Part shown: positions 1 through 64,000 of the stretch, one piece after another
How positions within the stretch are numbered: the first letter of the stretch is position 1
Layout of the letters: each line of letters opens with the position of its first letter
Assembly (NCBI GenBank): GCA_003116975.1
Contig: BGKB01000007.1
Span: forward strand, 372,001 to 436,000
Source of the DNA: Aurantiochytrium sp. KH105
Lineage: Eukaryota > Sar > Bigyra > Thraustochytrida > Thraustochytriidae
Length of the DNA: 64,000 nt
Reading direction: 5' to 3'
Program-made: the position numbers and the translations under genes
Notes under the pieces: model-generated
Database searches by the model: none
Seen by the model: only the letters and a program-made list of their open reading frames with translations
Told to the model about the DNA's origin: nothing

Positions 1-677
1 AAGAACCGCTCCCTTCAGCTACACGCGGCGGCGCGAGGGCGTTCCCGCGCGGACGTCGACGACTCGGGGCGCGGCGCGGCGCGGCGTAGCGCAGCTCGCG
101 CGGGGCCCGCCGCAGCCTTGGGGCTCGGACGGGGTCGCGTCGCGATTTTGCATGCAGATCGCCGCCGCCCCCTTTGCGCCCTCTGCGGTCCTAAAATTAC
201 CCCGCGGCGCCTATCGCCCCTATCGCGCTTAGCGCGCAGAGGCGTTCCCCCGAGTTTCCCCGCGGCCCTGGATTCAGGGCCGCGGAGCCCCGGTTCCGGG
301 GCCGGGCGCGGCGCGCACGGCGCACGGGGGCGGCGGCAGAGGGCCGTTGGGCCACTTGATGGGCCGGTTTTTGCGCGCCCGTGGTGAGGGGGAATGAATG
401 AATGATGACGGCGGAGATGGCGGCGGTCGCTCGGGGCGAAAGTGGGACGCGGTCGCGCGGCAGCAGAGCTGGCTTGACTGCCTGGCTCGCGGCGAGCGTG
501 CGCTGGGCGGCCGGAAGCGACTCCCTTCTTTGGAAGTGGAGCGACGTGCGTTGCCAGTCTCGGTCTCGGTCTCTTGGTCGAGGTCCAGGTCGAGGTCTCT
601 GCGCTTGGCGAAGCAAAGAGAAAATGCAACCCGGGCCGGGCGTGCGCGCTGCGCGCAGAGAATACTGGGCTAGCGTC
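1..677. other. GC-rich upstream region of the tectonic gene
   Basis: This is the left edge of the window and holds no convincing gene. It is strongly GC-rich with runs of CGCGG and GGCCGCGG type. Open frames on both strands here translate to Arg/Ala/Pro-rich low-complexity peptides, as expected by chance at this base composition. An ATG at 402 is in frame with the tectonic gene, but the extra 92 residues it would add are Arg/Ser-rich and would bury the signal peptide that begins at 678. The stretch is therefore read as promoter and 5' leader. Confidence 0.5.
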
Positions 678-2918
678 ATGAGGGCAGCAGCCGTGGTGGT
701 GGTGCTCGCGAGCGCTGCACCGGGAGGAGAGGCGATGACCTTTGCGTACGGGAATGCATACGAGATGCTGACGCCCGGAACCGGCAACCAAGGTGTCGAC
801 GTGACGTGGGCTTCTGTGCCGCTCTTGACAGAAGCGTCAACCGGGTACGTCCCGCTTCCATCGGGTTGCGAATGCCTTGACCTAGCGCAGACTGCCGAAA
901 CATGCACAGCGTTCACGTGTCACGAAACGTGCAATCTCAATATTGGCGAGTGTGACGAATTTTGTTGCAGCGACCCGGACTGCACCGCCGATGATCTCGA
1001 ACGCTTCAACGCGCTGGGCGAATGTTTGCCCGATGGTAGCTCTACAGACAGCAAATTATGCGTTGACACCACTTCGTTGGACCAGGTAAATGAAAAATAC
1101 AACATGCATGTGGAACAGGACGACAACGCATTAGAAGGCCTCGTGTGTGTAAGTGTGGAGAACAACGCCATCGAGGGGGAATTTTATTCGTCGCAAGCGG
1201 ATCTTGTGAATAATTATGCCGTGTTGGACTCGGAAACGTATCAGCCATCCTATTCTTTCGCAATTAGCGCCGACTCTGACGCAGAGACGGGCAGCCAAGA
1301 ATACCTTTTCGGCGACAATCTCGTGGCTGCGATCCAGACAGACTCGTTTCGAGCTGCTTGGGGCGGCGTGCTAAGTTTGCCTACTGCGGGCGTCGACGGC
1401 ACGTGCTCGCCGCAAAACTTTGTGGAATTCGGCACGGATGTTCAAGTGAACGAGTGCCTTCTGCCCGTCGAAAACCTGGAAGCAACATGTACTCAGACAC
1501 ATGGTCCATTGTCCACAGCACTCTACGGGGAAGACCTTTACATTGGCACGAGACCTTCTTCCGCCATCAACACCCCTTCGACCGATTGGGAAAGGGTCAC
1601 GGTGCGAAGCTTGCTATACAAGTCGCTGGAAACGGGTAGCGTATCAAGCTGGGAGAGCGGCAGTACCTCAAGCCCAACTGCTCAACCCACGTCAGAGCCC
1701 ACGGCGCTCTCGACTGCGTCTCCTACGGAATCTTCATCAGACGCAAACTCTACGGTGAGCGTCAGTCCCACCGTCGCTCCTTCTGCTTCACCGACGGATG
1801 CGCCGAGCGCGAGACGTGCCTTACAAGTGAGCAGCGTGCCGTCCACGACTTGGGATGCAAGCAGCGGCACATGCGAAAACGCGGTGGTTGGCGTCAAATA
1901 TGTAATTCAGCACAACGCCTTGGGCGTAATCACCAACGTTCAGGTAGACTTGACATTGTCAAACGTGGACTTGTCCAGTGCAGCACAGACAGCCCAGCAG
2001 GGTCTGACGCAGAGTTTTCATGTCTCCTTTGTCAATACAGAGTCTGTAGCGGACAGTACTGCTCCAGAGCGCGTTGTGTCTGGCAATCCTGGCTACATTG
2101 TAGGGCTTCCGGTGCAAGCAGGAAACCTTGTGCGCCAAAATGCTGGAACAGACGATGAAAAGACGGCTGTCTCGTATCTGCCAGAGGGTCTGGCCTTGAT
2201 GGCAGCAAGCGGTCCGCGGGGAGCCTGCTTCCCTTCCTCATCTTCGCCGTGGTACAACCTCGTTTCCAGCACAGAGATGACGGCGAGTACGCCTGTATTA
2301 TTTGGCGTCGATGCCTCGTCAGCTTGCTCTGTGACACTGACCTATGAAGAGTTCACCGACTTGTCTTCATGGTGCATTGACCGGCGCAATGCTCCGCTCC
2401 TTGATTTGGGAGCCACCCGAGTGGGCATTTACGGTAACGCCAACCCATGGAAGGCTTGGGAGTGGGTTTCATTGCATCGCGAAACCTCGCACTTGTCATC
2501 AACAGCGCAGTCGCCAGTGCCAGGTCAACTCGTTTGCCAGAACATGGTGGACCGCGTGGATCTTGAGGTGTTGTGGACCAAGTCGGGCGAGATCGACAAT
2601 CCGCAGCCCATGATCTTAAGTGTTCGTGCCATGGTTGGTCAGTCAGACTGGAAATGGCGCAAGACTGGCGCGGGTGCAAATGCAACGCAGACATTTACAT
2701 TCTCGCAGACCGTTACCTTTATCGAGCACAAGCTTACCGAGGCAGACTGGTTTGCGTACAAGCCTGAGATCCCGCCCATTATTCCGGCAATTCCCGCGGA
2801 TGTATTTTATCCTTTTGACATTGCCTCAGCTGCCCAGGCGACAATTCGCGGCCAGAAATCGGGTGGACACTTCGTCACTGCATTTGTCGTGTGTCTCGCA
2901 GGTCTTTTGCGGGCGTAG
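678..2918 (+). CDS. TCTN: Tectonic-like protein (ciliary transition zone)
   Basis: Tectonics are secreted or membrane-tethered proteins of the MKS/B9 complex at the ciliary transition zone. From ATG 678 the product is 746 residues and opens with a signal peptide of about 19 residues (Ala/Val-rich core). A Cys-rich block follows at about residues 58-115, with a CxC, an ECDEFCC and a DPDC element matching the tectonic pattern. Downstream are hallmark tectonic strings: SGNPGYIVG, FGVDASSAC and IYGNANP followed by a Trp. The C-terminus ends in a short hydrophobic segment, like the tail anchor of TCTN1/3. A Ser/Thr/Pro linker with PT repeats is inserted at about residues 332-384, where animal proteins have only a short loop. 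Human TCTN1 is about 590 residues. ATG 402 is in frame but I prefer 678 because it exposes the signal peptide. The neighbour downstream is convergent. Confidence 0.82.
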   Translation: MRAAAVVVVLASAAPGGEAMTFAYGNAYEMLTPGTGNQGVDVTWASVPLLTEASTGYVPLPSGCECLDLAQTAETCTAFTCHETCNLNIGECDEFCCSDPDCTADDLERFNALGECLPDGSSTDSKLCVDTTSLDQVNEKYNMHVEQDDNALEGLVCVSVENNAIEGEFYSSQADLVNNYAVLDSETYQPSYSFAISADSDAETGSQEYLFGDNLVAAIQTDSFRAAWGGVLSLPTAGVDGTCSPQNFVEFGTDVQVNECLLPVENLEATCTQTHGPLSTALYGEDLYIGTRPSSAINTPSTDWERVTVRSLLYKSLETGSVSSWESGSTSSPTAQPTSEPTALSTASPTESSSDANSTVSVSPTVAPSASPTDAPSARRALQVSSVPSTTWDASSGTCENAVVGVKYVIQHNALGVITNVQVDLTLSNVDLSSAAQTAQQGLTQSFHVSFVNTESVADSTAPERVVSGNPGYIVGLPVQAGNLVRQNAGTDDEKTAVSYLPEGLALMAASGPRGACFPSSSSPWYNLVSSTEMTASTPVLFGVDASSACSVTLTYEEFTDLSSWCIDRRNAPLLDLGATRVGIYGNANPWKAWEWVSLHRETSHLSSTAQSPVPGQLVCQNMVDRVDLEVLWTKSGEIDNPQPMILSVRAMVGQSDWKWRKTGAGANATQTFTFSQTVTFIEHKLTEADWFAYKPEIPPIIPAIPADVFYPFDIASAAQATIRGQKSGGHFVTAFVVCLAGLLRA

Positions 2919-3216
2919 AAGTCAAGGAGAAGTGATCAAATTAACTGTGACCTTTCTTTTCTTTTTCTTTAGCGTGCGTTGGGAAGCAAGCAAGATGATG
3001 ACGACCATGATAGCAATGTAATCGTTCATAATCTTCCCCGCTTCTTCCTCCTTCTCAACCAAGGCCTAGTACAACCACAATTTGCCTCTACGTTTGGAGT
3101 GTGCAAGTCTTTGATAAGTTGTGAGGAACCTCTCCGTTTTGTAAAATCCGGCAGAAAAGTATTCTCTTCCTCCGACCGGCAAGGAAGAAAAAAATTATAG
3201 AGTTTCTGTTCCTTTT

Positions 3217-4128
3217 TCACATAAAGTACGTGGGCATGGATGTCATCATCTGGTCGGGATCCCCGGCTTGCTCTCTGAATATTTTGAACTCGCGCTGCAA
3301 ATGCTCATCAAGGCTTAGAATGGCAGCAATGTTTCCACAGCGGTAGCAGTAATTGGGCGCGCTCCACACTGTGACAAGGATGCTGCCAAACTTGTAGTCA
3401 AACCCGCTCTGCTGCAGCTGATGCGCCCGCGCAATGAGCTCCAGAGAGTTGATGTGGTTAAATTGTTTTGTTGGCGCCTCGCCAAAGAGGAAACCGGCGC
3501 CGCGCGGACTCACGCACCAGCCGTCGATATCCTCTGGGTCGGACCACATGAGGTCGCAAAAGGCGCCCCGTTGCGGGATTTCCTGCAGTCTGTCAAGTGT
3601 GCGGATTTGATCAATGGTACGCAGATCTGGGCTGAGGCCGCCGTGCGTGGCAAGAACGCGGCCGTCCACAATGGCTGCCAGGCAGAGGTAGTCGAAAACC
3701 TCAACAGAGTACTTCCAGGCGTTGGCGTGGCCGTACTTGCGAATGCATTCGTCGTAAAATCCATACACTTGTGTGATTTGACGGGACTCGTGGTTACCAC
3801 GCAAAAGGTAGACATGCTCGGGCCACCTCGCTTTTAGGCAGAGCAAGAGTTGAAAGGTCTCCACGGAGTGATGGCCTCGGTCGACGTAGTCGCCCAGAAA
3901 AATGAACTTTGTGTCGGGCACGTCACCGCCGGTGCGAAAGAGCTCGAGGACATCAAAAAACTGGCCGTGGACGTCACCACAGATTGTCACGGGAGCGGAA
4001 ACGGCCACGACGTTGCTCTCCTCGAGCAGTATTCCCTTGACGACCTCGCAGACCTTGCGTAGGACGCTCTCCTCGAGAAACTCGCCCCGCTTGACCTTTT
4101 CGAGCGCTTCGTCAATGAGGCCGCCCAT
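3217..4128 (-). CDS. PP4-like (PPP family) serine/threonine phosphatase catalytic subunit
   Basis: This 303-residue protein dephosphorylates Ser/Thr residues through a two-metal centre. All PPP signatures are present: GDVHG at 51-55, GDYVDRG at 79-85, GNHE at 111-114 and HGGLSP further on, then [12 protein letters not shown] near the C-terminus. Among PP2A-type enzymes it looks closest to PP4, with the IFDYLxLxAIxDG-type stretch (here [13 protein letters not shown]) and AILxLDEHLQ. The length matches PP4 (about 307). The tail ends in Tyr-Phe-Met where PP2A, PP4 and PP6 normally end in Tyr-Phe-Leu, the carboxymethylated residue. The start is fixed by an in-frame stop at 4171-4173, only 42 bases upstream, with no other ATG between. 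The leader carries an AGC triplet run. PP6 is the main alternative. Confidence 0.9.
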
Positions 4129-4138
4129 CTTGCTTCTG

Positions 4139-4173
4139 TTGCTGCTGCTGCTACTGCTGCTGCTGCTGCTCTA
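4139..4173 (-). repeat. AGC trinucleotide run in the PP4-like 5' leader
   Basis: Read on the minus strand this is a TAG stop followed by about nine AGC codons with one AGT, ending just before the phosphatase start codon. It lies between the in-frame stop and the ATG, so it is untranslated in that frame. It is a short microsatellite that could vary in length between strains. Confidence 0.7.
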
Positions 4174-4974
4174 GCTCGTCGTGCGCAGGAGATGAGGGGG
4201 TGAGCGAGAAAGAGAGAACACCGCCGACGTCCCGCTCGCGCCCTTCGCGCTCAAGCTCGCGGCCGCCCTCGTCCTTTCCGGCTTTCCGATCGACGGCTTC
4301 CGAGTTTGCGCTGCAGCTGCTCGTCTGCTGCGACGACGAGGCGGCGACGCGACGCGACGAGACGCGCCCGAGACAGGGGCCGCGAGCGCGCGTCGCGGGG
4401 AACCAGACGGGCCTGGCGCGGCCGGTCGGTGCGCGGACGACTGACTCTGGAGGCGCCGCGTCCTGGGGCAACTAGCTTTGCCTGCCTCGCTCGCTAGGAG
4501 TTTGGGCGGCGCTGCCCAGCCCGACTTTCCTATTTCTCAGAGATTTTCACAATCAAACTCGATCAAACCCCAAAACATGAGTCGACGAAGTCATCGGCGT
4601 CGATGATACTATCTTTGGGGGGAAAAGGGGGAAAGGGGAGGGGGGCTGTCGATCGTTCGCTGTGTAGCGAGGTGAATCTACCTTTGCCAGACAAACAGAA
4701 AGTTCTCCTTGATGTACAAATACTTGCATGCGCGGTGCAAGAAGATCATGTCTCTGGTGTTCCTTCTCGTCGATCATAGGCACGAGGCAAAAATAATACA
4801 ACCTGCTCTGAAAGATGGTGCTTGATTGTGATTATTTCCATTCACACGAGCCTGCCTCTAGTTGTATAGGCCTAACTGCAAAAGGTATCGATCGCCACGC
4901 CACGCCACGCATCGCTTCGATAAGATTTTACTTTACCATCTCTTCTACGATTATCAGGGCAGTCTAGCATGGCC
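4174..4974. other. Intergenic region between the PP4-like and PIG-N genes
   Basis: Both flanking genes are on the minus strand, so this holds the promoter and leader of the phosphatase (GC-rich, to about 4500) and the 3' flank of PIG-N (AT-richer, about 4550-4974). A 106-codon open frame at 4151-4471 (minus) ends just upstream of the phosphatase ATG. It is low-complexity and could at most be an upstream ORF. No RNA gene is recognised. Confidence 0.4.
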
Positions 4975-7911
4975 CTAGGAGGACTTTGCTGCGGACGGGA
5001 GAGTCATAGAGACTCCGCTAAGGAAAAAGGATGCGAGGGCGAAAAGCAGCGGAATAAAAATGAGCTGGCAGTTGACAAAGCCGTACTGAGAGATCGAATT
5101 GCCAATCTCAAGCCAAGAGCCCTCATCGCGAACCCAGAAAAACAGGTGGACTGCGAGGAGATCGCAGAGCGTGAGCACGAGGAAAAATAAGCGATGCGGC
5201 GAAACAGCCGAAACTCCCGCTGCACGACGTTCTGCAGACACGATGGCGACCAAGGAAGTAACCAAAGTGTACGGCACCAATAACTTGATGACGAGGAGAC
5301 CACCCATGAGAAAGGGTGAAAAGACTGTGGTAAAACGAAATGAGGAACTGATTTGGAAGGAGCTCATCGATGCAATATTGCCTGTCCCGAAAAAGGCAAT
5401 GTGCACAAAACAGAGGAACATGAACGCACTGCGCACGTCGTCGATCGAAACAGCGGCCTCTTGGCTGTCTTGACCTCGTCCCAAATGACGCCGCGAGGAA
5501 GTGCCAGCGCCAGCGCTAGAGGTCTTATGAGCATAAAAGGTAGCTCGCTCCAGCACGAGCCATTGCATGAGCGTGAATCCGAGCGCGACGTAGAAAAGCA
5601 CCTCGAAGTTGACGCTAAGAAGGCAGTACGGCGTCGCGAGACCAGCAAAAATTGAGAGGTACCGTTTGTAAGGTGTCCGCGAAGAGAAGCGTGCGAGCAC
5701 AGGAGAAACGAGAAAAGATATCCACGTAAGCACCTGATTCACCAAAGGAAGGCCTGTCTTGGCACGGAGACTTGCGTCGGTGGCGAGAGGCAAAGCAGTG
5801 CCGAGTGCAATGAGCGCGAGTTGAAGCTTACGCTGCGTGGTGAACTTATCGAGGTCCCCGCTAAAGAGCGTGCACATGAGCCCCAACATGAGAAGACCAC
5901 CCGCAAAAAGCAAGAAGGGCTGGTCATTGAGGTCAAGTGGGATGAGCGTGCAAGAACCGAGCAGCAAGCAACTGAGCGCCCAAGAGAGGCGAAGCTTGCG
6001 GCCCTCGCGAGCCTTGAGCTGCCCAGTATGCGACTCGTAGCGAATTATTTCGGCATCCCATAACGCAGGCACAGTGCATGGCCAGCAAGCCAATGCCAAA
6101 AAGAGGACGACATAGATGTTGCGGTACGTGTAGCCGACAACGATGATTTGCGTCCCGGCAACGTAGACGAAAAGCATGACTGCTGCTTTAGGATGGGAGC
6201 AAACTTTGTTCCACCACAAAGTCCATACGGCCTTGCGTCGCAGGACGAGCGTCCAAAATACTGCAGGAAAGAAGAGATAAGCATGGTACATGAGCGGACT
6301 CTCCTCAATGACCTGAGTCGCGAAGAGAAGAACAGAGAAAATGCACACGAGAACAGAAAGGGGCGTCCACGCTGGGTCAGCGCGGCCTTGCGGGCTGTCG
6401 CCTGGGATTGTGAGTTCTGCAGCCAGGAGCAAAATCCAGCCAAAGTAGCCCGCAACGATTACACTGCCAAGGTAGAAGCGATCGTAGACTTGGTAGTAGC
6501 GCAAGGCCTCAATTGAGACGCGCATGGAGGCCCGACAGGCGGCCTCTGCCTGTTCGGTGTCGCCCTTTTTAATGAGGATATCAGCGTTTTGAAGAGCACG
6601 TCGTGCCTCATCAGTTGGGCCATACGGACGGAATCGAATGTGTCGCGCGCGTCGGGCAGCCTCCTTGTATTCGACCTGAGCCAGAAGCTGACGGGCGTTG
6701 CGGACGAGAGCCTCGGCCGTGTACTTGCCCGGTTCGAGAAAGTCTGCGGGGAGCCTGCCCACGGAATTAACCGGAACCGGAACGCCAATGAGTGAGGCTA
6801 ATAGAGGGGCCAGGTCGGCCTGCTCGACATCGGTGCGCTCGAGGTGAGCGAGGCCCCAGTCACTAGAGAACTCGCTTTCTGCCTGCGCCGTGAATCCTGT
6901 ACTGATGCCAGCGCGGGGATCCTTTTGAAGGTCGGAGAGATGGGTTGGGCCGCGTATTCCCGAACCCCACGCCACAAGTGGCGTGCGCGTATTCGTTGGG
7001 TGTCCATCGCCGTGGGCTCCCTGGTTGCCCATGCCGTGATCCGAGGTGAAGACGTAGGCAGTCGCGTTGTCATGAAAATAGCTTTCAAAGAGTGCGTGAA
7101 TGCCACGCACGCCCTTGTCTACAGAGGCCATGTTTTGGTAGTACTCTGGCGCATGCGGACGGTGTGCATGGCCATTGGAGTCGAGTCCAAGGAGATGAAG
7201 AAAGAACACGACGCGATCCTCGTGCACCATTGCGCGAAGCGTGGCATTGGTTTCAGTTTCTTTCAGGAGCTCGCTGGCCTTGTTGAAGACCCATGTGTCG
7301 AGCATTGTGAGGTCCTTGGCGGCAAAATCCTCTTCTGCCGGGGAGTAAAACCAGTCCGTAACGTGCTCGTGGCGTTTGGCGAACATGCGCGTAATGTCTG
7401 GGCTGCCCCAGAGCCAAGTACGGCGGCTTTGGTTGAAGACGTGGTCAAAGTCGACAGGATTGTCTTGCCAGCCTCGGGTGACGGCGCTGACGTCCTCGTA
7501 GAATCCAGCGATTACGGCTACATGTCCAGGTCGCGATTCTGTTGGCACGCGCGTGTGCGAGATGCCCCATCGGCCTTGGTTTTCGATCATCTCGCGCAAG
7601 AAGGACGTCTTGGCCGCGGGCCAGATGGTCGCGTCTGCTTCGTAGTTGGCCTCACGCCTGTCGGCGCGTCCGCGGGCTCTGTCTGGGTCATGATAGCGGA
7701 CGTCTCGCCCAAGGAACCTAAAGCATGTGTCGGCGCGCAGACCGTCTGCGACGAAGAGCACAAGTCTTTTCGCCGGCGCACGAGACGCCTCGTGCACGGC
7801 AACGGCCTCGAGGTCCGGGTCGATGGGCGATCGAAAGTATATGTCAAAGATGCTGAAGAAGTAGCACACGTGGAAAACGAAACACACGGCCAGGAGCGTG
7901 TTGCGTCCCAT
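4975..7911 (-). CDS. PIGN: GPI ethanolamine phosphate transferase 1 (PIG-N/MCD4)
   Basis: PIG-N transfers ethanolamine phosphate to the first mannose of GPI anchor precursors in the ER. The 978-residue protein has an N-terminal membrane anchor (about residues 5-25). A lumenal alkaline-phosphatase-like domain follows: FVADGLRAD with metal Asp56, then PTESRPGH containing the Thr nucleophile, a TRGWQDNP stretch typical of PIG-N, and TSDHGM. A long multi-spanning C-terminal half from about residue 480 matches the PigN domain. Human PIG-N is 931 residues and yeast Mcd4 919, so length and architecture fit. ATG at 7911 directly precedes the hydrophobic anchor. Tandem, same strand, with the phosphatase downstream, but 846 bases apart. 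Confidence 0.93.
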   Translation of the reverse strand: MGRNTLLAVCFVFHVCYFFSIFDIYFRSPIDPDLEAVAVHEASRAPAKRLVLFVADGLRADTCFRFLGRDVRYHDPDRARGRADRREANYEADATIWPAAKTSFLREMIENQGRWGISHTRVPTESRPGHVAVIAGFYEDVSAVTRGWQDNPVDFDHVFNQSRRTWLWGSPDITRMFAKRHEHVTDWFYSPAEEDFAAKDLTMLDTWVFNKASELLKETETNATLRAMVHEDRVVFFLHLLGLDSNGHAHRPHAPEYYQNMASVDKGVRGIHALFESYFHDNATAYVFTSDHGMGNQGAHGDGHPTNTRTPLVAWGSGIRGPTHLSDLQKDPRAGISTGFTAQAESEFSSDWGLAHLERTDVEQADLAPLLASLIGVPVPVNSVGRLPADFLEPGKYTAEALVRNARQLLAQVEYKEAARRARHIRFRPYGPTDEARRALQNADILIKKGDTEQAEAACRASMRVSIEALRYYQVYDRFYLGSVIVAGYFGWILLLAAELTIPGDSPQGRADPAWTPLSVLVCIFSVLLFATQVIEESPLMYHAYLFFPAVFWTLVLRRKAVWTLWWNKVCSHPKAAVMLFVYVAGTQIIVVGYTYRNIYVVLFLALACWPCTVPALWDAEIIRYESHTGQLKAREGRKLRLSWALSCLLLGSCTLIPLDLNDQPFLLFAGGLLMLGLMCTLFSGDLDKFTTQRKLQLALIALGTALPLATDASLRAKTGLPLVNQVLTWISFLVSPVLARFSSRTPYKRYLSIFAGLATPYCLLSVNFEVLFYVALGFTLMQWLVLERATFYAHKTSSAGAGTSSRRHLGRGQDSQEAAVSIDDVRSAFMFLCFVHIAFFGTGNIASMSSFQISSSFRFTTVFSPFLMGGLLVIKLLVPYTLVTSLVAIVSAERRAAGVSAVSPHRLFFLVLTLCDLLAVHLFFWVRDEGSWLEIGNSISQYGFVNCQLIFIPLLFALASFFLSGVSMTLPSAAKSS

Positions 7912-8303
7912 CTTGCTCTGTTGCGGACCTTGGCCCCCACCAGGACTGGCTAACTGGCTGTCTGCCTGCCTGCCTGCCTTGCCTGCCGGTGGTTGCCTGA
8001 CAAATCACAACGCAAAAACAAAAAGAGAATCTGCGGTCAAACGAAAAACAACTGTGAGCGTCTTATCGTGCACGTTATGGAAAAAAGAATTAGGTGATCA
8101 GCCATGGAAGTCAGAGACCATTTTGGTTTGCTGCAAGTTTGACCCGCTCCACGTCGCACATCGAACAATGTGGATATCATCATCTCGCACGGCCGTCCGT
8201 CTCCTCCCTCGCAAGAAATGGATGACACCATTATATATCACTGTCAAACATTCGGTTATACAAATCACGTCCTAAGTGTAAACGCTCCCTCCCGCACAGA
8301 GAT
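7912..8303. other. Intergenic region with a TGCC tetranucleotide run
   Basis: This separates the PIG-N start from the stop of the first BCS1 paralogue, both on the minus strand. A short TGCC repeat occupies about 7957-7987 in the PIG-N leader. The rest (about 8000-8303) is AT-richer and looks like promoter plus the 3' flank of the AAA gene. No gene is seen. Confidence 0.4.
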
Positions 8304-10163
8304 TCATTCATTAACCAAAGAACGGGACCGCATGGCCTCAGCAGCGCGCTCGAGATGACCGACAAACTCCGACTCGGTGTCGGCCTCGGCCGCGATGCTC
8401 TCAATCATGGCCGGCGTCAGGAGAACGTCTTTTTGAGCAAAGAGCGACTTGAGACGACGACGCGACTCGGTGGAAGCGGCGCCAAAGTAGAGCTTGGTCA
8501 TTTCGATCGCGGCGTCGGCGCCCACGTAGGTAAGGTGGAAGATCTTGTCAATACGACCAGGACGAATAAGCGCCTCGTCGAGGCGCTCGGGATGATTGGT
8601 CGTCATGATTACAATGCGACCCTCCGTATCAAGAATACCATCCATGACTTCGAGGAGACCGGCCAAGGATAACTTGTCGGTCTGCGAGGCCCATGAAGAA
8701 CGCGTAAGCGGTCCCTGTTCCTTCTTGTCCCCAGATCCGCCAACAGGCGTGGCCAGACTCGCAAAGATGGCGCCCAAAACATCGGCGGCACCACCCCCGG
8801 CGCCGCCAAGGCCACCGTTCTGACTTGCGTCCTCATCATCTTCGCCGAGACCGAAGCCAAGCGAGTCATCGTCATCGTCGCTTTGCACCTCGCCTGTCGG
8901 CGAGTCAAGCGCGCTCGATCCTTCGCTATCAAGCGTCTCCGCATCGAGAGCGGGATCTTCCGACGTAGTTCGACGAGGCTTGCGAGCCTTGCCAGCGCGG
9001 CGATGCACAATCTTGGTAGCGGCGTCAACGTCCTCGAGAAGAAAGATAACATCCTTGAACTGCAGGCTCACAGGCATGTCCTCGCCGGGAACGCTGTAGC
9101 GGCAATCGATCATCGCGCGCTGAAGGTCCTCGTTGGTGCGGATAGCACCCAAATTGATCGACACAATGTGGCGGCCCGTGTACTGCGCCAGAGCCTTGGT
9201 GACCGAAGTCTTGCCAGTGCCGGGCGGTCCATGCATGAGGATACCGAGTTTATGCGGGTAGCCCTTGATCTCGTACTTGCCACGCTTGTGCATAAAATTG
9301 TCGAGCACACGAAGCAGAGAATCCTTTTGCGGGAAAAAGATGGAATCAAAGGTCTTGCGACCGCTCAGTGCATAGCGGCGCGCGGGCATACCCACACGGA
9401 CGTTGTCGTCGTTGTCGTTGTTTTCGTCACTCTTGGTCTTTTTGTTATTGAGGACGTAAAGGTACTTTGTCTTGTCGTCGGTCGACGCGCGGATCTGCTC
9501 TTTGTACCAATCAAAGGCTCGCACGAGAAAGGATTCGATGTGCTCCGGACCGTCTTTGCGCGTGGACTGAAAGGTGTACGTGGTTTGTTTGGTCTTGCGC
9601 GAGATCGAGTTTCCATTGCTGTCCTCCTGCTCGACATTGATCGACATGCGGAACTTGAGGCCTTCCTCGAGGGTCGCCCACTCGTTCATGTTGGGAAGGT
9701 TGACCAGCTGGTACGCGGCCAGCTGCTCCACGGTGGACCCGTACTGAGCCTCCCAGACGTCGCGATTCATTGTGTAGGATTCACGCACGGCCATGAGGTT
9801 GGTGCAAGCGCGATCGTACTCGATCTCGTCCTTGAGTTTGCCAATGTACATGGAGATGGCCTTTTGCAGAATGTTGTTGCGCGTGTCTGCGTGCGAGTTG
9901 CGCCCATATCCAGTGGTTTCCTCAAAGACGATGAGCCGCTCGAAGGGAGCCTTTTCATCAAAGAGGAACGCCCACACCTTGCGCAGCCGGATGCGCAACG
10001 ACCGCTGGTACCAGCCGATGAGTGCCTGCACGAGGAGGGGCAGCATCATGGCCACTAGCATGTCGAGCATCGGATTCCCGGTCCTGAAGACGTTCAGCAT
10101 GCCCGTGGCCAGGCCAGGATGCGCCTGCATCACGTTCAGGTTCACGTCCTCTTCGGCGCCCAT
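8304..10163 (-). CDS. BCS1-type AAA ATPase, paralogue A
   Basis: BCS1 proteins are membrane-anchored AAA ATPases. Mitochondrial Bcs1 translocates the folded Rieske protein into complex III. The product is 619 residues. An N-terminal hydrophobic segment (about 28-47) is followed by an Arg-rich stretch, the arrangement seen in BCS1. A BCS1-specific N domain comes next, then one AAA module: Walker A GPPGTGKT near residue 313, Walker B FLLEDVD, sensor 1 MTTNHPERLD and LIRPGRID with arginine fingers. About 125 acidic/Gly/Ser residues are inserted between Walker B and sensor 1, more than in the two neighbouring paralogues. A second Met at residue 12 aligns with the start of the other copies and could be used. 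The substrate need not be Rieske, since plant AAA-type relatives act elsewhere. Confidence 0.86.
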   Translation of the reverse strand: MGAEEDVNLNVMQAHPGLATGMLNVFRTGNPMLDMLVAMMLPLLVQALIGWYQRSLRIRLRKVWAFLFDEKAPFERLIVFEETTGYGRNSHADTRNNILQKAISMYIGKLKDEIEYDRACTNLMAVRESYTMNRDVWEAQYGSTVEQLAAYQLVNLPNMNEWATLEEGLKFRMSINVEQEDSNGNSISRKTKQTTYTFQSTRKDGPEHIESFLVRAFDWYKEQIRASTDDKTKYLYVLNNKKTKSDENNDNDDNVRVGMPARRYALSGRKTFDSIFFPQKDSLLRVLDNFMHKRGKYEIKGYPHKLGILMHGPPGTGKTSVTKALAQYTGRHIVSINLGAIRTNEDLQRAMIDCRYSVPGEDMPVSLQFKDVIFLLEDVDAATKIVHRRAGKARKPRRTTSEDPALDAETLDSEGSSALDSPTGEVQSDDDDDSLGFGLGEDDEDASQNGGLGGAGGGAADVLGAIFASLATPVGGSGDKKEQGPLTRSSWASQTDKLSLAGLLEVMDGILDTEGRIVIMTTNHPERLDEALIRPGRIDKIFHLTYVGADAAIEMTKLYFGAASTESRRRLKSLFAQKDVLLTPAMIESIAAEADTESEFVGHLERAAEAMRSRSLVNE

Positions 10164-11773
10164 GGTCCTTGGCTTTGTTTACTTGCGACTGATGTACTAG
10201 TCTCCAAGTCCCTCTACCTGCCCAGCCCTGCCCAGTCTTTCTTGTTCTTCTTCTTCTTCTTCTTCTGATTGAAGTTCAGGTTTTGCTGCTGCTGCGGCGG
10301 CGGCGCCGAGGCCTCGGTGGCGAGCCTCGGCCAGCGCGGGCTAGTTGGAGAACGTGCTCGTCACTCTCCGGGTCCGAGCGGCCGCTGGCACGAGGTGCGG
10401 AACCCGTTCCAGCTGCGTTCTGGTATTCTCCCACTAGTAGTATCCTACGCCAACCTAAGACCGTCCAACTGGGGAGAAACTTTGAAAAAGGGTGAGGGGG
10501 GGGGGGGGAGGGGCCACGACGCGTGTGTCTCCACCACCAGCAAAACCAGTGTACCCCGCGCCGCCCAGAGCCAGCGCGCGTGGGTTGGAGAGCAAGTGCG
10601 GCCTGACAGTGAGTGGAGAACTCGTTCGGCCTGGCTAGGAGAACTCCGTCGGAGAAGCGCGCCATTCGAGAAAGGGAAAGCTTGGAGAACGTAGCGAGAG
10701 AGAGAGACTCTTGGAGAGAGTGGAAAGGGTTGCGGGGCAATTGGTGCTGGAACTCGGAATGCTCGCTATCCTCTCGAAACAAACAAGAAGAAAAACGGGG
10801 ACCTTCGGATGTTGGTCCTGCTTGCTGCGAATCAGAATTATTTTGATCTGATTCATGATTGTGTGGAGCGTTCATTCCTGCAGTCAATGCGGTCTCGTTT
10901 CTTTTTTTTAAATTCATTCATTTCAAGGCTTTCGAAGCACCGGCACTTCAGCAGCTCCAGCACATAGCGTCCGTCGGTCCGGGTCAACAAGGAGACTCGG
11001 AATCCATCCTGCCGTGCACGCGCTCCTTGCCAGACTCACTGTTATTCACAATCTAAATTTTCTCTTTTCTCTCTGCGTGCAAAAAAAAATGTGTTTGCAT
11101 GTCCATTGTCGTGCTTGCACGTCTTGTCACGGTGCCTTATCTCCATCACGTTCTTTATTCGCTACCACTCGCCTTGATGGCCCGTAGTCGCAGTCGCTGC
11201 TATCGGCCCACCGTTTCTGTTACTCTTCTTGGTTTGTTCCGGGGCCGGTCCACGGCTGCTGCACGCGCCGCTCTCTTTTCGCAAGTTCTCTTCACACGCG
11301 CGGGACCTGACGCAGCGGCAACTGCGGCATTCTTCCCGTTCTCCAGCATAGCGCCCCGAGTGCTGCTGCGCTGGCTCGAGCCCGCTGCTTCGCGCGTCAT
11401 GCGAAGGCTCCTCGTCCCGCTTCCCGGCCGAGTTCGAGCTCGCGCCTGAGTATGAGTCCGAGTCCGAGTCGGTGATGATGCGCGTCCCACCCACCATATA
11501 ACGATAAATTTGTCTCCCCCATCTCGTTTTTCTCCAGGTCCTGTGAAAAGCAGGCGGCGGCCAGCGCGGGGGCGCGCGTGGAGAACAACTGGCCAAGAGA
11601 CCGTTCCCGCTGCCTTCCCCCCCCTCTTCCCCCCCCTCGAGCGCGCCTGTTCGAGTTCGCTCGGCGGGACGGAGAGTTTATACACCATCTTCTTGGAAGG
11701 TGAAATCGAGCAACGAAGTGCCACAATCCCGCGGTGTGGAGAACAACACCCGGCGGGCGCTGCAGCTGCAGCG

Positions 11774-11812
<39 letters not shown>

Positions 11813-11820
11813 GAGCAAGC
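11774..11820. repeat. GCAA tetranucleotide microsatellite
   Basis: About ten near-perfect GCAA units lie upstream of BCS1 paralogue B. The frame continuing into that gene would read them as Lys-Gln-Ala-Ser repeats. They precede the homologous start codon and are probably untranslated. Confidence 0.8.
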
Positions 11821-11843
11821 AAACCAGAATCGCAAACGAGATT

Positions 11844-11936
11844 GGACGAGACGAGACGACGAGACGAGGGGAACGAAGGGGGGACGAGGGGGAGACGAGA
11901 CGAGACGAGACGAGACGAGACGAGACGAGACGAGGG
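11844..11936. repeat. GAGAC pentanucleotide microsatellite
   Basis: A run of GAGAC units, interrupted around 11868-11892 and then perfect for about eight units, ends four bases before the ATG of BCS1 paralogue B. It would form the immediate 5' leader of that mRNA. Confidence 0.85.
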
Positions 11937-11940
11937 AGGC

Positions 11941-13674
11941 ATGGAGCTGATGCGCGCGTACCCGGGTCTGGCCAGCGGCCTGACGAACCTGTTCAGGACG
12001 GGAAACCCGTCGCTCGACATGCTGGCGGCCATGTCGATGCCCATGCTTGTGCAGGCACTCGTCAGGCTGTACAGAAAGTGGCTGCGCAAGCGGATCATTA
12101 AGGCCTGGGAGTTCATCCTCGGCCGGCGCGGGCGCTTCGAGCGCGTCATCATGTATGAGGAAACGACCGGGTACGGACGCAAGCTTCACTCCAATGCGCG
12201 CAACAACATTTTGCAGAAAGCCATCTCCATGTACCTTGGCAGTCTCAAAGACAAAATCACTTATCCTCGCGCGAGTACCAATCTAATGGCGGTGCGCGAA
12301 AAGAGCACCGTGGACAGACACATGTGGACGACAACCTATGGCTCGACCGTTGATCAGCTCGAAGCGTACGATCTCGTCAACCTGCCGAGCTTGGATGACT
12401 GGGTCTACCTCGAGGACGACCTTCAGTTTCGCATGTCCACACGCACCAAAGGCGGAGAGAATGATTCTCCGCAATCGCGCATGCTCAAGCAGACGCTTTA
12501 TGAGTTCCGCTCCACGCGCAGGGACGGCGCCGAGCATGTTGAGTCCTTTATCCAACGCGCCTTTGCGTGGTACAAGGAGGAAATGCGACTTTGTACCGAC
12601 GACACAACAAGATACCTGTACATGCTCAATAACAGCAAGGAAAGCAGCGAAAAGGACAAGCGAGGCGGCTCGTCGAACACCGAGGCCTTACCTGCGCGCC
12701 GCTACGTTCTGAGCGGCCGCAAGACCTTTGACACGATCTTCTTTCCACAAAAGGAGGAATTGATGCGCGTGCTTGATAACTTTGTAAACAAGCGTGGCAA
12801 GTATGAGATCAAGGGCTACCCGCATAAGCTCGGTATTCTCATGCACGGACCGCCCGGCACTGGCAAGACTTCGGTCACCAAGGCTCTGGCGCAGTACACG
12901 GGCCGCCATATCGTGTCGATCAATTTGGGTGCTATCCGCACCAACGAGGACCTTCAGCGCGCGATGATCGATTGCCGCTACAGCGTTCCCGGCGAGGACA
13001 TGTCTGTTACCCTACAGTTCAAGGACGTTATCTTTCTTCTCGAGGACGTTGACGCCGCTACCAAGATTGTGCATCGACGCTCCAGCGCAGCGCGGCCGGT
13101 GACGGCATCTTCATCGGAGGAACTGGGCACGGATACTTCAACGGTGAAAAGTGACGGTTCCGCATCTGTTGAATCGGCTGGCGGCGACGTCGAAAACGAT
13201 GGTACACCAGAATCCGCAACGGAGGCCACGCAGGTTCTTGGTGCCATCGTCGCAAGCCTCGGTTCCAATGACAAGAATGATAATCCTTTGTCGTTACCGT
13301 CGTTGCAGACTGACAAGCTGTCTCTGGCTGGTTTGCTGGAATGCCTTGATGGCATTATTGAGGCTGACAATCGGCTGTTGATCATGACTACCAATCATCC
13401 CGAGCGTCTTGACGAGGCGCTCATTCGTCCCGGACGAATCGACAAGATCTTTCACTTGTCCTATGTGGGTGTTGAGGCTGCAATCGAAATGACGAAGCTG
13501 TACTTTGGTGCCGCTTCCGCCGAGTCTCGGCAACGTCTCGAGTCACTGTTCGGTGACGGCAAGGTCCAGCTTACGCCGGCCAGGATCGAGAGCATTGCGG
13601 CCGAGGCTGAGACCGAGTCGGACTTCGTGCAACGTCTCCAGGCTGCCGCGGCTGCTTGTCTTCGGAAAACGTAG
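11941..13674 (+). CDS. BCS1-type AAA ATPase, paralogue B
   Basis: This 577-residue paralogue shares the plan of copy A: hydrophobic anchor (about 25-45), basic stretch, BCS1 N domain, Walker A near residue 306, Walker B FLLEDVD, sensor 1 MTTNHPERLD and arginine fingers. The stretch around Walker A is almost residue-identical among the three copies, so the duplications are recent or homogenised. Its loop insert after Walker B is shorter (about 80 residues) and unrelated in sequence to that of copy A. ATG 11941 aligns with the starts of the other copies. The frame is open back to 11734 through microsatellites, and I exclude that part. Divergent from copy A and convergent with copy C. An AATAAA at 13771-13776 is a possible polyadenylation signal. 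Confidence 0.87.
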   Translation: MELMRAYPGLASGLTNLFRTGNPSLDMLAAMSMPMLVQALVRLYRKWLRKRIIKAWEFILGRRGRFERVIMYEETTGYGRKLHSNARNNILQKAISMYLGSLKDKITYPRASTNLMAVREKSTVDRHMWTTTYGSTVDQLEAYDLVNLPSLDDWVYLEDDLQFRMSTRTKGGENDSPQSRMLKQTLYEFRSTRRDGAEHVESFIQRAFAWYKEEMRLCTDDTTRYLYMLNNSKESSEKDKRGGSSNTEALPARRYVLSGRKTFDTIFFPQKEELMRVLDNFVNKRGKYEIKGYPHKLGILMHGPPGTGKTSVTKALAQYTGRHIVSINLGAIRTNEDLQRAMIDCRYSVPGEDMSVTLQFKDVIFLLEDVDAATKIVHRRSSAARPVTASSSEELGTDTSTVKSDGSASVESAGGDVENDGTPESATEATQVLGAIVASLGSNDKNDNPLSLPSLQTDKLSLAGLLECLDGIIEADNRLLIMTTNHPERLDEALIRPGRIDKIFHLSYVGVEAAIEMTKLYFGAASAESRQRLESLFGDGKVQLTPARIESIAAEAETESDFVQRLQAAAAACLRKT

Positions 13675-13907
13675 ATACATGTCCATATTTCAGCGACAAT
13701 ATCGATCGGTCGTTCTTTGCTTGATGATTGATTTCATTTTGAAAGCCAACTTTATTACATCTGTAAAGAAAATAAATGTTTTTACTTTAAAGAAAGAGAG
13801 AATGAATGAAAAGGTGGCTTGTTCATCTCCATCACAATCGCATCAAGCTCACAGCAAATGACGACTGATTGATTTATTCATTCCTTGATTTATTCATTGG
13901 CTGGTGA
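13675..13907. other. Convergent 3' region between BCS1 paralogues B and C
   Basis: This AT-rich stretch carries AATAAA on the plus strand at 13771-13776 and on the minus strand at 13873-13878 and 13889-13894. These are plausible polyadenylation signals for the two convergent AAA genes. Whether this organism uses the motif is not known to me. Confidence 0.4.
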
Positions 13908-15659
13908 TCAAGTAGTCTTGATTCCAAGCCTAGACGCAGCAGCGGCTCTTTGAAGACGTTCCATAAACTCTGCCTCTGTGTCAGCTTCCGCCGCGATACT
14001 CTCGATTCTGGCCGGCGTCAGCTGGGTCTTGCCGTCTGCAAAGAGAGACTCGAGGAACTCACGAGACTCGCTCGAGACAGCACCAAAGTACAGCTTGGTC
14101 ATGTCGAGTGCAGCCTCAACACCCACATAGGTCAAGTGGAAAATCTTGTCGATACGCCCGGGACGAATGAGCGCCTCATCGAGGTGTTCGGGATGGTTCG
14201 TTGTCATGACCACGAGTCTGTTCTCAGCGTCGACCAAACCGTCGAGAACATTGAGAATCCCAGCCAATGACAGCTTGTCCGAGGGCGACGAGGTCAGCGA
14301 TGACCACGACAGTGGGTTGTCCTCACTATCACAGGAGCTTAAACTTGCGACGAGGGCGCCAAGAACTTGGGTGGCCTCCACAGCAGTGGTAGCTGCTGCT
14401 CCTGCGCTGACATCTGCATCATCTCTGTTGGACGTGCCCACCGACACACAGCCCTCGCTATTCAGCATCGAAGTCTCGACGCCAGTGTCTTTCGACGAAG
14501 ATATCGTCGCTTGCCGCGCAGTATTAGAGCGTCGATGAACAACCTTGGTGGCGGCGTCAACATCCTCGAGGAGAAAAATGACATCTTTGAATTGAAGGCT
14601 CACAGACATGTCTTCTCCAGGAACATCATAGCTGCAGTCCATCATGGCCTGTTGCAGCTCCTCATTGGTTCGAATCGCGCCAAGATTAATCGACACAATG
14701 TGCCGCCCCGTGTACTGCGCCAGAGCCTTGGTGACTGAGGTCTTGCCGGTACCCGGTGGGCCATGCATGAGGATGCCAAGCTTGTGCGGGTAGCCCTTGA
14801 TCTCGTACTTGCCGCGCTTGTTGGTAAAATTATCGAGCACGCGCAATAGCTCTTCCTTTTGCGGGAAAAAAATCGTGTCAAATGTCTTGCGATCGCTCAG
14901 AGCGTAGCGGCGCGCAGGAAGAGCTTCGAGAGGCGCATCGCTGTCATCGCTGTCCTTGTCGCTACCTCTCTTTTTCTTGTTGCTCAGAACATACAGGTAT
15001 CGAGTCGTATTGTCGGTGCGCAGACGCATTTCCTCCTTGTACCAATCAAAGGCGCGCTTCAAAAACGAAGCGATGTGTCCAGCGCCATCTTGGCGAGTCG
15101 AGCGGAGTTCGTAAATGGTTTGTTTGAGCATACGCGAGTCATTGCGTCCACCCTGAACATCGATTGTCATGCGAAATGTGAGACCATCTTCAAGATTGAC
15201 CCAATCGTCCTCACTGGGAAGGTCAACGAGATCGAAGGCGTTGAGCTGATCCATCGTGGAGCCAAAGGACACGTAATCATAGTAGCTGTCTTCATCAGTA
15301 TCTCGGACCGCCATTAAATTGGTGCTTGCGCGAGGATAAGCAATCTTGTCCTTGAGACTACCAATGTACATGGAGATGGCTTTCTGCAGGATCTGGTTGC
15401 GCGCGTTGGAATGCGGATTACGTCCAAATCCAGTTGTCTCTTCGTACTTGATAATCCGCTCAAAGGGCGCACGAAGGCCAAGGATGAATTCCCAAGCCTT
15501 AGTGATCTTCTTGCGCATCCACTGCCTGTAAACGCGGATAAGCGCTTGTACAAACATGGGCATGGCCATGGCCGCCAGCATATCGAGCGAGGGATTTCCC
15601 GTTCTGAACAAATTTACAAGACCGCTGGCCGCGCCAGGAAACTCGTGCATGAAGTCCAT
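13908..15659 (-). CDS. BCS1-type AAA ATPase, paralogue C
   Basis: The third copy of the cluster is 583 residues from the ATG at 15659, which aligns with the starts of copies A and B. The open frame extends to 15791, but those 44 residues are Arg/Lys-rich and lack counterparts. Domains are as in the other copies: N-terminal anchor, BCS1 N domain, Walker A HGPPGTGKT, Walker B FLLEDVD, sensor 1 MTTNHPEHLD and LIRPGRID. The Walker B-to-sensor insert is about 85 residues, Ser/Thr/Ala-rich, and resembles copy B more than copy A. B and C therefore appear to be the closest pair. The gene is convergent with B. Confidence 0.86.
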   Translation of the reverse strand: MDFMHEFPGAASGLVNLFRTGNPSLDMLAAMAMPMFVQALIRVYRQWMRKKITKAWEFILGLRAPFERIIKYEETTGFGRNPHSNARNQILQKAISMYIGSLKDKIAYPRASTNLMAVRDTDEDSYYDYVSFGSTMDQLNAFDLVDLPSEDDWVNLEDGLTFRMTIDVQGGRNDSRMLKQTIYELRSTRQDGAGHIASFLKRAFDWYKEEMRLRTDNTTRYLYVLSNKKKRGSDKDSDDSDAPLEALPARRYALSDRKTFDTIFFPQKEELLRVLDNFTNKRGKYEIKGYPHKLGILMHGPPGTGKTSVTKALAQYTGRHIVSINLGAIRTNEELQQAMMDCSYDVPGEDMSVSLQFKDVIFLLEDVDAATKVVHRRSNTARQATISSSKDTGVETSMLNSEGCVSVGTSNRDDADVSAGAAATTAVEATQVLGALVASLSSCDSEDNPLSWSSLTSSPSDKLSLAGILNVLDGLVDAENRLVVMTTNHPEHLDEALIRPGRIDKIFHLTYVGVEAALDMTKLYFGAVSSESREFLESLFADGKTQLTPARIESIAAEADTEAEFMERLQRAAAASRLGIKTT

Positions 15660-16538
15660 GATAGCCCTCCAAGTCCTTCTTCTCCTTCTTCTCAATGTCC
15701 GCTTCTTTCCTTTCTCTGACGCTGCGTCCTTCGTCCTTCGACTCACCAGTTCTTGTTTTGAATTTGCCAGTATCGGCAAATGCCGCCGCATTCACCTGGA
15801 TGTCATTGCTGCCATAGATCATGGGCGTTTCCGCAGTCTTGGAGATCCACATAGATGAGAAGATAGGCACGGCTTGCAGAGTAATGGTCGTTTTGCACGT
15901 TCTCATAAGGAACAAAAGAAAAGGCATAGAAGGAAGAAAGAAGCAGTGGGGATTGGATCGACGCCATCTCACTGCAGCGTGTTTGAATTATCTAAAGTTC
16001 TCGCTCCAGGCTTGCAGCGAGAAGCCGTCGCGTGGCGTCGCGTCAACCCCGCCAGTTCTCGTCGGCTCTCGTCGGACGGCCGGACGTCCTCTGGAAAGGA
16101 GCAATTATTGCACTCTTTCCGATAGTAGGCCGATGTCGGCGCTGATTTTTCAAAGCGGAGAACGATAGATAAAAGATCCAAAGAACTTGATGCGCGCGCC
16201 GCGTACCCTTCGGTATGAAGAGACATATTAGTATGGTCCCCAATCTTTTTTTTAACTCTCTCTTTGTCCTTTTTTTCCGAAAGGGGGGGAGGGGGGGGGG
16301 TTGGGGTGGGGGCTGGCACTTGCATCTAGCTCTCCCGTCGTAACCTGCCAGTTCGCGTGGCCGCTAGGGAGGTGAGCACGTTGTGAATTTCACACAAATG
16401 CTCCTGCAATTTCATAGAGAATCCACAATGTTTGCGCTCTTCTGGGCCCGCCACGACTGAAGAACGCTCCGCTTGCCGTCCGACTCAGACTCGGACGCTC
16501 CGTTGCGTTGTATGGCTGTTGTCGACAGCGACAGGCCG
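15660..16538. other. Intergenic region with a polypyrimidine/poly-G block
   Basis: Lies between paralogue C and the amidohydrolase stop (both minus). It contains the promoter and leader of paralogue C and the 3' flank of the amidohydrolase. A T/C-rich stretch (about 16245-16280) is followed directly by a long G-rich run at about 16284-16316. No gene is seen. Confidence 0.4.
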
Positions 16539-17864
16539 TCAAGTGCGCGGCAAGTAAAGTGCTTGCGCATTCATTGCAAGGATGGCTCTTTGCTCGTCGA
16601 GTCCCATGACCTCATTTTGCACAAGAATTCGGGCGGCTGACCAGAAAGCGCTCAACGGCATAGCAGCGCCGTCGAGAGGAAACCCAGAGCCGAAGAGAAG
16701 ACGATGCGGCCCAAACCAGTCGAGAGATTTACGAAAAACCTCTTGCCAGTCGCGGACAAGACTAGAGCTTGATGCTGGTCGCGAGGCGCTATATCCAAGT
16801 CCCGTACTAAAGGCAGCAAGCCGGCTAAACTTTAGATAAACATTGTGTTGCTGCGCAAGGGTCTCCAGGCCGCGCATGTACCTTGTGCAGTTTGCAAGGG
16901 GCCTTCCACAATGCTGAGGGCCTCCGGCGTGCGTTACGACAAGCTTAACAGAAGGCACGCTTGCGGCAATATCGGAAAGTTCTCGCAACTCCGACGCTGG
17001 AACCGCTACCTCGAGAGTGAGGCCGAGCTTTGACGCAATCACTGCAGCCTCGGTCAGCGCAGCCGCGTTGATGCGGCCAGAAGGATCATCAACGACCCAG
17101 CGAATCGCCCGAACACCTTGAATGCCATTTAAGGTTTGCGCATGTTGCAACAGTGCGTTCTTGCGGGTGAAAAGATCCTGGCCGAGAAGGCCTGATACAG
17201 TAGCAAGGGACGGAACCTTTGCAATCATGTCTCCAAGCCTTTGTCCTGCAAGCCAGCGTGCCTCGATGATGGCAACCGATGCCAGATTGCTCAGACCCTG
17301 AGGACCAAGCGTGCTCGTGGATTCTGTCCAGAGCGCGCCCGATACATTAAGCCCCTGTGTCAGCCGATAATAGTGTTGGCCATCCAAGGGATCAATAATC
17401 ATAGTGGGGTCTTCATCAACATTCAACGCAACAAGCAAACTACGTGGATATGCAAAGAGCGCCACTAAATGTGCACGGATGGTTGCGCTTGGGATCCACT
17501 GCAAAAGCGCAGCGACCACTGAGCCTCGCCGTGGTACCTCGTGCACATTATGTAGATGGACTTCTGCGTCGAATATTTCTGGCAACCACGACGCCGTGTG
17601 ATAAGTTGGGATGAGCCCAGTCGTGACACCTTCGAGTTCGTTTTCCACAAACTGTTTACCCTCGGAAGTCTCCGGGTCTTCAGACCATGCTCCTCCCGTG
17701 CATTGTAAAGCGTCTATCCACCCATTTCCATTGCTGCCCGAGCGTATGTCGACAGTATTGCTCTCCCTCAAGGTCTCGAGCGTATTGCTCGCGTAGTCCG
17801 CGTCCCCCTGGACGCCAACGGCGAGCGACGCCACAATGACCACGGGTAACAACGGCACGACCAT
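16539..17864 (-). CDS. Secreted amidohydrolase-2-like protein with a degenerate metal site
   Basis: From ATG 17864 the product is 441 residues with a clear signal peptide (about 20 residues, Val/Leu/Ala core ending in Gly-Val-Gln-Gly). An upstream in-frame ATG at 18023 would hide it. The rest looks like the TIM-barrel amidohydrolase-2 (PF04909) fold: IFDAEVHLHN for the first strand, a conserved VVTHAGGPQHCGRP late strand and RLLFGSGFP for the last strand. Two usual catalytic positions differ. The canonical HxH is Glu101-x-His103, and the Asp of GSDxP is Gly394. Hydrolase activity is therefore doubtful, although His105 might compensate. The substrate is unknown. Divergent from the rhodanese gene with 224 bases between starts. 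Confidence 0.68.
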   Translation of the reverse strand: MVVPLLPVVIVASLAVGVQGDADYASNTLETLRESNTVDIRSGSNGNGWIDALQCTGGAWSEDPETSEGKQFVENELEGVTTGLIPTYHTASWLPEIFDAEVHLHNVHEVPRRGSVVAALLQWIPSATIRAHLVALFAYPRSLLVALNVDEDPTMIIDPLDGQHYYRLTQGLNVSGALWTESTSTLGPQGLSNLASVAIIEARWLAGQRLGDMIAKVPSLATVSGLLGQDLFTRKNALLQHAQTLNGIQGVRAIRWVVDDPSGRINAAALTEAAVIASKLGLTLEVAVPASELRELSDIAASVPSVKLVVTHAGGPQHCGRPLANCTRYMRGLETLAQQHNVYLKFSRLAAFSTGLGYSASRPASSSSLVRDWQEVFRKSLDWFGPHRLLFGSGFPLDGAAMPLSAFWSAARILVQNEVMGLDEQRAILAMNAQALYLPRT

Positions 17865-18088
17865 TCTCTGCCGGAGACCTCTCGAAAGCTCTGCGAAAGA
17901 GCAAGCTACAAGGAGGTCTTTCCTCCTTGCGACACGTATGCACACGGGGCACACGGCGTCGCAGGGACGTTTCCTGTCCAAGTCCAGAGTCCGGAAGCTG
18001 CTCGCTGCGCTCGCCCCTGTCACCGGTATGCCGCCATTTGCTTGCAGGCCTACGCTAATACCAGCCTAGGCTAAAGTAACTAGTATAC

Positions 18089-19393
18089 ATGCCCAAGCCT
18101 CGAACTCACTGGTTTGTTGTGCGGTCTTTGCGGAGCGGATACGCAGCTCGCGACGCCTCTGGCGCAAGGCGACCCATGATGGACGCTCAGGTTCTCTTGT
18201 ACTACTGCTACTCGCAAGTGGCCGACGCGTCTGTCCTTGCAAGCGCGCAAGAGTCGCTCATGCGTGACCTCAACCTCAAGGGCCGCGTACGAGTGGCTCG
18301 GGAGGGCATAAACGGGACCTTGGCCGGCGCCGCGCAAGACCTCGAGAGGTACAAGCGCGAAACTGAGCGAGCGCTTGAACGTGACGATATCGACTGGAAG
18401 ACGTCGCCTGTCAAGGCCGCCGCGAACCTCGTCCAAGAGGGTCAGGACCGCACTGATGACGTCTTTGAGGGCGTGCTTGTCAAGGTGGTGGACAATCTCG
18501 TCGCAGCCAAGGGAACACGCATGGGCCAGGGAGATTATTCTCCAGAGAGCACCGGGGTGCACTTGAGCCCCGAAGACTTTCACGCTACAATATCTGCGGC
18601 TGCACCAGAGGACATTGCTTTGATCGATGTTCGCAACCAATACGAATATGAGGTCGGCCACTTTCGAGGTGCAATCAATCCGTGCACAAGGAAATTTAGT
18701 GATTTCGAGACATGGTTTATTTCCGAAGGTGCACGTCTTGTGCAGAATAAACAAAAGGTGCTCATGTATTGTACAGGAGGAATACGTTGCGAGACCGCCA
18801 GCATCATGGTGAAGGAGGTTCTTGAGCGAAACGCCGTACGAGAAAACCAGGATAATCAGCAGCATCAGCTCGATGAACAGCAAGACCGGAAACAAGGCCT
18901 GCCAAGTAGAGACTCGGATTGTAGTGCTTCAACGACACCCGCTGTCTTTCAGCTCAAAGGAGGCATCCATCGATATCTCGAGGCCTTTCCCGAGGGACAT
19001 TTCGCTGGTCGCAACTTTGTGTTCGATGGTCGAATCTTGCAACCAGCGCCCGGAACAGGCGAAAAAACCGTGGGCAAGTGTGCCTATTGCCACGATTCGT
19101 GGGACACTCATCTGGAAGACCGTCGATGCAAGAAATGCCGCATGCTCGTGCTCGCCTGTGATCGATGCGCTCATCACGACGCAGGGCTTTGGTGCGCACA
19201 GCATGTCTACCTTGATCCACGACGCACATCTGAACGAGATCTGCAGAAACGCCGTTCGTCGCTCGAGCATCGCCTTTCTAATCTTCAGGGCCGTGGTCTA
19301 TCGCGACAGCGACGCAAGGTTCGCGCCCAACTTGCTGAGCTCGACGACGCCCAAATGCAACTGCAGACCTTGGCAAACGTTGAAGTTTCATGA
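18089..19393 (+). CDS. TrhO/TSTD2-like rhodanese (tRNA uridine hydroxylase family)
   Basis: Bacterial TrhO (YceA) hydroxylates U34 of tRNA, and TSTD2 is the poorly studied animal relative. The 434-residue product has the N-terminal acylphosphatase-like domain of this family (YYCYSQV, then VRVAREGINGTLAG, about residues 30-110). A rhodanese domain follows (DVRNQYEYEVGHF-type signature at about 175) with the active loop CTGGIRC, nucleophile Cys228. Next come the LKGGIHRYLE motif and a C-terminal Cys-rich segment (CAYC, CKKC, CDRC and related Cys, about residues 331-370) resembling the zinc-ribbon-like tail of TSTD2. The last 55 residues are charged and helical. Met at 18089 is used. A later Met near residue 31 just precedes the conserved domain and could be the true start. 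Confidence 0.85.
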   Translation: MPKPRTHWFVVRSLRSGYAARDASGARRPMMDAQVLLYYCYSQVADASVLASAQESLMRDLNLKGRVRVAREGINGTLAGAAQDLERYKRETERALERDDIDWKTSPVKAAANLVQEGQDRTDDVFEGVLVKVVDNLVAAKGTRMGQGDYSPESTGVHLSPEDFHATISAAAPEDIALIDVRNQYEYEVGHFRGAINPCTRKFSDFETWFISEGARLVQNKQKVLMYCTGGIRCETASIMVKEVLERNAVRENQDNQQHQLDEQQDRKQGLPSRDSDCSASTTPAVFQLKGGIHRYLEAFPEGHFAGRNFVFDGRILQPAPGTGEKTVGKCAYCHDSWDTHLEDRRCKKCRMLVLACDRCAHHDAGLWCAQHVYLDPRRTSERDLQKRRSSLEHRLSNLQGRGLSRQRRKVRAQLAELDDAQMQLQTLANVEVS

Positions 19394-19567
19394 CTTCTCT
19401 TCTCGCCCCATTTATATGCCCAAACGAGCTCGCAACGTCCGTTTAGAGTTCTTTTCTATTCAGGTGGCACCGCGATACATCGTCTCCGCTTTGGCTCACG
19501 GGCATGTGGACGAACGAATTCGATGTTGCCTTGGACCGTTTGCAGATTCTCGGAAAAGAAACTCGAA

Positions 19568-21262
19568 TCATGGATTGCACAGCTTTTCCAAATCCGCTTC
19601 TTCGCGTTCAATCTCACGCAAACGAGCTCGTAATGCCTCAAGACGTTGCACGAGCGCTTCGCGCTTTCCATCTTTGGCACAATGACTCATGGGCGACGTA
19701 GCCGCTTCCTTTGCGCTATGGTGTTCAGGCGAGCCTACCGCTTCTCTTACGTGTTGTTTCACCGGCGAGGTTGCTATTTCGGCAACCTCGATTCCCAACG
19801 GCGATGCCGCTGATTCCATGGTCTTGCAAGGAAATGGCACAGTGGATACATCCACCATTTCAGTGACTTGAAGAGGCGAAATTGCAGAGTCTCTCGTCTT
19901 CTGAGCGATTGGCGATGTCGCTGTCTCAGTTTCATCGCAACGTATCGGCGAGAGTGCCACTGCAGCTGCTTGCTGTCGCGGAGGCGAAGTCGCAATGTTT
20001 GTTGTGTCCACATGAGCTGTACTACGTGCGACCTCTTCGGCTGTTTTCGGAATCGCCACGCCATTGTCTTTTTCTGTAATGTCAATCACTGTCTGCAAAA
20101 TTGTATCCAAGAGCTCGTTCACGGACACCTGGTCGTCATCATCAGATTCCATATTTCCTTCGTTTACCACCTTTTTCGTGCCTTCGGTGATGTCTTGCTC
20201 CACCCTGACAATGGGTTGTTGATCAACGTGCTCATCTTTTTTGTTGTCGTGAAGAGCTTGCGCGTTTTGTTTGTTCGTAGCTTCCTCCTCACACTCCGCC
20301 ATTGGTTCGCTTGGACCTGGGTTCGCACGCGGCGGATTATCTAAATGTTGTTCAACAGCTTGCGAAAGATGCGAAGGACTTTCAGAAGCAGAAGCGCTCA
20401 CAGGATGCAGAGCATCAATGCGATTGTCTTGGGCATCAAGGGCGAGCGGCGTCAAAAGTCGTCTAGAGTTGGGCACGGTTGTTGTTGGCTTTACAGGATC
20501 GACGTGGACAAAGACATGCACATGACTTTCTGCAAGTTGGTCAGAACCTTGCACTCTGTTTTGACGACGTCGACGATGGCCCGATGAAGGTGGCAATGGG
20601 GCCGGCGGCGGGGGTGGAGGGGGAGGCGAAGGGGGAGGCGATGAAAGTCTTGCACGCCGAGACGTTTGTGGTGGAGGCGATGGCGGAGGCGTCCACTCGG
20701 AGAGGTTTTCCGCATCTACAAAGGCAAGGCCCAAAAGGTTGTCGTCCGAGGAAGCTTCAGAGTACACCAAGCTATCAGCCGCGTTGCTTCGTCGAGATGC
20801 AGTGCTTGCGCGTGACAAGAGGCTTGTGTTCAACGGGACGTCATCACTCGGACGACTGTTGCCATGTCCTTTAATCACTGCTGTTGGACTCGAACCCAAG
20901 GGCAAGCGAGGCGAACGACTTCCTGGAGATCGTGCACAACTCTTGCAATCTTCTTCCTCGTCCTCTGCGGGCTCCAAGAGGTGTTTGTGTCGCGCGAGAA
21001 TCTCGTCAGCGCGACGGTTGAGTTCATCGACATTAAGGAATTCATCGCCGAGGTCTTCTACGAGAAGCTCGTGCGAACCACGGTTTGCGGGGTGTTCATC
21101 GACCTCCGCATACGGCTGTGCACCCTGCTTGCTCGAATCCTGCCACCAGAAGAGGCCCTTATCCTCCTTTGCGCGTGCACCGCGCTCCTCGCGGCTTCGT
21201 GGAGGCTCGCGTCGAAAGCGCTCAATGAAGCTTGCAATCGTGGTGTTTCCGGACGACTCCAT
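19568..21262 (-). CDS. Disordered protein with a 12-residue Ser-Pro repeat and C-terminal coiled coil
   Basis: I do not recognise this 564-residue protein. The N-terminus has a compact conserved-looking segment (ASFIERFRREPPRSREER, then a Phe-Trp-Trp about ten residues on). This is followed by a predicted helix, a Pro-rich run (about residues 205-225) and long charged disordered sequence. Residues about 420-525 form a regular 12-residue repeat with Ser-Pro at fixed positions: eight Ser-Pro sites plus one degenerate unit. The last 35 residues are a Leu/Glu/Arg coiled coil. The first ATG is 21262; the open frame extends slightly further without one. Ser-Pro arrays suggest regulation by proline-directed kinases (inference). 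Divergent from the dioxygenase gene with 266 bases between starts. Confidence 0.6.
   Translation of the reverse strand: MESSGNTTIASFIERFRREPPRSREERGARAKEDKGLFWWQDSSKQGAQPYAEVDEHPANRGSHELLVEDLGDEFLNVDELNRRADEILARHKHLLEPAEDEEEDCKSCARSPGSRSPRLPLGSSPTAVIKGHGNSRPSDDVPLNTSLLSRASTASRRSNAADSLVYSEASSDDNLLGLAFVDAENLSEWTPPPSPPPQTSRRARLSSPPPSPPPPPPPPAPLPPSSGHRRRRQNRVQGSDQLAESHVHVFVHVDPVKPTTTVPNSRRLLTPLALDAQDNRIDALHPVSASASESPSHLSQAVEQHLDNPPRANPGPSEPMAECEEEATNKQNAQALHDNKKDEHVDQQPIVRVEQDITEGTKKVVNEGNMESDDDDQVSVNELLDTILQTVIDITEKDNGVAIPKTAEEVARSTAHVDTTNIATSPPRQQAAAVALSPIRCDETETATSPIAQKTRDSAISPLQVTEMVDVSTVPFPCKTMESAASPLGIEVAEIATSPVKQHVREAVGSPEHHSAKEAATSPMSHCAKDGKREALVQRLEALRARLREIEREEADLEKLCNP
19685..20000 (-). 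repeat. Degenerate 36-bp coding repeat (12-residue Ser-Pro unit)
   Basis: The encoded units run Ser-Pro, six variable residues, then usually Glu-x-Ala-Thr before the next Ser-Pro. Counted spacings are 12, 12, 12, 25 (one degenerate unit of 12 plus 13), 12, 12 and 12 residues. DNA identity between units is modest, so the periodicity is kept at protein level. Confidence 0.7.
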
Positions 21263-21418
21263 GGCTTCGAGTGCGCAAGGAAGGCCCCACACAGGCAGCG
21301 GTCTTGCGTCCCGCCCTGACAGCGCCTCCTCTTCGCTCTCTCGGGCGCGCGCGCGCGACGAGCGCTCGCTCGCTGGGCGTCTGTCTCGCTGTTTGCTCGC
21401 GACGTTGGGCCCCTTGCA

Positions 21419-21441
21419 TTCGTTCGTTCGTTCGTTCGTTC
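21419..21441. repeat. TTCG tetranucleotide run
   Basis: About six TTCG units lie in the bidirectional region between the divergent Ser-Pro-repeat and AlkB-like genes. A GC dinucleotide run precedes it at about 21346-21358. Confidence 0.75.
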
Positions 21442-21528
21442 ACTTCAAGTGACCTTGGGTTTCACCAACCAAGCCGTGGCAGGCCGCCAGAAACCAAACA
21501 CCGCCAAGTTGCGTGTCCAGCGGGCAGG

Positions 21529-22389
21529 ATGGCCGAGGCGAGCGCGGAAGAAGGCATGGGGTCTGCCCGCGTGCGCTTCGCACGCACCGAGGATGGGACC
21601 CGTTTACGGCCGCTTTGGGTGCTGCTCCCGGGCCACCTCGACGAGCACGCCATGGGCGCGCTACTCGAGAGCGTGGACACACGCGTCGCAGCTGCGCGGG
21701 AAACGCAAGCCGGTCGTCTTCTCGGAGAAAGCTTGCGCGCGGTCGGTCTCGAGATGCAAGCTATCTCACAGCCTGTTTGCAAGCTGCCGCTGCTCGTCGA
21801 GTTTGCGCATACGGCCTTTGCCGCTGCCACGAATGCGTGCAAAATTGCGTACGCAGCGCGGCACGGCGCGGAGCAGCAAAAGAGTTCGATTTTAGCAGAG
21901 CTAAGCTCTGACGTGAACGCTGCGCGAGACCTTGATCTTGATTTGGATATGTCAGGTCTCGATCGTGAACGCGAGGCCCTCACCTCGCTGGGTTGGCTTT
22001 ATGGCCCAAAGTCAAGCATGGTCGCTCACCATGACACGCCAACCTTTGCTGGTTCTCAGGATGAGTGGCTCGTGTCCTTCAATGCAGGTTTGACCATGAT
22101 CTTTGAAGCTGACGGCGAGGAGTTGCCTCTATCACATGGCGATGTTGTAGTCATGGACACCCTCGCAGTAAAGCACGGTGTCCGTCGCATCATTCCCGAT
22201 TCGGCCCCGTCACATTGCAGTCTTCAAGACGCTCGTCTGGGTCTTTTGCTCTGGTCTTCGTTTAATCCCGATGTCGAGGCGCGTGCAGCCCTCGCCGCGG
22301 ATGAGATGGCCGCCGCAGAGGGCGTATCAGGTCTCTTTCCAAGCGATTCAGAAGATGACGAAGTTGACGAAGAGGGCGAGGATAACTGA
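21529..22389 (+). CDS. AlkB-like 2-oxoglutarate/Fe(II) dioxygenase
   Basis: This 286-residue protein has the facial triad pattern of AlkB-type oxygenases: His167-x-Asp169 within an SMVAHHDTP segment, then VSFNAGLTMIF (the strand after the first metal ligands) and a distal His216 in AVKHGVRRI. Arg236 is a candidate 2-oxoglutarate ligand. AlkB enzymes oxidatively demethylate nucleic acids or proteins; the substrate here cannot be deduced. The N-terminal 90 residues are not recognisable and the C-terminus is an acidic Asp/Glu tail. ATG 21529 is the first good start. The open frame continues upstream to 21232 only through promoter-like sequence. The downstream neighbour is convergent. Confidence 0.68.
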   Translation: MAEASAEEGMGSARVRFARTEDGTRLRPLWVLLPGHLDEHAMGALLESVDTRVAAARETQAGRLLGESLRAVGLEMQAISQPVCKLPLLVEFAHTAFAAATNACKIAYAARHGAEQQKSSILAELSSDVNAARDLDLDLDMSGLDREREALTSLGWLYGPKSSMVAHHDTPTFAGSQDEWLVSFNAGLTMIFEADGEELPLSHGDVVVMDTLAVKHGVRRIIPDSAPSHCSLQDARLGLLLWSSFNPDVEARAALAADEMAAAEGVSGLFPSDSEDDEVDEEGEDN

Positions 22390-22774
22390 AAAGGAAAACG
22401 CAAGTGCAACACATAGGCCCAAGATCCCTTCGGGTGCGGGAGCGATGAAAGAATTATGTATGGCAGACAACTCTATTGAGTTTCGTCCATCGTTCACCTA
22501 TGTATGTAAACTTACCGTCAGGTTTTTGTCGGTGACATGGACCCGTTTTTCAACCAGCATGAATAAGCTGAGGGGAAACAGACATCTTCTGTTACGTTCC
22601 GTACCAATACAAAGCAAAATGAAGACTAATTTGGCACGATGTATTTTTTTTCTTGCAAAAATCATCTGCTGCAAATGCGTTAGCGATAAAGACAGAATAT
22701 ATATGTTCATGGAAAGTAACAGAGGAGAAGAGAAGACATACTCCTCAACTGCGTGTAATTGGAAAAGACTCTTT
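22390..22774. other. Convergent 3' region
   Basis: AT-rich spacer between the dioxygenase and SEC14 gene ends. No open frame longer than noise is independent of its neighbours, and no RNA gene is recognised. It most likely holds both 3' untranslated regions. Confidence 0.4.
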
Positions 22775-24826
22775 CTAGTGGATCTCAGCGTGGGGAAAAT
22801 GATCCCGATTCTTACCACCATATTCTTCAAAGAGGACGTCCTCGTCCATGTGCTCGAGCAATACATTTGTTGCCGCGTTTGGATGCAACTGAATCTTGGC
22901 CAGGACCACGGGGTCGAGGAATTGCTTGGCAAGCTTCCAAGCGCTATGCACCACCGAGGGCGTATTGATGAGAAAGACGGGACCTGCCTGCTCGGGAAAA
23001 TGCACTTCGACCTCCTTGGCAAAGGCCTTGAGTAGATTGATGGAGCGAAAGGCTTGCATGAACTTGACGCCCCGCATGTCGGCAATGAAAAGCATCTTCC
23101 ACTGCACATTACCCTGCGCTGCCCCTTTTCTGAATTCAAGAATGAGGCCAGCCATCTCGTACATGTAGCAGTCGAGCCAGTCCTGGACCGTCATGGTCTT
23201 GGCTAGATCCGAGCTCAAAGAGGTGATGAACTCGCCAATGCGCTCCACGAAAACAGGCATGCCCTGCTTCGACCAGCCCATGCACTTGCGAACGCGCAGA
23301 CGCCGATATGTTTCGAGCTTCTCCGGCGCGGTGGCCACGAGCTCGTGGAGCTTTTTCTTCTGGCGCCAAACGAGCGTGCCAAGCAATCGTTCGCTTGCCA
23401 TCGTTTTGCTATACTTGTCAGCTTGGAGAAATCGCATAATGCTAAAATCGTCGGGCACAGGGTAGGGCAAGCGACGATCCAGACCCTGAAAGGTGCCCAA
23501 CTTTTGCAGAACTTCCTTTCGAAACTCCCGAAAGATGCGAACTTGATCGGGCGTCATTGCCTGATAATGTACACAGTCCTCCAAAGGAATGTCCATGCCG
23601 TCAAAGTGGTTGAGCCAGACCTCGTGCGAGATGCCGTACTCACTACTCACGTGCATGGCGTGCCCGCCGGAGGGACATGCGTCTTGTCCCGAGCCTTCGC
23701 GTGTGTTCACGTCTGCGCCCAGATCGAGTCGAGAATTTCCGGAGACCAAAGGTTGCGAGTCGCGCCGACTTCCGTCTTTAACCTTGCGCGACCGACTTGT
23801 TCTGTGACTCGCGTTGGAGCTCTGCGATGCATCAGTGGCCAAGGCGACAGGCGTCTTGGTTGTGGTGGAGCGGTTCGACTCTGCGTTCGAGGGGTCGGCC
23901 TCCTTGACCGTCTCCTGACTTTTGGCTTGGGGCTGGGCCTGGAATTTGGTTCTCGCAACGTACAAGAGGCCAAGCACGAGCCAGACCAAGCCCACGGAAA
24001 GCGCCAGCCTTCTTGCATCGCCAGCGAAGAATCGACGCATCGATTCATCAGCGAAAAAGCTGGGACTCATACTGTGTTGTGAGACCACATAGCCGACTGA
24101 AGCAGTGACGAAGCATCCAAGACCAACGGCGGCAAGCTGGCCCGCAAAGGCACGATCGTTCGCGGTTTGCTCTGCGAGCGCACGCTGTTGTTGCGCCAGC
24201 TCGCGGAGACTGGCGCGCAACGAGGCGACCTCGCTGAGAGCTGATGTCTGCCGCGAGGCTTGGCTTTCCAACAGAGTTTCCAATCGGGCCATGCGGTCTT
24301 GCTGTTTCTGCTGAGTGTGCAGGAGCATCTGTTGTTGCTGCTGAAGAACGAGTTGCTGCGCGCTGTTGGATTTGCGTCGCGAACGGGGGGATGTAAGTCC
24401 GCTCGTGGGGCTCTTGCCGGGAGAAGTTAATGGTGACCTAATCTCGAGACCCTCTGCCAACGAGGCGGTTTGCACGGCTTCTGCGTCGAGATATTGCTGG
24501 GCAGACATTGAGGCCGTCGAGCTGCCCGAGACCGAGTCGTCCGAGGTGGTTGACCGGTGTTTCCCCTTTCCAATGCCTGCAATCTTTTTGAGAAATCCTG
24601 GTTTCGAGCTGCGCCGCCTCGAGCTCCCCGTCGAGGTCAAGGAGCGCATTGTCATGCTGCCGCCCACATCGAGACTCTGGCTGCGATGGCTGCGGAGTCG
24701 AGCGGGGCTCTGGGCCTCGATGAGCGAGGGCGATTCGATGATTGGTTCCGACGCGAAGGGCACGCCCACGTTGCGGGACGACCCATCCTTTTGCTCCTCC
24801 TCGACCATGGCGGCCGGAATCGACAT
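22775..24826 (-). CDS. Membrane-anchored SEC14/CRAL-TRIO lipid-transfer protein
   Basis: SEC14 domains bind and exchange phosphoinositides and other lipids. The 683-residue product starts at ATG 24826. Its N-terminal third is Ser/Gln-rich and disordered, with a Gln-rich coiled coil at about 130-200. Two hydrophobic segments follow (about 225-247 and 266-285), enough for a membrane hairpin. After a polar linker come the CRAL-TRIO N domain (about 412-480, with FLQADKYSKTMA) and the SEC14 domain (about 495-660, with PVFVERIGE, MLFIADMRGVKF and VFLINTPSVVHSAWKLAKQFLDP). The fold is well supported. The combination of coiled coil, membrane hairpin and C-terminal SEC14 suggests a lipid transporter fixed at a membrane contact site (inference). 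Its upstream region is long and repeat-rich. Confidence 0.85.
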   Translation of the reverse strand: MSIPAAMVEEEQKDGSSRNVGVPFASEPIIESPSLIEAQSPARLRSHRSQSLDVGGSMTMRSLTSTGSSRRRSSKPGFLKKIAGIGKGKHRSTTSDDSVSGSSTASMSAQQYLDAEAVQTASLAEGLEIRSPLTSPGKSPTSGLTSPRSRRKSNSAQQLVLQQQQQMLLHTQQKQQDRMARLETLLESQASRQTSALSEVASLRASLRELAQQQRALAEQTANDRAFAGQLAAVGLGCFVTASVGYVVSQHSMSPSFFADESMRRFFAGDARRLALSVGLVWLVLGLLYVARTKFQAQPQAKSQETVKEADPSNAESNRSTTTKTPVALATDASQSSNASHRTSRSRKVKDGSRRDSQPLVSGNSRLDLGADVNTREGSGQDACPSGGHAMHVSSEYGISHEVWLNHFDGMDIPLEDCVHYQAMTPDQVRIFREFRKEVLQKLGTFQGLDRRLPYPVPDDFSIMRFLQADKYSKTMASERLLGTLVWRQKKKLHELVATAPEKLETYRRLRVRKCMGWSKQGMPVFVERIGEFITSLSSDLAKTMTVQDWLDCYMYEMAGLILEFRKGAAQGNVQWKMLFIADMRGVKFMQAFRSINLLKAFAKEVEVHFPEQAGPVFLINTPSVVHSAWKLAKQFLDPVVLAKIQLHPNAATNVLLEHMDEDVLFEEYGGKNRDHFPHAEIH

Positions 24827-25710
24827 GAACAAGTCTAAGCCCGCTCGCTCTTTGGCTCCTCAAGCCAGCCTGCGTCTGGTTTCCTGACCTCGAGTGGCAC
24901 CTCGAAATCTGGCGAATGGGGAGCGTGCGTAGCTCTTCCCCTGGCTGTCAATCTATCTATCTTACCGCGTCGCTCTCGGGGAGCGAGCGACTACGCTTCG
25001 CCGTAGTAGCTCCTCGCCGCGTCGCGCCTCGCCGGGTCTGAACTACGCTGGCCCGGCCGAGCGCGGCGGACCCTTGGGTCGGGGCGAAGGCGCGCCTGCC
25101 ACGAGGCCGCGCCGCCTGGACTCGCCGCGCGGTGCTGGTTGGCCTCGAGGAGGCCTGCACGGGCGGAGCAGGAGCGGCCGGGGCGGCGAGAAGAGTGCGC
25201 GCGGCGAGGAAATGGAGCAGCGAGACGAGGCCTCCCTCGGACGGTCCTGGCCGCGTTGCACGGGGCGACGCGCGCGCGGGGCGGGGAGGGGGAGAGGGTG
25301 AAGGGCCCTTGCGCGTCGCGTTCGCGCTCGGCTCCAGAGTGGGCGAGAGGCCGCGAAGGACCTCGCCGGCCTCGATTTGAGTTTTGAAATCGACTGTACT
25401 GGTATACTCCGCAATGACGCGAGGCGAGGCGAGACGAGATGGACCGCTGCGCGAGGCTGCTCACCTCCCTCACCCAGGGCCTCCTCGCTGCCCTTCTGGC
25501 TGCCTCCCTGCCTTCCTGGGCGGCACGCTCCGCTGCGCCGCGCCTTCTGCACGCGCGAACGCAAGCAAGCAAGCAAGCACGCACGCAAGCAGGGCACGCT
25601 CGCCTCGGCGCCGCGCCGCTTCGATTCGCCCACGAGCGAAGGGGGAACGCAACCAACGCTACGCAATTTGCGACCAGCGCGGCTCTTCTGGCCGCCTCGA
25701 GGCGCCTGCC

Positions 25711-25761
25711 CGCTCCGCTCGGCTCGGCTCCGCTCGGCTCGGCTCGGCTCGGCTCGGCTCG
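25711..25761. repeat. GGCTC pentanucleotide run
   Basis: About ten units of GGCTC, with two CGCTC/CCGCTC variants, lie in the spacer upstream of the SEC14 gene. Read in one frame it gives repeated Leu-Gly-Ser-Ala residues, which explains a spurious open frame there. Confidence 0.75.
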
Positions 25762-26032
25762 CGCTCTGCTGGTGCTCTGCTGCCACTGCCCGTGCTCCGC
25801 CGCCCGTGCCGCGGAGAACCACGCGTCTTTTGGCCCCTCGCGTTGCGCGTCTGCTCGAGGTTCGCGCGAACAGCGCTCCGACGGAGCCTTCCCTCTTCTT
25901 TCTTTCCCTGCGACCCGTCTCCGGCCCGCCGCTGCCCTGCTGCCGCGTGCGAGGCGAGCGACGCGGCCTCTGCGCGGCGATCGAGGAATGCTCGCCCGAG
26001 GATCGAACGCGTGCGGCGACCTTGGAAGAGAA

Positions 26033-26116
26033 GGTCGATCGATGGATTGGTCGGGCGATCGATGGAACGAAACTTGGTGCTCGATTGATCGATCGATTGA
26101 GCGATCGATCGATCGC
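26033..26116. repeat. CGAT-rich repeat cluster
   Basis: Interrupted runs of CGAT units, self-complementary (GATC/CGATCG), are concentrated in about 85 bases. The palindromic unit makes both strands look alike, so spurious Asp-Arg-Ser-Ile repeats appear on both strands. Confidence 0.7.
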
Positions 26117-27051
26117 ACGCACGAGCTGCCAAAAGCAAGCTGTGAACACGCACTGACGAGAGACCGCCGAGCGAGCACGGCTCCTTACCCGCCTGCTAGG
26201 CCTCCTGCTAGGACTCCCGCTCGCCCAAGCAGGCAAGCAAGCAGCTGCAGCTGCAGATTGCCACACGCGACCGGGATGCAAACCTGGGCGGCAAATCAGG
26301 AAAGCCAACGCGAACTCGCGAACGTGTCGCGACTCTTGAGCTCGAACTTTTCAGGCGGCACGGGCCCGCGGCAGTGCAGGGCCGGGCCGGGCAGGGCCGG
26401 GCAGGGCAGTGCAAGTGCAAGCTAGTTACGGAAGAGCACGGCGGACAGAGGAGGAGGGACCAGCGCAGGGCCCCTGATTCCGTTGGACGCCCCGATTGGG
26501 GGCCCCTCCTTCTTAGTGTTAGTTAGTTCTCCTTCCCTCAGGCACCTGAAAGACAGGACGCCGGGCACCAGAACTGGGCAACCCTTCTTCTTTGTTGGCG
26601 CGGCAGCGAGCTGGGTCTTGTCGTAGACGAGCAAGCAAACAAGTTGCAGATGCTGGTGGTGAGGCTGGGCCCGGGAACGAGGAACTCGCGCTAGTCGCGG
26701 CGGGCGCTCGGCTCCGCTCAGCGAGTGGTCCGCGGTGGCCGCCCGTCTCCGTCCTTCCGCGCCCGGCTGCTGCGGCACGCGAGGCGGACGCAGGGACGCA
26801 CGCGGCGCGCGCACTTGCGTCCCTCTTCTTGCTTGTGCACTTCTATTCTACTACAATACTTGGCCTCGCCTTTCTAGCCTGCAAGTTCTTTCTCTCTCTC
26901 TCTCTTTCGTCTCTCTCTCTTCTTTCCCTCTTTCCCCCTCTTTCCGTGCCTGGCTGCGCAAAAGCTGCGGCTACAGAACGACTCGCTCGGGCTCTGCCGC
27001 GCAGGCGCTGGCTTGAGACACCGTCCGCCTGAGCTGCCTCGGCCGCGACGC

Positions 27052-27080
27052 AGCTAGCCAGCCAGCCAGCCAGCCAGCTA
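27052..27080. repeat. CCAG tetranucleotide run
   Basis: About six CCAG units flanked by CTAGC form a short near-palindromic microsatellite in the spacer downstream of the C2CD5 homologue. Confidence 0.7.
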
Positions 27081-27528
27081 GCTTGCTATCGCTCGCGGCG
27101 TCTGACTGCCTCCCGCCTGCCGTGCCTGGGCTCAAGTCGCGGGGACGACCGCGTCGTACCCGCGCCCCACCCGATCGGCGCGCTGCGCTCTTTGGAAAAG
27201 GGTCACACCGCCGCCGCCACAACGACTACCACCGACGACCTGCTCCCTGTCACGCCAGCCAAGGCTGGTTCTACGTTCGAGGTCTGCGTGCAGGGCAGCA
27301 TGCAGTGCTTGCACAGCCGCGCCAGCATGGGCTTCCTTTCTGGCGCACGCGTGCCATAATCAATGTCACACGTCGCTGGTCATCATTGGGTTGGACACAG
27401 CGGCGCTGTGACACCCACCCACCGACCTCACCTGCCGCTCATGAGCGGCAGGCAGGCAGGCTGACGCTGCCATCAACGAACAGAATCATACACAGGCCGA
27501 ACAAAGACGATGGTTGGTGGGTACTCTA

Positions 27529-30500
27529 CTAATAAGCGTGTGCAAGCGAGAACATGCCCGAGGAAGGCACAATGATCGCAGCGTCTCCAGAGATGGAGAT
27601 CATGTTGTAGACAGACTTGAGCGACTTGACGGTCGACTGCCGCGGAGTGATCTTGTACGAGAGCAGAACGTTGCCCTGCAGCGCAGCTACGTGCGCGCGT
27701 GCAATGGCTTGCGCCTCGTTGAGGAACTCCTGGAAAAACTTGCCCATACCACCCCCGCCCTCGCGCACTGCCCATGATTCGCGAATAAAGTGCAAATTGA
27801 TGCGCCCCAAGTAGCGAACGATCGTGTGTTCGGGTACAAAGGGAAGTGGCGTGACATGGATCATTACATGCAGAGCGCCATGCTCGCGCCCCCCTTGTAG
27901 AGGCTCCAAAGCTGGCTTCTCCGGGGCAATCATCAGTTCGCCCATATTGCTTGCAGAATGCTGCACTTGAAGGCTCGACGAAAACGAGCCATCCCGATCG
28001 TCCGAGCTATCTATCGACGAGCTACCGGCGCGCTGCAAGGGCGGAACCATATCATTCTGGTCCCATGACGATGTTTGGCTCGCAACCTCAGGTCTTGAAG
28101 CCTCATCTTCGGCTCCACTTGGCAATGTTGAGGTCCCGGTACCCGGTTCTCTTGTTGCCGTCGATGACGGAAACGGCGCCCCACCAGACGTATCGACCAG
28201 AACTGTGTCGCTCGATCGAGCAACCATCATCGAGGCACTTGCTTCAGATATGGCCAACTGCCGCGATGAACTCGCATCGCCTCTCTCCACGTCTGCATAT
28301 GGGGCCTCCGAACGTATGTGCAGCGTTGTCGACATCCCGCCTCGCAGCAACGACTGATCCGTCAATGAGGAGCCATGCAGACTTCCCACAGATCGGCGAA
28401 AGTTCAAGTGCGGAAGATGCGGCAAGGGAACGTGCAAGTGACGCTTGATTCGCGGAAGGTGGAATCGCGAGAGCAGCGGGGAGGCGCGCCGCCGTTGCTC
28501 AACGACGGGCGGTACGCTGCTCAGTAGCTCGAGATCCGCGCCCGCGTGCGACGCTGGATCAAGTCCACCACCAAGCGCTGCACCATCCTCGGCGAGATAA
28601 GTACTTCGTTCTTTTCTTGCCCAAATCTCTTGCTCCGCCATCTGCAGCTGCAAATCTTCTGGATGCGCATTCAAAGCCCGTTCCGAAACAGGGTCCAGCA
28701 CCAGGGTGTCCGGCAGTCCGTAATAACCACGCGGCGTCGGCGCGGTCATGGCGTTTCCTGGTAGCAACGCCTCTGAAAGCTCAAAGGACCCCTCCTCTTC
28801 GGGAGCCTCTCGCGCCGGGACCATGCGTGATTGCAAAAGCTTCTTCATCATCTGCTCAATCGTTGAAGGCACCACCGTCGGTAAACCTCCCACAGAAGGC
28901 TCAAACTTCCATAAATTGACAAACATCGAGCTTGGTTGCTGCAACATCGCTTGCGTTGGCATTTCCGCGCGGTGAACCACGGCAGTAAGCATCACCTCGA
29001 CCGTGAACTCACTTGGAATTGAGAGGTCGCAGCGAATTCCACGCACCTCACACGGGACCATAGCCATCAATTTTACCGCAAGCATGCCGTGCAACTCCTG
29101 GAATAGTTCTGCAAATTGGGTGTTAAGACGCGCCACACGCGTCTCATCCATGCTTTTGCGAACGATCATCATCACCATGTGCGGCTTTCGCACAGACGAC
29201 ATCGCGCGACCACCGCCACCTCCGGCGAACCCGACTCCTCCTTGAGGAAGAATCTCCGTGTTACAGACGGCAATGCCCGGAGGAAGCTGCTTGTCCAATA
29301 TCACAGCCATGACGTCCTCATCTGTCTCATCGTCGACTTCAATCACAAACGTGTTTCGCGTGCTTCTAATTTCTGATAACAATGCTTCTGCCCGATCCAC
29401 TTCCATGTCGCTGTCCTCGCTCGACGACGACGAAGATGACGATGACGAAGACCACGACTCTTCCTCGCGCGCTTCATCGTCGGAGTCGCTGAGCAACGGC
29501 ACGGGGTCGTTGACCGCGTCCAAATGCTGCCCAGCCCATGTCCACGAGAGCGACGAAGTTGATCCTGACGAAGAAGAGCTCGATGAAGAAGAAGAGGAAG
29601 AAGAAGAAGAGGAAGAGGAAGAAGACGTCGACAAGGACGACGGTGACGAAACTGCCGAAAGCGCAGAACGCATCGACTTACGAGACCGAGAACTCTTTGA
29701 TGAGGACGATTCCGATGCAGACGATTCCGATGACGCCGCCCCTGCCGAGGAGCCGTGCGAGCGACGGCGCTGGACCGATTCATGCGCAGGGTTCCCGCCT
29801 CCTTGCGCACCATTGGGAGGCACTGACCGCGTCCGAGACTTGGCAGAGGCCGACGACGAGACTCGCGATCTCGCGCTCGAATCGCCATCTGAACGATTGC
29901 CGTTCCGCCGCGGTCCGTACTCGCCTGCATTCCGTCCATGATCCGTTCCGCGCCCTGATCGCTCCCGGCGACCTTTGCTGCTTTGCTTCTTGTGCGAGCG
30001 ATGCTTCTTGCGCGACGATTTGCTTGGTCGACGCACAAGACTCGGACGACTCTTTGAGCTGCGCATTTTCCCTTTTGGGGTGGCTTGGTGGGAACCAAGC
30101 TCCCCTGCGCGGTGGCCACTCTTTGACTTGCTTCCCGCAGGCGGCTCATAATCGTGATCTTCACTTTCTCCGATATCTTCTGCCTCATCATCACCGCGAT
30201 AATCAATATCTCGCGAGGCAAGAATGTCGCGCTTCCGTGTTGCTCGCGACTCGGAGTCTCGGTCTTGCCCCGACAGCTGTCGCCGTTGAAGCTTTGCAAT
30301 CAGATTTTTGCCTCCGGTGGCTCTTTCTTTGCGTAATTTACCCTCCCACCCACGACTTGAACGCGCTCGCGAAGAATTCATCAAGCTCCCTTTGCCTTTT
30401 TGCTCCGTTCCACTTGATCCTGTCCCATTGTTCAGCGATGCAAAAGACGACGTGACATTCGAGGTTGATCGCGACATTCCATCTCCTGCTCGTCGCGTAC

Positions 30501-33500
30501 GTGAAAACGGTGCGAACATGGTCTTTGCGGCAAGGGCAAAGCTTGCATTCTCCGTGTCTCCTCCGGTCCCTGCATCGATAACGTCCAGACCGTCTTTGCC
30601 GGCATCGGCAGCAAGCTTGGCGTGCCGGTGCGCTCCGCTTGATGACTTGGCATCAGAGTGATGCGCTTCCGGATCATCCTCCGCAGCATCGCCCTCGGCC
30701 CCTTCCGTTTCGCGAATGCTCTGTGAAATCACGTGCGAATCGGAATTGAATCGATGCCGCAAGGCTCGATGCGGCGTCCGCGAAGACGACTTGGTGGGAC
30801 TTTCGTTATCCTTGTCGTCACCAAGATCCGTCGTTGTGTGGTGAAAGGGCTGTTGTTTTGACGAGGAAGGCCGGTTGAGGTCCCGCGTCTTCGCACGAAG
30901 ACGCTTCCACACCGAAACGGGTTGGGGTCCTTGCAAAGAACGACCGCGAGCGGCGGCATGGTCTTCGCCAAAGGTTTTACCCCGATGCGCTGTTGCCCCA
31001 TCCTCGCTGCCGCCGTGGGTACTTTCTCCCGGATCCTCCCAATTGCGTTCATGCTTCGTGGGGAAGTCTCCTCCGTTCTCTTCGTCTTCCTCTTCTTCGT
31101 CCAGCGTGGGCGTCGCCACAGGCGTCGGCGCCTCAGATGCCTCGCCCTGTCGCAATTCACTCACCGCACCTTCGGAAGGATGCCCACGCCTCCGCGCGAG
31201 ACGTGCAATGACCGCGACAGGATTCCGCGTCTTGGCTGTGCTACGGGATGAAGGGCTCCGATGCGACGAAAGCGCTCGTCCAATACTCCGATCCTTTTCT
31301 GTATCGTGATCGTGCCCGTGTTCCACATCGGCAGCGTCCTCATGGTGACTTTTCTCCTCACGTGACCCGTGCAGATCCCCGCTCCCGCCAGGATAGCTCG
31401 AAAGGTCTGCGTTGCCGTGCCCGTCGAGGCCAAGCGAACGCGCCGAGCTGTACGTGGGGTCGTCCGTATCCATGCCGCTCTCGCCGGTTCGAAAGCCGCC
31501 AAGCGGGATCACATCGACGGTCAAATGCTCGTCGACCACGGCGTCAGCGCTTCGCCCCGATTCGCGCGAGCGACGAGAAAGTCGATACGCAGCCTCGCGG
31601 CCGCGCTTGCGGCGTTTGCGCTGCCGTTTGCGTGCACGGCGCTTGCGGGCCTCAAGGAGATATTCTTGCTGCCAACGACGGCGCGTCGCTCGTGTTGCTC
31701 GCTTCATGCGCCGCTTTGCTGTCGCGATAGCTTGCCGATACAGCCGAGCCTCGTTTGTGGCCATAGTGAGCATGCGGTCGCGATTTGCTGCGGCAATTCG
31801 CTCAATCTCCTTTTGAATGCGAACGTGCTTGCGATCGTCTTGGTCCTCGACCTCAAGACTGCGATGAATGCGCAAGACGGCCGGCGGTGGCAAGGCAGGC
31901 GAGTGCACGGCCGTGGCCGTCGTCACACCAATCATCAAGCTTGAACCGATTTGGACCTGGGATCGCAGCCCAAACGCAGCGTTCATTCCCATGAGCTTGA
32001 GCTTGAGCATGAGCTGCTTGTGCAACTCAATCTCCAGGAAAATGAGATTCTCGGACACGGCTGAGGCGTCCACCTCGCGACTCTCCGCCTTGGAGTTGAG
32101 TTTAGGCCGAACGCGGCAGATTCGCGCCTCCACGAGAACACCGTGACCTGTGACGGGCAACAGGGGCGGCACCTCCGTCGTGGCAAGGATGACTTCAGGA
32201 ACCCACTTTTTCCGGCAAAGTCCGCACGGTACAAGACGCATGTTTGCAAAGGGCGCATTTTCACGATGATAAGGGGCGTGCACAATGGAGCATGGCAGAA
32301 CAGGCTTAGTTTCACGACGGCGCTGCTTGCGCGCCTCAACATGACTCATCCCTCGAGGCCTTCCTCCAGCAGCAGCGGCCGCGCCACCGAAAGTTCCGGT
32401 TGCGCTGGTGGCATTGTTGGCGGCAGAAGAGGCCGTATTGCCTCCTGCACCAGCCGTCAGGCCATCTCCATCCTCATTGTCCCCAGGCGCTCCGGGACTT
32501 TGGGAGCGGTGCCCGTACGCGCCACTTGGATCAGGGTCCATCGAGCTCGTTGGCTGCGGTGACGGTGATTGAGGATGCTGAAGCATTGAAATGGAATTCC
32601 GAGGCGAGTCCGATTGCGATTGTTTCGGACTACCCATGCGATGGGCCTGCCTTTGACGCTTGATCGCTTCGGCACGTTTCCGGTGCTTTTCGCGCTGACG
32701 CTGATCATGTCTTTCCTTCGTCTTGGTCTGCCACTCGTCGAGGTGCAGTCGCAGCTGCTGGTAATGGCTAAATTTGTTGCTCCCCGGGGGCGCAAGTTCC
32801 ATGACGACCATTTCTTGTGAGGTGTTGGCGTCTGGATCACTGCCATGGTCGGCCTCGCCAGCGGCTTCATTACCGTCTACGGAATAGCCTACGGCCCACG
32901 TGGCAGAATCTCCGCGCCCCCCACTGCCCTTTCCGCTCATGAACCCGCGAGACACGAGCAGACTTGCGACCACTCCTCCGCCGGTTGACCCAGCGCCAAG
33001 CGCATGATGGTCGCCGGCGAGATCATTGGAAGTCGTTGATGAGGACGCGTCATCACCGTCTCTTTCTCGCAAGTTGTCGTGAATGGCCAAGGCGCGGTTC
33101 TGCTGAGCTCGCGACCTCCGTGCGCGATCGCGGACGGCATCAGACGCTGCAGCAACACTCCAGATGGGGCGGTCCGAAAGGATTGCTGCTGCGGTCCCGG
33201 TGGCCTGCAATATGCATACGTCATCATGTACGACGCACTGCTCTTTGTAGCCGAGAACGTAGCGGCATCGAAGTGATCTGGCGTGGGAGCGAATTTCCTC
33301 GCGAATTTCAGCCCACCATTCGTCACGGGTTTCCTGATCCGAAATTTTGGCAGCAAGACGTCCCAGAAACTTTACAGAACGCGTTGCCACCACCCCACCG
33401 AGTCGCACGCGTATGTTCATGGGAAGAACCGTAATTGTGAGCAAGGTTACCTCACGCTCGAGACCAGGCAACTTGCGAATGTATTGCGTAGCGGACCCAG

Positions 33501-35067
33501 TACCACCACCACCGCCGCCGCCGCCTCCGCCACCACCCGGTCCGCCGCCGCCTACGGAGTTTTCGTCATCGCTGGAGCTTCCCGCATCGTTGGCCCTCTC
33601 AATTACCTCCAGACGGCGCGGCGCGGATGGAACACTGCGCACAAGCTCGCTCGAGATCGCTCCAAGTCTGGGACTAAGATGTCGCGCAGATTGAGAGCGC
33701 GCGCCTCCGAAAGAAAATGTGCGACGGTGGTGATTTGGGCGAGGGTCCAACGATACAACTTTGATTCCGCAATGAACAAAGGCGAGCGCTGGGAAATTAA
33801 GATTTCGGATGGTCTCCAGTGCGCCGACGCCACCAGGCATGCCATCCGAAGGGGGAAGCAGAGGTATCGCGCTTGCAATAGGACGCGAAAGCGGTCCGAC
33901 GGATCCAGGCAAGACCACCGCGTCTTCGTAGACATTTCCAACAATGGGCTCGACAATGCAGGCTGTCCCAGACCCACGAGCAACCATGCCCGAGTCGCCC
34001 TCAACATCAAAGGTTTGGTGATAGCCAACGACGGCGTTACCTCCGAGTTCGAGGACCTTTTTTCCGATTTGGCGCCTCACTTGGCTCGACAATTTATACA
34101 AGAGGTTCTGACGTGACTCGTTGCTCTTGCGCGCAGTGCGAAAATTGTCAATGAGCTCGAACTCCGGGTCAGCCTCGACAACGAGCTCCTCTACAAATCC
34201 GAGCAAATGTTTTACGGTCATCACAGACTGCTCAAGGGATGATGCAGCAAAAAAAGGGACTCCTGCAGAGCTGTCCTTCCAAGGGTTCTCATCACCGTAA
34301 AAAGTGATCTTTACTGCCACATGGAGCTCGCCGCGGATCCCATTCAACGTGTCGTAGATCGGAAACCAGCCCGACAGCTGGTCCTCTTCAATTCGAGGGT
34401 AGGTCGCCGGCGCTTGATTCTCTGTTGCGTCAGCGCCTGGTCCTGCAGCATAATTTTTGCCCATGTCATTTCCCGGTATCCGCTCGTTGCTGCTTGTGCT
34501 GTTGTGGTTGTGGAGTCCGTGGCCTGCATTCGCGTGAGCACCAGCTTCGAGTGCAAGATTTCCGCTCTCTGGTCCCATCTGTCGCTGCCCAGGTTGCTCT
34601 CCGATAGCTCTTGAAGGGCTTTCGTCTGCGGCGGCACCGCCATCATCAAGGGATCCTTCACCGCTAAGGGCCCGGGCAGGCAGCGAAGTCGATCGCTGTA
34701 GAGGAGGGCTTTGATCGGCCCCGGCCACGACTGCAGCAGCGCCACTCGTTCGATCGGCGCTGTCGACTGCCATTTGCAGCAGCGGGCCGAGGCCGATGGA
34801 CACAGTGCCAATGAGATCATCCGCGCTGTAGACATCGTGGTCTAGCACCCGAAAGACGAGCGGCTCATTCTGCAGATCCGAATCGTCGAGGACCTGAAAG
34901 CGATGGTCTTCCTTCCATGACGGGTCGAGGGTTTTGCGCGCGATTTGCGTCTGGAACAATTGGTTCGCGAAGCGGACCTCGACAAAAGCGTCGGTGAGGT
35001 TCGAGGTGCGGTCCATGACCGGGAGGTCCCTGGCCTCCAGGACACGAAACTTGAGAAAGGAGGGCAT
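27529..35067 (-). CDS. C2CD5: Giant C2CD5 (CDP138)-like C2-domain protein
   Basis: Human C2CD5 is an Akt substrate with a Ca2+-binding C2 domain, linked to GLUT4 vesicle fusion. The 2512-residue homologue opens with a C2 domain (about 1-110). All five Ca2+-ligand Asp positions are kept: 19, 26, 76, 78 and 84. The conserved C2CD5 core then appears in pieces: SGWFPIYDTLNGIRGE (about 230), GNAVVGYHQTFD (about 350), ETRDEWWAEIREEIRSHA (about 590), a Cys-containing segment plus YLxxIELHKQL-like region (about 920-1066), NTFVIEVDDETDEDV (about 1905) and a C-terminal block (about 2396-2512) with YLGRINLHFIRE and AHVAALQGNVLLSY. Long disordered inserts, including poly-Gly, poly-Ser and Ser/Arg-rich stretches, make it 2.5 times the human length (about 1000). 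The first Cys pair of the human zinc-knuckle-like segment is only half kept. No frameshift is seen. Confidence 0.88.
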   Translation of the reverse strand: MPSFLKFRVLEARDLPVMDRTSNLTDAFVEVRFANQLFQTQIARKTLDPSWKEDHRFQVLDDSDLQNEPLVFRVLDHDVYSADDLIGTVSIGLGPLLQMAVDSADRTSGAAAVVAGADQSPPLQRSTSLPARALSGEGSLDDGGAAADESPSRAIGEQPGQRQMGPESGNLALEAGAHANAGHGLHNHNSTSSNERIPGNDMGKNYAAGPGADATENQAPATYPRIEEDQLSGWFPIYDTLNGIRGELHVAVKITFYGDENPWKDSSAGVPFFAASSLEQSVMTVKHLLGFVEELVVEADPEFELIDNFRTARKSNESRQNLLYKLSSQVRRQIGKKVLELGGNAVVGYHQTFDVEGDSGMVARGSGTACIVEPIVGNVYEDAVVLPGSVGPLSRPIASAIPLLPPSDGMPGGVGALETIRNLNFPALAFVHCGIKVVSLDPRPNHHRRTFSFGGARSQSARHLSPRLGAISSELVRSVPSAPRRLEVIERANDAGSSSDDENSVGGGGPGGGGGGGGGGGGTGSATQYIRKLPGLEREVTLLTITVLPMNIRVRLGGVVATRSVKFLGRLAAKISDQETRDEWWAEIREEIRSHARSLRCRYVLGYKEQCVVHDDVCILQATGTAAAILSDRPIWSVAAASDAVRDRARRSRAQQNRALAIHDNLRERDGDDASSSTTSNDLAGDHHALGAGSTGGGVVASLLVSRGFMSGKGSGGRGDSATWAVGYSVDGNEAAGEADHGSDPDANTSQEMVVMELAPPGSNKFSHYQQLRLHLDEWQTKTKERHDQRQREKHRKRAEAIKRQRQAHRMGSPKQSQSDSPRNSISMLQHPQSPSPQPTSSMDPDPSGAYGHRSQSPGAPGDNEDGDGLTAGAGGNTASSAANNATSATGTFGGAAAAAGGRPRGMSHVEARKQRRRETKPVLPCSIVHAPYHRENAPFANMRLVPCGLCRKKWVPEVILATTEVPPLLPVTGHGVLVEARICRVRPKLNSKAESREVDASAVSENLIFLEIELHKQLMLKLKLMGMNAAFGLRSQVQIGSSLMIGVTTATAVHSPALPPPAVLRIHRSLEVEDQDDRKHVRIQKEIERIAAANRDRMLTMATNEARLYRQAIATAKRRMKRATRATRRRWQQEYLLEARKRRARKRQRKRRKRGREAAYRLSRRSRESGRSADAVVDEHLTVDVIPLGGFRTGESGMDTDDPTYSSARSLGLDGHGNADLSSYPGGSGDLHGSREEKSHHEDAADVEHGHDHDTEKDRSIGRALSSHRSPSSRSTAKTRNPVAVIARLARRRGHPSEGAVSELRQGEASEAPTPVATPTLDEEEEDEENGGDFPTKHERNWEDPGESTHGGSEDGATAHRGKTFGEDHAAARGRSLQGPQPVSVWKRLRAKTRDLNRPSSSKQQPFHHTTTDLGDDKDNESPTKSSSRTPHRALRHRFNSDSHVISQSIRETEGAEGDAAEDDPEAHHSDAKSSSGAHRHAKLAADAGKDGLDVIDAGTGGDTENASFALAAKTMFAPFSRTRRAGDGMSRSTSNVTSSFASLNNGTGSSGTEQKGKGSLMNSSRARSSRGWEGKLRKERATGGKNLIAKLQRRQLSGQDRDSESRATRKRDILASRDIDYRGDDEAEDIGESEDHDYEPPAGSKSKSGHRAGELGSHQATPKGKMRSSKSRPSLVRRPSKSSRKKHRSHKKQSSKGRRERSGRGTDHGRNAGEYGPRRNGNRSDGDSSARSRVSSSASAKSRTRSVPPNGAQGGGNPAHESVQRRRSHGSSAGAASSESSASESSSSKSSRSRKSMRSALSAVSSPSSLSTSSSSSSSSSSSSSSSSSSSSGSTSSLSWTWAGQHLDAVNDPVPLLSDSDDEAREEESWSSSSSSSSSSSEDSDMEVDRAEALLSEIRSTRNTFVIEVDDETDEDVMAVILDKQLPPGIAVCNTEILPQGGVGFAGGGGGRAMSSVRKPHMVMMIVRKSMDETRVARLNTQFAELFQELHGMLAVKLMAMVPCEVRGIRCDLSIPSEFTVEVMLTAVVHRAEMPTQAMLQQPSSMFVNLWKFEPSVGGLPTVVPSTIEQMMKKLLQSRMVPAREAPEEEGSFELSEALLPGNAMTAPTPRGYYGLPDTLVLDPVSERALNAHPEDLQLQMAEQEIWARKERSTYLAEDGAALGGGLDPASHAGADLELLSSVPPVVEQRRRASPLLSRFHLPRIKRHLHVPLPHLPHLNFRRSVGSLHGSSLTDQSLLRGGMSTTLHIRSEAPYADVERGDASSSRQLAISEASASMMVARSSDTVLVDTSGGAPFPSSTATREPGTGTSTLPSGAEDEASRPEVASQTSSWDQNDMVPPLQRAGSSSIDSSDDRDGSFSSSLQVQHSASNMGELMIAPEKPALEPLQGGREHGALHVMIHVTPLPFVPEHTIVRYLGRINLHFIRESWAVREGGGGMGKFFQEFLNEAQAIARAHVAALQGNVLLSYKITPRQSTVKSLKSVYNMISISGDAAIIVPSSGMFSLAHAY
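29565..29632 (-). repeat. Poly-Ser-encoding triplet tract in the C2CD5 homologue
   Basis: On the minus strand this is a run of TCT/TCC/TCG-type Ser codons giving about 20 consecutive serines. It is a site where length variation or slippage is expected. The mixed codons argue for selection on the peptide rather than recent expansion alone. Confidence 0.7.
33500..33546 (-). repeat. Poly-Gly-encoding GGN tract in the C2CD5 homologue
   Basis: A run of GGT/GGC/GGA codons yields a glycine stretch of about 12 residues, interrupted by one Pro just before it. It lies between the first and second conserved C2CD5 core blocks and behaves as a flexible linker. Confidence 0.65.
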
Positions 35068-35600
35068 GGCGACCAGGTCCCCGCGGCCGGCCCTGCCTCT
35101 CTACCCTCCCACCTCCTCGCCTTGTCGCGGCCGCCCTCGCGCGCAGGGCCGCTGCGCCGCCGCCCAAGGCCCTTTGGGTCGTCATCCATCCTCCCCTCCG
35201 CAAGACGCCGCCGTTCGCACTCGAGCGCGCGCACTGCGCTCGCTCACTGGTCGCGCGCCGCCGCGCCGCGATGAAAGACATGAAAGACGCGGGTCTAACG
35301 TGCGCGTCTTTCAGCAGTGGCAGGCGCGGGGCGCGCAAGTGCTTATACCCTGGGAAAGTTCACTTACGCAAGTGCGGTAAAGAGTGAACGGCCAGTGTTC
35401 GAACGGTCGAGGCAGACCGCGACGTGGAGGAGTTTAGAAGTAAGCAATAACAAGGGGGGGAGAGAGAGAGAGAGTGAGAGAAGTCGAGGGAGATCGATCG
35501 ATCGAGGAGCAAAACCCTCGACGGGCAGAAATCAAACGACAGGAAGCGAGGGAGGGGCCCTCTTGCGAGCGACCAAGGGGAGATACGGCCTGCGACCACG
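35068..35600. other. Divergent promoter region (C2CD5 homologue / secreted protein)
   Basis: This 533-base stretch carries the 5' ends of two divergent genes. The C2CD5 side is GC-rich. Around 35340-35350 there is a TATA-like CTTATACC. A G run followed by a GA dinucleotide repeat (about 35455-35480) forms part of the leader of the secreted-protein gene. A CGAT cluster follows at about 35493-35505. No additional gene is seen. Confidence 0.4.
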
Positions 35601-37106
35601 ATGCTCGCCGCGACGATCCTGCGCCACCTGCTTGTGGTCGTGCTCGCCCTCGTGGTCGTGGCGGCTGCAGCCGGCCAGGAGGCTAGCGATGCCGCCGATG
35701 CAGCATGGGAGATGGACGGCGGCGCCGCGGGCCTAGCGCGCGGCGAGGTCAACGCGGACGCGGGACGCGAGGAGACGCACGGCGCCGACGCCGCGAACGC
35801 TTCTGCACTCAGCGCGCTCGACGAAGACGAATCCTGCGAGGACAATGATGATACCGGCCTGGAAGTGACCGACGCGGCGAACGTTGACTCTCAGGACGGC
35901 GAGGAAATCCTCATGAATGAGGGCGAGGAGGAGATGGAGGAGCCGGAAGATGTGCCGTTCGAGGACATTACGGGAAATCTGACCATCGTTAAGCCTCTAA
36001 ACGGAAGCGAAACCGAAGGTCGCGCTGTGGCAGTCCAGCTCAACGTAAACACGAACTGCATCAATGTAACCCGTTTCCAAGAAAAGTACAACACGTCCAA
36101 CATTTGCATTTCGCTTGATGACAGTGACTTTGCTTGCTGGCCCATTTTTGGCCTTTCACGCTTCCCACTGTACACGAATTTGACTGAGGGCGCGCATCAT
36201 CTCGTGGCCAAGCTCGTGGATCCGTTGACAGGCGAAGAGCTCATTGACGAAAGTGTAGCCGAGTCTACCTTTTTCATGGTACCTGTCAACGAGACAGCCA
36301 TCGCAGAGGCTGAGGCCGCAGCTGCCGAAGAACGTGCGCGCGCCGAAGAAGACGAAGACGTGGAAGATCAGGAGGAACCCGCTGAGCCTGAGACCGAGAC
36401 AATTCAGATTCCCCAAGTAGGCATCGAGTATCCTGCAACAGAGTATGCAGTGCCAGGAACCTTCGAGGTGCGGCTTCATATTGTCACGGCGACTAATTTG
36501 ACGCAGTTCCGGCGCTTGTTCCAAAACTCCTTTATTTGTCTTGCATTGGACGAGGCCTCGCACCAAGTCTGCTGGCCAATCTTCGAGGAGACCTACTACC
36601 CCAAATTTTTCAATCTCAAGCCCGGTGCGCACACTCTTGTGGCGCATCTCTCGCACCCTAACACGCTCGAGATTATTCCAGGTACCGCAATGGAAATTCG
36701 CACCTTTTGGGTCACGGAAAAGAACCAAGGCATGATCCCCATGACGCTTCGCGCACCCTCCGAAGGGTCGAATGCCTTTGGCGAGAGCACCCAAGCAACG
36801 ACGACGCAAGAAGCAGACGTGCAGCCCTCGCAAGAGGCATCATCATCATCATCATCATCTGTCACCATGGACTCAGAGGACGAGGCGCAGTCTGACAAGC
36901 CTCACGTGTCACTCCAGATCAACGTTGATGGCCAGCGCCATGTCCTCCTGGCCTTTGAAGGCGAGGACCCAGTCACAACGGCGGGTCAATTTTGCGTCGA
37001 GAAAAAAATCTTTGGCCAAAATTGCGTGTCTTCCATTTCTCGCCTCATCGAGGTCGAGTGGCAAAAGCTTCGAGATATTCCTCACATCGAGCTCTTTTCC
37101 ACTTGA
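35601..37106 (+). CDS. Secreted acidic protein with two copies of a CWPIF-containing domain
   Basis: I do not recognise the family. The 501-residue product has a strong signal peptide (about 24 residues, Leu/Val/Ala core), then an acidic low-complexity segment to about residue 115. Two related domains of about 105 residues follow (about 118-232 and 268-375). Each contains an N-terminal strand pattern, a PxxGxH-like GAHxLVAxL element and the shared core Ile-Cys-x-x-Leu-Asp followed by CWPIF, with two conserved cysteines that could pair. They are separated by a charged Glu-rich helix. A third, different C-terminal domain (about 430-500) follows a poly-Ser stretch and contains two Cys. Several N-glycosylation sequons occur in the first domain. 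The repeated domain looks like a beta-sandwich of the kind seen in extracellular or lumenal proteins (inference). Confidence 0.66.
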   Translation: MLAATILRHLLVVVLALVVVAAAAGQEASDAADAAWEMDGGAAGLARGEVNADAGREETHGADAANASALSALDEDESCEDNDDTGLEVTDAANVDSQDGEEILMNEGEEEMEEPEDVPFEDITGNLTIVKPLNGSETEGRAVAVQLNVNTNCINVTRFQEKYNTSNICISLDDSDFACWPIFGLSRFPLYTNLTEGAHHLVAKLVDPLTGEELIDESVAESTFFMVPVNETAIAEAEAAAAEERARAEEDEDVEDQEEPAEPETETIQIPQVGIEYPATEYAVPGTFEVRLHIVTATNLTQFRRLFQNSFICLALDEASHQVCWPIFEETYYPKFFNLKPGAHTLVAHLSHPNTLEIIPGTAMEIRTFWVTEKNQGMIPMTLRAPSEGSNAFGESTQATTTQEADVQPSQEASSSSSSSVTMDSEDEAQSDKPHVSLQINVDGQRHVLLAFEGEDPVTTAGQFCVEKKIFGQNCVSSISRLIEVEWQKLRDIPHIELFST

Positions 37107-37368
37107 TTTTACATAGGGAGAGAGACAGTCTTCGTTCACGCGAACAGGTGACAAGTCTTTGTAAGACTCCATGCATGCAAGCACTTATTTTTTTTTCTTT
37201 CCTTTCCTTCTTTACTTTCTTTCTGCTACCTAGTGCTTCGCGCCGTCGCCCGTTGGCTGGCTAATTGGCTCGAGAAGGTCTTGTTTTTCTTCTATTAGGT
37301 AAATTCTCTTTTTACGCATCGACGGGATTGCTTTTGATGGTTCGCAATCCGCCAAGACTAATGACTCA
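37107..37368. other. Convergent 3' spacer
   Basis: Short spacer between the secreted protein and the MT-A70-like gene, AT-rich with a long T run (about 37187-37220). It is taken as 3' untranslated sequence. Nothing else is seen. Confidence 0.35.
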
Positions 37369-39615
37369 TCAGTCGGTCGCCTTGCTTTGGCTTGCCCGAG
37401 ACTCAGACACAGAAACCCATCCAGTACGTTGCTGCTTGGCAGGTGCCCACAGGTGCAACAGCTTTCCGGGGCCAACGCCAGCAAAAGGTTCGCAAACCTT
37501 TGCACTTCCGGTATCTGGAATCTCTGGCGTTTCGTGCATGTCTTGCTGGTCGGCACCAGGGCTGGCTTCACCATCTTCTGGAGCAATCGTTGCACTTGCT
37601 GCGATGCCAACTTCGGGCGCCGAGGCCTTGGGCAGCTCCGCTTTCGGAAGAGGGTTGAATCGGGCGTGCGGCAACATTGTTTCAACCATGTTTTGCACGT
37701 AGCCATGGGCATACAAGTGGGGCCCGCCATCAGGTTGCTCTCTGCGCAAAAACTCAAAGTGCACGTCTGAAGTACGCTGGTGACGAATTTCGACCTTGGA
37801 CCAGGCGATTTTCCCGGACTTGTTCTTTTTTCCCTTGCGACAAATCAACAGGGTATCCTTGGACTGCCGAAAGTACGGACTTGCCTCGCAGTAGAACTCG
37901 TTGTGCACATGCTGCTTGACGTAAACTGCGTTCTCCACGTAGTGAAGATCCATCTTTTCCAGAGCACGCAGCACGCGCAAGATCAAATGCTTGGGTGTCC
38001 AAATGTACACAAAACCAGAAGGAAGCAGACCTTTGCGATTGAGCTTCAGTCGCAAAAGGTCCTCTGGCTCAATGCCGTACTCTAGATTGTTTGGATTGCT
38101 GTCCTCGAACTTGCCTGCTGATGAGTTGTGGACGAGTTTTCGGGCATGCTTCCAGGGAGGGCTCAGAACGATCCCCTCGAGTGGGGCGCGCTTACCGAGA
38201 ATTCCGAGAAGGTCTGCGTCGAGGACACTATCCACTTGGACGTGCTTGGAGCAGGGCGGCGTCTCGGGACTCATAGAAAAAGTGTCCTCGTCAAGGCAGA
38301 CCTCGTCGGGTCGCCACTTGGTGTGTCGGTGCACCGCGCCCTTGGGGCGATAAGGCGCGACGCGCTTGGCCCAAGAAGGCGTAATTTCCTTTGGAATGCG
38401 CGTGTACATGATGGCGTTGGGATCATACATGCGAATCTTTTTGAGCCCAGTGACGAAGCGGCCAGAGGTGTCCGCGACAAAGGCAATGTGCATGACGCCG
38501 TTGGCGACGATTTTGGAGACCGATGTAGTTCGATTTGAAAGTTGAGGCGCGCGTGCAGTACGACCCTTTTTCTTCTTGCCAAAAAGTTCGTCCCATAACT
38601 CATCGTCGGTCCCATCACCAAAGAGAAAGACACGTTCTCCGGCATTTGTTTCGTGCGTCGTTACGTGGCCCATGTCCCAGCCATCGTCGTACATGTACTC
38701 ATCGCCCATTTCATGCTGACGTGTTGCGTTTTCTACGGTAAAATTTGACGTTTGCTTGAAGACCTCGAGAAGAGCAGCCCTATCGAGAAGGACGTCTGCA
38801 TCTGCATCGGCGCCGCTGGGACCGGCAGAGTTCGTTTCGGCGTCGTTGCCACTCCCGGATTCGGCATCTGCATTCTCTGCCACAGCCCCCGCGCTCTCGC
38901 TGGCTTGGTCTTGCGAGACAGAAGTTGGTGGTGGCGACGGGGTCGTTGCCCTTCCGGGTGTCGAGTCGCTTCCTGTGGCGGCAGCGGCGGCCTTTTCGCG
39001 ATCTCGCTTGAGGCGCTGCTCGATTTCCTCCAGCTTTTTGAACTTCATTTCGATCATTTCTGGAGTCTCGAATTCCTCCACGTAGCCCACAAAAAGTGTG
39101 GGGTCAAGGACTTGCTCTGCTTGCCGCCGGCGTCGTTTCGGCGCCCTGGCGCGTCCTGACACCCTCCTCGAGGTTAGAGCGCTGGTCGTTTGCCGCGCTC
39201 TCGCAGCTGCGGCTCTCCGCGGTTTCTTGGCAGGCGCCTGCACGACAGGCGTTTGCACAACGGTCGCCTCGACAGCGGGAGGTGGAGCTTGCACTCGGTC
39301 TATTTGCGCTTGGTCTGTCTTGTCGTTGTGCTGCGTCTCGACGGCCTTGGCAATTTTCGTAACCACCTTGAGGTGCTCGCGGCCGTCCTGCGGCGTCATG
39401 GCAGGTATTTTCTTCTCAAGCGCTGGTTCTGGGATGACCGCCTGCTTGAACGGGGGCACCGCGTCGGCCCCGGTAGCAGCAACGCCAGCGGTCGTCGCGG
39501 TCGCGGCGGCGGCAGCAGCAGCAGCAGCAGCAGCGTCGGCGCTCTCGTCCTCGTGGGTCTCGGCGATGATGCTCGCGCCGAGCGCTGCGTCGGGGGCGTC
39601 CACGCGCTTGCTCAT
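37369..39615 (-). CDS. MT-A70 family protein with SPPW in place of DPPW
   Basis: MT-A70 proteins methylate adenine N6 in RNA or DNA (METTL3/METTL14, METTL4, ciliate MTA1/MTA9). The 748-residue product has a poly-Ala/Thr N-terminus, a basic region (about 130-170, with an Arg-Gly-Arg and KRRRR cluster that could bind DNA or serve for nuclear import), a coiled coil at about 190-215, and an MT-A70 domain from about 470. Its key tetrapeptide is Ser-Pro-Pro-Trp (near residue 485) rather than Asp-Pro-Pro-Trp. Later family features remain: GFVYIWTPKHL, FRQSKDTLLICRKG and a late Glu-Pro-Phe-Ala-Gly segment followed by GW. Loss of the catalytic Asp suggests a non-catalytic partner, analogous to METTL14 or MTA9 (inference). 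Divergent from CAF-1 p150, 1265 bases apart. Confidence 0.75.
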   Translation of the reverse strand: MSKRVDAPDAALGASIIAETHEDESADAAAAAAAAAAATATTAGVAATGADAVPPFKQAVIPEPALEKKIPAMTPQDGREHLKVVTKIAKAVETQHNDKTDQAQIDRVQAPPPAVEATVVQTPVVQAPAKKPRRAAAARARQTTSALTSRRVSGRARAPKRRRRQAEQVLDPTLFVGYVEEFETPEMIEMKFKKLEEIEQRLKRDREKAAAAATGSDSTPGRATTPSPPPTSVSQDQASESAGAVAENADAESGSGNDAETNSAGPSGADADADVLLDRAALLEVFKQTSNFTVENATRQHEMGDEYMYDDGWDMGHVTTHETNAGERVFLFGDGTDDELWDELFGKKKKGRTARAPQLSNRTTSVSKIVANGVMHIAFVADTSGRFVTGLKKIRMYDPNAIMYTRIPKEITPSWAKRVAPYRPKGAVHRHTKWRPDEVCLDEDTFSMSPETPPCSKHVQVDSVLDADLLGILGKRAPLEGIVLSPPWKHARKLVHNSSAGKFEDSNPNNLEYGIEPEDLLRLKLNRKGLLPSGFVYIWTPKHLILRVLRALEKMDLHYVENAVYVKQHVHNEFYCEASPYFRQSKDTLLICRKGKKNKSGKIAWSKVEIRHQRTSDVHFEFLRREQPDGGPHLYAHGYVQNMVETMLPHARFNPLPKAELPKASAPEVGIAASATIAPEDGEASPGADQQDMHETPEIPDTGSAKVCEPFAGVGPGKLLHLWAPAKQQRTGWVSVSESRASQSKATD

Positions 39616-40880
39616 GGACTTTCGCTTCTCCGCTTTTCCGCCCGTCTGCCGGCGCTTCTGCGTTTGCTCGCTCCGCCCCGCTCACGCTCCCCGCGTCCCG
39701 CTCGCGTCTCAGGCCGCGCGCCGAGCTCTCGCGCCACACCTTGCAGTAATTGCCGTCTGCCTCGCGTCGCCAACGGGAAAAACCTCTCGCCTAGCCGATC
39801 CTCGCCGATCCTCGCCTCGCCGATCCTCGCCGCGCCGCGCCTCGCCGCGCCGCACTCGCGCTCGCTCGCACGCTCGCACGCAGGCTCGCGCGCACGCGGG
39901 CCCGCGCGCCCTCGCCTCCGGCCCCTCGCTCGCGCTCGCTCGCGGAGGGCGGGGTGGTTGCCGGTTTAGTCGATCGATTCGAGCATTGCAATCTCTACCG
40001 ATCGATCGAGGCGATCGGGAGTAGAGGCACTATGCGATGAGTCATGCATGCATGCATGGCCTGGGATGCCGGGCCGCCCCATGCCCATGCCGCCCCGGGC
40101 CATGCCGGCGACGCCGGTGCCGGGCACGCGGCCCTCCCCGCGCGGCCGGGCAGCGCCGCCCGCGCGCCGGCCGACGGTCTGGTCGGGTCTGCGCGCGCAC
40201 GCCTCGCGCGCGAAGGCCGCCTGCAGAGCGCGCGAAGTCTGTCTCAGATGTCAGTCAGTCGGGTCTTTTGGGGCGTGGGCGCTCGAGGGAAAAGAGGATT
40301 CTGTGAAAGGAGAAAGGAGACGAGGATGAATGCCGCGGAGCGGCGATCACGACGGCGATGCCGGCCGCTGCCGAGCGAGGAGCGAGATGATCAGGACGGA
40401 GGCGAGCAAGAGGTCGCCCGGCACGCGAGCCAGCCTCGCTCGCCGTCGTGCCGCCGTGCAAGGCACGCTAGGTCCGGCAGCCCTATCCTATGTTTTTCAA
40501 GTTCAAGTTGTAAAACCACCTAACCGTCACCGCCCCGAACTCTTTTTTTTCTTTCTTTTTTTGAATTTGAATCTCGCCTAACCACCGCTGGAGCCACCTT
40601 AACTGATAGGCGGAGGAAAAGGGTATCGACAGGTGCGGTTTAGGCGGTTCGAGGAGGCGGTGGTTAGGTGGGACGGCGCGGAGAGAGAGATCGCGGATGA
40701 AGGAAGGCTTGCTGCTGCGCGCGAACAGGTTGCAAAGCGGCACCGCGTCGGCGAGCGGGCAGGCGAGCGGAAAGAAGAAGCGCGAGCGGCGCGGCGCCAG
40801 CAGCGCGTTGGTGGAGAAGCTGACTCGAGCAGCGCAAGTTGGCCCGGCGGCGAGGACAAGCGAGGACAAGCGAGGAGAAG
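39616..40880. other. Divergent region between the MT-A70-like and CAF-1 p150 genes
   Basis: A 1265-base stretch with a GCCGATCCTC/CGCCGCGC repeat at about 39795-39850, a GCTCGC-rich run to about 39950, CGAT clusters near 39968-40012 and a CATG run at about 40040-40058. Open frames are Arg/Ala/Pro-rich low complexity. T-rich and A-rich patches at about 40545-40570 look like leader or spacer sequence. No gene is supported. Confidence 0.4.
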
Positions 40881-43800
40881 ATGCCGCGCATCCCCAAGGC
40901 CGTGCAGAATGCGGCCAAGAAGAACGCCGAGGAGACCAAGCACAAGGACGGCGACGGGACGGCCGCGGCCACGCCAGCGATCAGCGGGTCCCTGAAGCTG
41001 ACGAGTACAAAAAACAAAACGGAAGGTTCGCCGATAGCAAGCGGCGCAAAGCGCAAACCTCCCCAGGCTGAAATGCCTGACCAAGATGTCGTCGAGACAG
41101 CCTCGGAGATCTCCCCGCCGCGACCCGCCAAAAAAGTTAGACCCATCACAGCCTTTTTCCAGCAACGCAAAGCTGACGCGGTTCCCGCTGCGACGAAAAA
41201 AATCGTCTCCGCGCGCAAAGACGACGACGGTGATCTGGAAATGCGCGAAGCTGATCATCTTGCAAATATCAGCGAGACCAAGTCTCCTTCGCAAGCGATC
41301 GGCCCAGAGACTTCTGTTTCGCGAAATGATGCTGTCAGTAATGATGATGTAGATGAGAATGATGAATGCATCAAAGTCGACGAGAGCAGCGACGGCGCAG
41401 ATGATAGCAACAACGATAGCGAGGACAGCGACGAAGACGAAGATAAAAATGACAATGACAACAAGGACGTCGACAATGATCTGGATGAGGATGAGGATGA
41501 TGAGGATAACGAAGACGAGGATAACGAAGACGAGGACGACGGGAACGACGACGTCGACGACCAGGAACTCGAAAGTGATGACAAGGACAGTCACGAGGGC
41601 GAGGAGGCTGATCCGGATGATGAGGACAACTCGGTCGAAGTGGTGGAGAAGAACGAAGAAGAGGCGAAGACCAAAGGGAAAGGCCAAGCCAGGGCGAAAT
41701 CAAACAGCAGCGTCTCCGACCTTTTGGCTCCAGGCGTCAAGGCGAATAGAACCGCCTTGAAGAAGCTCGCGAATATCATTTACGAAAGCCAACCTGCTGC
41801 CAAGCTCAAGCCCGCAATCGTACGTGCTGCGCACAAACCAAGCAAAATGAGCATTAGAGATCTAAACACGCAGCTCTCGCATATGGCTGAACACGTTCGT
41901 AGGGACAACGATTCGACGAGACGCTGGTGGCTCAAGGAAGACTTCAAGCACCTCGTGAGTGACAAGGTTGCCGCGAAAGTAGAAAAGGCACTCGCAGCCC
42001 ACCTCGAGGCGCTCTCTCGCGATCAGGAAGCTGCAAAAGGAAAGCGTCGCAACGCTGATGCTGCCAAGGCTGCAGCGCCCTCTCCCAAGCGTCAGAAAAC
42101 GACTGTCAAGACCAAGGCCGAGGCTACGGCGTCTTCACCTGCCGACATCACCGAAGATGAAGACCCCCGCATCGCGACGCAAATGAAGCACCGCGAAGAA
42201 TGGCTCGACGAAGCTCGCGCGCTCCATGCCAAAGGTGGCGTCCACGCTGACGAGATGCCCGCCATTCCAACCGAGGTCCCAGACGATTTTTCCAGCGAAG
42301 AGGCACAGGTGTATTTGGCGTCCCGCATGCAGGGCCGAGGCGAGCCACTCGAAGACCTCTCCACCGAGATCGCTACTGCGCTTGGCAAGGAATGCAATCC
42401 TGAGCTCCACGAACAAATGCTTTTGCTGGCAGAGCGCAAAGCCCTCGGGGAAAAGCGAAAGAATGCAATCGCCAAGTCCGACACCACACCCGACATGCTG
42501 TGGCGCTGGGAGGTGGCCTCGCAGAACTTGCTCCCGGAAAAGTCGCAAAAGACCGTCATCGAGAACCGTAGACTTCTGGCCCATCTCACGAAACGCATCG
42601 GCGCCACGCAAAAGGTCCTCAAAAGCTTGCGCACAAATCACGGACAAACCAAAGAGACTCGCATCGCGCGCGAGCTCGAGGTCGTGGAAAAGTACCTTCG
42701 TGAAGATGCCGTCCAGCGCCAACGTGAGCGCGAACGCCAGGAACGCGCCGCTGCGCGCGAGCAGGAAAAGGAACGGCGTGAACACGAAAAAGAAATGCAG
42801 CGCAAAAGTCGCGAAGAGGAAAGGGAGACTGCACGTCGCGCTCGTGAGGAGGCCAAAGCCCACGAGGAAGCCAAAAAGCAACGCAAAAAGGGGGTCCCCC
42901 TCACAAACTTTTTCTCCGTCAAGGCTCCTCCCGCCTCTCCTGCCCAGACAGGCCCACGCCGTGCAAGCGCCATGGCGCCATCGCCTGCACTTGCTCTTTC
43001 GAGCCTCACGGACAGTTCGGCGGAGAAGGAACGTGCGCGCGTTGCTGAGGAGATTGACCGTTCTCTCCGCGAAGACGGGCCTCTTGTCCTGAATGATTGG
43101 GTCACGCGTCTTCGTGACGCCCGGGCGAAAACCAAGGCAGCAAAAGCAAATCCCACACCACCAAGTGACAACGCCAAGACCGGCGGCACTACCAACGAGG
43201 ACAAGGAAGATCCGGTCGCCGAAGCCAACAAGTGCCGCAAGAAACTATTTCACTTTGGGGAGAACCGAAGACCGCCTTATTTTGGCACCTTTCGCAAAAA
43301 GAGCTCCAAAGTCTCGGGCCGAAGGCCCTTTGCCCAGGACAGAGCCTTGGACTACGAGGTGGATAGTGACCTCGACTGGCAGGACGACCCTGATGATGCA
43401 GAGAGTCTAGGAGGCAGCGACGCTGCTTCCGAAGACGATAAGGAACTCGACTACCAGGACGGTTGGCTCTTGCGCGATGATGAAGTCGAGTACGCCTCGG
43501 ACGCCATGAATGATGAGGATGGGGAGGATGAAGAGGAACCAGGTTCTCACACAGCAAGACCCTCGGGCAGCATTGCTCGTCGTTATGCTGTGGGCATCGT
43601 TTACGATCGCGAGCGCATCGAGGCCGAGCTCAACCGAGGAAAGGATGACGTCGACGACGATGATGACGACGCTCGGAATCTCAGCGCCTATCCTGTCGTC
43701 GCGCTTCCTCCCGCTAGCGTCGTAACATACGAGCAGTCGGTCATGTACTTTCAGGATCCAATTTCGCTCGAGCCTCCGTCAGCCTTGGAAATCGAGCTTG

Positions 43801-44366
43801 AGCTGCTCACCAAGGCCGACCACAAAAAGCTTGACGCGCAGCAACAAGAGCTTGAGAAGCGCCGCAAGAAGGAGGAGCAGCAACGTCAGCAGCAAGAGCA
43901 GCAACGACTCAAGGAGCAGGCCAAGGAAGAAGCGAAACGGGCCCGACAGGCGGCCGCAGAAGCGAAACGCGAGGAGAAGAAAAAACTGAAAAAGCAAAAG
44001 CAAGTCCAACAAACACTCCTCAATGTCAAATCCAAGTCGAAATCGCAGTCAGATGCAAACGTGTCGGAGAGTGCAGATAAAGACTCTAAAGCGGACGAGT
44101 TTCCAACTCGTTTTATGCCTCTTCTCGTAGCCAACGTGCACGAGTCCGACCAAGGCATTCACATTCTCAGCAAACTCGTCTCTGAAGAGATTGACAAGGT
44201 TCTTATGAAAGCATACGTGGAGAATGATTTCAAGGGTGACAAGGGCGAGCCACCCAAGCTGAAGAGTATTCGTGAGGCTATCCGCGATGTTGCGACCAGG
44301 ACTCGCAAAAGTGAACCCTGGATGGTCCCTGAGGCCGTGCGACAAATGTATCCCTTGTCGTCGTAG
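40881..44366 (+). CDS. CHAF1A: Chromatin assembly factor 1 large subunit (p150/CHAF1A)
   Basis: CAF-1 deposits H3-H4 behind replication forks through PCNA. The 1161-residue product starts at ATG 40881; the frame further upstream has no ATG. Order of parts: a PIP-box-like RPITAFF (about 85); a very long Asp/Glu-rich tract (about 154-260); the charged KER-type coiled coil (about 587-670); a second PIP-like motif VPLTNFF (about 671-679) directly after it; and the signature CAF-1 segment KLFHFGENRRPPYFGTF with an acidic DYEVDSDLDW region (about 787-850). A second coiled coil (about 980-1050) precedes a C-terminal winged-helix-like domain (about 1070-1157). The human protein is 956 residues, so this one is enlarged mainly by acidic tracts. 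Confidence 0.9.
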   Translation: MPRIPKAVQNAAKKNAEETKHKDGDGTAAATPAISGSLKLTSTKNKTEGSPIASGAKRKPPQAEMPDQDVVETASEISPPRPAKKVRPITAFFQQRKADAVPAATKKIVSARKDDDGDLEMREADHLANISETKSPSQAIGPETSVSRNDAVSNDDVDENDECIKVDESSDGADDSNNDSEDSDEDEDKNDNDNKDVDNDLDEDEDDEDNEDEDNEDEDDGNDDVDDQELESDDKDSHEGEEADPDDEDNSVEVVEKNEEEAKTKGKGQARAKSNSSVSDLLAPGVKANRTALKKLANIIYESQPAAKLKPAIVRAAHKPSKMSIRDLNTQLSHMAEHVRRDNDSTRRWWLKEDFKHLVSDKVAAKVEKALAAHLEALSRDQEAAKGKRRNADAAKAAAPSPKRQKTTVKTKAEATASSPADITEDEDPRIATQMKHREEWLDEARALHAKGGVHADEMPAIPTEVPDDFSSEEAQVYLASRMQGRGEPLEDLSTEIATALGKECNPELHEQMLLLAERKALGEKRKNAIAKSDTTPDMLWRWEVASQNLLPEKSQKTVIENRRLLAHLTKRIGATQKVLKSLRTNHGQTKETRIARELEVVEKYLREDAVQRQRERERQERAAAREQEKERREHEKEMQRKSREEERETARRAREEAKAHEEAKKQRKKGVPLTNFFSVKAPPASPAQTGPRRASAMAPSPALALSSLTDSSAEKERARVAEEIDRSLREDGPLVLNDWVTRLRDARAKTKAAKANPTPPSDNAKTGGTTNEDKEDPVAEANKCRKKLFHFGENRRPPYFGTFRKKSSKVSGRRPFAQDRALDYEVDSDLDWQDDPDDAESLGGSDAASEDDKELDYQDGWLLRDDEVEYASDAMNDEDGEDEEEPGSHTARPSGSIARRYAVGIVYDRERIEAELNRGKDDVDDDDDDARNLSAYPVVALPPASVVTYEQSVMYFQDPISLEPPSALEIELELLTKADHKKLDAQQQELEKRRKKEEQQRQQQEQQRLKEQAKEEAKRARQAAAEAKREEKKKLKKQKQVQQTLLNVKSKSKSQSDANVSESADKDSKADEFPTRFMPLLVANVHESDQGIHILSKLVSEEIDKVLMKAYVENDFKGDKGEPPKLKSIREAIRDVATRTRKSEPWMVPEAVRQMYPLSS

Positions 44367-44749
44367 TTTTGTGAAGGATCGAAGGTCAGCTTGACTTGGA
44401 AATGAGCACCGCCTGCTTGTCTTGGCTTCTTTCTCCTCAAAGAAAGGAAGGACAGCAAGATAAATCGTAAATATTTTTTCTGTAAATGCCTCTTCACTAC
44501 AGTGCCTGCTTGTAAGCGAAATAAGTAGTTCCCTTCATCTCGTCTTCTGTTTTTACTAAAACATTACGCAACGTGACGCAACACACCTCATTGACTAACA
44601 ACGTAATGAAGACAAATATTACTTCTGTATTGCATCGGGCACGTCAAGGGGACACCACCAACGTGTAATTGATGGAACTATATACGTCCAGTCCCCTGTG
44701 AGCATGTCCGAGTTTATACTACGCCAATAGCCGACTCCCCAAAATGTGG
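44367..44749. other. Convergent 3' spacer
   Basis: AT-rich spacer between the ends of the CAF-1 gene and the Furry-like gene. It presumably holds both 3' untranslated regions. No RNA gene or repeat is recognised. Confidence 0.4.
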
Positions 44750-47700
44750 TCATGCCTCACAGTACTGTGAGGAGCGTAAATAACGCCCAAGAAAGTTCTT
44801 GTCAAGGTAGTCCAGCGCAAGTTTGAGACCTTCGTCAAAAAGGCCCTTGTCGACCCCTTCCTTGGCTTCAATGACTTGTTCCACCCTTTCCCGTACCGCG
44901 TCGGGTACGTCAATCGTGTCGAGCCCGTCGAGCACCAGGAATTGGTTAAAGACGGATTCTGCAGTTTCAGTCATGGGATTGCGCTTAAAGTCAATGACTG
45001 CGAGCGCGAACTCGAGCCATGAGGTATCGATTGCTGGCTGTTGCACGATAAAGGTTTCAATCTGCTTGTGATTCGACTCATTGGCGAGAAGTTCTTCCAA
45101 AAAGCTTCTTCGCATCACTGCTGATTGCTGCTCGGCGGTCGTTCCATCCTCCATTGATCGATACCGCACCAATCGAATCGTCCCGGCCGCGCGCCCATGT
45201 CGTCTTGTCCCTCCCCACGCGATCGTGCCCTCGTCGTGATGAGAATCGTTTCCTTCTCCATCGGACCCGCTTTCGCATCCGTCTTTGCCGAATGCGCTGT
45301 CGTCGTCATTGTCGTCTTCATGGTCATTGTCCTCCGAATCACTGGCGACACCAAGCATACGCGAAAGATGGCGTGCGCTCGAGGACCTCCGCGCCCCCCC
45401 GTTGCCTGCTTCTAGACCACGCTTGGACGTCTCAAAAGAGGCGACGCCTCCGATCTCGAACTCATCAAGAGCCGTACTGGTAGCCCCAATGCCGCGGCTT
45501 CGTGGCTCAAGGTCCTCGGAAATGCCGGTTTTCACCGTCGTCCCGGTTGTGGGTTCAAAGTCTCCTCCCCCTCCTCCTCCTCCAAGCCCGCGGCCCAGCG
45601 AGGGCGAGGAGCCCCCCGTCCATGGCTCGCTGCCATCTCCCGAAGAAGGCAGTTTCAATTCGTCTTCGCTCGCACCTGGGTCACGGCTCCGTACAACGTT
45701 TAGCTGCGGAGGCGCATCGACGCGGCGCCGCCAGCGTGGCGTCGTGACCGGCGATCGCGAGCCTTCCATGAACGGCGAAAGAGTATCCTCCAGATCACAG
45801 GCGTCCACGCGAATGAGATCTGACATCAGAGCAAGCGCCTCACCGCAACGAATCTCAGCACTTACGCTCGGGCCAGTTGTCGAATCGCCGCCCCACGCCG
45901 TCTGTACACCGAAAGCGCGCAAGGGTGATCGTGGCGACGCCCCCTGTCCCGGGAGGGACGACCCTCCCGATGCCTTGTGTGCAGCCTTGAGCAAGTCCTC
46001 TACAGCCTCGCTCATGACTCCCGCACCTTGCTCAGACTCGAGCAAGGTGGCCTTTCTCACGATCGGTATGAAAAACTGGAGACACGGCGATGATGCTGTG
46101 ACAACGCACGAAATGACGCGGTAGACTGCAAGAAGGTACCGCTCTGCATCAACAGGCAGCCCAGACGCATTTTCGTCTTCGAGCACCTGTATTTGACGCG
46201 TGCAGCATCGAGCAAGTGCCAAGGCAAATTCCACAGCACCGAAAAAGTCCATCGCTGCCAGGCATGCGTTCTGAAGACACTCCTCGTCCGTTGGACGGAA
46301 AATGAATTCGTGGAGCGCCTCGCGCATCTTGACGGGTAGATCGAGATGGCCCACAGCATCATCAACAAACGCGCCAGGGGCCAACGCTCCTGTCGCGAGG
46401 ACAGGAAACCACGAACACACCAAGTCGACGCGAAGGACGCCGCAGTGAAAGAGCCGAATGCACAAGGACAGCAAGGCCGAGGGGTCGTCGCCATCCTCTG
46501 TGCCTTCGTATTCCTCCGAGAGTTCGTCTTCAGCCCTCGCGTCGCAGAGCAAAAGCTGCACTGTGAGCCGATCTTGTGTCTTGCACCGCAGAGCATCCAC
46601 GTCCAGATCCTCGGCATCAAGCTCCTCTGGTAGCGCGCTCAAAAGGAGATCGAGACAGAGATCCTCCGCACGTTTCGAATGCGCCACGGAAGCATAAAAG
46701 TTGAGGAAGAATTTGCAAAGTGATGCGGACATGTGTCGCAGGTCAAGGCGGCCGAGGCAAAGAAGTGCAATCTCGACGAGGGCAAATGCCTCGTTGTGCA
46801 TAGCCTGGTGCGCGATGCGAAGCAGCGCCAAGATCTCGATGCGCCACGCCACGCTTTCATCCACCTCGGCAAAGCCTCTAACCAAATACAAAGGGCCCTC
46901 AATCTTCGCGCGAAGCTTGGCATAGACAGCAAGACACCGATGCATGAGCTCTGGTTTCCAGCGCATTTGTTGCTGATAAAGTCCAAGGCCGTTGAGCAAA
47001 AGACACTGGCACCACAAATGCAAGAGGTCGCCGTCCGGGCTGCAGAGAGTAAGTAATTCGGCCATCGAAGACACAACCTCTTCCAGCACTTGGTCCGTGT
47101 ACGAGGAAGGGTCGAGCCGCGCGAGTTCGACAAGTCGGGCAGGCGAGGGTCCCAATAACTGCGATGGCAATACCATGGCGAGCGATGGGTCAGAAGAGGT
47201 CCTTTGCGAAGCTTGACGAACCAAACGCTCGTGCGATAACGAACGGAGTAGCATGGCAATGCATTCGCCTCCAGCTCCATAGCGATGGCGCGGTGAGGAC
47301 GTGTGCAGACCAAGCGTCGAGCAAAGGCCATAGGTAATCATTTGAGGAAATGCCATGGCGCAATCCTTTCGCGCTCCGGCCGCGCACAGAGACAAGGCCT
47401 TTAACGCGCTTGCCTGCGTGCGTAAAAGCGAACGCATTTCTTCCTTTAGTCCCTCTTTGTGCGAATTATAACCGCAAGGGTCTGCATCTTGAGTGAGAGC
47501 GAGCTTGATCCAGGACTGCAGCACGCGGGGCCGACGCGAGGTTGGCGAGGCCGCCGAAGACGCGTACAGACCACGCGCGATCGATTCCACGCGCACCCGG
47601 TAAAGAACCCCGAGCACCAAACTGTTAACAATAATGCTGGGAGACGCTGCAAAAATTTCTGGCGCGATCGACGTTAAGAAAAAGGTCGCAATTTCTAGCT

Positions 47701-50364
47701 GCTTCATCTCGCCCTGCGCCGCACTGTTCTCCACAATGCGCGCCAGCAAAAAGTCAACCACCGTTGGCGCGTGGTGGTCGCAGAGGGCGCGCCACAGGGG
47801 GAGCGTCAGGTCGAGGGCATTTCGCTGCTCGTCGCGAACGAGCGTTCGTACGCACTCCCATAACTCTTCCAGATTGAAGTGCGTCTTTTGCGCTCGTCGA
47901 ATATCCTTTTGCACGCTCTGACGCATTTGCAGTTCCATTGTCCCGTGAGCCATGCGCTTCGAGCCGGATGCACTCTCGGCTGCGACGCCTGCGAGCTCGG
48001 TGGCCTCTGGGCCACGCTGCAAGCCGCGTGCGCTGTTGCTACGCGACTTTCGGTTTCGCACAAACTGTCGCGGGGAGTCAACGCTGACGCTCTCGCCGGA
48101 AAGTCCTCCCGCATGGGCGACGGCTCGAGTTGACGCACTCTGTGCGAAGGCCAGACATGCCTGCACAGTGCGTGGGCCCAGGCCGGCGCTCTCGAGCACC
48201 GGGAGGCGCTTGCAGAGAATGCTGAGCACACTGGGTCCGAGTCCAGGGCAACGATCGGCGAGGATGATGGACGCTTGCGTTGCTGTTTGCTCGATCGTGC
48301 GCGAGTCGCTGGCCCACGTTTGCTGGCCGAGCAGACTGGCGCTGTGAAGCTCAAAAGGCGTCGAGCTTCCGTCCAAGTTGCCGGTCGAAAGGGCTGCCCA
48401 CGAATCTGACCGCTCCACCACATCGAGCAAGCCAAATGCCCGCGCACGCACTTCGGCCGATGCATGACTTGCAGCCTGCACGAGCGCAAGCAAAGCAACT
48501 AAAGCCATCGCGCTTGGTTCCAGGGGACGGACCATATTGCGCTCAGGCCCTCGAAAGAGCCATACATCCACCGCATCTGCAAAGGAGGCAAAAATGGCGT
48601 CTGCTCGGCTCTGCGATCTTGGCAGATTCTGCAATTCCACAAACCAGCGCTCGACAAAGGGGCGGAACGTCCCTCCGCCTGCGGCCTCCACGTCTCCGAC
48701 GTGCCAGTGAGCCACCAAATAGTTTCGCAAAAGCGGGGAAGCGTCGCTGCAAGCGCGTGGACGATCGCCATCGTAGTAGAACCAGGACCACAGCATCTCG
48801 TCGGGTCGCGGTGCGACAGTGCCGAGAGACGTGGGCCCGAGATGAAGCATCTGCAGGCCAACGTCCGTCGCGAGCTCGCGAAGAGCCTTAAAGTTGTTCT
48901 CCGAGAGGACCTGGCGATCCGCTTGGACAATCGACCGCGCCCCTGATCCCGGAGTCTGGCTTTGGAACGAGGCGTGGGATCCGCCGTTCTCGTGCCCCTG
49001 CGCCCGTGGTGACGCCTTGCGCTGGATTGAAAACAGCTTGACATCGTCAAAACCGACAATCGATTGCATGAGCGTCCAAACCCGCCTTCGTTCCGCCCGA
49101 AGCCAGATTTGGTCCGCGCGTTGCATGAGCATAGGAACCTCCATTTCCCTGCGCAAGATCGAACGCAAGGTGCGCGCAGCTTGCAAAGCAAGTTTGGTGT
49201 ATTCCAAGGTTACAGTCCATCCCGAGTTCCGGAGTCTCTCAGCCTGAGCGATGGCAGACATAAACTCAAAAATTTTCCGCAGCGTAAGCTCCCACCCTGG
49301 AAAGCCACTTGTGGTCTTTTGTTGCTGCGGTTGCTGCGCCACGCTTTCCAGCAGAATGCGCAAAGCAGCACAACAAATCTGCTCTACAGATGCAACATCT
49401 GCCTCTGCAAAAGAGGCAAGCTGCGAGATGGCATGGTCGCTCCCGCGGTGCCGCCTGAACTTGCCAAACTTGGACCGCTCCTCGCTGGGTTGGCTACGTG
49501 ATGGTGAACTTGCCGCTGTGAGGCGGGTCTGTCGCCAGGACAGGCAAAGCGCAACAACGCGCGAGACGCAGCGTGGGTGCATGCTTTTGCCTGCGAGGTC
49601 CAGCACGATGCGTCGAAGAGCAGACTGCTCGGGAGACACAGGACGAATGCGCGCCGCCGCGTCCCACAAGTCGTACAAGAGTGTTTCCACCTCGCCCTCC
49701 ATTTCCCCGGGCCACGCTGCCGCTTCAGGTTCGAGAACAAGCGGAGAACGAGGCAAGGACTGGCTCGATCCAGCGCTGCCGAGCACGAAAGTTACTGCTG
49801 ATTTGCGCAGGACCGTCTCAAAGTACGAAATTTGCTCCGCTTCCACCTGAAAGCCTGGAAGTCTCGAAAGCCAGTCAAGGAGAACCTGCGACGCGCTGTG
49901 TAAGAGTCCCCGTAGCTCGACAAGGCGAACAAGCTCACGCACGACTTTGACGAGCTCGTCGGCCCACTGATCTGAACGACCGTTGCCCGTTTTAGGATCG
50001 GTGTAGCTAGTGACGACGCCAGTTCCCTTGTACCACATAAAGAGCTCATCGCGGCTCACAAGTGGCGCATCGCGTGCCTTGATGTAGCTGAAGGCGCCCT
50101 CAAAAGAGCAGGTGCTACCTTTGATCAGCGTATCGGGCCGCGCGCTAGGAGTTCGTACCAGGGGAGGACGAGCCAGAGCTCCTGCGCTGGCGGATGTCAC
50201 CGTGTGCGCGATATTTGACGCTGGCGCTGGCGGTGGCGCGGGAAGGGTAAAGCTCTCCCTTGTGTCCAAACTCGGTTTGGGTGGCGACATGGAAAAGGTC
50301 TTGGAAAGCGCGTCCAGCGACAAGGGGCTGCCACGAATACTTCCGTCTGCCGTAGAACTCCGCT
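44750..50364 (-). CDS. Furry-like giant scaffold with RGS-like C-terminus: 3' part, up to the assembly gap
   Basis: This is the C-terminal part of a giant gene whose 5' part lies at 50426-54901. The two overlap by a duplicated 1.16 kb block. The open frame has no real start here; the first Met (50378-50380) lies across the N. The bulk is alpha-helical HEAT/Arm-like sequence with Ser-rich disordered linkers and a Gly run near the end. The last 118 residues or so (44750-45115) have the RGS-domain pattern: a leading FLEELLANE, a helix with WLEFALAVIDFKR, an NQFLVLDG segment, and a closing lFDEGLKLALDYLDKNFLGRYLRS. RGS domains accelerate GTP hydrolysis on G-alpha subunits. Furry-type assignment rests on the N-terminal part and is moderate. 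The RGS-like call is mine by pattern. Confidence 0.6.
49206..50364. repeat. Direct repeat copy 1 (left of the gap), probable unmerged haplotype
   Basis: This 1159-base block is repeated at 50366-51525, separated only by one N. By hand comparison the first 715 bases are identical apart from a 1-base A-run difference (five A versus six). The last 445 or so carry 17 substitutions (about 4%), eight of them changing the protein. Both copies keep the coding frame through the divergent part. Confidence 0.9.
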
Positions 50365-50365
50365 N
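50365..50365. other. Assembly gap (single N)
   Basis: The only ambiguous base in the window. It sits exactly at the junction of the two repeat copies, as expected when two contig ends with an unrecognised overlap are joined. Confidence 0.97.
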
Positions 50366-51525
50366 AAGGTTACAGTCCATCCCGAGTTCCGGAGTCTCTC
50401 AGCCTGAGCGATGGCAGACATAAACTCAAAAAATTTTCCGCAGCGTAAGCTCCCACCCTGGAAAGCCACTTGTGGTCTTTTGTTGCTGCGGTTGCTGCGC
50501 CACGCTTTCCAGCAGAATGCGCAAAGCAGCACAACAAATCTGCTCTACAGATGCAACATCTGCCTCTGCAAAAGAGGCAAGCTGCGAGATGGCATGGTCG
50601 CTCCCGCGGTGCCGCCTGAACTTGCCAAACTTGGACCGCTCCTCGCTGGGTTGGCTACGTGATGGTGAACTTGCCGCTGTGAGGCGGGTCTGTCGCCAGG
50701 ACAGGCAAAGCGCAACAACGCGCGAGACGCAGCGTGGGTGCATGCTTTTGCCTGCGAGGTCCAGCACGATGCGTCGAAGAGCAGACTGCTCGGGAGACAC
50801 AGGACGAATGCGCGCCGCCGCGTCCCACAAGTCGTACAAGAGTGTTTCCACCTCGCCCTCCATTTCCCCGGGCCACGCTGCCGCTTCAGGTTCGAGAACA
50901 AGCGGAGAACGAGGCAAGGACTGGCTCGATCCAGCGCTGCCGAGCACGAAAGTTACTGCTGATTTGCGCAGGACCGTCTCAAAGTACGAAATTTGCTCCG
51001 CTTCCACCTGAAAGCCTGGAAGTCTCGAAAGCCAGTCAAGGAGAACCTGCGACGCGCTGTGTAAGAGTCCCCGTAGCTCGACAAAGCGAACAAGCTCACG
51101 CGCGACTTTGACGAGCTCGTCGGCCCACTGATCTGAACGACCGTTGGCCGTTTTGGGATCGGTGTCGCTGGTGACGACACCAGTTCCCTTGTACCACATA
51201 AAGAGCTCATCGCGGCTCACAAGTGGCGCATCGCGTGCCTTGATGTAGCTGAAGGCGCCCTCAAAAGAGCAGGTGCTACCTTTGATCAGCGTATCGGGCC
51301 GCGCGCTAGGAGTTCGTACCAGGGGAGGACGAGCCAGAGCTCCTGTGCTGGCGGATGTCACCGTGTGTGCGATATTTGACGCTGGTGCTGGTGGTGGCGC
51401 GGGAAGTGTAAAGCTCTCTCTTGTGTCCAAACTCGGTTTGGTTGGCGACATGGCAAAGGTCTTGGAAAGCGCGTCCAGCGACAAGGGGCTGCCACGCATG
51501 CTTCCGTCTGCCGTAGAACTCCGCT
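50366..51525. repeat. Direct repeat copy 2 (right of the gap), probable unmerged haplotype
   Basis: Counterpart of the block at 49206-50364. It contains one extra A in the run at about 50428-50433, which puts a TGA (minus strand, 50426-50428) in frame and ends the 5' part of the Furry-like gene prematurely. The extra base sits close to the contig end, where consensus errors are common. Confidence 0.9.
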
Positions 51526-54500
51526 CGTGCTGGCGTTGGCGCGTGGATCCCGTAAGAGGAGGCGGAGGACTTGCCGGAGGGTGCGGTTCGAATCGCTTGA
51601 CTGGCTGCACATCGTCTGCCGTTCGGCGACGGGAAATATCCGCTTCACTCGACACCGCGCCACAGCAGCAGGAAGTCTTTGCAGCACACTGATAGCCGAA
51701 AGGCGGATGCGCTCGTAAAACGCCAGTGATGCGCATACACGCAGGACCAAAGTGTGGCCAAAGATGCTGCATTGCATCGATGATTTCCTGAACATGCATC
51801 CGCACGCTTGCGCAGGGAAAAACAAGGAGAGCGATAGATAGCGTGAGAAGAGGTTCTCCACCAGCATCGTCCGGGTCCGGAAGCGCAGTCTCCTGCCCAT
51901 CGGCGCTTTGCGCCTTGGACTGTCGCAAGCGCAGGTGCGACCAGAGTCGCAGCAAAAGAGCCATCTGTCGCACGTAGGTTAGAATGGCGCGCGTGCACTT
52001 GCCGAACCGCGACACGGCGTTTGAGGTCTCGCGAACAAGTTTGAGGAGCACGCGGATGCGAATCGTATCATTCAATGCGCTGCCAATGATGCGCTGCAAA
52101 GCATGAGACACGGCTGTTGCAATGAACCAGTCCGCGTGGAGCAGCAGTGTCACGTCTGGCAGCGGAGCTTCCGCTGGATTCTGACCCTCTGCGACGGGAG
52201 AACAGGACAGAAGAGGAAGTGCGTAGAGAAACTCGCGGAAAACATCGAGAGCCGGATTAACGCGCTTTTTGAAGAGTGCCGCGCGAGTACGCAGCGTTTG
52301 CGCAATCTGTAGCTCAGCGCCGTACTTGTCCGAGAGGTTCCGCGCGCGGAAAGCGATCTCCCTCCCGCCTTCAAATAGGTCATTGTGCATCTGAAGCTGC
52401 TGCAATTCGAGAACAAGGCCGTTCGTCGTAAAGCTAAAAGCGTCGAGAACATGACCACGTCCAGCATCGGCCCACGCAAACGGGTAGCCACGGGTGTCAC
52501 CAACAGGGTCTCTTAGGCCCCGCGGCCCCGCGCCGCCAACGCCTGTGGTCCCATCCCACAACAGAGTGGGCACGAGCGAATGCTCTGCTTGGCCCATGAC
52601 TCCAACGCCAAGTGCGGCCTGCAAAGAGCCAAACATTTGAGCGAATTTGCGCACCGTGAGTTTGTGAACATCCTTGAGTGAGGCGCGGTGTGCTTCGAAC
52701 TGCCCGTGGTGCAGACAAAAGGCGGTCTCCCGGAAAACACTCGTACTCGGGCCCAGCACATCCCAGAGTGTCCGGATCCCAACAATGGCGCGGTTCGCTG
52801 CGACATGAGGACATTTGTTCAGATCGTCGGGAAGTTGCGTCACAAACGGCACCGCCTTGTCTAGAAGAATGGTGACATCGTGCGCTGCGAGCTGCAAAAG
52901 GATGTGCTTGCAGACAGCCAAGTTTTTGGGAAGCAATGGGAATCCGTGCTGATGTGCAGAAGACAGAGACGGAGCGGTGCCAAAGGAGGCGCCCGAGACA
53001 TGCGAAGCGCCCGAGCCGATGGAACTGAGGCTCAAGTGACTGCCAGTGGAAACTAGCGAGCCGATCGAGGTGGCCGCAACATCGCGTGAGGAGATCGAAA
53101 ATCGGGCAGTCCCCAACGAGACACCCGCCAGCGACGGGGGTTCCGGCGAAGAAGGCGATGTCGAATTAGGAGCAGCGGCAGCAGCAAATGTAGATCCAGA
53201 TCCAGCAAAAGCGAGTGCGGCTGCCGGAGGTGGCATATTGGACGATGAGGTTAGTACTCCGTACGACGAGGAACCACCAAGACTAGCAAAAGCTTTCGAC
53301 TTTGATCGTTCAAACACCTCGGTGTAAATCGACTCAAGCGCGCGACGATTCAGCGCAGAAATGCGAGACAAGGGGCCGAGCCCTTCGCGGAAGCGGGTCT
53401 CGAGCGGATTGTACATTTCAAAAGCGTCCCAAGCGACTGGGGGTCTCGCAAAACGTTGGCTTCGCAGAGACCGCAGAATAATCTCCAAAGAGTGTGTCAC
53501 CTTGCGCGGCTCCGAAAGGTGCCGAAGCACACGGCGCGAGAAGAAGGATGCGTAATTAGCCTCGTGAAAGGCAAGAGGTGCGCGAGCAAGAATAGTGAGC
53601 ATGACACTGAGCGCCGCGGCCTTGAGCTCTTCGGTCTTGGCGAGCTGCTCGACAGTCTTGAAGAGCTGTTTTGTTACAACGTCGTTGAACGCTGCGGTCC
53701 AGGCAGGGTCACGATCTGCAAGGCGCTGAAAATCGAGGTTCTCCAGCATGGGCTCCAGTGTGAGCAGCATGATAAGACGTGAAGCTTTGTCCTGCTTAGG
53801 CTGACCAAGTTGCTCCGCGAGCATGGCCAGGATTTCGCGTGCCACGCCGGCGTTTGAGAGAGATAGATCAATGAATAGCCAGGCGCAAAATGGAGGGCGC
53901 AAATTGAACAAATGTGTGATGAGCGCAGGCTTTTTCCTCACGGCAAAACCGAGCACGCTCGCCCACATCGTTTGCGTCTGTGCGATAACACGGTGGAGAA
54001 CATCGCGAGGCAATTGCCCCCTGCCGCTGCCGCCGCCGCCGCTGCTGCTATTATCAGTCGAGCCATTAGCAGAAGAGGATCTCCTCGTTCTGCTAATTAT
54101 GTGCTTGAGAGAGAGATCTTCCAGCATGCTCCAATCACGCTCGACATCCTCGCTCGCATAGCGCAGCATATGACTCAAGAGATCACCGGCACAGCGAGAC
54201 CAAAGCAGCTCCACAAGATGAAGGCCTGCGACCTTGACGCCCGGAAGTTTCGTTTGAAGCGAGAATGGAGGCTGGGCCCAGTCGAGAACAGTAACGAAGA
54301 CTTTTTCAAAAAGCGGAGGTGGTAGCGCCAACCAGGCGCGCAAGCTTCCCACGAAAAAAGCGCACCGGCGAGGATAGTCTTCCCAGAGCGTTTGTAACAA
54401 AAAGGAGTCACTCGCGCTCGACCCACCGTCGTTCATGTTACCGCTGCTATCGTCAACCGCGCTCGCGCGGTCCAGCTGCGCGAGCTTGCGGTCGATGCCC

Positions 54501-54901
54501 GCGGCAAATTTTGACAAGAAGTCCGCAAAGAAAAACCATCCATCCACTTGGGCGTTGGGGCGGCCAGCGTCAGAGGCTGTCACGTCTGAAGACACTGGTG
54601 AGGCAGGTTTCTTGTCACCGCTCGGGGTCTCTGCCCTTTCGCTCTGATTGTTGTTTTTGCTGCCAGTGGCATCGACAGTCCCCTTCTCTTTCTTGTCTTT
54701 GTCCGCGTCACTGCTTGGACTGTTTTCATTGCTGCTGTTGGTGCTACTGCTGCTGGCCCCGTTCCGCTCGGTGATGAGGTGGTTTTCCTTGTGCTCGAGC
54801 GTCATGGTGTCAATTCCAAGCTGGCGACGCGGCTTGGGCGCAATCTGTGTGGTCCCCACTCCAAGCGGCAGCTTGCCAGCGGCCTCACGAGATCGAGACA
54901 T
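50426..54901 (-). CDS. Furry-like giant scaffold: 5' part
   Basis: N-terminal part of the same gene, from ATG 54901 to a TGA created by an extra A at about 50430. Collapsing the duplicated block gives one frame of about 2996 codons (50438-54901 continued by 44750-49276), similar to animal Furry (about 3000). Furry/Mor2/Tao3 proteins are helical-repeat scaffolds for NDR/LATS kinases in cell morphogenesis. Resemblance: an early FADFLSKFAAGIDRKL helix followed by a SLRAWL element, as in the Mor2-type N domain, and a mid-region with LAAALSVMLTILA-like helices and a run of short repeats. The first 110 residues and many loops are Ser/Asn/Pro-rich. Confidence in 'large helical scaffold' is high; 'Furry' is moderate. 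The open frame above 54901 lacks an ATG. Confidence 0.55.
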   Translation of the reverse strand: MSRSREAAGKLPLGVGTTQIAPKPRRQLGIDTMTLEHKENHLITERNGASSSSTNSSNENSPSSDADKDKKEKGTVDATGSKNNNQSERAETPSGDKKPASPVSSDVTASDAGRPNAQVDGWFFFADFLSKFAAGIDRKLAQLDRASAVDDSSGNMNDGGSSASDSFLLQTLWEDYPRRCAFFVGSLRAWLALPPPLFEKVFVTVLDWAQPPFSLQTKLPGVKVAGLHLVELLWSRCAGDLLSHMLRYASEDVERDWSMLEDLSLKHIISRTRRSSSANGSTDNSSSGGGGSGRGQLPRDVLHRVIAQTQTMWASVLGFAVRKKPALITHLFNLRPPFCAWLFIDLSLSNAGVAREILAMLAEQLGQPKQDKASRLIMLLTLEPMLENLDFQRLADRDPAWTAAFNDVVTKQLFKTVEQLAKTEELKAAALSVMLTILARAPLAFHEANYASFFSRRVLRHLSEPRKVTHSLEIILRSLRSQRFARPPVAWDAFEMYNPLETRFREGLGPLSRISALNRRALESIYTEVFERSKSKAFASLGGSSSYGVLTSSSNMPPPAAALAFAGSGSTFAAAAAPNSTSPSSPEPPSLAGVSLGTARFSISSRDVAATSIGSLVSTGSHLSLSSIGSGASHVSGASFGTAPSLSSAHQHGFPLLPKNLAVCKHILLQLAAHDVTILLDKAVPFVTQLPDDLNKCPHVAANRAIVGIRTLWDVLGPSTSVFRETAFCLHHGQFEAHRASLKDVHKLTVRKFAQMFGSLQAALGVGVMGQAEHSLVPTLLWDGTTGVGGAGPRGLRDPVGDTRGYPFAWADAGRGHVLDAFSFTTNGLVLELQQLQMHNDLFEGGREIAFRARNLSDKYGAELQIAQTLRTRAALFKKRVNPALDVFREFLYALPLLSCSPVAEGQNPAEAPLPDVTLLLHADWFIATAVSHALQRIIGSALNDTIRIRVLLKLVRETSNAVSRFGKCTRAILTYVRQMALLLRLWSHLRLRQSKAQSADGQETALPDPDDAGGEPLLTLSIALLVFPCASVRMHVQEIIDAMQHLWPHFGPACMRITGVLRAHPPFGYQCAAKTSCCCGAVSSEADISRRRTADDVQPVKRFEPHPPASPPPPLTGSTRQRQHERSSTADGSMRGSPLSLDALSKTFAMSPTKPSLDTRESFTLPAPPPAPASNIAHTVTSASTGALARPPLVRTPSARPDTLIKGSTCSFEGAFSYIKARDAPLVSRDELFMWYKGTGVVTSDTDPKTANGRSDQWADELVKVARELVRFVELRGLLHSASQVLLDWLSRLPGFQVEAEQISYFETVLRKSAVTFVLGSAGSSQSLPRSPLVLEPEAAAWPGEMEGEVETLLYDLWDAAARIRPVSPEQSALRRIVLDLAGKSMHPRCVSRVVALCLSWRQTRLTAASSPSRSQPSEERSKFGKFRRHRGSDHAISQLASFAEADVASVEQICCAALRILLESVAQQPQQQKTTSGFPGWELTLRKIF

Positions 54902-56643
54902 GCGATACCAGGGTTTACAGTGTTGCGCAAAGCCGAGGCGAGCCGCGGCGAGGCTGAGGCGAAGGCAAAGAGACAAACGTTGAAAAGCAGGAGACAAATC
55001 TCAAAAACCAAAGCTCAAAAACCAGGAGCCAAGGTTGAGACAGAGTTAGTTCTCCACAACAGAATTCGAGTAGACTGCCCCACGAAGACGCGTATCTACA
55101 CGTGCGCTCCTCTTCTCAATCGCTCGACTTTTGTACTTTCCGTCCAGCCGAAAGCACGCAGTCCTCGCTCACGAGGTCGAGCAGGTCGTTTCCACCCTCT
55201 TTTCGTTCTCGTGTTGCTCGCGCCAGACCACGCGGCGCGCGAGAGGAGAGGGCCCGCGTCGGGCCGCACCCGAGAGGCTCCGGCGAGAGGGAGGAAGAGC
55301 CTCGCCTCGCAGGCCACCGGCCTGGCCGCGAGCAGGAGGCCGAGCTCGGGCTGGGCTCGGTCGCTCGGGCTCGATGGCCCCGCCCGCCCAGGCCGCGAGG
55401 TCCGGGCCCGGCGCCGGCGGGGGAGGACGGCGGGCCGCGCGAGGGGGCGGCGCGGCGCGCGCGAGGAGAGCCGGGCCCTCCGGCGAGAGGCAGACAGCCA
55501 GCCAGCCAGCCCGCGCAGCCGCGCGAGGCGCGCTCGATTCTGCCTGCGCGGGCGCCTTCGTCGAACTGGAGACGCGCCTCGGAAACAGATCAGAGCAGCG
55601 AGACTGACTGTTCGCGCGGAGAGAGGCGCGCCCGGAATTCCGGGAAGCGTCGTTCCCCGCGGTTCGATCACGCGCTCCAAGATGCTTGTAACGGCTATGC
55701 GCCTTGCGGCCTTGCGCCTTGCCGGCACCGGCGTTGTCGTGTTCTTCACTGCAAGCTAGCTCGTCATCCACCCTGTGTCCTATTCTGGCTTTTGAAGGGG
55801 CGGGGAGGGAGAGGAGAGGTGAAGGCTGAAGGGGAACGACGGAGAGTTTGCCGAGGATGGCTGGCACGATATCGATCGTTCCTTTCGCGAGGGAGAGGTG
55901 TGGCTGCCTGAAAAGTTGCAAAGCGTAGCACAATTTGAGCAGCAGCCCAAGCTGCGGCTCGAGCTGCTGCTGCCGAGGCGGCGAGTGTCTCTGATTCGAG
56001 GAGGAAGAATCGAGGGGGGGTGCTAAAATCACTTCGGCGTTAGGTAAGAAACCGCAAAAGTACAGGTGCAAAACTCCCAAAAAAAACGTGACCGTTCGGC
56101 GCCCTTGCACACCACCGGCGAGTCGAGGTAAGTAAAATGGCCGATCGGTTTGCAGCTGATGATAATGATGATGGCTATTGTACATGGCAGGAACGTGGGA
56201 TTGGGCAGCAACACTGATAGGCACTGCAAGAGCAAGAACACCCGACAGAAGTTGTTCGAGGGCCAGCGAAAACAATAGCACGGTCGCGGCTGCATCGCGC
56301 AAAGCCCAAGCGCGGCAGCGCAGCAGCGCGGCAGCGTGGCAGTGCGGGAGGGAGGTGAGGGCGCGCGCGCGCGTGAGGTCAAAATCGAACTTAGAGGTGC
56401 TTGTCAGAGGTTCTTCTCCTCTTGTTGAAAAGCCACGCAGACGCTCCTGCAAGCAAAGCAAATTAGAACCAGCGCGAGCAACAAAGCGTACGCACGTACG
56501 TGCTTGTGGTAAAGTAGTAGGCTTTGAGAGAAAGGCAAGCGGGCGGGTGCAATCTGCACGCCACGAAAGCGCGCAAGTTCTGACAAAGCCGCAGCACCAC
56601 GCGCAACGCCAAGGCTAAGAGGCTAAGAGCGAGGCCGAAGCAA
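54902..56643. other. Divergent region between the Furry-like and channel genes
   Basis: A 1.7 kb stretch with extreme GC content at about 55220-55600, including a short GCCA run (about 55495-55511), and a GC dinucleotide run at about 56361-56374. Frames up to 430 codons exist on both strands (for example 55169-56461 minus and 54779-55759 plus). They are Arg/Ala/Gly-rich, overlap each other and show no domain. I treat it as the two 5' regions. Confidence 0.4.
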
Positions 56644-59600
56644 ATGCCGGGGCGAGAGACCAAACCAGTCCGAGCGCTTCTGATTATTGATTGTCAAAAT
56701 GACTTTATTCCGAGCGAAGATGGCTCTCTTGCTGTGCCCGATGCCGAGGCGGTTCTGCCAGTCATCAACAAGCTCCGAAGCAAGGAGTTCGACTTTGTAT
56801 ACCTGTGTTTAGACTGGCACCCGTACAATCATTGCTCGTTTCGTACCAATAATCCTGGCGCCGATCTCTTTGAGGTGGTCCACTTACCGACCACGGGAAA
56901 TGCTCAAATCATGTGGCCAGACCACTGCGTGCAGGGGACACACGGCGCCGAACTCCACAAAGACCTCAAGATCGAGGTTTCTGACATATACACATATGCA
57001 GGATGCAATCCGCAGCGCGACAGCTATTCTGTCTTCAAGGATAATGGTTCGACCGTCCTGACGGAAATGCGAGACCTTCTCGAAGAAAGCGCGGTGACAG
57101 AAATCTATGCCGTCGGTCTTGCGACAGATTACTGTGTACAGTACACGCTTCTCGATGCCAAGAGTCTCTTGCAAGGCGTCGAAGTGTTCTTCATTCAGGA
57201 TGGCTGCCGCGGAATCAGCGACGCGGGCGTCAAGGGTGCTGTCGACGCTTTCAAGAGCGAAAAAGTCCACATCATTTCCTCTGGCGGACCCGAGCTCGGT
57301 CGCATTGCAGATCGCAAAATACGCATTGACGGTGGCCTGGAGCTTCTTAAGAGAAATGACCGCGTCACAATGTTCAGCGAGGTCGACAGGATCTACGAGT
57401 CCATTATCTTTCGTACGGCGCAGGGTAAGGCGTGGGAAGAGGACTTGGCGAATCTGGTTCGCAGCGTCATTGTCAATCAGCTCTGTTCCTGGAGTGGAAA
57501 GAATGCGCTGCATGCCTGCTGTGAAATGGGAGATATTCGCACGCTTGAGCATCTAATTCGTGTGGCCGGCAAGGGACTCAACCTCGGCATGCGCACACGC
57601 AAAGACGAGAATGCGCTCATGCTTGCCATTCAAAGCAAGGACCCCACGCATCGCGCGGACATTGTTCGCCTCTTGCTCGACACTGCCGACGAGGGCCAGC
57701 GCCGCGAGTTGCTCTTTGGCCAAAGCCTGCAGTTTCGTCTTTCTGCTCTCATGTTTGCATGCCGCGACGGTCTTCCAGACGTTGTAAGCATCCTTCTCGA
57801 GGCAGAATGTTCGTCTTCCCTGAAGCTTCGCAGTGCGTTCGGCAAGACGGCGCTCATGTTTGCGTGCATTTCGAACACACAAGACCACGCTGCCATTGTG
57901 GAAATGATCTTGCGCTCGCAAGCTAAGCTCGAGGACCGCTTTGCGATGCTTCAAGAGACGGACAAGGAACGATGGAACAGTTTGCACTTTAGCGCCAAAT
58001 CAGGATCATTCGCCCGGGTCGACTGGAGCAGGGCGCTCGATGGCTACGAAAACATGTCTCGCCTTCCCATCAATGCCAAGACGCTCTCGGGTATCACCTT
58101 CTTACACCTAGCAGCTTTTAACGGGCGATCGGAGGTCATTCGAGCACTCATTGACAACTGTGCCCCGAATCGCAAGCGACGCATGATGGAGGCCATTTTA
58201 AAGAAGGGGCTCCGCCACCGCGTCAAGGTCAACGTTCCTATCAAGGGTTTGGGTCATACAGAACTCGATTTAGCAATCCAACGTCGTCACCTCGAATGTG
58301 CAAGGCTGCTGCTGAGACTGGGTTGCTACGCAGGGACGTCGTCGCAGGAGCAGATGCAGGAGCTCCTGCATCGTCTTGTGCTCATGGGCGACGTGGAGGC
58401 CTGCGAGAGCATCCTGAACTTTGCAGACGAGAATCGTGTCACAATCGATGACGCCCTCGTAGAGACAACGCAGCGCATTGAGCACCCGGAAACCTGCACG
58501 GTCTCATTTGCGAATCGGACGGACCCTGTCGCGCAGTTCTTGTACAAGTGCGAAATTTGTGGCGCCAGCGTTTGCCTTGTGTGCAAGGACCGCTGTCATG
58601 GGCCCGCAGCGTGTCGCCAGGCTTACCTCAAGCTCGACTTTGAGCACTTTCCTGACAAGGGTTGGGAGCCCTGCGGCACGGTGGTGTCGCAATGTGGCTG
58701 CGACCGCGACACCTGCTGCGCCACCGCGGCTACGGATGTGCGCGAGATTGAGGGCTACCGATTTATCCCCCACCCGGTACGAACGAGTGCTGTTCACCTG
58801 AATGCAGAACTACTACGACTCTCGCACTCAATCGCAAGGAACATGCACAACGTCTGGGCGCAAAGCCTTAGCGAGCTGGGATGGAGGTATGGTCGGGATA
58901 AAGACCCCGACGAAAAAGTGCATCCGCATTTGCTTCCATTTGACTCCCTCTCGATTGAAGGTGCCAAATACAATATGGACATGTCCGTCGAGACACTCAA
59001 GGTGATCCTTTCGCTAGGATACGAAATCCACCGACGCGTCGAAGCCCCGCGCTTTGGGCGTAATGACACCACCACAACGGATCCGTCCACGACGCCAAAC
59101 GCTGCTTTGAGCTCGAGCTCCAGCAGGGAGCCTGTGCAGCAGGACCCCGTGATGCTCACCAAGGCATTGAGCATGATGGCGAGCGATTCAACAATGAAGC
59201 AGCGCAAGATAAAGCTCGGTGTGACTTCTGCAGATCTGCTCGCAGGAACAGGTAACAAGTACTCTGAGTTTGCGTGGGATATTTCACGCCCAGACTGCGT
59301 TCCGCTCAACACGAGCGGGGTAGAGCTGCCCAAAGAACTCGCAACGCTTACAGAACGGATTGCATCCAACTCGCACGAGGTATGGGCGAGCGAGAAGATT
59401 CGTCAGGGATGGCGTTACGCACCGAGCCGTAATATTCGCAAAGACCTCAAGCTCAACTCGTCGCTTGTCCCTTATTACGTACTCACTCGTGAAGAGAAAG
59501 AACAGCTTCTTCAAGGAGCGCGCGAGACCATGAAAGTAATTCTAATGACGGGCTGGGTTGTTCATCCGAAAACCCGCGCGAGCGATAGCAGCGGGTCCAA

Positions 59601-62600
59601 AGGTCCAAAAACCAAATTTGCTGCCGCTTCTAGAGCCACGAATGAGAACGATAGCGACGAAGGCTCGAGCGACGACGACGACGATAATGGAGACGAGGAT
59701 GGCATGTCCGGAGATACGCATGGATCAGGAAGCGAGAGACGCAATGCAGGAAACCAACTCATGATTCCCTTGCGCAGGAGAGACACTGCGCAGCCAACCC
59801 GCAGCACGCTTGCATTTCGCCAGCTGAAGCTGATTCGCCGCAAGCTCTTCAATCAGTACCTCTTTGCAGCAGTCCGTCGCGGCCAGATCCACTCTGTCAA
59901 CATTTTGCTTTCGAAACGATCGAGTATGCACGTGGGCGCCAACCTTAACGCCATCGACGAATATGGGCACACGCCTTTGTATATTGCCATTAAGCGTGGC
60001 CAACTCGCCACGGCCAAACGGCTTCTAGCGCTTGGCGCCAATCTCGAGCTGCGTGATATCAATGGTCTTACGCCGCTGGCCCTATGCGCGTACCTGGGCA
60101 ATCTCAAACTGTGCATGGAGCTCGTGCAGAATCAAGCGCGCATTCTGGTGTGTGACGCCATGGGCTTCACACCGCTGCATCTTGCTGCGAACCAAGGCCA
60201 CGTCGAGGTGTGCAAGTATCTTACGGAGCGCCTGCAGCAGGAGCATCAGAGTGACGAGATTGTCGACCTGAACGCAGACATGGTCGATTACTCGGCAGCG
60301 GACGCCTTAGCGGAAGGCAACGTCATGGAACGGGACTCTGATGACGAGGGCAGTTCCGCGATGGGACGCTCGCGTCGAAGCTTTCGGACGATGGCAACAG
60401 GGTCGACAAACGCGGGCCAAGCCCAGGCCCGATGGAAGCTCTTTCGAATCGTGTTTCGTTCCCGTGCCATGGGCAGTGAAAGGTCCAAGGTGGGCCGAAT
60501 TATCCCTGCAGAGGGTCTCACGGCATCCAAGAACTGGCAAACGGACCAAGTTGACCAGGTCTCCCCACTGCGTCGAATGCCGACTCGCCAGAGCACGCGG
60601 CTCTCCGGTCAATCGGAAGCCCTCTTCAATCAAAGCACGCCGCGCGAAGGAATCGCTTCAGTGCAGACAGGTTTGATGCCAAGCCGCACTACGCAGAAAC
60701 TCTTGCGGTCAGGAAGCGACCTGGGCGAGGCAGCGGCACAGTCACGACTTTCGGGGTACCCGCCATTGTCGCTTGCAGTGCAATCAGACAATATTGAAAT
60801 TGTGGAGCTTCTCATCAAGTACGGAGCAAACCCGATGCTCGCCGACGGCCCGGCAGCTATGTTCAGTCCATACGTGCGTGCCCTGCTTCGGCATATTGAG
60901 ATGTGCGCCAAGGTTGAATATCTGCAGGATCGGATCTCGCGACGTGCGCTTTACGACTTGCAAACAGCTGGAACCCTCCGGGCAGATGAAAAACCGCCAA
61001 ACAAGCTTGGACAAGACGGTCGCAAGGTTGGGCCCGGGGGGGCTTCCATGCGACAATCGGGTAGCTCGCTCATTCCGATGGACACCTATCGCGGCGATCC
61101 AGTCTCGGGCGATCAAAATAGCTTTGACTACGTCGACCCCAACGCGCTGAATCTGACGAATCGTACGCAATCACAGCGGACGCCCGGTAGCATGACCCCA
61201 AAGTCGTTGCCACCCATTGGGATTCCAGGTCGCAAACACTTTGGCATGGTCAAACGATTGGACACGCGAATCGGAAACCTTTTCGGCTTTGCTGGCGGCG
61301 AAGGCGGCGCTCAAGACATGCAAGAGCGCGTCGCCCCTGATATCGGTCCGGATGGCCCCTCGGGCGTTACGGGAAACATTAACACACAGCAAGTGAGTTC
61401 CACGCGCGAGCTCGATCAGTTGTTAGAAAAGGCACAGGATGAGCGTGCAAAGGCAGCTCGCATGGTGGAGGTGATGAATCGATCATCCAAGGTGAGCGCA
61501 TGGCGAAGGCGGACGGCCATCAAGATGTGTGTCAAAGAGACAAGTCTTTTGCTCATCCTTATCATCTCATTCGGTTGCCTTGTGCAGCTCTCGCCAGACT
61601 ACGGGATCGAATCCGAGGGGGAATGGGCGGACCAGCTACGTGGACATCTTGCGGAAAGCACTGCGAGTATTGACGGCCCAGCGGACTTTTTGGATTGGGT
61701 CCAACATAAGTTTGTCGGCGAGGAGCTTTTGCGGGCTGCGAATCGCACTGCATGGCGTGGGAAGAACTTTGTTTTTGGCGGGATTGCTCTCGATATGTAT
61801 GAGCACAACGCACTTGAAGAGCTTGATAATGCCCAGCTGACCACAATCGCAAGTCTTGACACCTCGACAGAGTATCAGACGTCGCTGCTGCCGCAAGCTG
61901 ACAAGGAGGAGCTCTTAAATATCCTGACGAGCGAGACAGGGAACTGGACCCAGAACGAAGTTCATATCCTCTCTCTCACCTTCAACCTGTACAACCCATT
62001 TTACGAAGTGTACGGCATCGCTGAAGTGCGGCAAACCTCCTCGTTTGTGGGGCTGAACAGCTTGGATGTGGATGTGAAACCCTTTCGACTTCACTATGGC
62101 AGGTTTCCGCCGTCTCGATCATTTCAGCTGGCTGTGCTGATTATGGTCATTTGCTTCACCATCACCAAGCTGCGAAGCTGGGTTCGTGCTCGGCACCGTT
62201 CGCGAGGGCGGCGAACAGAGGAATGGGTGATTGAGTTTTTGCTTTTGGGCATTCTCATTTTTGACATTTACGTCTACGAGGTCACAAAAGATGTGACGCC
62301 AGACTACACATCGAGCGAGCGACTGGATCTGTCGCAAGCCTACCGCTTGCTTGAGGTTGAGCGGAGATTCTTTGCCATCTACTTTTTGCTCAGTGTGCTG
62401 CCGCTGCTCAAGGCGACGCAGACGATTCCGTCGATAGGGCCTGTGGTCGTGGCGCTGCTGAGCACCATGACGAATACGGCCGTTCTCATCTATTTGCTCG
62501 TTATTTCGACGGCGTGCTTTTTGCTCACGCTTACTTTTCACGTTGGCTTTGGCATTTCTGTCTCGCAGTTCGCCACCATGATTACAACCTTTGAGAGCCT

Positions 62601-63090
62601 TTTTCTCACGCCATTTGTGGAGACTTGGGACGGCATCATAACAAGTTCGCACTCTTCATATCTCGGTGCTGTGCTCGCGGTATTTTACATTCTCTTTGCG
62701 ACAATTTCGCTCAATCTGCTCATAGCTATTGTGACAGACGTGTATCCGAGCGCTCGCGCTGCGTCGGATCGTGAGTGGGAGGAGATTATCACGGGCGGAA
62801 TCGAAGACAACTTGCGGGATTTGCTGCACCGGCAGAATATTTCGCAAAAAGATCTCCGCATCGAGACGTGGAATGAGGCCAAGCTACTCACGGGTCGGGA
62901 TGGACGAAAGCATTGGGTCGCTTCGGATGCTGTGAACGACGACGAAGGCTGCGAGGCCGGAGCGCCAGCCATGGATGGGAGCTCTTCACATCAAAGTACT
63001 AACGACAAGCTCGCAGCGCTTTCTGAACAGATACGGCAGCTCACTTCTATTGTTGAAAGTTTGCGCGCAGCTCCAGGTGCAACCGACTAA
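56644..63090 (+). CDS. Nicotinamidase-like/ankyrin/RyR/polycystin-type channel fusion
   Basis: One 2148-residue frame. Residues 8-215: nicotinamidase fold with Asp16, metal ligands Asp57, His59 and His63, WPDHCVQGTHGAELH, and the ATDYCV nucleophile Cys164. The catalytic Lys of the usual KG pair is Ala119. Residues about 280-560: ankyrin repeats. About 618-692: Cys/His-rich UBR-box-like finger. About 720-797 and 897-975: two RyR domains (RNMHNVWAQ...GWRYG; SNSHEVWAS...GWRYA). About 980-1030: acidic linker. About 1066-1200 and 1371-1406: more ankyrin. About 1633-2034: six membrane helices with a large glycosylatable S1-S2 loop (FNLYNPFYEVYG) as in polycystin-2, a pore segment (about 1979-1997) and a long S6. 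C-terminus: coiled coil (about 2119-2145). It is probably a cation channel gated by a small metabolite. ATG 56644 is the first in frame directly before the enzyme-like domain. Confidence 0.88.
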   Translation: MPGRETKPVRALLIIDCQNDFIPSEDGSLAVPDAEAVLPVINKLRSKEFDFVYLCLDWHPYNHCSFRTNNPGADLFEVVHLPTTGNAQIMWPDHCVQGTHGAELHKDLKIEVSDIYTYAGCNPQRDSYSVFKDNGSTVLTEMRDLLEESAVTEIYAVGLATDYCVQYTLLDAKSLLQGVEVFFIQDGCRGISDAGVKGAVDAFKSEKVHIISSGGPELGRIADRKIRIDGGLELLKRNDRVTMFSEVDRIYESIIFRTAQGKAWEEDLANLVRSVIVNQLCSWSGKNALHACCEMGDIRTLEHLIRVAGKGLNLGMRTRKDENALMLAIQSKDPTHRADIVRLLLDTADEGQRRELLFGQSLQFRLSALMFACRDGLPDVVSILLEAECSSSLKLRSAFGKTALMFACISNTQDHAAIVEMILRSQAKLEDRFAMLQETDKERWNSLHFSAKSGSFARVDWSRALDGYENMSRLPINAKTLSGITFLHLAAFNGRSEVIRALIDNCAPNRKRRMMEAILKKGLRHRVKVNVPIKGLGHTELDLAIQRRHLECARLLLRLGCYAGTSSQEQMQELLHRLVLMGDVEACESILNFADENRVTIDDALVETTQRIEHPETCTVSFANRTDPVAQFLYKCEICGASVCLVCKDRCHGPAACRQAYLKLDFEHFPDKGWEPCGTVVSQCGCDRDTCCATAATDVREIEGYRFIPHPVRTSAVHLNAELLRLSHSIARNMHNVWAQSLSELGWRYGRDKDPDEKVHPHLLPFDSLSIEGAKYNMDMSVETLKVILSLGYEIHRRVEAPRFGRNDTTTTDPSTTPNAALSSSSSREPVQQDPVMLTKALSMMASDSTMKQRKIKLGVTSADLLAGTGNKYSEFAWDISRPDCVPLNTSGVELPKELATLTERIASNSHEVWASEKIRQGWRYAPSRNIRKDLKLNSSLVPYYVLTREEKEQLLQGARETMKVILMTGWVVHPKTRASDSSGSKGPKTKFAAASRATNENDSDEGSSDDDDDNGDEDGMSGDTHGSGSERRNAGNQLMIPLRRRDTAQPTRSTLAFRQLKLIRRKLFNQYLFAAVRRGQIHSVNILLSKRSSMHVGANLNAIDEYGHTPLYIAIKRGQLATAKRLLALGANLELRDINGLTPLALCAYLGNLKLCMELVQNQARILVCDAMGFTPLHLAANQGHVEVCKYLTERLQQEHQSDEIVDLNADMVDYSAADALAEGNVMERDSDDEGSSAMGRSRRSFRTMATGSTNAGQAQARWKLFRIVFRSRAMGSERSKVGRIIPAEGLTASKNWQTDQVDQVSPLRRMPTRQSTRLSGQSEALFNQSTPREGIASVQTGLMPSRTTQKLLRSGSDLGEAAAQSRLSGYPPLSLAVQSDNIEIVELLIKYGANPMLADGPAAMFSPYVRALLRHIEMCAKVEYLQDRISRRALYDLQTAGTLRADEKPPNKLGQDGRKVGPGGASMRQSGSSLIPMDTYRGDPVSGDQNSFDYVDPNALNLTNRTQSQRTPGSMTPKSLPPIGIPGRKHFGMVKRLDTRIGNLFGFAGGEGGAQDMQERVAPDIGPDGPSGVTGNINTQQVSSTRELDQLLEKAQDERAKAARMVEVMNRSSKVSAWRRRTAIKMCVKETSLLLILIISFGCLVQLSPDYGIESEGEWADQLRGHLAESTASIDGPADFLDWVQHKFVGEELLRAANRTAWRGKNFVFGGIALDMYEHNALEELDNAQLTTIASLDTSTEYQTSLLPQADKEELLNILTSETGNWTQNEVHILSLTFNLYNPFYEVYGIAEVRQTSSFVGLNSLDVDVKPFRLHYGRFPPSRSFQLAVLIMVICFTITKLRSWVRARHRSRGRRTEEWVIEFLLLGILIFDIYVYEVTKDVTPDYTSSERLDLSQAYRLLEVERRFFAIYFLLSVLPLLKATQTIPSIGPVVVALLSTMTNTAVLIYLLVISTACFLLTLTFHVGFGISVSQFATMITTFESLFLTPFVETWDGIITSSHSSYLGAVLAVFYILFATISLNLLIAIVTDVYPSARAASDREWEEIITGGIEDNLRDLLHRQNISQKDLRIETWNEAKLLTGRDGRKHWVASDAVNDDEGCEAGAPAMDGSSSHQSTNDKLAALSEQIRQLTSIVESLRAAPGATD

Positions 63091-63196
63091 TTTTTCTTCT
63101 TATATTTGGAAAAGGGATTTAGCTCATATTATAAAGAACGATCTATTTCGATTATCACCTTCGTACCCACTACGACATTACTTTGATCGAAACGAG
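63091..63196. other. Short convergent 3' spacer
   Basis: Only 106 AT-rich bases separate the stop codons of the channel gene and the last gene, so their 3' untranslated regions must overlap or be very short. Confidence 0.4.
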
Positions 63197-64000
63197 TCAG
63201 GTGGACTCCTCGTCGGATGAGTCGAAGACTGACTTTGATGGGCGCAAGCCGCCTTGGCGCGAGCTGTTGCGCGAACCTGAAGGAGGACGAAGGTCATCTG
63301 TCCTTGCATTCTCATCTTCACTTTGCTCGGACTCGCTATCAAAGAGACTTGCAAAGAGTTTGCGCTGATGCATCTTTTGCGCCGCTTTGGCGTCGATGGG
63401 CTCTTCTGCTTGGACATTTTCGACAATGCCTTTTGCTTGGGTGGGGGGGGACTCTGTGGGTTCTTGCGTAGACGTATCGGGCTTTGGAAAACCAAACGTG
63501 CTTGTGGCCTCACTCGTAGCCAAAAGCAGCGGCACATTTCCAGAGGCAGTCTGCTGCCGCGTTGGTATTCGTGGAGGCAACTGACTTGTACGTGTGGGAC
63601 GCGGAGGTGGTTTGCCAAAAGCCGTTTGGGCGTTGTTCTGCGAATGATCCGATAGCGGCGACAAGTGGGATAGGTTCTGCGTGGGTCGCACGGGTAGAGG
63701 TGTGCGTTCGGAAAGAGTCACTGCAGCTGGCTGACAGGGCGTAGTAGCCTGAGACCTTTTATTCTGGTCAAATGGTTTGGCTTTGCCATGCACGCCCTCT
63801 TGATTCGGAGTATCACCTTCTTTTTCAGGATGAGCGAGACTTCCACGCTCAACCCGCTCAGACATGTTTGTCGCGAGGAAGCTTGGTCGCACGGGCCGCC
63901 TGGCTCTCTCCATAGTAGCCGGCGCGTTGGACGCACTTGGCGTCTTTTCATTCTCTGTTTGATCTGGCACTGTGTCCATCGAGGACCGCGCAGGATTGGA
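63197..64000 (-). CDS. C-terminal part of a disordered protein, running off the window edge
   Basis: The minus-strand frame is open from the stop at 63197 to the end of the window without an upstream stop, so the Met at 63979 need not be the start and the gene is most likely truncated by the window. The visible 267 residues are disordered and rich in Pro, Ser, Thr and Arg. They include basic RRPVRPSF and PPPRPTRTSQLPPRIP stretches and, near the C-terminus, two similar acidic motifs, LFDSESEQSEDE and VFDSSDEEST, which look like casein-kinase-2 sites or short linear interaction motifs. I do not recognise the protein. Confidence 0.5.
   Translation of the reverse strand, partial: SNPARSSMDTVPDQTENEKTPSASNAPATMERARRPVRPSFLATNMSERVERGSLAHPEKEGDTPNQEGVHGKAKPFDQNKRSQATTPCQPAAVTLSERTPLPVRPTQNLSHLSPLSDHSQNNAQTAFGKPPPRPTRTSQLPPRIPTRQQTASGNVPLLLATSEATSTFGFPKPDTSTQEPTESPPTQAKGIVENVQAEEPIDAKAAQKMHQRKLFASLFDSESEQSEDENARTDDLRPPSGSRNSSRQGGLRPSKSVFDSSDEEST

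Follow-up and report, generated by a model that had tools for sequence, protein, structure and literature searches.

One reading frame in the window, the whole 64,000-nucleotide stretch of Aurantiochytrium sp. KH105 DNA that was analysed, joins a nicotinamidase-fold domain to a six-transmembrane (6-TM) channel. The single frame claimed in the original prediction was borne out, being open end to end (56644-63090, + strand), and the order along the protein, here called channel A, is nicotinamidase-fold domain, ankyrin repeats, UBR-like finger, two RyR domains, ankyrins and 6-TM channel. The catalytic Lys of the enzyme-like domain is lost. Our tentative explanation, to which we give a little less than an even chance, is a cation channel governed by NAD+ breakdown products through the converted nicotinamidase fold and the RyR tandem. 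The following features were located, the paralogue being channel B.

56644..63090, + strand: channel A, complete uninterrupted ORF, 2148 aa, ATG to TAA
56665..57288, + strand: nicotinamidase-fold domain, about aa 8-215 (PF00857, PRK11609, solved nicotinamidase 2wt9)
56998..57000, + strand: codon GCA, Ala119, in the column of the catalytic Lys of relatives; GCA in both alleles
57133..57135, + strand: Cys164, aligned to the catalytic Cys and retained (alignment with relatives)
57469..58443, + strand: N-terminal ankyrin block, about aa 276-600 (Pfam); 36% identity with the paralogue
58495..58719, + strand: UBR-box-like Cys/His finger, about aa 618-692 (motif only); 11 Cys/His positions common to the paralogue
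58762..59031, + strand: RyR domain 1, HxxW with Trp738, aa 707-796 (PF02026, 1.6e-23; animal RyR repeats)
59302..59565, + strand: RyR domain 2, HxxW with Trp914, about aa 887-974 (PF02026, 4.0e-22; animal RyR repeats)
59821..60873, + strand: C-terminal ankyrin block with long insert, about aa 1060-1410 (Pfam)
61516..62763, + strand: 6-TM channel, S1 to S6, about aa 1625-2040 (Ion_trans, hydropathy, profile comparison)
61603..62115, + strand: long S1-S2 loop, about 170 aa (hydropathy), polycystin/TRPML-like by length
62608..62631, + strand: pore motif TPFVETWD, aa 1989-1996; TPFIETWD in the paralogue

The motifs named in the original prediction were verified in the translation: DCQNDF (16), MWPDHC (90), ATDYCV (160) and two copies of N-x-H-x-x-W-A (Trp738 and Trp914). 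In Pfam, the channel A protein matched ankyrin models with E down to 1.5e-50 and RyR in two stretches (1.1e-47). The UBR-like finger held up in its Cys/His pattern, which we take to be that of a UBR box and from which we named it, but no Pfam zf-UBR match was listed for channel A or its paralogue. The C-terminus is presumably a coiled coil.

The N-terminal domain matched Isochorismatase PF00857 in Pfam over residues 11-211 (E 1.5e-17, 64.7 bits against a cut-off of 27), the solved nicotinamidase 2wt9 (4e-45) and the NCBIfam nicotinamidase model PRK11609 (1.1e-48), the last with 165.8 bits, below the equivalog cut-off of 174. The triad reported for Mycobacterium PncA is Asp8-Lys96-Cys138 (PMC8174790). 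In channel A the Asp-Lys-Cys triad is incomplete and reads Asp16, Ala119, Cys164, with Ala119 in both alleles; the enzyme-like domain proposed earlier does have a nicotinamidase fold, but the replacement of its catalytic Lys had been overlooked. This Lys was present in 45 of the 46 relatives fetched, all of them counted, including a partial sequence (L106) and three from Pseudovibrio (L108-L110) that lack the metal residues and are probably other isochorismatase-fold proteins. Alignment A1 sets the window beside 29 of these 46 relatives. Two loci on viral contigs were both nicotinamidase genes with the triad intact. The Lys column holds no basic residue in channel A or B, and an Arg six residues past Ala119, common to both paralogues, could conceivably substitute for it. 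The metal-site residues Asp57, His59 and His94 are kept in channel A, as are the pocket residues Phe21, Trp91 and Tyr128, which we take to be stacking partners. Channel A therefore has in common with the PncA nicotinamidases (2wt9 and others) the fold, the metal-site residues, the pocket aromatics and the triad Asp and Cys, and it differs from them in having Ala for the catalytic Lys and in that the domain forms part of a channel. Since pocket and metal site are kept and the catalytic Lys is Ala, the domain is predicted to bind nicotinamide or a similar pyridine with no turnover, or a very slow one.

The paralogue has gone further. At the triad positions of channel B stand His, Thr and Ala, so that the whole triad is lost; Arg replaces the Asp and Glu the second His of the metal site, leaving only the first His; and in the pocket Arg replaces Trp and Val replaces Phe. 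The domain is nevertheless under purifying selection in both paralogues. Within it the two alleles of channel A differ by 15 synonymous and 2 nonsynonymous changes and those of channel B by 10 and 0, with neutral probabilities of at most 1.7e-6 and 8.8e-6, respectively, across the transition biases tried. Because the catalytic Lys is lost in channel A and the triad-less domain of its paralogue is conserved, the channel A domain is probably non-catalytic, yet conserved. A simple nicotinamide sensor is disfavoured by the same comparison, as the paralogue retains its domain under purifying selection although the triad, the pocket Trp and Phe and all but one of its three metal ligands are gone. 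These losses in channel B, together with its lack of nonsynonymous changes, speak for a rival explanation in which the fold is only a scaffold, serving subunit contacts or channel A/B heteromers, with no relevant pyridine ligand. We consider this rather unlikely, although it survives better than the other rivals, since channel A keeps all the listed pocket and metal residues and has only Lys119 gone, a degree of retention that a pure scaffold does not need.

The preferred reading, a channel governed by NAD+ breakdown products, can be put as follows. Channel A would be a cation channel of TRP/polycystin grade with six TM helices, probably assembling as a tetramer and probably passing Ca2+. Its cytosolic N-terminal nicotinamidase fold would have been converted from an enzyme to a regulatory module. 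NAD+ cleavage yields nicotinamide and ADPR. The RyR tandem would bind an adenine nucleotide, for example ADPR or a cADPR; cleavage of NAD+, to which the genome's numerous TIR proteins could contribute, would supply both ligands; and the ankyrin blocks would relay binding to the pore. A TIR_2 search scored 150 places in the genome, haplotypes not separated, and Glu was found at the candidate catalytic column in all 12 places examined, the column having been placed where we take TIR NADases to carry their catalytic Glu. The CD38-type cyclase profile PF02267 had no match in the genome, nor in any control, so that this result carries no weight either way. As a separate observation, the retention in channel B of a domain without ligand-site residues makes a ligand-free role possible, a counterpoint to the ligand-sensor reading.

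The NAD+ salvage genes of the genome bear on a second rival, a working chanzyme whose domain hydrolyses nicotinamide as the cell's sole nicotinamidase and feeds NAPRT. NAPRT is present (TIGR01513, 1.5e-163), and NAMPT_N had no genome match at E up to 1, in a search whose control matched in 2 of 14 genomes. A bacterial nicotinamidase query at E up to 1 returned only the two channels and one 38-residue match (E 0.14), and PF00857 picked out, besides the channel A gene, a single further pair of loci. The C44 member of that pair resembles YcaC, though at 5.6e-8 its match falls far short of the cut-off. Neither search thus yielded a separate nicotinamidase. Asp16, Cys164, the metal residues and the pocket, all intact, likewise suit a working enzyme. 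Against this, the residue missing from channel A is one of only three in the triad (PMC8174790), it is the one kept in nearly all relatives, and neither channel has a basic residue in its column. An active enzyme is accordingly improbable. It may be observed all the same that, with NAPRT present and no other nicotinamidase or NAMPT found, an active domain would be useful, which is a counterpoint to the pseudoenzyme reading.

The fusion was not restricted to one assembled copy. The other allele of channel A (G000:C10:194855-201301, 99% identity) has the identical domain order, and so does channel B, which lies on two contigs and whose matched segments are 36-49% identical to channel A, spanning about 1,600 of 2,148 residues. 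The recurrence of the order in a second haplotype and in a paralogue indicates that the fusion is more than chance. The frame is open in all four copies, each above 2100 aa, and no frame break or intron between the enzyme-like and channel parts is needed. An artefact, through chimeric assembly or two genes taken for one, is therefore highly improbable: assembly error is an unlikely source of an order that two haplotypes and a divergent paralogue repeat, and the prediction of one gene stands.

The RyR tandem is a second candidate site for an NAD metabolite, by analogy with described RyR domains, and had been overlooked as such in the original prediction. RyR domains are reported to bind adenine nucleotides (PMC12627627), and RyR-domain proteins to bind or cleave 2'/3'cADPR (PMC13232231, a preprint); the same 2026 preprint reports binding of cADPR signals by phage RyR domains. 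Channel A has two PF02026 domains and the anchoring Trp in common with the Repeat12 (R12) domains and phage RyDEP described in these sources (PMC12627627, PMC13232231). Both anchoring Trp are present in both paralogues, Trp880 and Trp994 of RyR3 corresponding to Trp738 and Trp914 of channel A. The phosphate-contacting basic residues of Repeat12 are only partly conserved in this predicted site: in alignments counted by eye, Arg895 of RyR3 is Lys in channel A and Lys884 and Arg1018 are non-basic, so that one of the three seems charge-conserved. A stricter form of the preferred reading is a coincidence detector, in which the pseudo-nicotinamidase senses nicotinamide, the RyR tandem senses ADPR or cADPR, and the channel opens only upon firing of a TIR-type NADase. 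This form is doubtful; if true, it would give a protist, in a single polypeptide, a stress or immune switch leading from TIR to Ca2+ in one step. If the broader reading is right, a genome rich in TIR places has RyR domains on a channel that is not an animal RyR, so that a link between NAD+ cleavage and cation flux can be tested directly.

The channel had been called polycystin-type, and this was supported in part. Hydropathy placed five of six helices above the cut-off in channel A (S4 below) and all six in the paralogue, and the long S1-S2 loop agrees with the claim. Ion_trans matched residues 1861-2038 in Pfam slightly below the cut-off of 25 (4.8e-5, 23.1 bits). The PKD_channel and Polycystin_dom profiles, on the other hand, matched elsewhere in the genome, at 45 and 26 places respectively (E up to 0.001), and never channel A, and neither was listed for the protein in Pfam. 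The LGD reported as the polycystin selectivity filter (PMC7399828) has no LGD-like counterpart in the TPFVETWD of channel A or the TPFIETWD of the paralogue; in alignment, TPFVETWD falls on the ETW motif that bacterial ion-transport (sodium) channels carry. When the channel profile was compared by hhalign with an alignment of 15 PKD-like ORFs, with no non-PKD control profile, the probability was 97.5% (E 7.4e-12, 280 columns), and all eight column shuffles fell to 0.1% or less. Thirty PKD-like loci had been fetched; five were left out as lacking an ORF and ten as shorter than 700 aa, and the 15 that entered the PKD alignment include allele pairs. By part, S2-S6 alone gave 94.8%, the loop region 46-56% and the query loop alone 19.4%; single PKD-like ORFs gave 0.7-23.8%. 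A profile search of the PDB with the two-paralogue channel alignment returned nothing significant (best E 0.045, TRPV subunit 'Inactive'), and the single channel sequence matched bacterial ion-transport channels (E 0.00076) and TRPC3 (about 0.09). Such weak matches leave the channel not assignable by sequence to solved structures. The support for its polycystin kinship is mixed and no more than moderate.

The analogy with TRPM2 drawn in the original prediction proved closer than claimed. In TRPM2 and the other NUDT9-H chanzymes, as described, a TRP-superfamily channel is joined to a module of enzyme fold whose ligand is an NAD+ metabolite; vertebrates lost the catalysis, and in human TRPM2 the Nudix domain now serves gating (PMC11479946), just as the catalytic Lys of channel A is gone. 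The module is Nudix in TRPM2, whereas that of channel A has a cysteine hydrolase fold, lies at the N-terminus and shares its protein with RyR domains; Pfam at E up to 10 listed no Nudix match, and so no NUDT9-H domain, for channel A. If our reading is right, a channel came to be regulated by an enzyme fold from NAD+ salvage, one unlike that of TRPM2; channel A is a single residue short of the active triad, and channel B has degenerated fully. This would, to our knowledge, be a second case of an NAD-metabolite enzyme turned channel gating domain.

The literature searched held no report of a nicotinamidase-channel fusion, but the architecture is not wholly undescribed, since oomycete PKDRR channels already combine, within a single stramenopile protein, a PKD-type 6-TM channel and two RyR domains (PMC7399828). 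Of the precedents found they come closest, though no nicotinamidase is reported for them: the main text, which places them in the TRP superfamily and notes additional domains in some homologues, mentions no nicotinamidase or isochorismatase (PMC7399828). Compared by description, PKDRR differ in having RyR domains near the C-terminus, hence apparently after the channel rather than before it, in their LGA or AG(D/E) filters against TPFVETWD, and in being described as oomycete-only, whereas the host of channel A is a thraustochytrid. The OSM-9/OCR-4 channels are TRPV, and their description mentions no nicotinamidase domain; like channel A as we read it, they are TRP-superfamily channels responsive to nicotinamide and not to nicotinate, nicotinamide being reported to open invertebrate TRPV channels (PMC5064019).

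Channel A, the gene in question, lies in the window as follows.

56644-63090, forward strand: open reading frame of 2148 aa with no break between ATG and stop

Pfam placed in this frame an Isochorismatase domain (residues 11-211), two RyR stretches and numerous ankyrin repeats, with Ion_trans below threshold. Its first domain matched NCBIfam nicotinamidase PRK11609 just below the cut-off (1.1e-48), and the closest solved structure was nicotinamidase 2wt9 (4e-45). A protein query of the whole genome (76 Mb, 367 contigs) detected, besides the window copy, one on contig C10 with 99% identity, together with a pair on contigs C41 and C16, aligned in four segments at 36-49% identity that covered about 1,600 of the 2,148 residues. 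Because of these identities and the contig pairing, we infer that C7 (the window's contig) with C10, and C41 with C16, represent two haplotypes each of two genes, channel A and its paralogue channel B. Channel B (2115 aa) has the same order as channel A: nicotinamidase-like domain, ankyrin, finger, RyR, RyR, ankyrin and channel.

Identity between channel A and channel B, by region
Nicotinamidase region: 36%
N-terminal ankyrin: 36%
Finger: 49%
RyR domains: 47% and 46%
C-terminal ankyrin: 44%
Channel region: 36%
Linkers: 8-34%

Since this order is common to both paralogues, the fusion is, judged from the sequences, older than their split. The C10 copy and channel B rule out an assembly artefact as its source. 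The original prediction of a single frame joining a nicotinamidase fold to a channel thus held, the frame being open and the order recurring in the C10 copy and in channel B. The tail beyond S6 differed in length, about 320 aa in channel B (locus L031:1602-7949) and about 110 in channel A; no Pfam match above the cut-off was obtained in the channel B tail.

The nicotinamidase-fold domain was aligned with 46 relatives (44 prokaryote loci and two from viral contigs, three of the 46 being without the metal residues and one partial), and triad positions were assigned from Asp8-Lys96-Cys138 of Mycobacterium PncA (PMC8174790). The triad Lys was conserved in 45 of the 46. Channel A carries Ala119 at this position, with codon GCA in both alleles, and retains Asp16 and Cys164, the metal residues Asp57, His59 and His94, and the pocket residues Phe21, Trp91 and Tyr128. 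In channel B the triad positions are His, Thr and Ala, two metal positions are Arg and Glu with the first His retained, and the pocket has Val and Arg; this domain fell under the Pfam cut-off (E 0.13) and still matched PRK11609 at 2e-12. The one relative lacking the triad Lys, from an Erysipelotrichaceae MAG (L107:983-1564), has Ile there and His for the triad Asp, and is possibly an independent pseudo-nicotinamidase.

Differences between alleles within this domain were 15 synonymous and two nonsynonymous in channel A, and 10 and none in channel B. The neutral probability, from a simple binomial taking changes as independent, was ≤1.7e-6 and ≤8.8e-6, respectively, over transition biases of 1 to 8. 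Because the differences are nearly all synonymous, the domain is under selection in both paralogues, unlike a degenerate leftover.

The most likely reading is that the channel would be controlled by NAD+ breakdown products through a non-catalytic nicotinamidase-fold module. TRPM2, named as a precedent in the original prediction, proved apt in functional terms, as its NUDT9-H, a slow ADPR hydrolase, is described as having become a gating part, an enzyme-fold module turned regulator of a channel (PMC11479946). The TRPV channels OSM-9/OCR-4 and fly Nan-Iav are reported to be opened by nicotinamide and not by nicotinate (PMC5064019). Channel B, blind in its pocket, may serve as a partner subunit of channel A. 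The strongest rival is that the domain is a ligand-free scaffold; the altered pocket of channel B speaks for it and the retained pocket of channel A against it. A further rival, against which Ala119 speaks, is a channel whose domain would keep some nicotinamidase activity. Its best argument is that NAPRT is present (a single PF04095 locus, seen on two contigs; TIGR01513 1.5e-163), yet neither NAMPT_N nor a separate nicotinamidase was found in genome searches at E up to 1, where a bacterial nicotinamidase query detected both channels, each on two contigs, and otherwise only one match of 38 residues (E 0.14). PF00857 matched channel A (two contigs) and one other locus (two contigs), weakly YcaC-like where classified. 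Since NAPRT occurs with no NAMPT or other nicotinamidase found, either nicotinamide recycling by the nicotinamidase route would be absent or the channel domain would have residual activity.

With regard to control by NAD+ breakdown products, the TIR_2 (PF13676) repertoire was very large: of 258 candidates, 150 places were scored, both haplotypes being counted together. All 12 places examined had Glu in one common column, the candidate position of the NADase catalytic Glu. On each of the two contigs that carry channel B, a TIR place sits some 9-10 kb from the gene (C41:97958-98266 and C16:579190-579504), a proximity that is only suggestive given so many TIR places.

Both RyR domains of channel A matched repeats of animal ryanodine receptors. 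In RyR3 a pseudosymmetric cleft is described as binding nucleotides and dantrolene, with Trp880 and Trp994 as anchors (PMC12627627). Counted along the alignment, these are the HxxW tryptophans, which align with Trp738 and Trp914 of channel A; in channel B the counterparts are Trp739 and Trp870. According to a 2026 preprint (PMC13232231), 2' and 3' cADPR are cleaved by a phage PF02026 protein and bound by six of the eight homologues tested, with degradation by none of the others tested, and the residues that bind the ligand are conserved throughout the family. The phosphate-contacting basic residues appear to be kept only in part in the channel RyR domains. One stand-alone RyR gene (about 250 aa, one RyR domain) was also detected on two contigs (C38:399970-400239 and C160:125033-125302).

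Hydropathy of channel A gave S1, S2, S3, S5 and S6, with some 170 aa of loop separating S1 from S2; S4 was below the cut-off there and detected in channel B, and Ion_trans scored 23.1 bits in A (below cut-off) and 29.1 in B (above). The prediction of a polycystin-type channel found mixed support. In its favour, a profile-profile comparison, made against PKD-like profiles only, gave 97.5% (E 7.4e-12) against 15 aligned PKD-like ORFs from the same genome, 94.8% for S2-S6 alone, 46-56% for the loop region and 19.4% for the query loop alone, and column shuffles gave ≤0.1% in eight of eight. Against it, two polycystin profiles missed the gene while matching 45 and 26 other genome places, and single PKD ORFs gave 0.7-23.8%. 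Moreover, the pore motif TPF(V/I)ETWD aligned with the ETW of bacterial ion-transport channels and not with polycystin LGD; a Glu ring there would suit Ca2+ permeation. The 45 PKD_channel places (haplotypes not separated) make up a broad polycystin family besides the two fused channels. The top PDB match of the aligned A and B channel regions (window 61471-62880) was the TRPV subunit 'Inactive', which was non-significant (E 0.045); this subunit is a partner in the nicotinamide-gated Nan-Iav channel.

In the original prediction no channel of this architecture was known, but one half of it has a precedent. The oomycete PKDRR proteins, a precedent for the RyR-channel half, combine a PKD channel with two RyR domains; these seem to lie after the channel there and lie before it here, and nicotinamidase, present here, is unmentioned in that article's main text (PMC7399828). 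RyR-channel pairing is therefore already known, whereas searches of openly licensed papers turned up no report of a nicotinamidase-channel fusion.

Six of the window's other large ORFs were scanned for domains, and two genes were recognised.

402-2918: tectonic-like (TCTN) ciliary gene
27529-35067: C2CD5-like gene with YbjQ domains

The omega-3 PUFA synthase PfaA gave partial matches on two contigs (930 bits, below the cut-off of 1010), and this search also matched 11 of the 14 control genomes, in no case above the cut-off. These matches and the tectonic-like gene would fit a thraustochytrid host.
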